NCBI GenBank assembly: GCA_005881695.1 | Contig: VBBT01000108.1 | Span: forward strand, 1-41,161 | DNA: 41,161 nucleotides | DNA from: Candidatus Bathyarchaeota archaeon | GTDB taxonomy: Archaea; Thermoproteota; Bathyarchaeia; 40CM-2-53-6 | Direction of reading: 5' to 3' | Part shown: positions 1 through 41,161 of the stretch, piece after piece | How positions within the stretch are numbered: position 1 is the first letter of the stretch | Layout of the letters: the number at the start of each line of letters is the position of its first letter | The notes under the pieces: model-generated | Seen by the model: only the letters and a program-made list of their open reading frames with translations | What the model was told of the DNA's origin: nothing | Databases searched by the model: none | Made by a program: the position numbers and the translations under genes

Positions 1-152
1 TTTCCACCCGTTGGTTGAGCTAGAAGCTCATCGCAAACGGTGCATTTCACATAGTTGCTTGTTCTCTCGAAAATTACCTGTTCATTCGCGCACTTTGGGC
101 ACTTCACTTTTAGGAATATGCTTCGAGGCTTCGGAATCAGTTCCCATCGCAA
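1..152 (-). CDS. rps27e: Ribosomal protein S27e (C-terminal end cut by window)
   Basis: Small-subunit ribosomal protein with a C4 zinc ribbon. Reading the minus strand from a TTG at 152-150 gives a peptide with VKCPKCANEQ, then VKCTVCDELLAQPTGG, which is the S27e zinc ribbon (two CxxC pairs) and its conserved QPTGG tail. The gene runs off the left edge. The TTG lies 3 nt after the L44e stop, so the two are almost certainly co-transcribed. An ATG in another frame nearby reaches a stop quickly. The S27e/L44e pair is a common archaeal arrangement. Confidence 0.9.
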   Translation of the reverse strand, partial: MRWELIPKPRSIFLKVKCPKCANEQVIFERTSNYVKCTVCDELLAQPTGG

Positions 153-155
153 GGG

Positions 156-446
156 TTAGGCTCCAACCTCCAGTTTTCTCAGCCTGATACCTAGCCTCTC
201 AATTGTATAGTTGCAGGTTCGGCATTTCAGTTTGACAAGAGCTTTCTTGGTTGTCTTGGCAGTGCGTTTCAGTTCGGGAAATTTCTGTCCGCCGTACCCA
301 TGCTTACGTCTTTCTTGTCGTCTGGCTCCCCACGATAGGGTCCGCTGCTTGCCTGCCTTGTAGACTGCGACAGCGTGTGCTGTGTGGTGTTTGCACTTGG
401 GGCAGTAGGTGTTGATCTCTTTTGGATACTTCGTTTTTTCTTTCAC
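156..446 (-). CDS. rpl44e: Ribosomal protein L44e
   Basis: Large-subunit ribosomal protein of the archaeal/eukaryotic L44e (L36a) family, 96 aa, the normal length. It has YCPKCKHHT near the N-terminus, the basic GARRQERRKHGYGGQKFP core typical of the family, and a second zinc pair in KCRTCNY. These cysteines form the zinc-binding site. The start is GTG at 446; the family usually begins close to PKEINTYC, so the true start could be a few codons later. It precedes S27e by 3 nt and follows GINS51 by 36 nt. Confidence 0.95.
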   Translation of the reverse strand: MKEKTKYPKEINTYCPKCKHHTAHAVAVYKAGKQRTLSWGARRQERRKHGYGGQKFPELKRTAKTTKKALVKLKCRTCNYTIERLGIRLRKLEVGA

Positions 447-482
447 CGTGGGGAAGGCTGGTTTGGGAGCGGGGGCGTCCTT

Positions 483-1037
483 TTATCCATTATCCCTGTT
501 GCTTGGTCTGATCTCGATCGCGGTGCTTTGCCGTATTAGGCTCTCAGCATTCTCGTACGGAAGAACGGCGATGTCTTCTTTCAGGAATGGTCCGTGAGTC
601 TTCAAGTCTACACCTATGATAGAGGGCATGTCTTTGACGAATCGAAGTAGGAGCTTGTCTTTCTTTGTCTCTGGAGAGTTCGAGGGCTCTATTCCCTGAA
701 CCGTGTCTTCCTTGAACTTTCTATAGTGACGAGCAAGAGTGGAGAGTTCTTCATGAGCCCATTTCTCCGAGGCGTGCGTCGTGACCTGCGCGTTTGTCTG
801 GGACGTGCGCCAGATTTTCGAGAGTCTTCGATCTATGAGTTCGACAACTAGTCGTTCGATTCTCTTTGTTTCCTCGTCTAGAAGGATGGCTTTGAGGGAT
901 CGTTGGTCTAGGTTTCTCTGTGCTTCCTTCAATCTTCTGACGTAAGCGGCTACGTCTCGAAATAGCTCGGGTCTAAGCTCCTGGAGTTCGTGGCTGTGGA
1001 ACTCTCGTCGCCACGCTTCAATTGTTTCATCATAGAT
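483..1037 (-). CDS. Archaeal GINS complex subunit (GINS51-like), non-canonical start
   Basis: Replication protein of the CMG-like helicase complex (MCM-GINS-Cdc45/RecJ). The C-terminal B domain is recognisable from FVKDMPSIIGVDLKTHGPF followed by DIAVLPYENAESLI. The TTG at 932 gives only 149 aa. The same frame stays open upstream to a TGA at 1082-1080 and encodes family-like sequence (YDETIEAWRREFHSHEL), so the gene is longer. That upstream part contains no in-frame ATG, GTG, TTG or CTG. The coordinate given uses the ATC at 1037-1035, which makes 184 aa, close to the family's usual size. The alternative is an ATG at 1056 in another frame, joined by a +1 shift at CTA-TGA (1035-1030). Its position next to the primase genes supports the call. 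The product is fairly sure, the start is not. Confidence 0.8.
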   Translation of the reverse strand: MYDETIEAWRREFHSHELQELRPELFRDVAAYVRRLKEAQRNLDQRSLKAILLDEETKRIERLVVELIDRRLSKIWRTSQTNAQVTTHASEKWAHEELSTLARHYRKFKEDTVQGIEPSNSPETKKDKLLLRFVKDMPSIIGVDLKTHGPFLKEDIAVLPYENAESLIRQSTAIEIRPSNRDNG

Positions 1038-1091
1038 AGTAGGCGTGGAAAAGCATCTCTCTGCAGGACGATGGCTAACTCATTGGCGATC

Positions 1092-1100
1092 TAATAATAT
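1092..1100 (-). promoter_or_regulatory. TATA-like box before GINS51
   Basis: On the minus strand this AT-rich stretch reads ATATTATTA in the short gap between the priS stop and GINS51. A start about 26 bp downstream would fall near 1070, ahead of the candidate starts at 1056 and 1037. Weak match; the gene may simply be read through from priS. Confidence 0.3.
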
Positions 1101-1112
1101 CTTGATGGTGGT

Positions 1113-2327
1113 CTAGGCGATGGGCTGTGCTCGGCGCTTGCAGAGAAGGAGCATGGCAGCGGCCGAAGGCAATAGTACAGTCTCGTCCTGGTATGGTCCG
1201 AACCGTTCTTCTCCGAGTCTAAAGCCTGGGGACTCCGTGACTTTGACCTTCATTTCTCCCTGGAACGCGAGAGGTTCTGTGAATGGATCGAACTCGTCGA
1301 GTCTTTCCTCCGGAACTTTCATCGCAAGTAGTCCAGTGTGCCCGTTAAGGGTTCCAGGCATTCTGATGAGTCTGTGAATATCGGTCGTTACGACCGTGTC
1401 TATTCTTGCCGATTTCTTCTCGACGGCCTTTGACACCAGGGTTTTCCAAGTGGACATTCCAATGCCCTTCACTGAACTCCAGAATGGCTTCCGAAGCAGG
1501 TCTTCCCTATCCCAGGACCTCAAGGCGCTGACCTGAGTTGATGTGAGGCCTATCTGGTCGATCTCGCTTCCGAGAAGATCGTAGATTCCTGCAACTATTC
1601 GTCCCCTCCAACCCGGCTGACCCATTAGCGGGCCTTCTGCGACCCTTGTTCCGCCAACACTAGTCTCCTCTAGTTCGTGTAGTTGTGGGTCTAATCCCTG
1701 AGCTAGAAGATAGTCGGCTATTTCCCTGCGTTCTTCTTCACCGAGCTGTGAAGTTTGTTTGGAGTATACATGGACGTGGTATCCGCGGTGTCCTGAGAAG
1801 AATAGTCGGGTGGCTTCATGGTCTATTCCCAGATCCGTGTAGAGCATCTCCAAGAGCTTTGCAGTTTCCTCCTTCGCCTCCTGGAGGCATCTATCGCAGA
1901 GCCAAGTTTGCTCTTCCATACGATCATTCTTACATTTCGGGCAGAGCTTTGGAGCACCTCCATTTCCTATTGTGCCGCACGCTTTGCATTTCCAATTGTC
2001 ATGGTCCGGTTTGCATGGTGTGTTGAGATGGTCCGCGTCAATATCGAAGACCAGATCGGCACCGGTCCATCCCTTCTCGTCCATCGGTGCCGTAGGTTCG
2101 CGATAGTAAGCCGTGGAGAAATAGACATGCAAAGGGACTAGGTCTCTCACAGCAGTCAGGAGTGAACCTGGGTCTTTGAACGAGCGATGCCTTACCATGA
2201 ACTTTCCATTGAAAAGCAGGAAGCCGTATTCCCTCTCCGCCGGGCTCGGAGGCGGGTCCATCTGCCTTTTAGGGTCTAGGTAGTATTGTTGGAATCTCTG
2301 TCTGATCGCTTGTTCAGCTGGGTTCAC
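1113..2327 (-). CDS. priS: DNA primase small (catalytic) subunit PriS
   Basis: Catalytic subunit of the archaeal/eukaryotic primase, 404 aa, GTG start. The metal-binding motif FDIDAD lies at residues 94-99 (Asp95 and Asp97 predicted catalytic), and the SGHRGYHVH motif of the active site at 178-186. Between them sit seven cysteines: C105 and three CxxC pairs (114/117, 129/132, 144/147). That is more than one zinc knuckle needs and suggests two zinc sites. The 5' end overlaps the 3' end of priL by 14 bp, so the two primase subunits are translationally linked. Confidence 0.95.
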   Translation of the reverse strand: MNPAEQAIRQRFQQYYLDPKRQMDPPPSPAEREYGFLLFNGKFMVRHRSFKDPGSLLTAVRDLVPLHVYFSTAYYREPTAPMDEKGWTGADLVFDIDADHLNTPCKPDHDNWKCKACGTIGNGGAPKLCPKCKNDRMEEQTWLCDRCLQEAKEETAKLLEMLYTDLGIDHEATRLFFSGHRGYHVHVYSKQTSQLGEEERREIADYLLAQGLDPQLHELEETSVGGTRVAEGPLMGQPGWRGRIVAGIYDLLGSEIDQIGLTSTQVSALRSWDREDLLRKPFWSSVKGIGMSTWKTLVSKAVEKKSARIDTVVTTDIHRLIRMPGTLNGHTGLLAMKVPEERLDEFDPFTEPLAFQGEMKVKVTESPGFRLGEERFGPYQDETVLLPSAAAMLLLCKRRAQPIA

Positions 2328-3366
2328 GTTTCGGCCCCCTTCCAGTCAGGATTCCTGCTTTTCTCTTGTAGTAACTCAGAGGGTTCCTGATTGTGCTGCA
2401 GATCTCATCCGGCTTGTAGCAGACACCGTAAGTCTTGAGTGTCGTGCACATTGGGCAGGTGTACTTTGTTCTCCCGCCTCTCTTGCCGGCGATGTGTTCA
2501 ACCTGGTAACGGGTCATTTTCTCCGAAAAGTCGCTGGCAGGCTTGAATGTCTTGACTATCTCCTCTTCTCCCGCTCCGATGTTAACGAGGAACGATGCAA
2601 GTGTGAATCGGCCCATGTGTTGCACATTCTTTCCTTCAGCGAGATTGTCAATGAGGTGTCTCACACAGGGAGGCATTGCCTCTGGCGAGGGTACTTTCGG
2701 AAGTTCATAGTGGGACGGAATGCCGAGCCATTTCGTGATGAGTCCTCTTGTCCGTTCGACTTTAGGCTGCAGGAGCTTCGGTACCTCACCGGGAAGCCTA
2801 CCGCTCCTGTTCACTATTCTCGTTCTGACCTCTTCCTCAAGGAGACGTGCCAGTTCTTCTCGGGTGGCATAGACTGAACCGTGGTCCAGAATCCTGTTGG
2901 GCAGCTTCCATTTTGGCTCTTTGAGATGAACAGAGTTCCTTAAGTAGTCGGCTAGTGAGATTGCGAAATCGTAGAACCTTTTTCCGGGCTGGGCATCGAT
3001 CTTGTTTAGCTTCCAGCCGAAGGTTGTCCGGGCGATGTAATCGAGCTTCTCTGGGCTTTCCTGCCGGAGTAGTTCGTAGGCTCTCTTGGCTTCTGCGAGC
3101 GCGAATCTTCTCTGCGCCCTCTCCTCCCCGGTAAGGCTCAGGATCAGATTGGAAACGGGGAATGAGAGTATCTCCGCGTTCTCGTTGGCAAACTCGTTCG
3201 AGACTCTTCCTTTTGAGAGGGCTTCTTCCAGCCTCTTTTCTGCTCTCTCGAGGACCGGGCTGAAGTCTGGGGATGCGATGTCGTCGATGGAAATTCCTAG
3301 TTCTTTGATGTAGTCGGAGGCTTCGTTGAGGAAGGGATACTTGGCTAGGTCAGCCCTTGTTAACAT
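2314..3366 (-). CDS. priL: DNA primase large subunit PriL
   Basis: Regulatory subunit of the primase, carrying the C-terminal 4Fe-4S domain. It is 350 aa with an ATG start. The C-terminal domain begins around residue 230 (MPPCVRHLIDNL) and contains C234, C304, C307, C316 and C323 in the PPC..YTCPMC..YGVC..C pattern; four of these are expected to hold the cluster. The N-terminal helical part contains LTRADLAKYPFL, as in other PriL. It starts 10 nt after pcn and overlaps priS. Confidence 0.95.
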   Translation of the reverse strand: MLTRADLAKYPFLNEASDYIKELGISIDDIASPDFSPVLERAEKRLEEALSKGRVSNEFANENAEILSFPVSNLILSLTGEERAQRRFALAEAKRAYELLRQESPEKLDYIARTTFGWKLNKIDAQPGKRFYDFAISLADYLRNSVHLKEPKWKLPNRILDHGSVYATREELARLLEEEVRTRIVNRSGRLPGEVPKLLQPKVERTRGLITKWLGIPSHYELPKVPSPEAMPPCVRHLIDNLAEGKNVQHMGRFTLASFLVNIGAGEEEIVKTFKPASDFSEKMTRYQVEHIAGKRGGRTKYTCPMCTTLKTYGVCYKPDEICSTIRNPLSYYKRKAGILTGRGPKREPS

Positions 3367-3376
3367 AAGGTTCTTC

Positions 3377-4189
3377 TTATTCGGCCTCTATTCTTGGGGC
3401 GAGATAATAAAGAAGCCTTCCTTGCTGGGGCATTTCGAACTCGACTTTGATCGGCATGTTGGTGGAGAACTCGAGAGATGTGACCTCTGAGGCTCCTGAG
3501 CCCGCTCGGATTATCTCTCCGAGATAGTTGAGGTTGTACGTAGCTTTCGCGGGTTCTTTCACGTCGAGTTCGAGGATGGCGTCGCTTCCCTTATCGAGTT
3601 CTATCAGGGCACTAGTCAGCTCCCCTGATGCTCTGACAACGAATTTTTCCTGGCTTACCTCGAACTTGACGTTGTCGCTTATGGATTGTGCGTCATCGAT
3701 GATGTCTCGCAGGCTTGCTGCTGTAATCTTGACTCTCGCGTTGAACGGGACCTTTGGTGTGGGAACTTCTTCGGTGGAAGGTTCGAGGGTCGGTGTTATG
3801 AATTTCCTGACAATGTTGCCTTTGAGAGTGATGTTGAGCTTTTTGTTCGCATCGTCATAGACGACCTCGATGGATTCATCACTCTTGGTTCTTTTCAATA
3901 GTTTGAGGAGGTTCGATACGCTCAGACGGAGCTTGGTTGGAGCCGTGCACTCGTAAGTGTCGAAGGCTGTCTTGGGCCATTCGAAGTCGACCATGGCTAT
4001 GTGGGATGGGTCCATGGAGCGTAGCTTGATCCCATCGGGCGATGCGTTGAAGTCAGCCTCTTCGATCAGGCTTGAGATTGCCCCGATCAGGTTGCGGAAG
4101 AGCCGTGCATCGTTCATTGTGGCTTTGAACATGGGGTTTGCCGGCTTTTCCTTCTTGGCCGACGTTTCCGCTATTGAACTTTCTAGCAA
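3377..4189 (-). CDS. pcn: DNA polymerase sliding clamp PCNA
   Basis: Homotrimeric clamp that tethers the replicative polymerase, FEN1 and ligase to DNA. The family signature SMDPSHIAMVDFEWP is present (about residues 58-72), and the C-terminus YYLAPRIEAE is typical. From the TTG at 4189 (3 nt after the tfs stop) it is 270 aa. The usual PCNA N-terminus corresponds to MFKATMNDARLFRNL, which begins at an ATG at 4132 and gives 251 aa, nearer the family norm. The first 19 residues are therefore either a lineage extension or untranslated. Family certain, start open. Confidence 0.95.
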   Translation of the reverse strand: MLESSIAETSAKKEKPANPMFKATMNDARLFRNLIGAISSLIEEADFNASPDGIKLRSMDPSHIAMVDFEWPKTAFDTYECTAPTKLRLSVSNLLKLLKRTKSDESIEVVYDDANKKLNITLKGNIVRKFITPTLEPSTEEVPTPKVPFNARVKITAASLRDIIDDAQSISDNVKFEVSQEKFVVRASGELTSALIELDKGSDAILELDVKEPAKATYNLNYLGEIIRAGSGASEVTSLEFSTNMPIKVEFEMPQQGRLLYYLAPRIEAE

Positions 4190-4192
4190 TTT

Positions 4193-4534
4193 CTAACTGT
4201 TCTCCCGCCATGTGGCTCCGCAGTTGGTACATCTAAAGAATTGGGTCGAGGACTCGTCTCCACCCCTCGTCTGGACGAGCCAGTAGAATGCCTCGTGATT
4301 GTTGCACTTGGGGCATTCAGCCTTGGCCTTGGGTAGGGTCCGTATCTTCTGTTCCTCCCGGCCTATGACCACTATCTTCTCCTTCTCGTGGGCCAGCTTG
4401 CTAACTTGCTTGTCGCCGCGGTTGCTCGTGTAGCCGCATTTTCCGCAGGCCATGAACACCTTCTTCTCTCTCTTAGCGGGCAGGAGCGTGGACCCGCATT
4501 TCGGACAGAACTGCAAAACAGGTTCGCTCTCCAA
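4193..4534 (-). CDS. tfs: Transcription factor S (TFS)
   Basis: Archaeal TFIIS-like cleavage factor that rescues backtracked RNA polymerase. The 113-aa protein has an N-terminal zinc ribbon (FCPKCGS..CGKCGY) and a C-terminal TFIIS-type ribbon (CPKCNN..FRCTNCGATWR). The hairpin TRGGDESSTQFF carries the acidic DE pair that enters the polymerase active site. Start is TTG at 4534, and 24 nt separate it from the DUF99 stop. Confidence 0.95.
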   Translation of the reverse strand: MESEPVLQFCPKCGSTLLPAKREKKVFMACGKCGYTSNRGDKQVSKLAHEKEKIVVIGREEQKIRTLPKAKAECPKCNNHEAFYWLVQTRGGDESSTQFFRCTNCGATWRENS

Positions 4535-4558
4535 AAGCCTAGGAGGCGAATTTATTTG

Positions 4559-5047
4559 TTAGCTTGGAAACCCATGTTTTTCCCGAAAAAATCGGGATCT
4601 GGCGACCAAGTGGGCGATTCGCAAGGGCTCAGGGAGCATTCCTGTTGCCCAGGTTGTGGAGAGAATTTGCTGAAGGACCCGGGGCGGAAGGAGACTTTTT
4701 ACCTGCAACCATTTCGTTCCGATCTTGTATGGTTTGAAGCCGGTTGAACTACTGTTTCTCGCCGAGTCGATCTGGAGGACTGGCAGCCTAGTCAACCTCT
4801 CAATGACCTTGGCGTCGAGTCGCATTTTGGGATCGTGCGTCATGACCAGCCTAAGTTCCGGAAAGAATCTCGTCCCGAGGATCGCAGATCGAATTGACTT
4901 GCTCTCCGGAATAGGCTTCGAAGGAAAGACTACAATTCCGTCTAGGAATGTACCGCCCCTCACGATTGCACCCACCAGGCGCCGAGGGTTGCACAGGTCG
5001 AGTCCTAGTGTCCTGATCTCCTTCTTGACCGTAAACTTGCGCGTCAT
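4559..5047 (-). CDS. DUF99 family protein (endonuclease dU / UPF0215)
   Basis: 162 aa. The N-terminal KKEIRTLGLDLCNPRRLVGAIVRGGTFLDGIV matches the DUF99 family, which is related in fold to endonuclease V; an archaeal member has been reported as a deoxyuridine endonuclease. The sequence supports family membership, not activity. At 162 aa it is somewhat short for the family. Its ATG overlaps the stop of the RNase III-like gene by 4 nt. Position in the replication/transcription operon would suit DNA repair. Confidence 0.8.
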   Translation of the reverse strand: MTRKFTVKKEIRTLGLDLCNPRRLVGAIVRGGTFLDGIVVFPSKPIPESKSIRSAILGTRFFPELRLVMTHDPKMRLDAKVIERLTRLPVLQIDSARNSSSTGFKPYKIGTKWLQVKSLLPPRVLQQILSTTWATGMLPEPLRIAHLVARSRFFREKHGFPS

Positions 5048-5412
5048 GATTGTTTTCTAAGCTTGGACAGGGCCATGTCAGCCAACACGGAGAAGTTCTT
5101 GCTGGGGTCAAGATTCTCTGTCTTGAGACAAGACACAATCTCCTCAAGTGTGATCATTTTCTGCAACCAGACATATCCCAGCAAAGCCTCTAAGCTGTTA
5201 GCCACTTCTCCTCTACCGACTCGTCTAGGGAGATGCTTTCTCAGTCCAGCCTTTACAGCGGCGTCTGCCAAGATCCTATCCTGGACCTTCGTTCCCTTTG
5301 GCCGACTAGTGGTTTCTGTTAGAGCTATTGAGTAAGCGAAATTCAAGAGGGAGTCACCGAACTGGGCTAGTTCGGTGTTTGTCAGAATCTTGACAAGACC
5401 CTCCTCACTCAA
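5044..5412 (-). CDS. Ribonuclease III-like single-domain protein
   Basis: 122 aa, TTG start. LAQFGDSLLNFAYS matches the RNase III signature (ERLEFLGDAVL type), with the central Gly-Asp kept but the first acidic residue replaced by Gln. VQDRILADAAVKAGL and the later EVANSLEALLGYVWL (conserved EALLG) fit the second half of the domain. There is no double-stranded RNA-binding domain. It resembles the small stand-alone RNase III-fold proteins of Thaumarchaeota and relatives. Whether it cleaves RNA cannot be told from sequence. Confidence 0.75.
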   Translation of the reverse strand: MSEEGLVKILTNTELAQFGDSLLNFAYSIALTETTSRPKGTKVQDRILADAAVKAGLRKHLPRRVGRGEVANSLEALLGYVWLQKMITLEEIVSCLKTENLDPSKNFSVLADMALSKLRKQS

Positions 5413-5456
5413 CCGGGATCATCCCGAGCTAGAGATTATTGCGCTATTGAAGACGC

Positions 5457-6134
5457 TCACTCGGAGAGGATAGATGGTAAAGCGTAGAGGGAACTGATTA
5501 TCGAGTCAGCTCCCGCCTCCTCCAATTCTTCTCTTGAATAGAATCCCTGGGGTAGCCCGATCGCTCTAGTTCCCGCCCGTTTTCCCCCGAGCATATCCAC
5601 AGGCTCGTCTCCAATCACAATACATTCTTTCGGCGCAAGGTGGAAGTCTGCGATGGTTTTGAGGTAGGGTTGTGCTGATGGCTTGAACTCTGCAACTTGT
5701 TCCGGGGTAATCGCAGAGCGGAAATAGTTACCCAGTCTCCAAACGTCCAAACGTCTCGTGAGCCGTGCCTTTCTTACAAAGGTCACTATGCCCATGACAA
5801 ACCCTTTCTGCTTGAGTTGTTCCAAGAGTCCGACTAGATCGTCTCCTGGTCCCGTCTCATCCATTTTGGCATCTAGCTTCTCGAAAAATCTCGCTCGGAC
5901 CTCCTCGTCGCGTTCAAGTCCTCGCTCTCTAGCAAGGGAGACGGCGATTCCGCTTATCTTGAGAGTTTCCCGTGCCCCGCCGTTTCTGATCTCGCTTCGG
6001 GCCAGCCGGAGAGCCTCGTAGGCTGTCACTTCGAGGTTGAATCCTCTGAGTGTCTCTTCGATCAGTGAGATCCAGAGTCTCCAGTCTCCGTAGAGCGTGC
6101 CATCAAAATCGAAGATGATGCCCTTCGAAGGCAG
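5457..6134 (-). CDS. HAD-superfamily hydrolase, probable CTG start
   Basis: Phosphatase of the haloacid dehalogenase superfamily, about 225 aa. Motif I is IIFDFDGTL, the lysine motif is in FKPSAQPYLK, and motif III is CIVIGDEPVDMLGG; a helical cap lies between. A start at 6029 would lose motif I, so the gene must begin upstream. The frame there is open back to a TGA but has no ATG, GTG or TTG before FDFDGT. A CTG at 6134-6132, preceded by GGGG about 8-11 nt upstream and 14 nt after the rpoL stop, is the best candidate. Substrate unknown. Confidence 0.8.
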   Translation of the reverse strand: MPSKGIIFDFDGTLYGDWRLWISLIEETLRGFNLEVTAYEALRLARSEIRNGGARETLKISGIAVSLARERGLERDEEVRARFFEKLDAKMDETGPGDDLVGLLEQLKQKGFVMGIVTFVRKARLTRRLDVWRLGNYFRSAITPEQVAEFKPSAQPYLKTIADFHLAPKECIVIGDEPVDMLGGKRAGTRAIGLPQGFYSREELEEAGADSIISSLYALPSILSE

Positions 6135-6148
6135 AAGGCGTTCCCCGG

Positions 6149-6442
6149 TTAGCTTTCAACATCGGCAGCTGCGGCTGCACTGAACTTTTCTATGAATTCC
6201 TCAGTGTCCTGATGGATCTTTTTCGCGGCTCGCTCCAAGGCCTTCTCGGCGGAAGACTCGCCTTTCATTCTCAAAGTTATGACCGGTCTGGTGAATAGCG
6301 GGTGGGGAAGGTCGTAGCCTGCCCAGTCCACCGTCTTGTCTTCCAAGAGAGCGTCTTGCATGAGATGTCCGAAAGTGTGACCTTCGCCTTCTACCTCAAC
6401 TTTGAGGAACCCCTTGGATTTCTTCAAAACGTTGACCTTCAA
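6149..6442 (-). CDS. rpoL: RNA polymerase subunit L (RpoL/Rpb11)
   Basis: Assembly-platform subunit of archaeal RNA polymerase that pairs with RpoD. The 97-aa product has the family core GHTFGHLMQDALLED and YDLPHPLFTRPVITLRMKG, and normal length. Start is TTG at 6442, overlapping the csl4 stop by 4 nt. Co-transcription with csl4 is typical for archaea. Confidence 0.95.
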   Translation of the reverse strand: MKVNVLKKSKGFLKVEVEGEGHTFGHLMQDALLEDKTVDWAGYDLPHPLFTRPVITLRMKGESSAEKALERAAKKIHQDTEEFIEKFSAAAAADVES

Positions 6443-7017
6443 CTCGGGACGTTTCCTCCAGCTCCGAAGTCCTCGGCCAATCGTCGTCTCTCAACATTCA
6501 GGCACTGCGTACAACGGAGAATTCTTCCAGAGAGTACGAGTTCGCCTCCGCATCTAGAGCAGTAGGCTTTGATCACGCCCATGTCCCGTCCGACTGTAGT
6601 CAGCTTGGGTATCCGCTGGCTTACATCGATTACCTTTCCCCGGATAATGTCGTTAGGTTTGCAGACGTCGCCCATGAAGCGCTCGAATCTCGGACTGGAA
6701 TTGGAGATATGCAGCATACCTGCGAACGGTGGTTGCAGCTTGTGCCCGTCGACTACTATGATGTTGACGATGGCCATTTTCTCTTGGACCTTCTCGACAA
6801 CACCGATGATCGTGGATCCTTCCTCAGGGACGATCGGGGGTCCTGCGGAGGTTTTTACCGAGACTATGTGTCGGTTGGAATCGACTGCGGCCAATCCGGT
6901 TTGGGATGAATATACTGTTCCGTCTACCTCGACCGTTCCGCGGCCTGGCATGAACTCCTCGACAACGCCCAGTTTCTCTCCTGGAACGACGAATTGTCCG
7001 TCCAGCTTCTTTATCAT
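6439..7017 (-). CDS. csl4: Exosome RNA-binding subunit Csl4
   Basis: RNA-binding cap protein of the archaeal exosome, which degrades and tails RNA 3' ends. Over 192 aa it has the N-terminal Csl4 domain (VVPGEKLGVVEEFMPGRGT), a central S1 domain (about 65-145, with FAGMLHISN and RGKVIDVSQR) and a C-terminal zinc ribbon (YCSRCGG..LRCTQC). ATG at 7017 is the first gene of the minus-strand operon and has a TATA box upstream. Confidence 0.95.
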   Translation of the reverse strand: MIKKLDGQFVVPGEKLGVVEEFMPGRGTVEVDGTVYSSQTGLAAVDSNRHIVSVKTSAGPPIVPEEGSTIIGVVEKVQEKMAIVNIIVVDGHKLQPPFAGMLHISNSSPRFERFMGDVCKPNDIIRGKVIDVSQRIPKLTTVGRDMGVIKAYCSRCGGELVLSGRILRCTQCLNVERRRLAEDFGAGGNVPS

Positions 7018-7064
7018 GGCTGTTCTTGTAACCTTTCAGGAACAGTCCTCTTTTGGTCGGCCCG

Positions 7065-7073
7065 ATTCTTATA
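7065..7073 (-). promoter_or_regulatory. TATA box of the csl4-rps27e operon
   Basis: The minus strand reads TATAAGAAT here, a good archaeal TATA box. Transcription would begin about 26 bp downstream near 7043, leaving a leader of roughly 25 nt before the csl4 ATG at 7017. The gap to the next gene upstream is 139 bp. Confidence 0.6.
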
Positions 7074-7156
7074 CCCTTGTCTTGAGGCGGGATTATAGAT
7101 GCGGGTTCGATGCTCGCCAGTGTCAGGCTGGCTGATTTTTCCAGAAAAACCGTAGC

Positions 7157-8131
7157 TTATTGCATTTTTTGCCCGCATTCGGGGCAGAATTTGGTCCCGG
7201 CGGCGACCGGTTTCCCGCAGTTGGGACAGGGTGTCATGGCTTGTGCAGGGGGCGGTGCTACGAACATGGTTGCTCCACAGTTAGGGCAGAATCGAGCTCC
7301 CTGTTGAACCCCGTTCCCGCACTTGGGGCATGCGACGAGTGCCGCCTGGGGTTGCATTGAGGGTTGCATCTGCGCGTTCATTACCTGGGGTATGAGGACC
7401 ATTCCTGACCCGAGTCCGGCGCCCGAAGAAGAGCCGAGGCTGGCTCCAATGTCCTTAGCGGTCTCCATCCTCAGCACGTCTGATGTGGCTGCTCTCTGTT
7501 TGATCCAGAAGAGTCTATCTCGAAACTGATCAGAGGTGTCGATGCCTTCGAACTTGAAATCAACAAGGTCGGTTCCGATCCTTTTCAGAGCGTCGTTGAT
7601 GTTGACCTTTACAGTGACCGATGCCTTGTCGAGCTGGGTGAATGCTGTTTGAAGATCATATTTCGACATTTCGTCGATGACTCTTTCGTTGATGAAGCCT
7701 CGGATGAAATCGTCGACTTGTGAAGTGCTATAGGCGCCCTGTCCTCCAACGACCTCGTTAACGAACAGGTTGGAGTCGGTTACTCTGAGCCAAGCCGTCC
7801 CGTGAACCATGAGCGGCGCGAGCTCTGTCGTCTGGGCCTTTGCCCCCCACTTGCCGGCGAACTGTTTCGTGGAGACGTAGATCACCGTTGCCGTGAAAGG
7901 TGTCTTGCCCCCGAAGAATATGCGGTATGCTGAGGTTATGAGCGGGAGATTTAGCGTTGTAAGAGTGTGCCTTCCTGGTGGAAAAACGTCGTATGCTTTG
8001 CCATCTTTGAGGAAGACGGCCGTTTCGTACTCGTGAACGACTAGTTGGGCTGCGTTCGTTATTTCTTCTACTGGGTATCGCCAGACGATGTCGTCCGGAC
8101 CTGCGCCTCTCCATTCTATGACTTGAGGCAT
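7157..8131 (-). CDS. SPFH-domain protein with two C-terminal zinc ribbons
   Basis: 324 aa. The N-terminal two thirds look like the SPFH (band 7) fold of the YdjI/virion-core-like group: QLVVHEYETAVFLKDGKAYDVFPPGRHTLTT opens the domain, and TAWLRVTDSNLFV and INDALKRIGTDLVDFKFEGID follow. A Gly/Ser linker leads to two rubredoxin-like ribbons with cysteines at 268/271/282/285 and 302/305/316/319. No transmembrane segment is evident. The next upstream gene ends exactly where this one starts (1-bp overlap at 8131), so the two likely act together. In bacteria such proteins are associated with membrane or stress functions; here function is unknown. Confidence 0.8.
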   Translation of the reverse strand: MPQVIEWRGAGPDDIVWRYPVEEITNAAQLVVHEYETAVFLKDGKAYDVFPPGRHTLTTLNLPLITSAYRIFFGGKTPFTATVIYVSTKQFAGKWGAKAQTTELAPLMVHGTAWLRVTDSNLFVNEVVGGQGAYSTSQVDDFIRGFINERVIDEMSKYDLQTAFTQLDKASVTVKVNINDALKRIGTDLVDFKFEGIDTSDQFRDRLFWIKQRAATSDVLRMETAKDIGASLGSSSGAGLGSGMVLIPQVMNAQMQPSMQPQAALVACPKCGNGVQQGARFCPNCGATMFVAPPPAQAMTPCPNCGKPVAAGTKFCPECGQKMQ

Positions 8132-8673
8132 TATTGTGTGACTCCCAGGATTACGTCTTTGCGTCCGTTATAGGCGGTTTCAAGCGCGTCGACAGCTTTC
8201 AACGCGTCGGAGATCTTGCCTTTCGTGTCTTGAACATGTCCGTTGTCCACGGAGTCCTTGAGTCCTTGAACGGCGGTCGTTACGCTATCGGTCATTTGCA
8301 GGAGTTGCATGTCATAGTCCATCATTCTATCCAGTTCAGGCTCCTTGACCTTTGTGACATCGAAGAAGCCGGCATATCCGTATTCTGAATGGTTGATGCG
8401 TTCGACAACCCTATCGAGCCGGGCCATCAAGTGATCCGTGTCGTCCCAGGTGTCGTTGATGCCCTGGTTGACAAGGGACCTGTAGGTGTCTTTCGCTTGT
8501 GATTCTGCACTGGACAGTTTCTGGTAGATCTGGTTTCTGAGAAGCTTGTCTGACTCGCGGCGTATTTCTCTCTCCTTGTATCCATGGAATCCTGGAATTA
8601 GGAGCATGATTTTCTCTTGCAGATTGGTCTGGGACTTCGCCCTATCGTAAAACGAGCTACTCGGCTGGCTCAA
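8131..8673 (-). CDS. Alpha-helical protein paired with SPFH gene
   Basis: About 180 aa from a TTG at 8673 (an upstream GTG at 8739 would add 22 residues but lies before the TATA box). MLLIPGFHGYKEREIRRESDKLLR is followed by long amphipathic helices to the end. It has few hydrophobic runs and no cysteines. I recognise the IPGF-GYKERE-RR segment as recurring in uncharacterised proteins but cannot name a function. Overlap with the SPFH gene suggests a two-gene unit in which this helical protein may be the partner or cargo. Confidence 0.65.
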   Translation of the reverse strand: MSQPSSSFYDRAKSQTNLQEKIMLLIPGFHGYKEREIRRESDKLLRNQIYQKLSSAESQAKDTYRSLVNQGINDTWDDTDHLMARLDRVVERINHSEYGYAGFFDVTKVKEPELDRMMDYDMQLLQMTDSVTTAVQGLKDSVDNGHVQDTKGKISDALKAVDALETAYNGRKDVILGVTQ

Positions 8674-8715
8674 CTTCGAACCTTTCCCCTGATATTCAGA
8701 TTTCCTGTGTAAGTT

Positions 8716-8724
8716 ACTTTTAAG
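8716..8724 (-). promoter_or_regulatory. TATA box of the SPFH gene pair
   Basis: The minus strand reads CTTAAAAGT. A transcription start near 8694 would give a leader of about 20 nt to the TTG at 8673 and would exclude the GTG at 8739. Confidence 0.5.
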
Positions 8725-8909
8725 GGTGTCAAAACCCACGCGGGGCGAAATCCGGGACTGCCCATTTTTCCATTTTATGCTCGTTCCTAGAGATAGACTG
8801 ACACCGGGAAAAGTTGGTCTTAGAGTCAGAGGGACAAAGTGACGATTAGTCTTCGAGGCTGGTTACAGAATAGCTATGTCGAGTTTCACGGGTTGAGGCC
8901 TTCGCGCAG

Positions 8910-9275
8910 ATGAAGACCGTCAACCAGGAAGAACCCGTTGCACGAAGCCGTTTCATCGATTGTCCCGAGTGCAAGACCCATACTCTCAAGCTCAAGAGAA
9001 TAGTCCAAGTTGGGCGATGCAAGAGCTGCCACGAATCATACAAGATCGTGATAGTATATGTCAAGGAAGGAAAGAAACCTAAGCCTGCGACGAAAACAGA
9101 GTCTGCGAATACTGTACCGAGCCCCGACTCTAGCTTGCCATCTTGGCAAGTGCCCTCAGACAGCTCCTTGTTCGGATCTTCCCAAACGGAAACCGATTCG
9201 ATCTTCTCGGATAATAGTTCCATTTTTGGACCGGATGAGCATAACACAGGGACCTCGACTAGTAGCGAACAATAG
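8910..9275 (+). CDS. Small zinc-ribbon protein with Ser/Thr-rich acidic tail
   Basis: 121 aa, ATG start. FIDCPECKTHTLKLKRIVQVGRCKSCHESYKI (about 16-46) is a zinc ribbon with two CxxC pairs. From about residue 60 the chain is low-complexity, rich in Ser, Thr, Pro and Asp, and predicted disordered. The ribbon suggests nucleic-acid or protein binding; no family name can be given. It stands alone, and the repeated intergenic element lies directly downstream. Confidence 0.6.
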   Translation: MKTVNQEEPVARSRFIDCPECKTHTLKLKRIVQVGRCKSCHESYKIVIVYVKEGKKPKPATKTESANTVPSPDSSLPSWQVPSDSSLFGSSQTETDSIFSDNSSIFGPDEHNTGTSTSSEQ

Positions 9276-9320
9276 GAGTCTCGCTATCAGGCTAAGACTG
9301 CTGGCATCACGGTTTCCGCA

Positions 9321-9484
9321 GGCACTCTTGCGTCACGAGATGCTTTGAAACGCACCCCCCTTTTTTTCTGGAAGATTTCCTGTCCGGCAGTGATAATGGG
9401 CGATTCTAGCTGATCAAAGCACGGTCTGGGCTTAGTTGACGTGGAAGTTTGCGCGAGCTATCCCAGTTTTTCCGAACGATTTCT
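9321..9484 (+). repeat. Intergenic repeated element, copy A
   Basis: This non-coding stretch shares ordered blocks with 21076-21247. Block 1 is CACTCTTGCGTCACGAGAT (9323-9341). A C-run then T-run follows (9355-9367), then ATTTCCTGTCCGGCAG and TGATAATGGGCGA (9391-9403), then GGTCTGGGCTTAG (9423-9435), then CCGAACGATTTC (9472-9483). Spacing between the last three blocks differs by no more than 1 nt between copies. Orientation is arbitrary. It lies between two genes that converge on it. The T7 run at 9361-9367 could also terminate transcription from the zinc-ribbon gene. The rest of 9276-9568 shows nothing else. Confidence 0.75.
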
Positions 9485-9568
9485 GGCAGAAATATTGAAG
9501 CCATCCCAGATCCCCAAACAGGGTTCAATCCGGGCTTAGAAGTCAGAATATATTATTGATTACACGAC

Positions 9569-10177
9569 TTACCAGCGGTCGTAGTGGACGACTTTCTCGA
9601 TGGGCTTCCTCTTGGGAGGGCCAAGTCTAATGGCTGGATAGCCAAGATAGACTAGGCATGCGATCTTAACATCGTTTGGGATTCCCAGGATGTTCCTGAC
9701 CTCGGGCTCTCCACGGGTCGGGGTAGACCCGTGAACAGTCAGGCAGGTAACGAGACCTAGCGCCTGAGCTGCTAGCATAAGGTTCTGGACCGCTGGATAG
9801 ATACTCGCATACTTGACCTCCTCACTCTTGCCAACCTTGGTCAAGTCAACGCAGCAATAGATTATGACAGGTACTTTCTCGGTGTTCCGAAGCATATCGG
9901 TAGCCTCGTCATATGCATCCCGCGTCCGAGGAGACATTCCTGGACTGCCTGCCAGCCGTTCCAGCCATGTTCTCAACATAGGCTCCTTGAGACGAGCTTT
10001 CACCTTCGCATCACGAACCACCACAAACTCCCATGGCTGAGTATTACTCCCAGAGGCAGCCTTCGACGCCGACTCAAGAATAATCCGAACCTTGTCCTCG
10101 GCGACTGGGTCAGGCTTGAATTTCCGGACCGATCTAAGAGAGCTGATCCCTTCCAAGACGGTCATCTCTCGCGGCAT
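9569..10177 (-). CDS. Nitroreductase family protein
   Basis: FMN-dependent oxidoreductase of the nitroreductase superfamily. From the ATG at 10177 it is 202 aa. SSLRSVRKFKPDPV (flavin phosphate-binding Arg/Ser region), ASGSNTQPWEFVVV and the C-terminal CLVYLGYPA are family landmarks. A frame extension to 10225 exists, but a TATA box at 10199-10206 places the transcript start at about 10177, so a leaderless ATG there is preferred. Substrate unknown. It is divergent from the HAD gene at 10238. Confidence 0.85.
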   Translation of the reverse strand: MPREMTVLEGISSLRSVRKFKPDPVAEDKVRIILESASKAASGSNTQPWEFVVVRDAKVKARLKEPMLRTWLERLAGSPGMSPRTRDAYDEATDMLRNTEKVPVIIYCCVDLTKVGKSEEVKYASIYPAVQNLMLAAQALGLVTCLTVHGSTPTRGEPEVRNILGIPNDVKIACLVYLGYPAIRLGPPKRKPIEKVVHYDRW

Positions 10178-10198
10178 GTTGAACCGGACTTCGCCTAA

Positions 10199-10206
10199 GG
10201 TTAAAG
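10199..10206 (-). promoter_or_regulatory. TATA box of nitroreductase gene
   Basis: The minus strand reads CTTTAACC, centred about 26 bp before the ATG at 10177. This predicts a leaderless transcript and decides the start codon. Confidence 0.5.
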
Positions 10207-10237
10207 ACTCTCGCGCCCCTAACATAACATCGTCCAG

Positions 10238-10816
10238 TTGCCTGAGTCTCGATATGAGCGGTTGAGAATCGCAGTCGACCTCGATGGGGTCCTAGCCGAG
10301 ACAATGGAAGCATGGTGCAAGCGCGCCAACGAATTCCTAGGCACAAGTTTCAAGCTTGCCGATCTCGACACGTGGGCGTCCTGGCGCAAGCTAGGGATCA
10401 GCAGAGAACAGTTTTTCCAGTTCCTAGACGAAGCATGGGACGATTGGAAGAGCATTCCCCCTACGGAACCGAGACTGGCTGAGAAAGTACGAAAGATAGC
10501 CCGGACGGGACGGATTGACGTAGTGACCGGGCGTAGCAAAGAGAGCGTTAGCGCAGCTAAGAGCTGGCTCGCCGAACACAAGATACTCTACGAGCGATTT
10601 GTACGCGTCCCGGGATGGAAAGACAAGATCTTTCTCAACTATGACGTCTACATCGACGATGCTCCAGAACTAATGCCGCTAATATCGCGCAACCCGAGAA
10701 TGTGGGGAATACTATACAGCCGGCCGTGGAACAGAACCGTCCCCGAACTACGCCAAGTCTTCAGAGTCGAAAGCTGGACAGAGATCTCAAAACTCCTCGA
10801 ACAAATACAGCGATAA
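10238..10816 (+). CDS. HAD-like protein, 5'(3')-deoxyribonucleotidase/YqfW type
   Basis: 192 aa, TTG start; a second TTG at 10262 would begin at RIAVDLDG. Motif I is VDLDGVLAET (D14, D16 predicted catalytic), motif II is VVTGRS, the lysine is in GWKDKIFL, and motif III is VYIDDAPELM. The short cap and overall pattern resemble the 5'-nucleotidase C-type group, which dephosphorylates nucleotides or similar small substrates. Substrate is inferred only by family resemblance. Confidence 0.75.
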   Translation: MPESRYERLRIAVDLDGVLAETMEAWCKRANEFLGTSFKLADLDTWASWRKLGISREQFFQFLDEAWDDWKSIPPTEPRLAEKVRKIARTGRIDVVTGRSKESVSAAKSWLAEHKILYERFVRVPGWKDKIFLNYDVYIDDAPELMPLISRNPRMWGILYSRPWNRTVPELRQVFRVESWTEISKLLEQIQR

Positions 10817-10910
10817 GGACCAAGAACGACTGTTGATCCCAGGATTAGTTCCACCAATTCAAAGGGAAGGAAGACAACCGGCGAAAACACTGAGTAACGT
10901 TCTTAGAACT

Positions 10911-10919
10911 CTTTATACC
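10911..10919 (+). promoter_or_regulatory. TATA box upstream of gcvH
   Basis: CTTTATACC lies 41 bp before the ATG at 10960, leaving a leader of about 20 nt. A second AT-rich box (TATTATTCC, 10927-10935) could give a start closer to the ATG. Confidence 0.5.
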
Positions 10920-10959
10920 GAATCGTATTATTCCATAAATTTCCGGGAACGGTCTTGCG

Positions 10960-11370
10960 ATGAAAGGCGAGTATAAAGTCCCAGAAGACGTCTACTACAC
11001 GAAAGAACACGAATGGGTCCGGCTTGAAGGAGACAAATGCAGAGTAGGAGTAACAGACTATGCTCAGAACTCATTGCACGAAATCGTATACGTTGACCTT
11101 CCAAAAATAGGCATCAAGGTAAGCCAGATGCAGAGCCTCGGCGCAGTCGAGTCGGTAAAAGCCGTTGCTGATGTCTACTCCCCCATCTCAGGAACTGTTA
11201 TCGAGGTCAACAACACGCTCTCCGATGCTCCCGAACTGGTCAACAAGAACCCATACGGAGAAGGATGGATCACAATAATCAGGCCTGAGGATTTGGAGAA
11301 AGAGCTGCCGGGTCTCATGAAAGCTCCGGACTACAAGGACTTCTTGAAGAAAATAATCGAGAAGAAGTAG
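10960..11370 (+). CDS. gcvH: Glycine cleavage system H protein / lipoyl carrier
   Basis: 136-aa lipoyl carrier. TKEHEWVR near the N-terminus and GAVESVKAVADVYSPISG, where K67 is the predicted lipoylated lysine, define GcvH. NPYGEGWI is the conserved C-terminal block. It normally shuttles the aminomethyl group between GcvP, GcvT and the dihydrolipoyl dehydrogenase. None of those partners, nor a lipoate ligase, is next to it here, so the rest of the system must lie elsewhere or the protein serves another lipoyl pathway. Confidence 0.95.
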   Translation: MKGEYKVPEDVYYTKEHEWVRLEGDKCRVGVTDYAQNSLHEIVYVDLPKIGIKVSQMQSLGAVESVKAVADVYSPISGTVIEVNNTLSDAPELVNKNPYGEGWITIIRPEDLEKELPGLMKAPDYKDFLKKIIEKK

Positions 11371-11404
11371 AGGTTAGAAAACATCATACTTTTGGCGGCT
11401 TAGG

Positions 11405-11412
11405 AACTTTAT
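11405..11412 (+). promoter_or_regulatory. TATA-like box upstream of Lhr helicase
   Basis: AACTTTAT lies about 35 bp before the GTG at 11444, predicting a transcript start near 11435 and an almost leaderless mRNA. Confidence 0.45.
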
Positions 11413-11443
11413 CTCCGAGCGCTCCAATCCTATCAACTGCCCA

Positions 11444-14311
11444 GTGGCATCCATGGCCGCGGAAGCCTTCGCCCTCCTCTCCCCCGCGCTGAAAGGACTG
11501 CTCCACGAGACAGGAATCTCAAAACCCACTCCACCCCAGGTGGAAGCCATCCCCCTCATTGCCCAAGGCGACAACGTCCTCATAATCGCTCCGACAGGAT
11601 CAGGCAAGACCGAAGCAGCTCTCCTTCCACTAATCGACAGAATGATCCGGAATAACGACCGACAAGGCATCTCACTGATCTACATCACACCTCTCAGGGC
11701 GCTAAACCGCGACCTTCTCAAGCGACTCCAAACATGGTCCAACAAGCTCGGCTTCTCGGTCGAGGTCCGACACGGGGACACCCCGGCTAAAGACAGGAGA
11801 CGGATGGCTGTCAAACCCCCAGATCTTCTGATCACAACACCCGAAACCCTCCAAGCTGTATTGCCGGGCAGACGCATGAGGGAACATCTGCGACATGTGA
11901 GATCCGTTATAGTCGATGAGATTCACGAGCTGGCAGGCGACCGTAGAGGAGTTCAACTGACCGTCGGCCTCGAACGGCTCAGAGAAATCTGCGTGAACGG
12001 GTTCCAGAGAGTAGGACTCTCAGCTACAGTAGGCAACCCCGAAGAGATCGCACTATTCCTTGGAGGCAATCAGCCTGTCAAGATAGTACAGATTCCACTC
12101 AACAAGTCGACCAGGTACAAGGTAGAATATCCACCTCCAGGAGAGGAGGATCGAGACCTCGCTCGACGACTCTACACCACACCCGAGGCAGCGGCACGAC
12201 TTACACTCGTCAATGATCTGGTGGAAGCGCACGACTCGACTCTCATCTTCGTCAACAGCCGGGTCAACGCGGAGCTGCTCGGATCAAAGTTCAACATGAT
12301 GGACCGAAAAATAATGGTCCATCACGGCTCACTACCGAGAGAAGAAAGGGTTCGAGCCGAAGAAGCATTCAAGACTGGAGAGATCAAGGGTCTCGTTTGC
12401 ACCTCCACTCTGGAGTTAGGAATAGACATTGGATCCGTCGACCTTGTCGTCCAATACATGTCCCCAAGACAAGTAAGCAGTCTAGTGCAAAGAGTCGGAC
12501 GATCCGGTCACACCCTCGCGAGAACCTCACATGGGGTTCTCGTTTCGGTCTCGACCGAAGACCTCTTGGAATCTGTTGGAGTTATCGAGCTAGCGAAGGA
12601 GGGACGATTAGAGCGCACCAATATCCACGTTGGAGCATTAGACGTCCTCGCTCATCAGATTGCAGGCGTACTGATGGACTCGGACGGAAGCCTTGAGATG
12701 TCACGAGCCAAGAGCATCATCAACAGAGCCTACCCATACCAAGACCTAGAGGATGGCCCAATTGACAAGGTCATCGAATTCATGCGCAAGATGGGTTACC
12801 TCAAGAAAGATGATGCAACACTCTACCGTACCTCGAGGACTCGATTCTACTATTTCGAAAACCTGAGCATGATCCCCGACGAACGCCGCTACTTAGTTGT
12901 CGACCTCACCAGCCAACAAAACGTCGGCATTCTCGGCGAAGAATTCATGATTACCAAGGCTCGCATCGGACTCAACTTCATCGTTAAGGGGCGAGTCTGG
13001 CAGATCAAACAGATCACAGACGATGGAAAGGTCTACGTTCTTCCCATCATCGACCCCACAGCCGCCATCCCGGGATGGGACGGCCAGATTCTCCCCGTGC
13101 CCCGCGCCCTAGCAACCAAGGTTGGCGTATACAGGGCTGTCATGGATCAGTTGCTTGAGGAAAACACGGCCAAGTCTACACCGATTGAAACCCTATCCCA
13201 GCGCTGGCCTTGCGAGACCTACGGGCTCAGACGGCTGATTGAAGAAATAGAAGCCCACAAGGCCACCGGTGCACCAGTTCCAACCGATCAGCGAGTCCTC
13301 ATCGAGGGCTTTGATCGATACATCATAATTCACTCCCATCTAGGAGACATACTCAACTTCACCCTCGGAGAAGTTATCGAAGAACTCTTTCGCCGCCAAG
13401 GCCTCGTCCGAATGTGGTGGTCAGACGCCTACCGGATTCTCTTCGAAATGACCGCTGACACCTCCGACTTGGACCTGGAAGATCTATTCCTGAAACAAGT
13501 CTTCGGGGTCGAAGAACCTGTACTAGGTGGAGCATGCCACGGAGTCCTCCATCGCCACTTCCCATGGCAACTCCATATGAAACATGTCGCCGAAAGGTTC
13601 GGAGCACTAAGCCGGGGACGACTCATGTATGGAGATGCAATGAAGGAATTGATGCTGAGATTTCGACTCACCCCCATCTACGACGAGACGATAAGGGAAG
13701 CACTGATGGAACACTCTGACTTCGACGGCGTGAAAAAAATCTTCAAACAGATCAAAGAGAAAGAGATGGATCTAAGATTCTTCAGGTCCAAAGACAAGCC
13801 CACACCACTCGCCTATCACATCCTCTACCGACACGTGGACATCCCCGAGCTAATCGCACCAGAGAACGTAGCAGCGGACAACATGACTCGACTGCGCATT
13901 TCGATCGAGGGACGAGCCATCGACATGTTGTGCTTCGACTGTGGCAAGCTCACCACAGACGTTACTATTGCCGACCTTCCCGAACATCCGCTCTGCCAGA
14001 ATTGCAACTCCAAACTTCTAGCGCCCCTCTTCTGGTCCAGCGGCTACGCGGCGAGCACTCTTCACAAGAAGCGAGACAAACAATTGTTGGACGAGAACGA
14101 GCAGAAAGCTTTGACCAGAGCACGCCGTTCAGCAGATCTTGTCATTGCATACGGGAAGAGAGCCGTGATAGCACAATCGGTGTATGGTATCGGACCACAG
14201 ACAGCTGGTAGAGTCCTGTCGAAAATGCATGAAAGCAATGATGAATTCTATCGAGACCTCCTCGAAGCCAAGTTACAATTCATAGCAACCAGGCCCTACT
14301 GGAACAATTAA
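11444..14311 (+). CDS. lhr: Lhr-family DEAD/DEAH helicase
   Basis: Large superfamily 2 helicase of the archaeal aLhr type, linked to DNA repair and RNA processing. It is 955 aa from GTG (an ATG three codons later is possible). Walker A is APTGSGKTEAA (49-59), Walker B is DEIH (158-161), motif III is LSATVGN, and the second RecA domain has STLELGIDIGSVDLV and QRVGRSGH. A winged-helix and Lhr core follow. The C-terminal region has a C4 zinc site (CFDCG..CQNC), and a helix-hairpin-like IGPQTAGRVLSK lies near the end. It stands alone in its transcription unit. Confidence 0.9.
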   Translation: MASMAAEAFALLSPALKGLLHETGISKPTPPQVEAIPLIAQGDNVLIIAPTGSGKTEAALLPLIDRMIRNNDRQGISLIYITPLRALNRDLLKRLQTWSNKLGFSVEVRHGDTPAKDRRRMAVKPPDLLITTPETLQAVLPGRRMREHLRHVRSVIVDEIHELAGDRRGVQLTVGLERLREICVNGFQRVGLSATVGNPEEIALFLGGNQPVKIVQIPLNKSTRYKVEYPPPGEEDRDLARRLYTTPEAAARLTLVNDLVEAHDSTLIFVNSRVNAELLGSKFNMMDRKIMVHHGSLPREERVRAEEAFKTGEIKGLVCTSTLELGIDIGSVDLVVQYMSPRQVSSLVQRVGRSGHTLARTSHGVLVSVSTEDLLESVGVIELAKEGRLERTNIHVGALDVLAHQIAGVLMDSDGSLEMSRAKSIINRAYPYQDLEDGPIDKVIEFMRKMGYLKKDDATLYRTSRTRFYYFENLSMIPDERRYLVVDLTSQQNVGILGEEFMITKARIGLNFIVKGRVWQIKQITDDGKVYVLPIIDPTAAIPGWDGQILPVPRALATKVGVYRAVMDQLLEENTAKSTPIETLSQRWPCETYGLRRLIEEIEAHKATGAPVPTDQRVLIEGFDRYIIIHSHLGDILNFTLGEVIEELFRRQGLVRMWWSDAYRILFEMTADTSDLDLEDLFLKQVFGVEEPVLGGACHGVLHRHFPWQLHMKHVAERFGALSRGRLMYGDAMKELMLRFRLTPIYDETIREALMEHSDFDGVKKIFKQIKEKEMDLRFFRSKDKPTPLAYHILYRHVDIPELIAPENVAADNMTRLRISIEGRAIDMLCFDCGKLTTDVTIADLPEHPLCQNCNSKLLAPLFWSSGYAASTLHKKRDKQLLDENEQKALTRARRSADLVIAYGKRAVIAQSVYGIGPQTAGRVLSKMHESNDEFYRDLLEAKLQFIATRPYWNN

Positions 14312-14493
14312 CGAGCCTTTAGCAGGCCTGTCCAACATCATATGTACCTAACCACGCTATCCAAGCTACGGAGAACCAGAATCTCAATCCTAACCCGACC
14401 GTAAGTTGTTGGACTGCTCCTCGCAGGCCAGCACCTGATGAAGCGCCACCCCAAGTTCATATTCTTCCCGGAATACATTCAACCGAGTCCGAA

Positions 14494-15183
14494 ATGGCAA
14501 AGGTACACACACTTGTAGTTGGACGGCTAGAAACCAACTGCTACATCCTACGATCAGACTCTACTGCATTGATCATAGATCCAGGCGACGAACCAGAAAG
14601 AATACTCCGGTTCCTCGACGACATCGCAGTCAAGCCCAGCAAGATCATCGCCACTCACACCCACTTCGATCATGTACTCGGCGTGAATGCCATTCGCGCC
14701 GGGCTTAACATTCCATTTCTGATCCACCGAGACGATCTCCCTATGCTCGAGTCAATGCAGAGCCGTGTCCGCGAGTTCATGGGTTTCAGCGTCCCACCAC
14801 CGCCTAAAGTGGATCAATTTCTCGCGGACGGAGAATCGATAACCATAGGTCAGGATAGAGTAACAGTGATTCACACCCCGGGCCACTCTCCTGGCAGTAT
14901 TAGTCTAGCAGGTCGAGACTATGTGTTGACCGGAGATGCATTGTTCAACCAGTCGATCGGGCGAACAGACTTACCCGGTGGAGACCTCGACACGTTGGTG
15001 CGTTCTATAACTCATCGTCTGTTCAGCTTGGATGATGACACCATCGTCTACCCGGGTCACGGTCCGGAGACAAGCATAGGCGATGAAAAACTAGCAAACC
15101 CCTTTGTGGGGCAAGTCTCCAAACGCATCCCAGAGCCCACCTCCACATCTCTCATAGGCAAATCCAGTTTGAAGAAAGTCTAG
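14494..15183 (+). CDS. MBL-fold metallo-hydrolase (glyoxalase II-like)
   Basis: 229 aa, ATG start. The metal site is THTHFDH (54-60), then HTPGHSPGSI, LTGDALF and YPGHGP, the full set of ligands of the two-metal beta-lactamase fold. NCYILRSDSTALIIDPG is the usual opening of glyoxalase II-like hydrolases, which hydrolyse thioesters. The last 30 residues are a polar tail not seen in the core family. The 182 bp before it contains a weak TATA box near 14455-14464 and nothing else I can identify. Confidence 0.85.
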   Translation: MAKVHTLVVGRLETNCYILRSDSTALIIDPGDEPERILRFLDDIAVKPSKIIATHTHFDHVLGVNAIRAGLNIPFLIHRDDLPMLESMQSRVREFMGFSVPPPPKVDQFLADGESITIGQDRVTVIHTPGHSPGSISLAGRDYVLTGDALFNQSIGRTDLPGGDLDTLVRSITHRLFSLDDDTIVYPGHGPETSIGDEKLANPFVGQVSKRIPEPTSTSLIGKSSLKKV

Positions 15184-15258
15184 CCAATTGGACAAAATTC
15201 TCGACGCGTCACCGATGCCTCCCAGAGCGATTAGGATATTTACCGCAAGAGCACTCTA

Positions 15259-15681
15259 GTGAGTATGAAAAAATCCGAAGAAGAATGGAAGAAACAGCTA
15301 GACACCGAAACCTACCAAGTTTTGAGAAGGAAAGCAACCGAACGACCCTTTACCGGAAAATACCTCCACAACAAAGAGAAGGGAATGTATGTCTGCGCGG
15401 GATGTGGAACACCACTTTTCTCATCCGATACAAAGTTTGATTCCGGAACCGGCTGGCCCAGCTTCTGGTCTCCACTCGAAAAGGAGAACGTCGAGGAAAA
15501 ATCTGACCGTAGTCTTTTCATGAAAAGAGTTGAGATTCTGTGCAAGCAATGCGGCGGCCATCTGGGCCACGTTTTTGAGGACGGCCCACAACCTACGGGG
15601 CTGCGGTACTGTGTCAACTCACTCTCCCTAAATTTTAAGGGAACTAATGGGAAGAGCGCATCAGCAGAGCCCAAAGAATAA
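15259..15681 (+). CDS. msrB: Peptide-methionine (R)-S-oxide reductase MsrB
   Basis: Repairs methionine-R-sulfoxide in oxidised proteins. In 140 aa it shows [46 protein letters not shown] and RYCVNSLSL. The two CxxC pairs bind zinc, and the Cys in RYCVNS is the catalytic one. GTG at 15259 or ATG at 15265 could start it; a TATA-like GATATTTACC near 15234-15243 fits either. A T7 run follows 11 nt after the stop. Confidence 0.95.
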
Positions 15682-15692
15682 TCGACCCCTCG

Positions 15693-15699
15693 TTTTTTT
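15693..15699 (+). terminator. Poly-T terminator after msrB
   Basis: Seven T residues starting 11 nt after the msrB stop. Archaeal polymerases terminate at such T-runs without needing a hairpin. Confidence 0.5.
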
Positions 15700-15803
15700 G
15701 GACTAGCAAGCGCGCTGTGGAAATTGAATCTAGCGTAAGTTACCGTCAGAGATATGAATGCGCGTAATCCGAGAAAGAATAGAGAGCATCTCACGATAAA
15801 TGG

Positions 15804-16499
15804 ATGGGAGAATCGATGGCTGGACTAGATGTTGTAATCGTCGCATCGTTCCTCCTGGCTTTCAAAGCCATCCTGATAGAGGGTAGCGAGGTCGCGATCC
15901 TTTCTCTCGCCACAATAAAGCAGATCGGTAGAAAGAACGTCTTCCTCGGCGTCGCCCTCGGAGGCCTTGGGTCGGTCGTCACATTTCTAATCGTCGAACA
16001 AGCCTTCCTTGCTCTAAAGACAGTCTCCGATGCTCTGATCAACCTGATACCTGGTGTCGTCATACTCTACTTTTCCTACCGGTTTCTGCGAGGATTCGTC
16101 AAGTACTATTTCCGAGGCAAATCGTTCAGAGCAAAGATGAAAAAATGGAGCGACGAAGTCGTTGAGAAGGACCGGAAGCACAGCGAAGGCGTTACAACCA
16201 CGGAAGGGCAGATACCATTCTCCGTCCGAAACTCTCTACCGGTATTCAGCATCACAATGACAGAAGGATTTGAAGCAAGCCTTATCCTCGCAGCAGCTGG
16301 AGCCTTCAACATAGAATGGACGCTTGTGGGCGCGCTAACGAGCCTTATTCTCCTCATCGTCGTCTGCGCGTTCTCCTATGATTACCTGATGCAAGTCCCG
16401 AGATGGTTGCTAGATCTCATCGCAGGCATCGTTCTCCTCTCTTTTGGTTCGTACTTTTTCATATCAGGGATACTAATCGCGCTAGGCGTTATCTCTTGA
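15804..16499 (+). CDS. FTR1-like membrane protein (COG4280 type)
   Basis: 231 aa with about six hydrophobic segments. Two short acidic motifs in membrane helices, IEGSE (25-29) and TEGFE (153-157), echo the paired REXXE motifs of FTR1/EfeU iron permeases, and the protein shows the same two-repeat layout. It matches the predicted-membrane-protein group related to FTR1. Iron transport is an inference from the motifs. No multicopper oxidase, EfeO or EfeB lies nearby. A charged cytoplasmic loop sits at about 104-135. Confidence 0.7.
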   Translation: MGESMAGLDVVIVASFLLAFKAILIEGSEVAILSLATIKQIGRKNVFLGVALGGLGSVVTFLIVEQAFLALKTVSDALINLIPGVVILYFSYRFLRGFVKYYFRGKSFRAKMKKWSDEVVEKDRKHSEGVTTTEGQIPFSVRNSLPVFSITMTEGFEASLILAAAGAFNIEWTLVGALTSLILLIVVCAFSYDYLMQVPRWLLDLIAGIVLLSFGSYFFISGILIALGVIS

Positions 16500-16548
16500 C
16501 TGGAAACCATGCAATCCGATACTGATGTGATAGAAAGGCCTAAGAGTC

Positions 16549-17796
16549 TTGCTCTCGGCAAGCCGGCTGAATCTCCTCGCCTCAGTCCAAGGTCTTCCTA
16601 GAGATCTACGGCTCCTCTTTCTCTCACTGTTCCTCTGGACCTTCGGCCTAGGACTCTACAACTACATCTGGCCACTGTATCTGCGAGACCTCCAAGCTTC
16701 TCCCAGCGATGTGGGCATCGTATTCTCTATCGGGTTCCTCGCCCTCGCCCTCGGCATGATTCCCGGAGGAATACTTGCCAACAGATACGAGTTGAAAGCG
16801 CTGTTGATCATTGGTTGGGCAATGAGCATTCCACCCCCTCTCATGTACTATTTCGCGAGAACTTGGACTGATGTGATTCCTGGAATCGTCCTTCTCCAAG
16901 TGTCAGGGTTCAATATTCCAGCTTTCAACGCATACATCGCAGGAGCCGCTGAAAGAACAAGGTCTGCGTCAAACTTCGGCATAACCTGGGCATCAGCCCC
17001 ACTTGGAATAGTCTTCTCACCGCTAGTCGGAAGCGCTTTACTCAATTGGATCTCAGTGCGTGACATCTTCGTACTTACATTCGTGTTCTTTTCGATCTCG
17101 ACGATAGTTCTTTTCTTCATGAAACCGCAACCGGCGCTGGAAAGTGACGCCAAGTCTCCTAGACTCGAAATCCCTAGGTCGCGTCGAGAAGGGACGCTTC
17201 TCCTCTATCTCACTGGAGCTGCGCTCGCGTGGAGTGTTGCTGCACCGTTCATTCCTCTATACTTTCAGGACGCTCTTAGTCTAGCCCCCTCGACCATACT
17301 ACTCCTAGGTGCAGTGCAGTCCTTGGGGGCAGCCGTTTTCGCGATTCTCCTGGGTAGGAGAGCAGATGCGAGGAGCCAGGGCGGGACTATGGCGCTGGGT
17401 TTAGTCCTCTCTTCAGCAGGCCTCGTCGGGGTCCTTCTGGCTAGAAACCCGTTGTTCTCTTTTCCATTGGTCTTTTTCATAGGAAGTGCAAGGGCGCCGA
17501 GCCTCGTTGGCTATTCCATTCTTTCGACGGTGCGAAAGGGAGGTTCGAGAGCCGGACAATTCGGGTTCTATCTGACGATGGAGAGTCTGGGTTTTGTATT
17601 TGGATCGTATCTGGGTGGTATTCTCTACACGCTGAGCCCCACAAGCATGTTCTACGCAACTTCGACATCGTTCATAGCGCTTGCATTCCTGGCCTGGCTG
17701 AGCTTCCGGACCAAAGCTGAACCATCACCGTCTAAACCAGGAGGAGAATCCGAGGCCGCTTCGCCGTCTCAAGATTCAACGTCCTTGTCGCTCTGA
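16549..17796 (+). CDS. MFS transporter
   Basis: 415 aa with roughly twelve hydrophobic helices in two halves separated by a polar loop at about 190-210 (SDAKSPRLEIPRSRREG). GGILANRYELKALLIIGW after the second helix resembles the MFS loop 2-3 signature, and GRRADARSQGG is its counterpart in the second half. The C-terminal tail (about 387-415) is Ser/Pro-rich and hydrophilic. TTG start. Substrate cannot be told. Confidence 0.8.
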   Translation: MLSASRLNLLASVQGLPRDLRLLFLSLFLWTFGLGLYNYIWPLYLRDLQASPSDVGIVFSIGFLALALGMIPGGILANRYELKALLIIGWAMSIPPPLMYYFARTWTDVIPGIVLLQVSGFNIPAFNAYIAGAAERTRSASNFGITWASAPLGIVFSPLVGSALLNWISVRDIFVLTFVFFSISTIVLFFMKPQPALESDAKSPRLEIPRSRREGTLLLYLTGAALAWSVAAPFIPLYFQDALSLAPSTILLLGAVQSLGAAVFAILLGRRADARSQGGTMALGLVLSSAGLVGVLLARNPLFSFPLVFFIGSARAPSLVGYSILSTVRKGGSRAGQFGFYLTMESLGFVFGSYLGGILYTLSPTSMFYATSTSFIALAFLAWLSFRTKAEPSPSKPGGESEAASPSQDSTSLSL

Positions 17797-17828
17797 CAAG
17801 TGGCCCTTCCAAGAAGCGCGGCTTTCGC

Positions 17829-18542
17829 CTACGATTGCTTCTTTCCATAGACTGCGTAGACGATTCCTTGTGTCAGAGGAACGGGTCTCGTATCTGAGAG
17901 TCCTTCTTCAACCATTAGGGTTGCAATCTGAGTCCCGGTCCGCGACTTCAGAATCGAACGGCCAAGGTAGGACAGTGTCCTTCCCCAAGCTTGGGAGACA
18001 ATTCTTCCGAAGATGGGAAACAATCCTAGGAGGTAGTCGTAGTAGAATAATCGGAATACCCTGTTTGGGGGACGTGCGAAGTCGAGAGAAATCACTACAC
18101 CACCTGGCGCTGTTGCTCGAGCCATCTCTCGAAAGGTCAATCGAGCATCGGACACATTTCTAAGCGCAAGGCTGATCGACGCGGACCGAAAGCAATTTTC
18201 CCGAAAAGGCAAGCTTTCAGCGCGAGCCAATACCCAATCGGTTCTTCCGGATAGGCCTCTCTGTCTCAGCCGCTCCTTTGCGGTCTGAAGCATCGAGAGA
18301 GTCAAATCAACACCGACAACCAGTCCATTGTTCGCGATCGCGTTCGCAAAATCTGCCGCAAGAAGTCCCGTTCCTGTTGCAACATCCAGGACTAAGCTGT
18401 CCGCCATAGGATCGGCTTGTTCGACTACAAACGAGCGCCATTTTCTGTCTTGGCCGAAACTGAGGAGTCCTAGCAGCAGATCGTATTCTAGCGGGACCTT
18501 GGAGAATAGACTGCGGACATAGCGAGCCTTGGAATCGTACAC
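17829..18542 (-). CDS. UbiE/MenG-like quinone methyltransferase
   Basis: Class I SAM-dependent C-methyltransferase, 237 aa, GTG start. FSKVPLEYDLLLGLLSFGQDRKWR resembles the UbiE opening (KVA-RYDL-N-LSFG-DRLWR), motif I is VLDVATGTG (51-59), and SLALRNVSDA corresponds to the UbiE LRNV signature. GGVVISLDFARP is motif III. It would methylate a demethylmenaquinone-type ring. It lies 3 bp downstream of a small membrane protein and is probably co-transcribed with it. Confidence 0.8.
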   Translation of the reverse strand: MYDSKARYVRSLFSKVPLEYDLLLGLLSFGQDRKWRSFVVEQADPMADSLVLDVATGTGLLAADFANAIANNGLVVGVDLTLSMLQTAKERLRQRGLSGRTDWVLARAESLPFRENCFRSASISLALRNVSDARLTFREMARATAPGGVVISLDFARPPNRVFRLFYYDYLLGLFPIFGRIVSQAWGRTLSYLGRSILKSRTGTQIATLMVEEGLSDTRPVPLTQGIVYAVYGKKQS

Positions 18543-18545
18543 GGC

Positions 18546-18929
18546 CTATGCGACTGCAGCGTGCGCTTTCTCAGCCTCAGCCCGTGTTAGAGCGTAACCA
18601 ACCGCGCCAATGCCAACAACCACCAATACAACGAGTATGACAAGTGGGACAAGGTAGAGGGAGAGGGTGCCGACGAACCATATGGCTCCGATGAAGGCGA
18701 CCATTCCACCCCAAGCGAGGATCATTGACCGAGGAGGGGCATATCGGTCATCAGGACCATGCACTAGGAAGGCGGCCACGACGAGCCAGGCCCCGAACAG
18801 CAAGAAGATCAGTGGTAGACCAGTGGACAGATTGAGGCCGCCCACCTGGACGAGGGAAAGAAGCATTACGATCCCGAATATTATGAGGAACACTCCACCG
18901 TTAAGCGGGGCCCACGGAACACGAAGCAT
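18546..18929 (-). CDS. Small membrane protein, four hydrophobic segments
   Basis: 127 aa from the ATG at 18929; a TTG at 18944 adds five residues but lies upstream of the transcript start predicted from the TATA box. Hydrophobic segments run at about 10-30, 35-55, 70-90 and 92-114, with a charged C-terminus rich in Ala and Glu. No family recognised. The gene directly precedes the UbiE-like methyltransferase. Confidence 0.65.
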   Translation of the reverse strand: MLRVPWAPLNGGVFLIIFGIVMLLSLVQVGGLNLSTGLPLIFLLFGAWLVVAAFLVHGPDDRYAPPRSMILAWGGMVAFIGAIWFVGTLSLYLVPLVILVVLVVVGIGAVGYALTRAEAEKAHAAVA

Positions 18930-18961
18930 CCTTGATCTTGTCAAAGGACCAAGGGGTTCCG

Positions 18962-18969
18962 GTTTATAG
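18962..18969 (-). promoter_or_regulatory. TATA box of the membrane protein/UbiE pair
   Basis: The minus strand reads ACTATAAA. The expected start near 18940 leaves about 11 nt before the ATG at 18929. Confidence 0.55.
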
Positions 18970-19009
18970 TTCTATTGTAATCCTGAAGACGGAGCTGTGT
19001 CGCTGGTTG

Positions 19010-20053
19010 TCAGACGCGATCGTACGCGTTGTTCTGCTGGAAGTTCCCAGAATTCATATCCTGCTCGATCTCCCTGAGCATAAGGATCCTCTTGTAAGTG
19101 GGCGGGTGGGTCATGAAGAGCTGAGCCGCCTTCTGCCAGTTTGACTTCGACTCCGCTTCCATCGCCGCTTCTAGCTCTCGCTCGCTCAGGACGCCATCCT
19201 TGTCAAGATCATATTTCGATTTTTGACCTATAATGCCAGCAACATCCTGTTTTGCCTGAGCAGGGTCTTCGATGAAGAAGGCTCGGGCGCCATGAGGCTC
19301 GCCGGGGGCGAGAGAGAGACCGTAGGCGATTTTTGTGAGGGCACTCTCTAGTTCTCTCGGCTGCTGGGTTAGGAAGGCAGAGTATGCGTCTGCATAGCTC
19401 TCTCTGAGACGGGTCAATCGCAACGCGAGCAAGGTGGTCAGAATGTAGACTGCGTACGCGACGACAGCAACGATAATCAGGACTCCGGCGCTATTGTTCT
19501 TGTTGCTACGGCCGCTGTAGCCGGTGACGAGACCGCCCCAGAGTACAGACCGGGCGATCAAATATGCGACAAGGGGGATGGCGCTGATCATTGTTACTAC
19601 GATAAAGTCGCGATGTTTCACATGGCCAAGCTCGTGACCTATGACTCCTTCGATCTCATTTTCGTCCAGACGTTGAAGAAGACCCTGATGGACTGCTAGC
19701 GTAGCGCTCTTGCGGGTCCGGCCAAATACGAACGCGTTGGGGGTCGGGTCCGGCGAGACTGCGAGCCGGGGCATGGGAATGCCGGACTTCGAGGCGAGCT
19801 CGCCGACTTTCGATTCAAGCCAGCGGTTCTCACCAGGAGCAAGATAGTGGAGACGGCTTGTGAGTCTGACAATGGCTGGACCAATCAGGTATTGGAGCAG
19901 TATTATGAAGAAAGCTCCGACTAGACCGAGCACCAGTCCAGTGGCAGGGTCGAGAAAGAAGGCGGATATGACGAAGAGGAGGCCAAGGAATATGGCAAAG
20001 ACTAGAATGATCGTGAAGCCCATTGTCCGTTTGAGGGCGCCGAGACCTGCCAA
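19010..20053 (-). CDS. htpX: HtpX-like M48 membrane protease with inserted EF-hand
   Basis: Membrane zinc protease of the M48 family, 347 aa, for quality control of membrane proteins. Two N-terminal hydrophobic helices (about 11-33 and 38-62) are followed by NAFVFGR, the zinc motif HELGH (140-144), two further helices (about 153-175 and 188-212), and RESYADAYS with the third zinc ligand E218. THPPTYKRI (315-323) is the usual C-terminal block. Between the last two lies YDLDKDGVLSERELEAAM (281-298), a canonical 12-residue EF-hand loop with acidic positions 282, 284, 286 and 293. TTG start at 20053, about 28 bp from a TATA-like box. Confidence 0.9.
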   Translation of the reverse strand: MAGLGALKRTMGFTIILVFAIFLGLLFVISAFFLDPATGLVLGLVGAFFIILLQYLIGPAIVRLTSRLHYLAPGENRWLESKVGELASKSGIPMPRLAVSPDPTPNAFVFGRTRKSATLAVHQGLLQRLDENEIEGVIGHELGHVKHRDFIVVTMISAIPLVAYLIARSVLWGGLVTGYSGRSNKNNSAGVLIIVAVVAYAVYILTTLLALRLTRLRESYADAYSAFLTQQPRELESALTKIAYGLSLAPGEPHGARAFFIEDPAQAKQDVAGIIGQKSKYDLDKDGVLSERELEAAMEAESKSNWQKAAQLFMTHPPTYKRILMLREIEQDMNSGNFQQNNAYDRV

Positions 20054-20076
20054 TTCTTCTTCCTCAGTGTTAGAGA

Positions 20077-20102
20077 GCTTAATTCGGCCTTCATTAATTC
20101 TA
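20077..20102. promoter_or_regulatory. Divergent TATA boxes between htpX and the zinc-ribbon gene
   Basis: GCTTAATTC at 20077-20085 reads as a TATA-like box toward htpX (TTG at 20053), and TTAATTCTA at 20094-20102 toward the plus-strand gene (TTG at 20129). Both predict near-leaderless transcripts starting at TTG. Confidence 0.4.
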
Positions 20103-20128
20103 TCCTAGGGCAACCGGGGAAGGAAGCA

Positions 20129-20884
20129 TTGTCGGATATTGTCTCCGAGATAAAATGCAAGAACTGCGGCGCACCTCTAAGCATCAATCCTGGAGAGATC
20201 GTCTCGACTTGCCGTTACTGTGGTTATACTGCGGTTGTCGGGGCGGACGAACCGTTCCAGCTAGAGCACAGTCTCATCCTCAACAATAACAACACCGCGA
20301 GCATTGAGAACGCTCTTCGCGACTGGATGCGAGAAGGATTCATGAAACCCGGAGACCTCGCGAAGAAGAGCAAGATATTGACCTTGGAACTGCGTTATCT
20401 TCCATTCTGGCTGGTCCCGATGGACGCGTCAAGCACCTATGAGGGTGTGCTTGAGCGAATTGCACCGCCTTCGCCTAGAAAGGGCGTGATAGAACGGGAT
20501 TACGAGTGGCTTGTGCTCGGGCGGAAGGGCGCACAGTTTCCAACACGGGACTATACGGTCCCAGATACCGGGAAGATTCCTTTCGATTTCAAGAGAATAG
20601 ATTCCGGGGCGAAGTTCCTCAACAGCGAGATGACCAGCGAGGAGGCATTGCAGCACGCTAGGGACGAGGTTGAGGCGAACCAGAGGTTCTTGGCTAAACA
20701 GGAGGTGGACCAGATAACGTCATTCAATACTAATTTCAGGGTTGATAAGCCGACCTACATTCATGCGCCGATCTGGTTCAGCACCTACGAGTACAAGGGT
20801 CGAAGCTACAATACGCTATTGGATGGAAGTTCGGGAGCTGTGCTTCGGGCGGATATTCCGCAAACGGATTTCAAGATTATCTGA
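20129..20884 (+). CDS. Zinc-ribbon protein of unknown function
   Basis: 251 aa, TTG start. The N-terminus IKCKNCGAPLSINPGEIVSTCRYCGYT (8-34) is a C4 zinc ribbon. The rest is a soluble domain with LRYLPFWLVPMDASSTYEG, a central charged region and a C-terminal WFSTYEYKGRSYNTLLDGSSGAVLRADIP. That last part looks like a repeat of beta-strands found in uncharacterised zinc-ribbon proteins. I cannot assign a role. It is divergent from htpX. Confidence 0.65.
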   Translation: MSDIVSEIKCKNCGAPLSINPGEIVSTCRYCGYTAVVGADEPFQLEHSLILNNNNTASIENALRDWMREGFMKPGDLAKKSKILTLELRYLPFWLVPMDASSTYEGVLERIAPPSPRKGVIERDYEWLVLGRKGAQFPTRDYTVPDTGKIPFDFKRIDSGAKFLNSEMTSEEALQHARDEVEANQRFLAKQEVDQITSFNTNFRVDKPTYIHAPIWFSTYEYKGRSYNTLLDGSSGAVLRADIPQTDFKII

Positions 20885-20965
20885 GGCTCCCCGAGGGACG
20901 ACGGCTCAGGTTCGCTTTGTGAACGGTCGTGCTCAGGAGAATTGGGCTTCGACCGAGAATGCAGC

Positions 20966-20983
20966 CTCCGCTAAGAAGCGGAG
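20966..20983 (+). other. Hairpin in the 3' flank of the zinc-ribbon gene
   Basis: CTCCGCT, AAGA loop, AGCGGAG: a perfect 7-bp stem with a 4-nt loop, 82 nt after the stop of the zinc-ribbon gene. It could act as an mRNA 3' structure. The stretch 20885-21393 has no convincing gene; apart from this hairpin it holds repeat copy B and an additional core copy. Confidence 0.4.
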
Positions 20984-21075
20984 TTTGGAGAAATACATAG
21001 TTATGTGTCACGGAAATGGTCTATTACTGATAACCACGAATGAAGCGCTTCCGAACCATGCACGCCTTCGGGTTC

Positions 21076-21247
21076 CACTCTTGCGTCGCGAGATCGAGTC
21101 GCTAAGACCCCCCCCTCCCCTTTTTTGGAGAAAATTTCCTGTCTGGTAGTGATAATGGGCGAGACAGGCGATTCAGGGCAGGGTCTGGGCTTAGATGAAA
21201 AGTCAAAGAAACGGGAAATCAAGAGCCGCTCCCGAACGATTTCAGGG
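21076..21247 (+). repeat. Intergenic repeated element, copy B
   Basis: Counterpart of 9321-9484. Shared blocks in the same order are CACTCTTGCGTCGCGAGAT (21076-21094), a C-run then T-run (21108-21126), ATTTCCTGTCTGG, TGATAATGGGCGA (21150-21162), GGTCTGGGCTTAG (21182-21194) and CCGAACGATTTC (21232-21243). In this copy CCTGTCT (21138-21144) and AGACAGG (21162-21168) form a 7-bp stem that encloses the TGATAATGGG core. It lies upstream of the threonine operon and downstream of a zinc-ribbon gene. Confidence 0.75.
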
Positions 21248-21282
21248 AGTTCTAGGGTGCCACTCCCAGATTCGAGATCAGG

Positions 21283-21306
21283 GCTGATAATGGGTGATTC
21301 TGGCCC
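21283..21306 (+). repeat. Extra core copy of the repeated element
   Basis: CTGATAATGGGTGATTCTGG matches GTGATAATGGGCGATTCTAG of copy A (9390-9409) at 17 of 20 positions. Flanking AGGGC and GCCCT (21280-21284 and 21303-21307) can pair, again placing the core in a loop. Confidence 0.55.
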
Positions 21307-21393
21307 TTTTTCATATTGGCCGAAATCGAGGCATGAGTACGAGACCAGTTATTATCGAACGAAGAGCCGAGTCTCGGTCAGGAAACTCGATCA

Positions 21394-22344
21394 ATGATCC
21401 CTGACAACGCAGTGAGGGTCGAGGCCTACTGTTCCACCGCTAATCTTGGAGCCGGCTTCGACGTATTCGGACTAGCCCTCAACAAATACGCAGACAGGGC
21501 ACGAGTCAGGATTACAAATACGGGGATCGTCAGGATCAAAGCCCTGGGACCGTACAGCAGAGAGCTGCCAAGAGCCCCGACGAAGAACTCTGCCGGCCCG
21601 CCAGCCCGAGCCCTACTAGATCGTAGCGGATTGAACACGGGCGTCGAGATAACTATCGAAAAGAACATTCCACCCGGTCTAGGTCTAGGGAGCAGTGGAG
21701 CAACGGCAGCAGCGTGCACCAAGGCCATGAATCATCTGCTACAGCTGGACCTCTCCAACAACGAACTGGTGAGGACCGCTAGCCTCGGAGAAGCCGCCGC
21801 CTCAGGATTCGCTCACCCGGACAATGTTGGAGCATCCCTTCTCGGAGGATTCGTGATCTGCTACGGAAATCCTTTGAGAACCGTTTGTGTGAAACCACCC
21901 GCCAAACTCTCAATTGTCGTCGTCTCCCCGAAAACTCGACTCCCGAAAAACAAGACTGGCCTCGCGAGAAAACTGGTTCCACAGAAGATCGGTGTCAGGC
22001 AAGCGGTCCTCAATATCGGGCATGCATCAGCTATCGCCCTCGGATTCGCTAACGGCGACATAGATCTGATCGGTAGCGGAATGGAAGACGCTATCGCAGA
22101 ACCCTACAGGGAATCCTTGGTCCCAGGATACAGAGCAATGAAGAAGGCCGCACTCGCCAATCATGCAAGCGGAGTCGCAATCAGCGGCGCCGGCCCCAGT
22201 GTAGTAGCATTCGTCGATAAGACAAAGCAAGATCCCAAGAAGATCGCAAGAGTGATGGTCAGAGAATTATCGAAGAACAATGTAGAAGCAACATTCTTCG
22301 TAACGAGCCCGGCTGGCGGAGCCCGCATCATCAGGAGCAGTTAG
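21394..22344 (+). CDS. thrB: Homoserine kinase
   Basis: GHMP kinase that phosphorylates L-homoserine in threonine synthesis. It is 316 aa, ATG start. STANLGAGFDVFGLAL is the N-terminal GHMP block, PPGLGLGSSGA (93-103) the ATP-binding loop, and AISGAGPSVVAF the C-terminal glycine motif. It is the first gene of a four-gene operon, with 5 nt to thrC. Confidence 0.95.
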   Translation: MIPDNAVRVEAYCSTANLGAGFDVFGLALNKYADRARVRITNTGIVRIKALGPYSRELPRAPTKNSAGPPARALLDRSGLNTGVEITIEKNIPPGLGLGSSGATAAACTKAMNHLLQLDLSNNELVRTASLGEAAASGFAHPDNVGASLLGGFVICYGNPLRTVCVKPPAKLSIVVVSPKTRLPKNKTGLARKLVPQKIGVRQAVLNIGHASAIALGFANGDIDLIGSGMEDAIAEPYRESLVPGYRAMKKAALANHASGVAISGAGPSVVAFVDKTKQDPKKIARVMVRELSKNNVEATFFVTSPAGGARIIRSS

Positions 22345-22349
22345 TCCGA

Positions 22350-23579
22350 TTGTGGCATTACACGCTTCAATGTTTCGAATGTCAGAGAGAATCTCCCACT
22401 CGTGAAGCTGGCTTCCGATGCAAGACGTGTGGCGGACTCCTAGAAGCGAAGTTCGACCTCGCAGGCAGAAGAAAGCCATCCTGGGATCGTCGACACCTCT
22501 CGGTGTGGAAGTACAGAGAGCTTCTGCCGATCGAGAGAGAAGAATCCATCATAAGCCTAGCTGAAGGAGGAACAGGGCTCCATCGCTGCCAACGCCTCGG
22601 ACGCAAGCTCGGCCTAAGGAAACTCTATGTCAAGAATGAGGGAGAAAACCCGACAGGCTCCTTCAAAGACAGAGGAATGACAGTTGCCATCTCAAAAGCG
22701 AAAGAGCTCGGGAAAAAGAAAGTTCTCTGCGCTTCCACCGGAAATACCGCGGCCTCACTGGCCGCCTACTCTGCACGGGCCGGCATGGAATGCATAGTGC
22801 TCGTCCCGAAAGGAAAGGTAGCCGGGGGCAAATTGCTCCAAGTCACCATGCACGGGGCCAGGATAATTCAGGTCAAGGGAGACTTTGACAAAGCCTTCGC
22901 AACAGCACTAGAGTTAGCAGATCGGAGAAGAGAACTCTACTTGATGAATTCTCTCAATCCCTACAGACTCGAAGGACAAAAGACCCTTGCCTTCGAAATC
23001 TCCGACCAGCTTGACTCGAAAACACCTGACACGGTAATACTGCCAGTGGGAAACGGTGGCAACATCAGCGCCTCTTGGAAAGGCTTTACCGAGTTCCAAC
23101 AGCTATCGATCACAAAGACGAGGCCCCGAATGATTGGGATTCAAGCAGAGAAAGCGGCACCGATCGCGACCGCTGTGAAAGGAAAAGAGAGCAAGATCCG
23201 TCCAATTCACGATCCCCAAACGATAGCAACGGCGATCAGAATCGGGTCGCCTGTAAACTGGCCAAAAGTCCTCAAGGCGATCAAAGAGTCAAAGGGAACA
23301 GCGGAAACAGTCACGGATCTCGAAATCCTTCAGGCTCAAAGAGACCTTGCAACTTTAGAGGGAATCTTTGTTGAACCCGCCAGCGCTACTTCCATTGCAG
23401 GACTAAAGAAACTCCGGGCCAGTGGGAAGGTTGACCCGTCAGAGACCGTCATCTGCGTGACAACTGGCCATGGTCTGAAAGACCCTTCAGTTCTAGAGCG
23501 ACTGCCCAAATCCCGGACGGGTTACAATCTCGAAATTACCGACCGAAGTGACTTAGACGCCCTCGAGCGGATCCTTTGA
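22350..23579 (+). CDS. thrC: Threonine synthase
   Basis: PLP-dependent enzyme converting O-phosphohomoserine to threonine, 409 aa, TTG start. The N-terminus has a zinc-ribbon-like CFEC..CKTCGG, typical of archaeal/plant-type threonine synthases. LAEGGTGLHRC and NPTGSFKDRGM (K106 binds PLP) are followed by CASTGNTAASLAAYSARAG. PVGNGGNISASWKGF is the cofactor phosphate/active-site loop. Its end overlaps hom by 4 nt. Confidence 0.95.
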   Translation: MWHYTLQCFECQRESPTREAGFRCKTCGGLLEAKFDLAGRRKPSWDRRHLSVWKYRELLPIEREESIISLAEGGTGLHRCQRLGRKLGLRKLYVKNEGENPTGSFKDRGMTVAISKAKELGKKKVLCASTGNTAASLAAYSARAGMECIVLVPKGKVAGGKLLQVTMHGARIIQVKGDFDKAFATALELADRRRELYLMNSLNPYRLEGQKTLAFEISDQLDSKTPDTVILPVGNGGNISASWKGFTEFQQLSITKTRPRMIGIQAEKAAPIATAVKGKESKIRPIHDPQTIATAIRIGSPVNWPKVLKAIKESKGTAETVTDLEILQAQRDLATLEGIFVEPASATSIAGLKKLRASGKVDPSETVICVTTGHGLKDPSVLERLPKSRTGYNLEITDRSDLDALERIL

Positions 23580-24592
23580 GAATCATACTGGCCGGCTTCG
23601 GAACCGTCGGCCAAGCACTCGCGCAGGTTCTCCACCAAGACGCCGACCGAATTGTCCAGGCTTACGGGTTCCGACCTCAACTCACCACGATAGTCGACAG
23701 CCAAGGATCCTGCTCCGACGACACAGGCCTCAACATTCCACTAGCCTTGAAAACCAAGAAGGAATACGGGACAGTAGCAAAGTATCCGAGACAAGGTCAT
23801 CGCAACAGCGACGGTACACATCTCATTTCTAACAGTGAAGCGGAAGTTGTTGTAGAAACAACCCCCACCAACTTCAAAGACGCCGAACCCGGACTCTCTA
23901 ACATCAAGGCTGCGCTCGCCAACGGGAAACATGTTGTCACTGCGAACAAAGGTCCACTTGCCTTAGCCATGCCCGCGCTACTGGAACTCGCCAATCACCG
24001 CAACAGGCTGCTTCGTTTCAGCGGAACGGTGGGTGGGGGAACTCCGTTCCTCGATTTCGCTGCCAAATGCATGCCCGGAGAGAGAATCGTTCGAATTAGA
24101 GGAATACTCAATGGAACGACAAACTATATTCTGACCAGAATGGAAAACGCCTCGCTAACATTCGAGAAAGCTCTTGCAGAAGCGCAGAAGAAAGGCTATG
24201 CGGAAAGAGATCCTACAAACGATGTCGAGGGATTCGATACCGCCGCGAAGATTGTCATTATCGCAAACTGGGTCCTGAAAAAGCAATACAGTCTTCGAAA
24301 TCTAGACATAACTGGCATCACGAAAGTCACGCCACAGAAGCTCAAAGAAGCCAAAGCCTCAAGGGCCAAGGTCAAACTTGTTGGCCGAATCGAAGAATCT
24401 TCCGTCTCAGTAGCTCCCGAACAGGTTCCCACAGTTGACCCCACATGTGTTCCTGACACACTGAACGCGCTCACATTCTCGACAGAGCACGCAGGTGACA
24501 TAACCCTCATCGGGCCTGGCGCCGGAGGTGAGAGAACGGCTAGTGCAATAGTTCGAGACCTCGTCAGCATACGCCAAGAATACGCGGCATAG
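23576..24592 (+). CDS. hom: Homoserine dehydrogenase
   Basis: Reduces aspartate semialdehyde to homoserine with NAD(P)H, 338 aa. The start TTG overlaps the thrC stop as TTGA. The Rossmann motif is GFGTVG (7-12). ANGKHVVTANKGPLA and GTVGGGTPFLDFA with RGILNGTTNYIL are the catalytic-domain landmarks, and NDVEGFDTAAKIVI closes it. It has no C-terminal ACT domain, so it is unlikely to be threonine-regulated in the way fused forms are. Confidence 0.95.
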   Translation: MRIILAGFGTVGQALAQVLHQDADRIVQAYGFRPQLTTIVDSQGSCSDDTGLNIPLALKTKKEYGTVAKYPRQGHRNSDGTHLISNSEAEVVVETTPTNFKDAEPGLSNIKAALANGKHVVTANKGPLALAMPALLELANHRNRLLRFSGTVGGGTPFLDFAAKCMPGERIVRIRGILNGTTNYILTRMENASLTFEKALAEAQKKGYAERDPTNDVEGFDTAAKIVIIANWVLKKQYSLRNLDITGITKVTPQKLKEAKASRAKVKLVGRIEESSVSVAPEQVPTVDPTCVPDTLNALTFSTEHAGDITLIGPGAGGERTASAIVRDLVSIRQEYAA

Positions 24593-24602
24593 AGGAACAA
24601 CA

Positions 24603-26000
24603 TTGAAGCTCGTTATGAAGTTCGGAGGCACATCCCTCGCCAACGCCGCAAGAATGAAGAATGCAGCAAGAATAATCCAACGATATTCTCCCAAGAACAA
24701 GGTTGTTGTTGTAGCATCTGCGATTGGAAACACAACAGACCAACTCACCGAGATCGCTGAACTCGCGAAGAAAGGAGATCTGCGGCGAGCGAGAAAACTC
24801 CTCTCCAAGATTCAGTTATCCCATCGCAAGATCGCACGGATAGTTGCGGGTAGGGGAGAGACCAGAGAGCTCGTGGCGAAAATAGAACAGCTCAACTCCG
24901 AACTTGAGCGAACAGTGGAGGGAATAGGGCACCTCAGAGAACTTACGTCACGCAGCCGTGACTATCTACTCTCCTTCGGCGAGAGCCTATCCGCTCCGAT
25001 TCTAGCAGCGACCCTGTCAGCAATCGGCCTAAGGGCCCAGGCACTAACTGGTGCTGAAGCCGGGATTGCAACAGACGACAATTTCGGAGAGGCAAAGCCC
25101 CTCATAGAGATCAGCTACCACCAAGTCCAGCAACGGCTGGACCCTTTTTTGAATCGCAAAATGATCCCGGTTGTAACGGGTTTCATCGCTGCCACAGTCG
25201 ATGGAAGCACTACAACTCTGGGACGAGGAGGATCCGATTACACCGCAACACTGCTGGCGGCCGCTTTGGAAGCCGACGAGATATGGATATGGACTGACGT
25301 GGACGGGCTAATGACAGCCGACCCCAGAATCGTCAAGAACGCTGCTGTTCTCCCCAACATCTCGTTCGGAGAGGCGCTAGAATTATCCTATTTTGGCGCT
25401 AAGATGATGCACCCTCGGGCGTTACAACCTGCAGGACAGAAGAAAATCCCGGTTCGAATCAAGAACTCGTCCAGGCCCAGCAAGAATGGGACTCTCGTGT
25501 CAGCCAATGAGTCTCATAATGGAGGCAAGGTGGTGAAGGCGGTTTCGATCATCAGGGATGTAGGCATTGTGACCGTGAGCGGTAGTGGGATGATGGGTGC
25601 TCCAGGAGTGGCCGCAAAAGTCTTCCAGACACTCGGTTCAAACAATGTCAACGTGATGATGATATCCCAAGGCTCCTCTGAAGCCACAATATCCTGCGTT
25701 GTCGCGAATAGAGATGTTGACCGCGCTGTCAGGGCTCTTCAATTAGCGTTGATGGGGCAAGGATATGTGGATAAGATAACGGAAGAGAAGGATGCTTGCA
25801 TCATTGCTGTTGTCGGATCGGGGATGAAGGGAACTCCTGGTGTTGCTGCAAGAATATTTACGGCGGTCGCGAGACGAAAGGTGAATATCCGAATGGTCGC
25901 ACAAGGCTCTTCCGAATATAACGTGTCCTTCGTGGTATCTCTTAAGGACGGTCCAGAAGCGGTGAGGGCGATTCACGAAGAATTCAATTTAGGCCGCTGA
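24603..26000 (+). CDS. lysC: Aspartate kinase with two ACT domains
   Basis: First step of the aspartate pathway, 465 aa, TTG start. MKFGGTSLANAARM opens the kinase domain, LSFGESLSAPILAATL and TTLGRGGSDYTATLLAAAL follow, and WTDVDGLMTADPR is the substrate region. Two ACT domains at the C-terminus (about 310-390 and 395-465) carry SGSGMMGAPGVAAKVF and GSGMKGTPGVAARIF. These suggest feedback control by lysine or threonine. Aspartate-semialdehyde dehydrogenase, needed between this step and hom, is not in the window. Confidence 0.95.
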   Translation: MKLVMKFGGTSLANAARMKNAARIIQRYSPKNKVVVVASAIGNTTDQLTEIAELAKKGDLRRARKLLSKIQLSHRKIARIVAGRGETRELVAKIEQLNSELERTVEGIGHLRELTSRSRDYLLSFGESLSAPILAATLSAIGLRAQALTGAEAGIATDDNFGEAKPLIEISYHQVQQRLDPFLNRKMIPVVTGFIAATVDGSTTTLGRGGSDYTATLLAAALEADEIWIWTDVDGLMTADPRIVKNAAVLPNISFGEALELSYFGAKMMHPRALQPAGQKKIPVRIKNSSRPSKNGTLVSANESHNGGKVVKAVSIIRDVGIVTVSGSGMMGAPGVAAKVFQTLGSNNVNVMMISQGSSEATISCVVANRDVDRAVRALQLALMGQGYVDKITEEKDACIIAVVGSGMKGTPGVAARIFTAVARRKVNIRMVAQGSSEYNVSFVVSLKDGPEAVRAIHEEFNLGR

Positions 26001-26014
26001 GTTCCCGCCTCGGC

Positions 26015-27103
26015 TTAACGCATGATCGTGACGACGTCCTTGTCAACGGGAACGTGGTCGAGACTTACTCGCTGACCTGTGAATTTTACGCTTGACCCTG
26101 ATACAAAAGCATACTTGGCTCCTTCCACGAATCGAGGATGAATTTTCTTACAAACATCTCGCAAAGTCGAGCCAGCTGGAAGAATGAGAGGTTTCTCGAA
26201 ATCAGCATCACCATCCGGACGCTTCAGATATATTCGGATGAAATTGAGGGTTTCCCAGATTTTTTCGGCAAGAAGGTCCATGTTCAATCCCTTCTCGGCG
26301 GATATCGGGACAAAATCTCTACCAATCTGTTTTTTCGCAGCCGCAAGATATTGCTCGTTCACAAGATCCACCTTGTTCAGAACAACTAACGAGGGAACAT
26401 ATCTCCGGTTTCCAGTTAAGACATCAATCAACTGCTCGTCTGTGACATCTTCCCGTACCAAAATGCCACCATTACTGATCCCGTACGCTTCGACAATTCC
26501 CTTGACAGTTGCCGGAGTTAGTTTCGTAAGCTTGACACTCGTGGTCAGAGCCAGGCCTCCTTTGCTTCCTCTCGTGACCACCACATCGGGGGGTTTCTGG
26601 TCGATCCGAATACCCATCGCATGAAGCTCATGCTTCAACAACTGCACTTGCCCCGGCTGAAACACGTCGAGGACCAATAGGACAAGGTCTGCGTTTCTTG
26701 CGACAGAGAGAACTCTCCTTCCCCTGCCGCGTCCTGAAGACGCGCCGCTGATGATCCCTGGAAGGTCGAGGATCTGAATGTCGGCTCCGTTGAGACGTAA
26801 GATTCCTGGAACGACAGTGAGTGTTGTAAAAGCATAGGCAGCCACTTTCGACTTGGCGTTCGTCAATCGGTTCAGAATAGTCGACTTGCCAACACTCGGA
26901 AGGCCGATGAGAACGACTGTCGCATCTCCACCCTTACGGATCTCGAACGCTGGGCCACCGCCCTTCGAGGTGGAGGCTTCGAGCTCCTCGCGTAGCCGGG
27001 CAAGCTTGGCTTTGAGAAGGCCAATGTGATGTTCAGTTTTCTTGTTGATCTGGGTCTTCTTCATCTCCTCCTCTATCTGCTTAATCTTCTCCGGAAGACC
27101 CAC
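26015..27103 (-). CDS. DRG-family GTPase with TGS domain
   Basis: Ribosome-associated GTPase of the DRG/Obg group, 362 aa, GTG start. The N-terminal helix-turn-helix region (1-45) is charged and helical. G1 is GLPSVGKST (67-75), G3 is DLPG (113-116) followed by IISGASSGRGRGRRVLSVARNADL, a DRG hallmark, and G4 is NKVD. The C-terminal TGS domain begins around residue 290 (IRIYLKRPDGDADFEKPLIL). It converges with the threonine operon, 14 bp away. Confidence 0.95.
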   Translation of the reverse strand: MGLPEKIKQIEEEMKKTQINKKTEHHIGLLKAKLARLREELEASTSKGGGPAFEIRKGGDATVVLIGLPSVGKSTILNRLTNAKSKVAAYAFTTLTVVPGILRLNGADIQILDLPGIISGASSGRGRGRRVLSVARNADLVLLVLDVFQPGQVQLLKHELHAMGIRIDQKPPDVVVTRGSKGGLALTTSVKLTKLTPATVKGIVEAYGISNGGILVREDVTDEQLIDVLTGNRRYVPSLVVLNKVDLVNEQYLAAAKKQIGRDFVPISAEKGLNMDLLAEKIWETLNFIRIYLKRPDGDADFEKPLILPAGSTLRDVCKKIHPRFVEGAKYAFVSGSSVKFTGQRVSLDHVPVDKDVVTIMR

Positions 27104-27458
27104 TTTGACTTACACTTCCCTGTCAGCATAAGCTTGTGATCGGGTATTGTGAACCTTGCTACGAACCCGAGGAAGATGAAGAGCGAGATACCACTTCCGC
27201 TTCGACATAGACTCCCTTCAAGTCGGTTTTCCTAGAGTTCCCGCGCAGATGTTTCTTAATCTAACAGATCTCGTTGGTCCATCATGGCGTGATTCCTGAG
27301 AAATCAGTGGTCCTGTTGTGAACTGGTCTACTGTGGTCTGGGAACCAAGGGCTACGCTCTGCCATGGCCCGTGGACTCATACTTACCGAAAAACCAGATT
27401 AGCTGCAAAGCGTCGCGACAAGGATCCTGAAACAAGCTATCTGACAACCAGCGTTGCC
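27104..27458. other. Gene-free stretch
   Basis: 355 bp between the DRG GTPase start and the end of the broken gene on the minus strand. Short open frames exist, but none has a recognisable motif or convincing start context. No tRNA, repeat or clear promoter is seen. Confidence 0.4.
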
Positions 27459-28430
27459 TTAGAGTTCAGGGTTGATTTTCAGTTCTTCAGTTACATACCT
27501 ATACCACGGTTCAAACTTCTCGCCTTCCAGGAGGACCTTCTGCGCCCTGGCCAATGGCGACACTTGGAGCCCGCCCACTCGGAGAAAGGGAATGTCGTCC
27601 GAATCGTCGAAAGAGAATCTGGCACCTGTTTCTTGAACTACTACCTGCGCAACATAAGCTGATAGTTTCTTCAAAAATTCAATGTTGGGAGTGGTTTTCG
27701 AGGCTCTCAGCCTTTCGACATAATTATCCACACACCGCACGCTGTCTGACGAGAAGTCCAGTTTGAAGCCTCCCGCAGCCAAATCCTGGGCAAATTCGAG
27801 CGCTAATGAACGATTCCTCGCGATCCACTCTCTCCATTCCTCGCGTCTTACTGTCGAGAGCAAATCATCTTTACTTTCGCTTGATTCCCTCCTACGCGTA
27901 AACCGCTGTTGCCGTAGGCGTTCCTTTTCCTCAAGGAATCGAAAAATTGGAACTTTACCCTTATGCGAAATATCTCCGGTGTCGAAGGCTTCCAAGCCAA
28001 GATGATTCTTTGCTTCAGTCCGGCGTTTTTCGAATTGTCTCCGTTCGGAAAGATAGTCTAAGGGGGACTTCGTAAGAAGGAGAAGGGCGCCACTGTCAGG
28101 AAGCCGCTCGGCAGAGTAAACAGGTGATGTTAAGACTCTGTCCACACCGAACATGTTAACGTATTCGGGCCCTAGGAAAGTTGCCCAGTGTAGATTTGGT
28201 AAGGCTCTTTTCAGATCAGTGCCAATCAGGTTTCTTCTTCCCTCAATATTGTCGTGTTCCATCATCTCTGTAATCATGACATCACTGTATGCGGGACGTA
28301 TGACCCCATAGAGTTCCTTGAGTAGCGTGACAAATTCCGTCAGTCGGTCTACACTCTTTAGAAAGTCTCTTTCAACATGCATTATCAAGGGTTCGAAAAT
28401 GGCGAAGACCTTCATGATGTCTACCTCCAC
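27459..28430 (-). CDS. Unrecognised protein, likely 3' part of a frameshifted gene
   Basis: 323 aa from GTG at 28430, or 318 aa from the ATG at 28415. The N-terminal half contains ATFLGPEYVNMFGVDRVL and ALLLLTKSPLDY; the C-terminal half contains FLKKLSAYVAQVVVQETGARF and PFLRVGGLQVSPLARAQKVLL. The layout recalls bacterial immunity-type proteins, but I cannot name a family. Upstream, another frame continues with related-looking sequence ending in LERRVP. Removing one base from the G5 run at 28433-28437 would join them as RRVPHVEVDIMKVFAIFEP. So this is probably the larger fragment of a longer gene. Confidence 0.5.
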   Translation of the reverse strand: MEVDIMKVFAIFEPLIMHVERDFLKSVDRLTEFVTLLKELYGVIRPAYSDVMITEMMEHDNIEGRRNLIGTDLKRALPNLHWATFLGPEYVNMFGVDRVLTSPVYSAERLPDSGALLLLTKSPLDYLSERRQFEKRRTEAKNHLGLEAFDTGDISHKGKVPIFRFLEEKERLRQQRFTRRRESSESKDDLLSTVRREEWREWIARNRSLALEFAQDLAAGGFKLDFSSDSVRCVDNYVERLRASKTTPNIEFLKKLSAYVAQVVVQETGARFSFDDSDDIPFLRVGGLQVSPLARAQKVLLEGEKFEPWYRYVTEELKINPEL

Positions 28431-28436
28431 ATGGGG

Positions 28437-28659
28437 GCACCCGTCGTTCTAGGTCCCAGCCTATCGGCCGGTTTGTTCTCTCCCACATCTCGGCAAGTGG
28501 TTCGACGGAGTCAGAGCTGAAACGCCTTGTCTCGACCTTGTCCTGACCACCAGAGATCCGTTCGGGAACATAGCTTTCATGGGACAAAAGGACACGGAGA
28601 ACCTTCTGTAGAGCCGCCGCTTGATAGTAATTGGGATCGACTATTAGAAAACTGGCCGA
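28437..28659 (-). pseudogene. N-terminal fragment of the frameshifted gene at 27459
   Basis: In the neighbouring minus-strand frame this encodes SASFLIVDPNYYQAAALQ, then VLLSHESYVPERISGG and SDSVEPLAEMWERTNRP. It runs into the downstream protein after a single-base change in the G5 run at 28433-28437. No start codon with good context is seen, and the 5' end may be lost. A homopolymer sequencing error is an equally simple explanation for the shift. Confidence 0.45.
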
Positions 28660-28737
28660 GACCAGAGGCCTTTCCCTCGGCGTTTGTGCTATCCCCCACG
28701 TTCCTCGAAAGGAATGTTGTACTGAAACAGTGTTAAC

Positions 28738-29173
28738 TTGACCGGCCAAGACACGAACGGCGACGGAGTTGGCGACACTCAGCTGCCCCATCTCGGACTA
28801 GACAATTTTCCACTAGTCGCGCCTTGGGTTCCCGGAGGGCTCTCGGCTTCGCTCGCTGGCCGCGCCGCATGGGCAGCACACCCTGCGATACACGGCTCAC
28901 ACAAGACACAAACGCTCGCAGCGCGTGCGACGAATACCGGGACCGCGCCAGTCTGGGTCGAAGTAGTATTCAAGATAACCACGCCGCAGGGCACCACAAC
29001 ACAGCTTACCTCCCAACCGTTCTGGCTAGAGACTGGAGCTACGACCGACCTGTCCGTGTCCTTCCAGCCCGCCCCCGGGCGATTACACTGTAATTGCCCA
29101 ACTCAGGTTCAGCTCCGACGCCTTCCAAAGCTGGACCAACGCTGGAACCAAAACCTTCTCCTTCAAAGCTTGA
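28738..29173 (+). pseudogene. Remnant of a secreted beta-helix (NosD-like) protein
   Basis: The frame reads NLTGQDTNGDGVGDT followed by LDNFPLVAPW, the ending typical of NosD-type right-handed beta-helix surface proteins. A beta-rich domain follows (KTQTLAARATNTGTAPVWVEVVFKI, LETGATTDLSVSF), like CARDB/Ig-like adhesion domains. At about 29076-29081 the frame breaks; one base less in the CCCCCGGG run continues it as PAPGDYTVIAQLRFSSDAF to a stop at 29171-29173. No signal peptide or beta-helix body is left upstream, where the frame has a stop 15 nt before the TTG. It is a 5'-truncated and frameshifted relic. Confidence 0.55.
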
Positions 29174-29356
29174 CAGAAAACAATCTCGAGCTCCTGGAAA
29201 ATACTCTCGTCACGTAAGACATTCACTACATCGTTCGGTCGGCATTCCAACCGGACATGGATTCCAAGACCAATTTGCTCCAATAAAGGAATCGCCCGAA
29301 AGCCACAGAGATTCGAGCGATTTTACCATATGAACAAGATTTTCTCCTCGTGGATT

Positions 29357-29366
29357 CTATTTAAAA
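29357..29366 (+). promoter_or_regulatory. TATA box upstream of the small zinc protein
   Basis: CTATTTAAAA is a strong box. The expected start about 26 bp downstream coincides with the ATG at 29391 of a 20-codon reading frame, predicting a leaderless message beginning with that short ORF. Confidence 0.6.
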
Positions 29367-29390
29367 CAGAAGAACGATACATAGAACATA

Positions 29391-29453
29391 ATGGCGAGAA
29401 CAAACACGAATGAGCCTCTCTCCACCGATGAGGAGCATCCAACCAATGGCTGA
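29391..29453 (+). CDS. Possible short upstream ORF (20 aa)
   Basis: ATG at 29391 opens a 20-codon frame (MARTNTNEPLST...NG) ending with TGA at 29451-29453. That stop overlaps, in another frame, the start region of the zinc protein (ATG 29446-29448). The TATA box position makes this ATG the first codon of the transcript. It could be a coupling or regulatory leader, or chance. Confidence 0.3.
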   Translation: MARTNTNEPLSTDEEHPTNG

Positions 29454-29724
29454 GAACTGGCTAGACGAGCGGGACAAGGCAATTCTAGAAACGATCTATT
29501 ACTGTGAGAACTGCAACATGGTACTGGAACCCGGCGACAGCGACATAGATCAGCACAAAAAGGAGCTCCCCCATCACAAGATGCGGAAAGTCTTCATCGT
29601 CCGCTGCGGCCGTTGCGGAAACACTGTAACCGACAGCCACGCCCAGTATAGCCCTGAGATAAACCAGTTCTGGTGCAAAACCTGCCTCGCCGAAACAGGC
29701 GTCCAGAACTTCCACGCCACCTAG
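29446..29724 (+). CDS. Small zinc-finger protein, function unknown
   Basis: 92 aa from the ATG at 29446 (an upstream in-frame ATG at 29410 would add 12 residues). YYCENCNMVL, VRCGRCGN and FWCKTCLAE give three CxxC pairs, enough for one or two zinc sites. The middle is charged (SDIDQHKKELPHHKM). MAENWLDERDKAILETIYYCENC looks like a natural N-terminus. No family recognised. It precedes the aminotransferase by 54 bp, which has its own promoter. Confidence 0.65.
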   Translation: MAENWLDERDKAILETIYYCENCNMVLEPGDSDIDQHKKELPHHKMRKVFIVRCGRCGNTVTDSHAQYSPEINQFWCKTCLAETGVQNFHAT

Positions 29725-29730
29725 CACTCC

Positions 29731-29740
29731 ATTTATACTC
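29731..29740 (+). promoter_or_regulatory. TATA box of the aminotransferase/GATase pair
   Basis: ATTTATACTC lies about 44 bp before the TTG at 29779. The predicted transcript start is near 29761. Confidence 0.45.
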
Positions 29741-29778
29741 AGCCTGAACAAAACGCTCCTCCATACAACGGTGTCTCT

Positions 29779-30939
29779 TTGAATATCGACCTCGTCAGAA
29801 AACAGATACCCGTCACTTCCCGACGAGCCTACTTCGACAACGCAGGAACAGGCCCGCCTTCTATACCCGTTCTCAACTCGATTAACGAGTTCATCGCTGA
29901 CTGGCGTGAGTACGGCGAAAATTGGGAAGAATGGCTACCGCTGATCATCGAATCACGCCGGCAATTTGGAAAGATGATAGGGGGAGTAACCCTCGACGAG
30001 ATAGCCTCAGTCCCAAACGTCACGAGCGCACTCATTGGCCTGGCTAGCAGCCTCAACTACAAACCAGAGGGCAACATCGTTATCAGCGAACTCAACTTTC
30101 CAACCAACATCTACCTCTGGCACCTCCAGAAAAAACACGGACGAGCCCAAGACGTCCGCCTGCTCCACCGCGACGCGAACGGCACAATCCCGCTAGAACA
30201 ATGGGAGAAAGCAATTGACGACGATACCTCGATCGTCTCAGTCGACTACGTCTCGTGGACCAATGGCTGCCGAGAGAAAATCCGAGAGATCACAAAGATC
30301 GCACACGAACACGGCGCATTTGTCATTGCCGACTCGTTCCATGCGCTTGGCGTCTTTCCAATAGACGCTCGACAAGACGGGGTCGACGCGCTAGTATGTG
30401 GAATGTACAAGTGGATGCAGGGACCTCACGGTGCAGCCTTCGTATACATCAAGCGTGACAGGCTGAAGGATCTTGATCCGAACTATATCGGCTGGCATGG
30501 AGTCCAAGACTCAGTCGCAAGAAGACTCACGAGCCAGCAAGATCTATTCGGAAAACCGTTCAACATCGAAGAGACAATACCCGCACCGGACGCGACCATG
30601 TTTGAAGGCGGAAGCTGGGGAGTAATATCGATTGTCGGTGCCAAAGCGGCCTTAGAGTTTGCGTTGAAGCATGACCAAGCAGAAAGGTCTCATCGAGTCC
30701 TAAAGGTCACCGAGCATCTGATCGAGGGCTTGAAAAAGAAAGGGCGCAAGATACTGACACCGTTACAATCCGAACGGCGGAGCGGAATAGTGGTCTTCGA
30801 AGACCCCGACCCTGGAGCCACGTATCAGAAGTTGAAGAAGCTAAACATCACCGTAGCAAGCAGAGTCAAGGCTCTGCGAGCCTCACCACACTACTACAAC
30901 ACCGAAGAGGAAATCGACAAACTCCTAGCCGCTCTCTAA
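29779..30939 (+). CDS. Class V PLP-dependent aminotransferase
   Basis: 386 aa, TTG start. YFDNAGTGPPSIPVL is the cysteine desulfurase/epimerase-like opening, ADSFHALGVFPID (184-196) holds the PLP-ring aspartate D185, and GMYKWMQGPHGAAF has the Schiff-base lysine K211. The C-terminal ALRASPHYYNTEEEIDKLLAAL is typical of the isopenicillin-epimerase/kynureninase/CsdA branch. No catalytic cysteine loop is obvious, so desulfurase activity is not implied. Its stop is 3 nt before a class I amidotransferase, suggesting a common substrate or pathway. Confidence 0.85.
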   Translation: MNIDLVRKQIPVTSRRAYFDNAGTGPPSIPVLNSINEFIADWREYGENWEEWLPLIIESRRQFGKMIGGVTLDEIASVPNVTSALIGLASSLNYKPEGNIVISELNFPTNIYLWHLQKKHGRAQDVRLLHRDANGTIPLEQWEKAIDDDTSIVSVDYVSWTNGCREKIREITKIAHEHGAFVIADSFHALGVFPIDARQDGVDALVCGMYKWMQGPHGAAFVYIKRDRLKDLDPNYIGWHGVQDSVARRLTSQQDLFGKPFNIEETIPAPDATMFEGGSWGVISIVGAKAALEFALKHDQAERSHRVLKVTEHLIEGLKKKGRKILTPLQSERRSGIVVFEDPDPGATYQKLKKLNITVASRVKALRASPHYYNTEEEIDKLLAAL

Positions 30940-30942
30940 ACA

Positions 30943-31545
30943 TTGAAAATAGTTGTTGTAAATAACTACAAGGAACTGAACCAAGCAGAGAGAGCAGTTC
31001 AGAACATAGAAAGGTGCACCGGACAATCGGTAGAGAAAATAGACTACAAGGAACCAGATCTTTACAACAAAGTGGTAGAATCCGAACCAGACCTAGTAAT
31101 TCTCACAGGGTCAAGCGCCCTACTTTCAAAACCTAGAACCCGAGACATATTCCAGCCCGAAATGGACCTCGTCAGAGAGACCAAGTTCCCAATTCTTGGA
31201 ATATGCTACGGACACCAGATCATCGGTTCAGCCTTCGGCGCCCCAATGCGAGACCTCGGCCAAATGCTCCGCAGATTCGAAAAAGTAAGCATCGTCAGGA
31301 AGCATCCATTGTTCGATGGATTACCCTCTGACCTAATCGTTGCGGAATCACATCGGCAAGAACTGACCAAGGTTCCCGACGAATTTCATCACTTAGCCCA
31401 ATCGACGACCTCCAAGGTCGAGGCCATTGTACACCAGTCGAAACCAATCTACGGCGTCCAGTTCCACCCTGAGCGGTCAAACGGCGACCATCCACACGGT
31501 AGAATGATCATTCAAAATCTCCTGAAACAGATTCGAGGGTCCTGA
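30943..31545 (+). CDS. Class I glutamine amidotransferase (GuaA-like domain)
   Basis: 200 aa, TTG start. The nucleophile elbow is GICYGHQ with C88, and the catalytic His-Glu pair is in GVQFHPE. The closest resemblance is the GMP synthase/anthranilate synthase glutaminase domain, which delivers ammonia from glutamine. No synthetase (GuaA ATP-PPase) domain follows, so the ammonia acceptor is unknown. It is 3 nt downstream of the aminotransferase. GMP synthase subunit A is one option, but the pairing with a class V enzyme is not typical for purine genes. Confidence 0.8.
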   Translation: MKIVVVNNYKELNQAERAVQNIERCTGQSVEKIDYKEPDLYNKVVESEPDLVILTGSSALLSKPRTRDIFQPEMDLVRETKFPILGICYGHQIIGSAFGAPMRDLGQMLRRFEKVSIVRKHPLFDGLPSDLIVAESHRQELTKVPDEFHHLAQSTTSKVEAIVHQSKPIYGVQFHPERSNGDHPHGRMIIQNLLKQIRGS

Positions 31546-31553
31546 CTCGCTGT

Positions 31554-32423
31554 CTAGTGTAGAGGAATCCAGTAGTCGAGGACCATCGCGAGAAAGACGA
31601 TGGCGAGGTACGGGCTTGAGAACTTGAAAGCAGTCCATGCTTGAGCCTTCGTCGGGTTGAAGGCCAGCTTCAAGTCTACAATGACCATTCCCAGACCAAG
31701 CAAGCCCGCGATTGCGAGATAGATTATTCCGAAGGTTCCCAGCGGTACGAAGATGAGAGACGATGGTACGAGGAGGAAGGTGTTGAGGGCAATGTACTGC
31801 GCGGCCTTCTTGTCCCCAACAACGACCGGAAGCATTGGAATCCCAGCTTTTGCGTAATCCTTGGAAGCTCGAAGGGCGAGGCTCCAAAAGTGGCTTGGCG
31901 TCCAGACGAACACTAGAAGTGCCATCAGCCACGGTGCGATTACACCAACGTTCCCTGTTGCCGCAGCCCAACCTGCCAAGGGCGCGCAACTCCCTGCCGA
32001 GCCTCCGAGAACGATGTTGAGGGTCGTCCGACGCTTCAACCACTTCGTGTAGAAGCCAACGTATATGGCGGCGCCGAGAAAGATGAACAAACTAGCCCAG
32101 AGAGAGAGCAACAACAGAGAGATTCCAACTCCTCCTGCTACAAGTGCCAATCCGAAGACTAGTGCGTTGAACGGTGAGACCCTCCCCCTCGGGATCGGCC
32201 TCTGGCTTGTTCGTCCCATGCTCTGGTCGATGTCCCTATCAAGATAGCAGTTCAATGCGCCAGCTCCCCCCGATGCTAGCGTGCCGGCGACCAGCACCCC
32301 TGCTAGGTTGAGCACGTTGACGCTTCGTGTCGCTACAAGGAACGCCATCAGAGCAGTAAAGTCAAGCAGAAACACTATCTTCGGCTTTGTAAGGTCAACG
32401 TAGGCCTGGGCTCTGGACCCCAA
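31554..32423 (-). CDS. ctaB: Heme O synthase (protoheme IX farnesyltransferase)
   Basis: UbiA-family prenyltransferase that adds farnesyl to heme b for heme-copper oxidases, 289 aa with about eight to nine hydrophobic helices. LTKPKIVFLL is near the N-terminus, NCYLDRDID (58-66) is the first Asp-rich motif, RPIPRGRV follows, and WTPSHFWSLAL with DYAKAGIPMLPVV gives the second conserved region. Start is TTG, only about 23 bp from a TATA-like box. It implies that the organism makes heme O or A, hence aerobic respiration. Confidence 0.95.
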   Translation of the reverse strand: MGSRAQAYVDLTKPKIVFLLDFTALMAFLVATRSVNVLNLAGVLVAGTLASGGAGALNCYLDRDIDQSMGRTSQRPIPRGRVSPFNALVFGLALVAGGVGISLLLLSLWASLFIFLGAAIYVGFYTKWLKRRTTLNIVLGGSAGSCAPLAGWAAATGNVGVIAPWLMALLVFVWTPSHFWSLALRASKDYAKAGIPMLPVVVGDKKAAQYIALNTFLLVPSSLIFVPLGTFGIIYLAIAGLLGLGMVIVDLKLAFNPTKAQAWTAFKFSSPYLAIVFLAMVLDYWIPLH

Positions 32424-32441
32424 GGATGAACGCGGGGCTTG

Positions 32442-32450
32442 AGTATATTG
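32442..32450 (-). promoter_or_regulatory. TATA box of heme O synthase gene
   Basis: The minus strand reads AATATACTC. A transcript start about 26 bp downstream falls at roughly 32420, next to the TTG at 32423, so a leaderless TTG start is predicted. Confidence 0.45.
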
Positions 32451-32576
32451 GCGGTAAAAGGGTTTGGCGCAAACAGCCCTTACACAACGAACCGAAATGA
32501 ACGATGAGCCCTCGAAGGTAGTTAGGAACTTCTGAAATAGGCCACTGAGAGTCCAAACGCTTCAAACGGGTCCGGA

Positions 32577-33254
32577 TTGAGAGTAAACTATCTGCTCATA
32601 CTGGGATGTGTCGGCCTAAGCCTTTGGGCTTGGCAGCAGGACCCAAACTTCATCGACGCGAATTTCGTGTTCAGCTGGAACAACCTGTTGGCCGGGAGAG
32701 TCTGGACCCTGTTCACCGCGCTCTTCCTTCACGCCAGCCCGACCCATCTCTTCGGAAACATGCTCTTCCTGTTCGTATTCGGAAACACGCTGGAGAAGAT
32801 GATTGGCAGAGACTACCATTTAGCGGTCTTCTTCATCGGAGGATTCACAGCATTCCTCCTCCCACCTGCCCTGGGACTCTACTCGCCAGATACGGGTATG
32901 CTTGGAGCTTCAGCAGCCATCTTCACGCTGGCAGCCTGCGTGATGCTGATGAACCCGCTGAAATTCTCGTTCCTCTTTATGGCCCCGCAGGGGCTAGTCG
33001 CTATGTTCTACTTCCTCTACAACGTAGCCCTAGTCTACGATCCGACCCTCATTCCGGGTCTTGGCTACGACCCTAATATCGCATACATTGCGCACGTCAT
33101 AGGCTTCACAGTCGGCATACCGTTCGGAATCGCCTGGAGCAAACGCTGGCCAAGAAACCTTCTGATTACTCTCGGACTCTTCGCGATATACCTCGCGATC
33201 CTTGCAATCCTCGCAACGTTCTTCGGGCTAAGACTGCCCCTCGGCATACTCTAA
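32577..33254 (+). CDS. Rhomboid-family intramembrane serine protease
   Basis: 225 aa with about six helices, TTG start. HASPTHLFGNMLFLFVFGNTLE is the conserved second-helix block (HxxxxHxxxN). GMLGASAAIF holds the nucleophile S112 and IAHVIGFTVGIPFG the catalytic H173. The residue after the serine is Ala rather than the usual Gly of GxSG; the dyad itself is present, so activity is plausible. It converges with the exonuclease gene and overlaps its 3' end by 27 bp. Confidence 0.85.
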   Translation: MRVNYLLILGCVGLSLWAWQQDPNFIDANFVFSWNNLLAGRVWTLFTALFLHASPTHLFGNMLFLFVFGNTLEKMIGRDYHLAVFFIGGFTAFLLPPALGLYSPDTGMLGASAAIFTLAACVMLMNPLKFSFLFMAPQGLVAMFYFLYNVALVYDPTLIPGLGYDPNIAYIAHVIGFTVGIPFGIAWSKRWPRNLLITLGLFAIYLAILAILATFFGLRLPLGIL

Positions 33255-33779
33255 CTGCTGCTCCACGAGCGGCTTGAGCTTCAAGAAAACCTGTCTGGTC
33301 GCACCCAAATCGTCAAGACAGTGCTCCCGTATCGACAACAATGCCTTCCTGTCTCCTTCAAGCGCTCGAACATAGAGGTGCGGGACGTCCAGGCCCATCG
33401 GACCCTTCTTCCTATCTATCTGAAAGAAATCGCACACATGGTCGAGATAGGTGAAGGTGAGTCTCAGCCGACTCTTCACCACGTCAGCGAGATCAATGTG
33501 TGCCTTTCGAAGAAAAGGTCGAGGGTCAAGCCCGTGTTTCATGAAGCGAGTCGTGAGAAAAGGAATGTCGAAGCTCCGGCCGTTCCAAGTCACCATGACA
33601 TCATAAGTCTCTAAACGTTGCGACAGTTTCAACAGTAGCGACTTCTCCTCACTCGTCCTCCTCGCTTCCAAATACTCGCCCGGCCCAACAACCGACATGA
33701 GCCCAGCACCAACCAGTACTCCAGCGTCCGCCTCAAGTGATGTCGTCTCGATGTCGAGAATGACGATCTTAGCTGCCAT
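33228..33779 (-). CDS. RNase H-like 3'-5' exonuclease (YprB/DnaQ-like)
   Basis: 183 aa, ATG start. The DEDD-type motifs are present: LDIETTSL (D9, E11), TWNGRSFDIPFL (D71), and HCLDDLGATRQVF with the last Asp. The HIDLADVVKSRL segment lies between. This matches the stand-alone ribonuclease H-like exonucleases of archaea (predicted YprB-like) and acts on nucleic-acid 3' ends by inference. Confidence 0.8.
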   Translation of the reverse strand: MAAKIVILDIETTSLEADAGVLVGAGLMSVVGPGEYLEARRTSEEKSLLLKLSQRLETYDVMVTWNGRSFDIPFLTTRFMKHGLDPRPFLRKAHIDLADVVKSRLRLTFTYLDHVCDFFQIDRKKGPMGLDVPHLYVRALEGDRKALLSIREHCLDDLGATRQVFLKLKPLVEQQLEYAEGQS

Positions 33780-33878
33780 GGTTTGCTGATTATTGATTCA
33801 CAGCTTAAGCGCTTCGGGAGCTATCTCGAAAGGAACATATTCGGGCCAAAGCCCTAGCACTCAGTAGACTGAGCCTAT

Positions 33879-34649
33879 TTGGAGACCCCTGCCATAGTCG
33901 AAGTTGCAAACTTGGAGAAGACTTACCGCCTCGGCAACGTCACAGTGCATGCGCTTCGCGGGGTCAACTTCACACTCTACCAAGCAGAGTTCGTAGTCAT
34001 AACTGGTCCTTCAGGATCGGGAAAGACGACTCTCCTCAACATTATCGGAACACTAGACAAACCGTCATCAGGCAAGGTCACCATTGACGGAGAAGACATT
34101 ACAGATATGAAAGACGGTCAGCTCACGAAGCTCAGACGCCACAAGATCGGCTTCGTCTTCCAATTCCACAACCTCATCCCCGTCCTGACGGCTCTAGAGA
34201 ACGTGGAGCTGCCACTGTTGACCGCAGGAATGAAACCGAAGGCCGCCAAGGAGCGAGCCGGCCTGATGCTGGAGCGCGTAGGCCTCAAAGAACGCCTCGC
34301 ACATTTGCCAGACGAGCTAAGCGGCGGAGAACAACAACGCGTCGCCATCGCTCGGGCCCTCGCAAACCATCCGAAAATCATCCTAGCCGACGAGCCGACC
34401 GGGGACCTCGACACGAAAACCGGCTCAGAGGTGGTCCAGATAATGTACGAATCAGCGAAGAAAGAAAACGCCTCTGTCCTCGTCGTCACGCACGACCCGG
34501 TAGTCGCAGATAGAGCAGAGAAACTGTTTGAAATGCGAGACGGCAATATCACGAGAAGCTCCCAACAACGACCCAGAGAGGCATTCAGGCTTAGAGCGAT
34601 TGAGCCGGTTCCTCCGGAGCCTGCACGATCTCTCTCACAGCCCAACTAG
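33879..34649 (+). CDS. ABC transporter ATP-binding protein (MacB/LolD type)
   Basis: 256 aa, TTG start. Walker A is GPSGSGKTT (43-51), the Q-loop is in FVFQFHNLIP, the signature is LSGGEQQRVAIARAL (147-161), and Walker B is IILADEPTGDLD. This sequence style is that of ATPases partnered with FtsX-fold permeases. A C-terminal tail of about 30 residues after the core is Pro/Arg-rich. The permease gene follows 16 nt downstream. Confidence 0.95.
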   Translation: METPAIVEVANLEKTYRLGNVTVHALRGVNFTLYQAEFVVITGPSGSGKTTLLNIIGTLDKPSSGKVTIDGEDITDMKDGQLTKLRRHKIGFVFQFHNLIPVLTALENVELPLLTAGMKPKAAKERAGLMLERVGLKERLAHLPDELSGGEQQRVAIARALANHPKIILADEPTGDLDTKTGSEVVQIMYESAKKENASVLVVTHDPVVADRAEKLFEMRDGNITRSSQQRPREAFRLRAIEPVPPEPARSLSQPN

Positions 34650-34665
34650 AAGGCTGAACCGAATA

Positions 34666-37236
34666 TTGCTCTCGGCGAAGATCGCCTATCGCAACCTCCC
34701 AAAGCGACGAGCGAGAACCGCCCTCACAATTCTAGCAGTCATCCTCGGAGTCGCATTGCTGGTTGGAATAAATCTAGCCACAGCGAGCGCGACAGGCGAG
34801 TTCACGAATTACATCAACAAATTCTGGGGCCGAACGGATATCGTTGTTAGCTACGGCACCTTCCCACCAGTATTCGAGAGCGGAAACCTCGCGAAGGTCA
34901 AGGCGGCGCCAGAGGTCACCCAGACGGCCGCAAGACTCGTCTGGCTCGGCGTTCTCAACAAAACCGTTGTTCAACTCATCGGTGTAAACCAAACAGACTT
35001 CGATTACGTTGGTCTAAACATCACTGGATCCAAGGCTCTATCGCCTAGACAGGCAGTAGTCGATGATGGACTGGCTCAAAGGTTCAGGCTAGGCATTGGT
35101 TCCGCCATACAGGGATTTTCACTAAATGCGATCGGCAACAATGTCTCCATTCCCCTCTCGATAGTTGGAATCAACCATCCGCTCCGCAATATCGGAGCAT
35201 CGGTCTACGTCAATCTGCCTCAGCTCCAGTTAGACCTAAACCTTCAAGGAATGATCTCCCACATCTACGCCACAATCAGGGACCCAACCCAAGCACCGCA
35301 AGTCCGGGACGAAATTCAACATCTTCTCGGGTCACAGCTCTTCAACGTAAGCGCTCCGAAGGCCGAAGCTGTCCAGAGAATAGCGGGCCAAACCGCAGGG
35401 TTCGAACTAGGACTCAATGTAATGGTCGCCGTCGCGCTTGTCGTTTGCGCCTTCATCGTCTTCAACACCTTGTTCATGACCGTGAACGAACGCACATACG
35501 AGATTGGAGTCATGAGAGCTGTAGGAACCAGCCGATCGCAGATCTTCAAGATTTTCTTGGCTGAGGGGATGCTGATAGGCATCGTCGGGGCAGTCGCCGG
35601 AGTGTTTACTGGGCTAATCCTTTCGAGAGCTTTCACAACAGTAGCAGAGAACATTCTACAGATCCCGTCTCTCCCTCTTGTCCAGCTCACCCCGACCATT
35701 GCACTAATGGGTCTAGGTGCAGGGTTTACCGCGGTCTTCGCCGGATCTCTCTACCCCGCCGCTTCCGCAAGCCGGATCAACATCATCCAAGCAATCCGGC
35801 CCTCGGCTCGAAACTCTCGCAATAGGGTCCCGGACTCAATCATAGTCCTCGTCAGCCTGGGAATGCTCACACTCGGATCACTGGAGGCGGCAAGACTAAC
35901 ACCCTTTCACGTCTCATATCTCGATGTTGCACTAATTCCGATCGGCCTAGTAATTCTAGGGGCCGTGCTCTTCGGACGATCTGGCCCAGCGCTGACAGCG
36001 CCACTCTTGCCATTCTCAAGAGCTGTAGGATACATTGTGTCCAGAAATGGGAGGCGAAGACTTCTCAGAAACGCGATCTCGTTTGGAATGATCACCATCA
36101 CTCTCAGCTTCGTCATCATGGTAGGAGGTATTCAGGGAGGGGTCCAGACGGCCCTTGATCAGGGAATTCAGGAAGCGCTCGGTGCGGACATAATCCTCGT
36201 CGCAAATCAGTCTCTACCCATCAGCTTCTCCAATAATCTCACCAGCTTACCACAGATCGCAACAGCTACCCCACTTGGACCTACTTTCTTCCCATCTAGC
36301 CCGAAGGCTTTCGGTCCGGGAGGCAACAGCACATCTGTCGGCGTATTGGCGATCGACCCGAACGTGTTCCCACAGATCATAAACTATCAGTTCATCAATT
36401 CCCCTCCTCCACAACAAGTATACTCTCAACTCGCAAGTAGCAACCAAACTGTGCTCTTACCTGATTCTCTGGCTACTAGGCTGGGGGTCTCGACTGGGGA
36501 GAGCATCACGATGAACATCTGGGATAATATCACGATGAGACTAGAGCCTGTTGAGTTTAGAGTTGCCGGAATATTCACCGGTCCCGTCTTACAGTACATT
36601 CAATTTGGAAATAGTTTTGCTAGCGATACGATCGTTGTCTCGTTCAGTTCGCAGAACAAATTTTTCGGGGGCCAATACAACGCACCTCTCTTCTTGATCA
36701 ATCTAAAGCCTCAATCCAAGGCAGCCGCCTCTACTGTAGCCCACGACATTGCCGCGTTATATCCGAAATATGATTTTGCGGAGAACTCGTTAACCCTCGG
36801 ACAGCTCCTCTCTTTGGTCCGAGACACGATAAACAGAATATTCACGATCATCCTCTTGGTTCTTTACTTCGCCCTCCTCATCGCCACTCTTGGAATTAGC
36901 GCCACAATGATCATGAACGTCACGGACAGAAAGCGCGAGATCGGGCTCTTAAGATCGCAGGGGATGAGCAGGAGACAGATAGCAGGGCTCTTCATCAGCG
37001 AAGGAATCCTCCTAGGACTATTCGGCTTCATGCTCGCAGTACCGGGAGGTCTGCTCCTATTGGAGGGAGCGACAAACAGCACGACCCTTGCCGGGTTCTA
37101 CTTACCATTCGTCATACCGTATGGCCCGATGGTACAAGCCTTTGGATTGTCGATCCTGGCGGTGGTGGCTGGGTCGGTATATCCCGCTCTCCGAGCTTCG
37201 CGAATGGAGATTACGAGAGCTCTCGAACAAGCATAG
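34666..37236 (+). CDS. ABC permease with two FtsX domains
   Basis: 856 aa from a TTG at 34666. A frame extension to 34528 overlaps the ATPase gene by 122 bp and encodes a polar stretch, so it is less likely. RTALTILAVILGVALLVGI is the first helix, followed by a large extracytoplasmic MacB-like domain. The first FtsX block has ERTYEIGVMRAVGTSRSQIFKIFLAEGMLIG. A second helix-domain-FtsX unit follows and ends with DRKREIGLLRSQGMSRRQIAGLFISEG. This duplicated form works as a single chain and likely moves lipids, lipoproteins or peptides. The cargo is unknown. Confidence 0.85.
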   Translation: MLSAKIAYRNLPKRRARTALTILAVILGVALLVGINLATASATGEFTNYINKFWGRTDIVVSYGTFPPVFESGNLAKVKAAPEVTQTAARLVWLGVLNKTVVQLIGVNQTDFDYVGLNITGSKALSPRQAVVDDGLAQRFRLGIGSAIQGFSLNAIGNNVSIPLSIVGINHPLRNIGASVYVNLPQLQLDLNLQGMISHIYATIRDPTQAPQVRDEIQHLLGSQLFNVSAPKAEAVQRIAGQTAGFELGLNVMVAVALVVCAFIVFNTLFMTVNERTYEIGVMRAVGTSRSQIFKIFLAEGMLIGIVGAVAGVFTGLILSRAFTTVAENILQIPSLPLVQLTPTIALMGLGAGFTAVFAGSLYPAASASRINIIQAIRPSARNSRNRVPDSIIVLVSLGMLTLGSLEAARLTPFHVSYLDVALIPIGLVILGAVLFGRSGPALTAPLLPFSRAVGYIVSRNGRRRLLRNAISFGMITITLSFVIMVGGIQGGVQTALDQGIQEALGADIILVANQSLPISFSNNLTSLPQIATATPLGPTFFPSSPKAFGPGGNSTSVGVLAIDPNVFPQIINYQFINSPPPQQVYSQLASSNQTVLLPDSLATRLGVSTGESITMNIWDNITMRLEPVEFRVAGIFTGPVLQYIQFGNSFASDTIVVSFSSQNKFFGGQYNAPLFLINLKPQSKAAASTVAHDIAALYPKYDFAENSLTLGQLLSLVRDTINRIFTIILLVLYFALLIATLGISATMIMNVTDRKREIGLLRSQGMSRRQIAGLFISEGILLGLFGFMLAVPGGLLLLEGATNSTTLAGFYLPFVIPYGPMVQAFGLSILAVVAGSVYPALRASRMEITRALEQA

Positions 37237-37323
37237 CGAGCGGGTAACCGTTACTAGTGGGAAATGGGGTAGGGTACGGCGGGCTTAGTTCTGGCTTAGA
37301 TCGAATGATCATCTTGAGCCGGC

Positions 37324-37875
37324 ATGCCCAAGTTCAGCCAGCGTCAACGGTACACTCTCGCCATTCTTTGCAGCTTGCTAATTGCTGGCCTAGTACTGTT
37401 ATCTTTCCCTGCACCTGCCGAACAGGATATCGCGAACTATTCGACACCAATCGGCTATTCTGCTAGTGCCCTGCAAACGGTGATTGGATATGCGCTTTCG
37501 GGCTATTACGCGTCAGCACACATTACGATCGGAAACACGGCTACCGTAACATTGACGCTCGTTGAGACGGACCTGGTAATCTTCACAAGCACTTTTCCCG
37601 CGGGAACATTCGATATTCCAAGCACTCCTATCACCGCGGCCAACGGAGGAACAGTATTCTTGACAATAACGTCTCATAACCAGGTCTTCACCCAGATGAA
37701 CGTAGCTGCGAAAATATTCCACATAGTCACAGCGCTTCCATTCTTCTGGGCAGGAGCAGGGATCTTGGGCTTGACCGGCCTCCTAACCCTAGCAATCTTC
37801 TACCAGCATACCGCAGCTGGAAAACTCGCGAGAAGAATCCTGCCAGTGGAAAAGGCAGGGCTGGGCTGGCCTTAG
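37324..37875 (+). CDS. Membrane-anchored extracytoplasmic protein
   Basis: 183 aa, ATG start. A hydrophobic segment at about 10-29 forms a signal anchor, an outside domain of about 105 residues is rich in Thr, Ile and beta-strand patterns, and a second membrane helix lies at about 138-161, followed by a basic tail. No family recognised. It is in line with the ABC exporter genes and may be an accessory part. Confidence 0.6.
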   Translation: MPKFSQRQRYTLAILCSLLIAGLVLLSFPAPAEQDIANYSTPIGYSASALQTVIGYALSGYYASAHITIGNTATVTLTLVETDLVIFTSTFPAGTFDIPSTPITAANGGTVFLTITSHNQVFTQMNVAAKIFHIVTALPFFWAGAGILGLTGLLTLAIFYQHTAAGKLARRILPVEKAGLGWP

Positions 37876-37974
37876 TCACCCAGTATAGAGCGACGCGTTT
37901 TGAGCTGGCTGAAGTCTTCACAACAGAAGCGGATCGGCTAGCCTTATACGAAGGACATCAAAGTTCGTTACATC

Positions 37975-38172
37975 ATGCCTCAAGACTTCAACGCCACTGG
38001 CCGAACGGCCCATTCAAAATGGCGGTTCATACTCTTCATTACAGTCTTCCTAACGATGATTATCTTCATGTTGGCTAGAGGTGCGACGGTGTTAGCTGGT
38101 CTGACCTTTACAATCTTCTCAGCAACCATTCTCGTCGTAATGTTCAGATCTCTCTTTCAAGCTCAAGAATAG
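37975..38172 (+). CDS. Small two-helix membrane protein
   Basis: 65 aa, ATG start. Two adjacent hydrophobic helices (about 17-34 and 38-58) with a short polar N-terminus. No cysteines or motifs. Unrecognised. Its place after the exporter and the membrane-anchored protein hints at a shared transcription unit. Confidence 0.5.
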   Translation: MPQDFNATGRTAHSKWRFILFITVFLTMIIFMLARGATVLAGLTFTIFSATILVVMFRSLFQAQE

Positions 38173-38197
38173 AGATTGAGAAATCCACCGATAATCG

Positions 38198-38822
38198 GTG
38201 ATGGTCTCTAGGCTTCTTGGCTTGAATGAAGATACGTTCAGCTGGAACCATGCCTACGTTTCCGGCGATTACAAGAAACACTGGCACTACAGCAACCCAA
38301 CCCAAGAACTTGCAACCCTGCTTGCCGCAGGTATCGTCCGAAAGGGTTCTGCTCTCGACCTTGGATGCGGAGCGGGCGTTGAAACAATGTTCCTCGCTGA
38401 AAACGGCTTCCGAGCATCAGGAATAGACGTGTCAGACAAGGCGATAGAACTGGCCAAGTCCTTGGCCAAACGGCGCAAACTGAGAATCGATTCGATTTCC
38501 GGACTGGAACAGTTCTCGATCTACCATGCCACGACAGGAAGTTTGTGTTCTTGAACGATAGAGGTTGTCTACACAATCTGGACCTCGACGAGTGGACTGG
38601 TTATGCGTCCGAAGTAGCTCGCGTCGCCGAATATGGTGCTTATTTTCTTTGAGAGGCGCTAGCAATAAGGAATCCCACGAACAATTTAGGTGCCTGACTC
38701 AGAAACGCCTGACGAAATATTTCTCAAATCATTTTGCAATAGGTCTACCAAAGCAATACACAATGGCGTCTGATGCGGGGAATTTACACTCGATGGTAGC
38801 TGTTCTGAGAAGAAAATCGCAC
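38198..38822 (+). pseudogene. Class I SAM methyltransferase, two frameshifts
   Basis: The first frame gives WNHAYVSGDYKKHWHYSNPT and the SAM motif ALDLGCGAGVETMFLAENG, then breaks after KLRID. A tandem CGATT CGATT at 38488-38497 is a 5-bp duplication. Removing one unit joins the frame to TVLDLPCHDRKFVFLNDRG and LHNLDLDEWTGYASEVARV. A second break follows GAYFL in the T-rich stretch near 38641-38651, where one missing base would continue the protein as LRGASNKESHEQF. The end, SDAGNLHSMVAVLRRKSH, stops at 38822. With both repairs the protein is full length, so inactivation looks recent. Confidence 0.75.
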
Positions 38823-38845
38823 TAGTCTAGCTTGTCCGAAGCCAG

Positions 38846-38854
38846 ATTAAATAA
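38846..38854 (+). promoter_or_regulatory. TATA box of the split purH operon
   Basis: ATTAAATAA is centred 26 bp before the TTG at 38876, placing the transcript start on the start codon itself. This is a strong case for a leaderless TTG start. Confidence 0.6.
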
Positions 38855-38875
38855 TACAAGGGACCTGGCAAGGTT

Positions 38876-39484
38876 TTGCGAGAGCCCTTGGCCGGCAATG
38901 CACTAATCTCCGTCTACGACAAGTCCAGGCTTGAACACGTAGTCGGAGCGTTCGCAAGACACAAGATCAAGGTTATCAGCTCAGGAGGCACGGCTCAGGC
39001 TATTCGGAAACTTCGTCACGAGGTCGTGGAAGTCTCAGCATACACCGGATTTCCCGAAATGCCGGGGGGACTGGTCAAGACTCTCCATCCGAAAATCCAT
39101 GCCGGAATTTTAGGAGATTGGAAGGATCCGGTGCAGCTGAAATATCTGCAGGAGAACGGGATCGAGCCAGTGGATTTTGTCGTTGTGAACTTGTATCCGT
39201 TCCGTGAGGCTGTCCAGAGTGACCCTGTGAACTTGCGGAGAGCGATCGACAATATCGATATTGGAGGTGTCGCCCTAATCCGCGCAGCGGCGAAAGGTGC
39301 CTTTCTGAATAATAGGGTCGTGCCGTTGACCAGACCTGCCCAGTATGATGTCTTGATACGGGAGCTGGACAAACATGAGTCGATCAAGGATGAGTTGAGG
39401 CGCAAGCTTGCTCGGGAGGCGTTCGCAGTGACAGCAGAGTATGATGCTGCTATAGAGAGTTACTTGGGTAAGGTGAAGGGATGA
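38876..39484 (+). CDS. purH: IMP cyclohydrolase (N-terminal half of PurH)
   Basis: Closes the purine ring: FAICAR to IMP. It is 202 aa, TTG start, with an MGS-like fold. ALISVYDKSRLEHV, VISSGGTAQAIRKL, EMPGGLVKTLHPKIHAGIL and VVVNLYPF are the PurH N-terminal landmarks, and NIDIGGVALIRAAAKG follows. It ends at KVKG* with a 4-nt ATGA overlap with the formyltransferase gene. In bacteria and eukaryotes both domains are one chain of about 520-590 aa; here they are separate. Confidence 0.92.
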   Translation: MREPLAGNALISVYDKSRLEHVVGAFARHKIKVISSGGTAQAIRKLRHEVVEVSAYTGFPEMPGGLVKTLHPKIHAGILGDWKDPVQLKYLQENGIEPVDFVVVNLYPFREAVQSDPVNLRRAIDNIDIGGVALIRAAAKGAFLNNRVVPLTRPAQYDVLIRELDKHESIKDELRRKLAREAFAVTAEYDAAIESYLGKVKG

Positions 39485-40566
39485 GCGGGCAAGAGATCCG
39501 CCGGATCTACCGGACAGCCCGAGACGAGAATCTACCATTATCGCTGAAACTAACGATCGGGGACAAGGTGTTCGAGTACTCAAAGGTCCAGTGGAGGGTA
39601 GAGGGCCGGATGCGAGGGCTGCGGTACGGTACGAACCCTCACCAGAAGGGAGCGTTGTATCGACCGAAACAATCGAAGGGGGGGATTGGAAATGTTGACT
39701 GGGTAAAATGGGGAAAAGACGGACCCTCAGCAACGAATATCGAGGATGGAAGTCATGGGCTCCGGATCACGAGCTACTTCAAAGAGCCGGCCGTGGCAGT
39801 GATGAAACATCTCAACCCATCAGGCGTAGCTGTTTCGCGAGGAGGGGAAAGTCTGGCTCAGGTGTACGCGCATGCTAGGGACTCTGACAGCCGGGCCGCG
39901 TTTGGAAGCGTCGTAGTATTCAATAGTCCTGTTGATCGAAAGACCGCAGAGGAGATCATGAAGACGTTTGTTGAAGTTGTCTATGCACCGGGATATGGTT
40001 CTGACGCCCTGAGGGTCTTCGAATCCAAAAGGGACATACGAGTTGGAGAAGTCCCAGCTCAACAAGCGAGGGATGTCGCCATGCCCCCGGATGTGGTGGT
40101 GCTAGATGATGGATCGTTGATCATTGAGGACCCTTATCGAACTAGCATATTGTCGGTGGAAGAGATGCAACGGCTTCGAGTGCCTACGGAGAAGAAGCCG
40201 TCAGATCACGAGCATTTGGATCTGCTGCACGCATGGTGGGTGGCATGCGAAGTTCGGTCAAATGCGGTTGTCTTCTGGAAGGATGGAACGTCAATCGCAA
40301 TTGGGACAGGCCAGCAGGATAGGATCGGGGCGATCGAGAACTCTATTGACAAAGCCCACAAGCTTGGCCACAGCCTTCGAGGCAGCGTGCTGGCTTCTGA
40401 CGGGTTCCTTCCGAAACTGGACAATGTGGAGGCGCTGGCAAAGGAAGGGGTTTCCGCCATCGTCCAACCGGGCGGGTCCGTGGAGGACCCGGGGATCGTT
40501 AGGGCATGTGACGAGCGTGGAATGAAGATGGTATTTACCGGTGAACGATCTTTCAGGCATTTCTAA
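39481..40566 (+). CDS. AICAR formyltransferase (C-terminal half of PurH)
   Basis: Formylates AICAR with 10-formyl-THF, 361 aa, ATG start in an ATGA overlap. LRYGTNPHQKGALY, VMKHLNPSGVAVS (the Lys-His pair is the catalytic one known from PurH), RAAFGSVVVFNSPVD, EVRSNAVVFWKDG, IGTGQQDRIGAIENS, GSVLASDGFLPKLDNVE, AIVQPGGSVEDPGIV and MVFTGERSFRHF are all AICARFT blocks. The first 40 residues are an extra segment before the core. The neighbouring cyclohydrolase completes the last two steps of IMP synthesis. Confidence 0.92.
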   Translation: MSGQEIRRIYRTARDENLPLSLKLTIGDKVFEYSKVQWRVEGRMRGLRYGTNPHQKGALYRPKQSKGGIGNVDWVKWGKDGPSATNIEDGSHGLRITSYFKEPAVAVMKHLNPSGVAVSRGGESLAQVYAHARDSDSRAAFGSVVVFNSPVDRKTAEEIMKTFVEVVYAPGYGSDALRVFESKRDIRVGEVPAQQARDVAMPPDVVVLDDGSLIIEDPYRTSILSVEEMQRLRVPTEKKPSDHEHLDLLHAWWVACEVRSNAVVFWKDGTSIAIGTGQQDRIGAIENSIDKAHKLGHSLRGSVLASDGFLPKLDNVEALAKEGVSAIVQPGGSVEDPGIVRACDERGMKMVFTGERSFRHF

Positions 40567-40650
40567 AAATAGCTGAACCCCATTTCCAAACCTGTTTCGT
40601 TCGTATTGATTGTTTATATCTTGCTTCCGACTTCTCAAAAGCTGGATCTC

Positions 40651-40836
40651 TTGGAACCCGATGATTTCGATTCTACGTCGGCAATCGAGAGGAGCTACGA
40701 ACCTTTCCGAGTCAAATCCTTCGGTGAAAATTCAGCTGTTAACTTGGGAATGATATTTGTGACCGTCACTGCCCTGATTCTCAGTATGTTGCTCCTACCG
40801 CATCTGCTGGTCGGAGTGACATGGAACGGAGGATGA
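40651..40836 (+). CDS. Small single-helix membrane protein
   Basis: 61 aa from the TTG at 40651. An earlier TTG at 40606 sits in the TATA-like TGTTTATATC (40610-40619) and is less likely. The N-terminal half is acidic and polar; one hydrophobic helix spans about residues 33-55. No family recognised. A T7 run follows 18 nt after the stop. Confidence 0.45.
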   Translation: MEPDDFDSTSAIERSYEPFRVKSFGENSAVNLGMIFVTVTALILSMLLLPHLLVGVTWNGG

Positions 40837-40854
40837 ATCCGGTCCTATTGCACC

Positions 40855-40861
40855 TTTTTTT
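40855..40861 (+). terminator. Poly-T terminator
   Basis: Seven T residues 18 nt after the stop of the small membrane protein gene and well before the next promoter region. Confidence 0.5.
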
Positions 40862-40899
40862 GAGAGTATCGTCACCGGTCTGGTTCAATTAGGGGAATC

Positions 40900-40936
40900 C
40901 TTATATCGGATATCCGATATCGCTATACCGATATCG
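40900..40936 (+). promoter_or_regulatory. 7-bp tandem/palindromic operator-like array
   Basis: Five consecutive 7-mers read CTTATAT, CGGATAT, CCGATAT, CGCTATA, CCGATAT. Within them ATATCGGATATCCGATAT (40903-40920) is a perfect 18-bp palindrome, and the palindromic octamer CGATATCG occurs at 40915-40922 and 40929-40936. The array lies 26-62 bp before the ATG at 40962, where TATA box and polymerase would bind, so a repressor site is likely. PadR- or ArsR-type regulators are candidates by analogy only. Confidence 0.6.
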
Positions 40937-40961
40937 AAGCATCAAGAAGGAGGCGAAACGT

Positions 40962-41161
40962 ATGAGCGAACATGAATGGAATCGTCCCAGACACTTCTTC
41001 GCCTGGGGCATATTCGCGCTAGTCGCCGTTGTCGTGGCATCAATAGCAGTCTCAGCATTGCTATTCGCAACACGCCCTCCCCCCGTCGCAGGCACATACT
41101 ACCCGTACTTCTTCTTCCCATTCCCGCTATTCTTCATCTTCGGAATATTCGCATTCTTCTG
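40962..41161 (+). CDS. Membrane protein, 3' end outside window
   Basis: Begins MSEHEWNRPRHFFAWG, then a hydrophobic helix (about 14-37), a short TRPPPVAGTYY loop, and a second very Phe-rich hydrophobic segment up to the window edge. GGAGG at 40949-40953 lies 8 nt before the ATG, the clearest Shine-Dalgarno site in the window, and the operator-like array lies just upstream. No family recognised from this part. The local pattern suggests an inducible gene. Confidence 0.65.
   Translation, partial: MSEHEWNRPRHFFAWGIFALVAVVVASIAVSALLFATRPPPVAGTYYPYFFFPFPLFFIFGIFAFF

Follow-up and report, generated by a model that had tools for sequence, protein, structure and literature searches.

A dispersed intergenic DNA element of soil Bathyarchaeota with conserved addresses and exchanged contents

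In the window, i.e. the whole stretch of 41,161 nucleotides analysed here (contig VBBT01000108.1 of Candidatus Bathyarchaeota archaeon), two gaps between genes contain similar sequences composed of conserved blocks and diverged spacers. Three readings had been put forward for them in the original prediction: a structured RNA, a protein-binding element or an old non-coding mobile element. Which of these fits a sequence that occurs at two places of the same chromosome?

The two copies in the window and their family

The five shared blocks on which the prediction was based were found at both places, in the order claimed and with nearly the same spacing. Its limits (9321-9484 and 21076-21247) were too short by approximately 50 nt at the ends. 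Since the shared sequence continues to two further blocks, CCCAGATTCGAGATCAGGG and GGGCTGATAATGGGCGATT, the copies are now placed at 9323-9535 and 21076-21300. Their likeness is far beyond chance (blastn E = 4.5e-16), and of the aligned segments one, of 104 nt, is 74% identical and another, of 34 nt, 76%. In its own genome, copy 1 gave 28 blastn matches, 19 of which were used to build a sequence-only model termed R1. The copies, their neighbours and their parts are located as follows:

9323..9535, + strand: element copy 1 (R1 129 bits, E about 1e-37; same place and orientation in 9 relatives)
8910-9275, + strand: small zinc-ribbon-like ORF, neighbour of copy 1
9569-10225, - strand: nitroreductase gene, neighbour of copy 1
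9323..9334, + strand: 5' block CACTCTTGCGTC of copy 1, near-invariant in 19 own-genome copies and in 126 copies
9354..9367, + strand: C-run/T-run block of copy 1, variable in length, in most copies
9391..9403, + strand: block TGATAATGGGCGA of copy 1, strongly conserved
9423..9435, + strand: block GGTCTGGGCTTAG of copy 1, GGGCTT core conserved
9473..9483, + strand: block CGAACGATTTC of copy 1, CGAACGA conserved amid an otherwise variable middle
9505..9541, + strand: 3' block of copy 1, form CCCAGATC..CAGGGTTCAATCCGGGCTTAGAA, outside the limits first predicted
21076..21300, + strand: element copy 2 (R1 159 bits, E about 6e-47; same place in seven relatives)
21394-22344, + strand: homoserine kinase gene; copy 2 lies in the intergenic gap upstream of it
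21150..21162, + strand: block TGATAATGGGCGA of copy 2, placed by alignment
21285..21299, + strand: 3' terminal motif TGATAATGGGTGATT of copy 2, placed by sequence (model positions up to 218)

In most copies, a second version of the TGATAATGGGCGA motif forms the 3' end, and the 3' form CCCAGATC..CAGGGTTCAATCCGGGCTTAGAA is common to most orthologues of copy 1 at the nitroreductase site.

The search for further copies in the genome and in relatives, which had been recommended along with the prediction, turned up many. A profile search of the host assembly (2.0 Mb in 182 contigs) with R1 yielded 78 matches, of which 62 scored no less than 57.9 bits. The host genome thus contains at least 62 strong copies of a DNA repeat that is non-coding and approximately 215 bp long. 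The units are 205-225 bp long, number about 60 per genome and occur singly or paired head-to-tail with a nearly constant linker of 24-28 bp (one exception of 35). The family was detected in every one of the 18 species sampled from the genus (soil Bathyarchaeota; genomes are designated by G numbers, the host being G000) and also in two other genera of the same family, while 17 genomes representing other families of the order and three genomes from other orders of the class gave no match with R1. Both in the 19 own-genome copies and in 126 copies, near-invariant columns are grouped in blocks (CACTCnTGCGnCGCGAG, CTGTCTGGC..TGATAATGGGCGA, GGGCTT, CGAACGA and CAGATTCGAGATCAGGGCTGATAATGGGCGATT) beside a freely varying middle. 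A diverged version, whose 5' and 3' blocks are unchanged, is present in part of the genus (e.g. G002, G003, G008-G011 and G016) and in both other genera. Copies L059-L067 from diverged genomes carry TTGTTTTCTGGGCGA-like forms in place of the TGATAATGGGCGA of other genomes, and their internal and 3' terminal motifs seem to change together. A full-text literature search retrieved no paper describing the element.

Tests for coding sequence, RNA and gene context

The possibility that both regions are decayed copies of one coding gene, named in the prediction as one refutation, was discarded because each of the six reading frames contains two to three stops on average. For the structured RNA, the block pattern with its diverged spacers was a point in favour, but none of the tests applied supported it. 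The folding z-scores of 126 distinct copies had means of -0.10 (forward) and -0.18 (reverse), with 4% of the copies below -2 on each strand. RNAalifold detected one two-sided compensatory pair out of 23 in an alignment of 19 copies. Mutual information in the 126 copies was concentrated in local haplotype blocks and formed no helices; thus, the covariation check that had been proposed ended with covariation tracking haplotypes instead of base pairs. In Rfam, there was no match at gathering scores in the window, nor did either copy give one up to E = 1, in agreement with the initial impression that no known RNA family is involved. A riboswitch or leader, against which the occurrence in convergent, tandem and divergent gaps alike also speaks, is hardly credible. 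Taken together, these comparisons demonstrate an element that appears to act as DNA, neither as coding sequence nor as stably folded RNA.

Signals for transcription were looked for in the base composition around the copies. A general AT-rich promoter peak upstream, at -25 to -35, was absent, and so was a T-rich terminator downstream of the 3' end. A T-rich stretch approximately 25 bp upstream exists in a subset of copies (e.g. TTTACTTTCAC); the signal is weak and confined to these copies, and a general promoter at -25 was rejected. Eight copies (L024, L025, L028, L030, L032, L035, L104 and L119) have additional sequence of approximately 35 bp in common on their upstream side (GGTTTACTTTCAC..GTCCGGA), with the T-rich part near -25. 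Genes for small non-coding RNAs that lack a stable structure and act by linear motifs would be compatible with the conserved linear blocks, the C-run/T-run and the upstream T-rich stretch of the subset. On the other hand, neither a general promoter peak nor a terminator, folding excess, covariation or an Rfam match to E = 1 was seen, which makes this reading improbable, albeit less so than a structured RNA.

Neighbouring genes were called with a simple codon-usage gene finder that had been tested on the window. Among the elements with two reliable close neighbours, 13 were located in convergent, 18 in tandem and 9 in divergent gaps. The median distance is 68 bp to a gene 3' end and 100 bp to a start codon, and the start codon nearest to any element is 42 bp away. 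Because start codons are at least 42 bp distant and all gene orientations occur, the element is neither a promoter in general nor a dedicated terminator; a leader/promoter element and a 3'-UTR terminator were rejected alike, since gaps of all three kinds are occupied. Regularly spaced chromosome markers were dismissed on the basis of the spacing, whose coefficient of variation is 0.78. The remark that both copies in the window follow genes for zinc-ribbon proteins is correct, but the association does not extend beyond chance, as two or more CxxC motifs are present in only 8 of the 62 genes that face a copy with their 3' end; a link to zinc-ribbon genes was consequently rejected. In two species, an element lies directly downstream of the end of a putative tRNA gene (L127 in G005 C31, GGGTTCAAACCCCGCCCGAGGCTCCA; L115 in G000 C7).

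Conserved addresses, exchanged contents and inversions

At the thrB site, all eight genomes whose homoserine kinase is at least 77% identical have an element approximately 93 bp upstream of the gene, while it is missing in three genomes with a 59% identical homoserine kinase. Homoserine kinases of 77-79% identity belong to Candidatus Bathyarchaeota archaeon isolates BA_x and to Crenarchaeota archaeon 13_1_40CM_3_52_17. The nitroreductase site, next to the stop codon of the gene, is occupied in 10 of 13 genomes, always in the same orientation, by one unit or by two (G004, G006 and G013). G017 combines a short gap with a truncated zinc-ribbon gene, as a deletion would give. Most orthologues at this site (L148-L157) keep a site-specific 3' end, GGGTTCATTTTGGGCTTAGAA, with a replaced interior. 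Among 30 sampled sites of G005, 22 match a site of the host by their flanks, a few of them by one flank only; this is probably a lower bound because the comparison covered part of the sites of a host genome that is itself incomplete. The matched flanks often stop just a few bases short of the element, and the spacing is the same or nearly so (e.g. 17/17, 28/26 and 12/12 bp). These comparisons show addresses which, judged from their flanks, have been passed on among species with 70-86% identity in the flanking DNA. The number of elements varies, with one or two per site and some sites lost. Since it is not strictly constant, no single copy looks essential.

What is found at the addresses follows another rule. 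Elements at the same site of the host and G005 are 0.54-0.82 identical, mostly about 0.7, and hence no more alike than elements at different sites (mean 0.71, sd 0.04). The close pair G001/G007 is particularly instructive. At its thrB site, the gene is 97% and the 90 bp between element and gene 98% identical, but the element 72%. In 39 pairings matched by flanks between these two genomes, the elements were in part 0.93-0.97 identical and evidently unreplaced, in part 0.66-0.81 and evidently replaced, the flanks of the latter being near 90-97% identical right up to the element; along the elements, identity indicates replacement in patches. Donors can also be pointed out. The identity of the G001_C98 element is 96% with a paralogue at a different G001 site and 77% with its orthologue, and the corresponding values for the G007_C33 element are 93% and 77%. 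In the host, five distant sites harbour near-identical copies that agree almost completely in the 3' half and fall into two types by the 5' half; for three of the five sites (L111, L114 and L115), flank-matched counterparts with unlike contents exist in G005. Circulating mosaic contents at old sites are the signature of ectopic gene conversion. These data thus show a process that, as far as alignments can tell, overwrites the contents of an element from other copies, in patches ranging from some tens of bases to the full element.

Inverted copies, moreover, serve as breakpoints for the inversion of segments, as is apparent from the alignment of G007 C33 (L249, 38000-49820) with G001 C194 (L250). 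The two contigs are collinear outside two inverted elements, the segment of about 5 kb between them is inverted, and both breakpoints fall at the inverted element copies. Identity within this segment is 75-82% compared to 90-92% on either side of it, so an exchange with a different lineage may have taken place as well. A further inversion between inverted copies (G007 C96, L251; G001 C272, L252; G001 C161, L253) is probable, the parts being on separate contigs. All genomes are fragmented metagenome assemblies in which some contig ends fall at elements, and caution is advisable with short-read assemblies holding many similar copies of 215 bp. Misassembly may have occurred at similar copies, above all in recently homogenised groups, whose elements are 92-100% alike and thus in the range where short-read misjoins happen. 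This error is less of a danger for those swaps that were recognized on long contigs, where an element of low identity lies between highly similar flanks.

Possible function and relationship to known repeats

Of the three original readings, a protein-binding element fits best, inasmuch as the element seems to operate at the DNA level; the binding itself is suggested by the conserved blocks. We consider it probable that the family is a dispersed non-coding DNA element in gaps between transcription units which acts at the DNA level and is bound by protein as part of the chromosome. The conserved linear blocks would be the places where one DNA-binding protein, or several, make contact. Such contacts would make the elements interchangeable and worth keeping: selection would retain an element at each address, and any copy could take the place of any other. 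As to the role, our preferred guess is that the element organises the chromosome or insulates adjacent transcription units from each other. The block conservation, on the other hand, could partly reflect recent homogenisation instead of selection. A more far-reaching proposal, that the elements are interchangeable sites at fixed addresses, held there because selection favours a function in DNA binding, chromosome organisation or insulation, kept compatible with one another by ectopic gene conversion and used as exchange points for inversion and replacement of the genes between them, is tentative.

The main rival is a fossil transposable element, i.e. an old, inactive repeat devoid of present function that spread in an ancestor and has been homogenised by homologous recombination since. 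It would account for the many dispersed intergenic copies, for tandem duplication and deletion at sites, for the strongly evidenced gene conversion and for the restriction to one lineage. The third original reading, an old mobile element, survives in this functionless form; classical mobility is not supported, given also that positions are conserved between species. The ends of the element score 4.79 for terminal inverted repeats against 5.15 (sd 0.98) in shuffles, and at 158 sites flank matches were 2.70 against 2.98 for random pairing, which argues against a target duplication; a MITE was rejected on these grounds. Y1_Tnp (RAYT), the transposase family searched for, was absent from all 18 genomes although positive controls were detected. 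Together with a unit of 205-225 bp that shows no folding excess on either strand, this led to the rejection of a RAYT/REP system. With regard to a related autonomous transposon, the own-genome R1 matches listed are near full length or lone fragments, and no pair of ends was seen around a gene, the transposase search being one for Y1. An origin from a virus or plasmid was also rejected, as blastn gave no match in phage or plasmid records and the 3' block no exact match in viral contigs. What speaks against a functionless repeat is that the occupancy of addresses, kept over 20-25% flank divergence, is explained less simply, and that neutral homogenisation does not predict constraint limited to a few blocks with a free middle. 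We therefore regard the fossil as rather unlikely, though better placed than small RNA genes. The site of a dedicated site-specific recombinase, mediating cassette exchange or inverting segments, would agree with an exchange confined to the element and with the inverted copies that flank an inverted segment in one case and probably in a second. However, the endpoints of exchange differ by site and can cover part of the element, as in homologous gene conversion, and no recombinase was recognised adjoining either copy in the window. It is a very improbable explanation, ranking between small RNA genes and a structured RNA.

How does a probably protein-bound element compare with known repeats? Prokaryotic dispersed intergenic repeats are usually mobile palindromes whose places differ between species. 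ERIC/IRU sequences of enterobacteria are known for their palindromic structure, and chromosomal roles have been proposed for REP/BIME/REPIN sequences. The nearest in anatomy are the STAR elements of Staphylococcus, intergenic direct repeats present at 32-39 loci per S. aureus genome, with one or more units per place and places that are stable within the species (PMC3532100). They consist of short motifs with spacers, the archaeal element of one 215-bp unit. In their behaviour the two are opposite: STAR elements share no place between species, and their locus-specific sequences are stable and distinct (PMC3532100), whereas the archaeal element shares places between species (22 of 30) and exchanges sequences. 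ERIC/IRU, classed as MITEs (PMC10969869), resemble it in being intergenic, 100-200 bp long and present in tens of copies that require no coding capacity, but the archaeal element lacks terminal inverted repeats and folding excess. REP/BIME/REPIN with RAYT are likewise dispersed, intergenic, modular and often located between transcription units; REPs are palindromes of 20-40 bp (PMC3733652), while the archaeal element contains no palindromes and is not accompanied by Y1_Tnp in 18 genomes. The Sulfolobus MITEs SM1-SM4 are archaeal dispersed non-coding repeats with tens of copies per genome, and MITEs are mobilised in trans by autonomous elements (PMC10969869). By contrast, the element of approximately 215 bp lacks both terminal repeats and a target duplication, and its addresses are conserved. 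Because STAR elements behave in the opposite way and both MITE features and Y1 are absent, it belongs to the broad kind of dispersed intergenic repeats and to no named family.

With respect to its evolution, the closest parallel is the long-lasting concerted evolution of prokaryotic genes reported for 26 genes (PMC6053082), in which paralogues are homogenised within a genome and orthologues diverge. There, genes are concerned, here about 60 non-coding dispersed sites per genome. The archaeal family reverses the usual pattern of such repeats, in that places persist and contents circulate, and the keeping of a site and the keeping of a sequence, normally confounded, become separable. Approximately 60 replicate sites per genome in some ten comparable species make gene conversion measurable and offer a starting point to search for a chromosome-organising protein in uncultured archaea.
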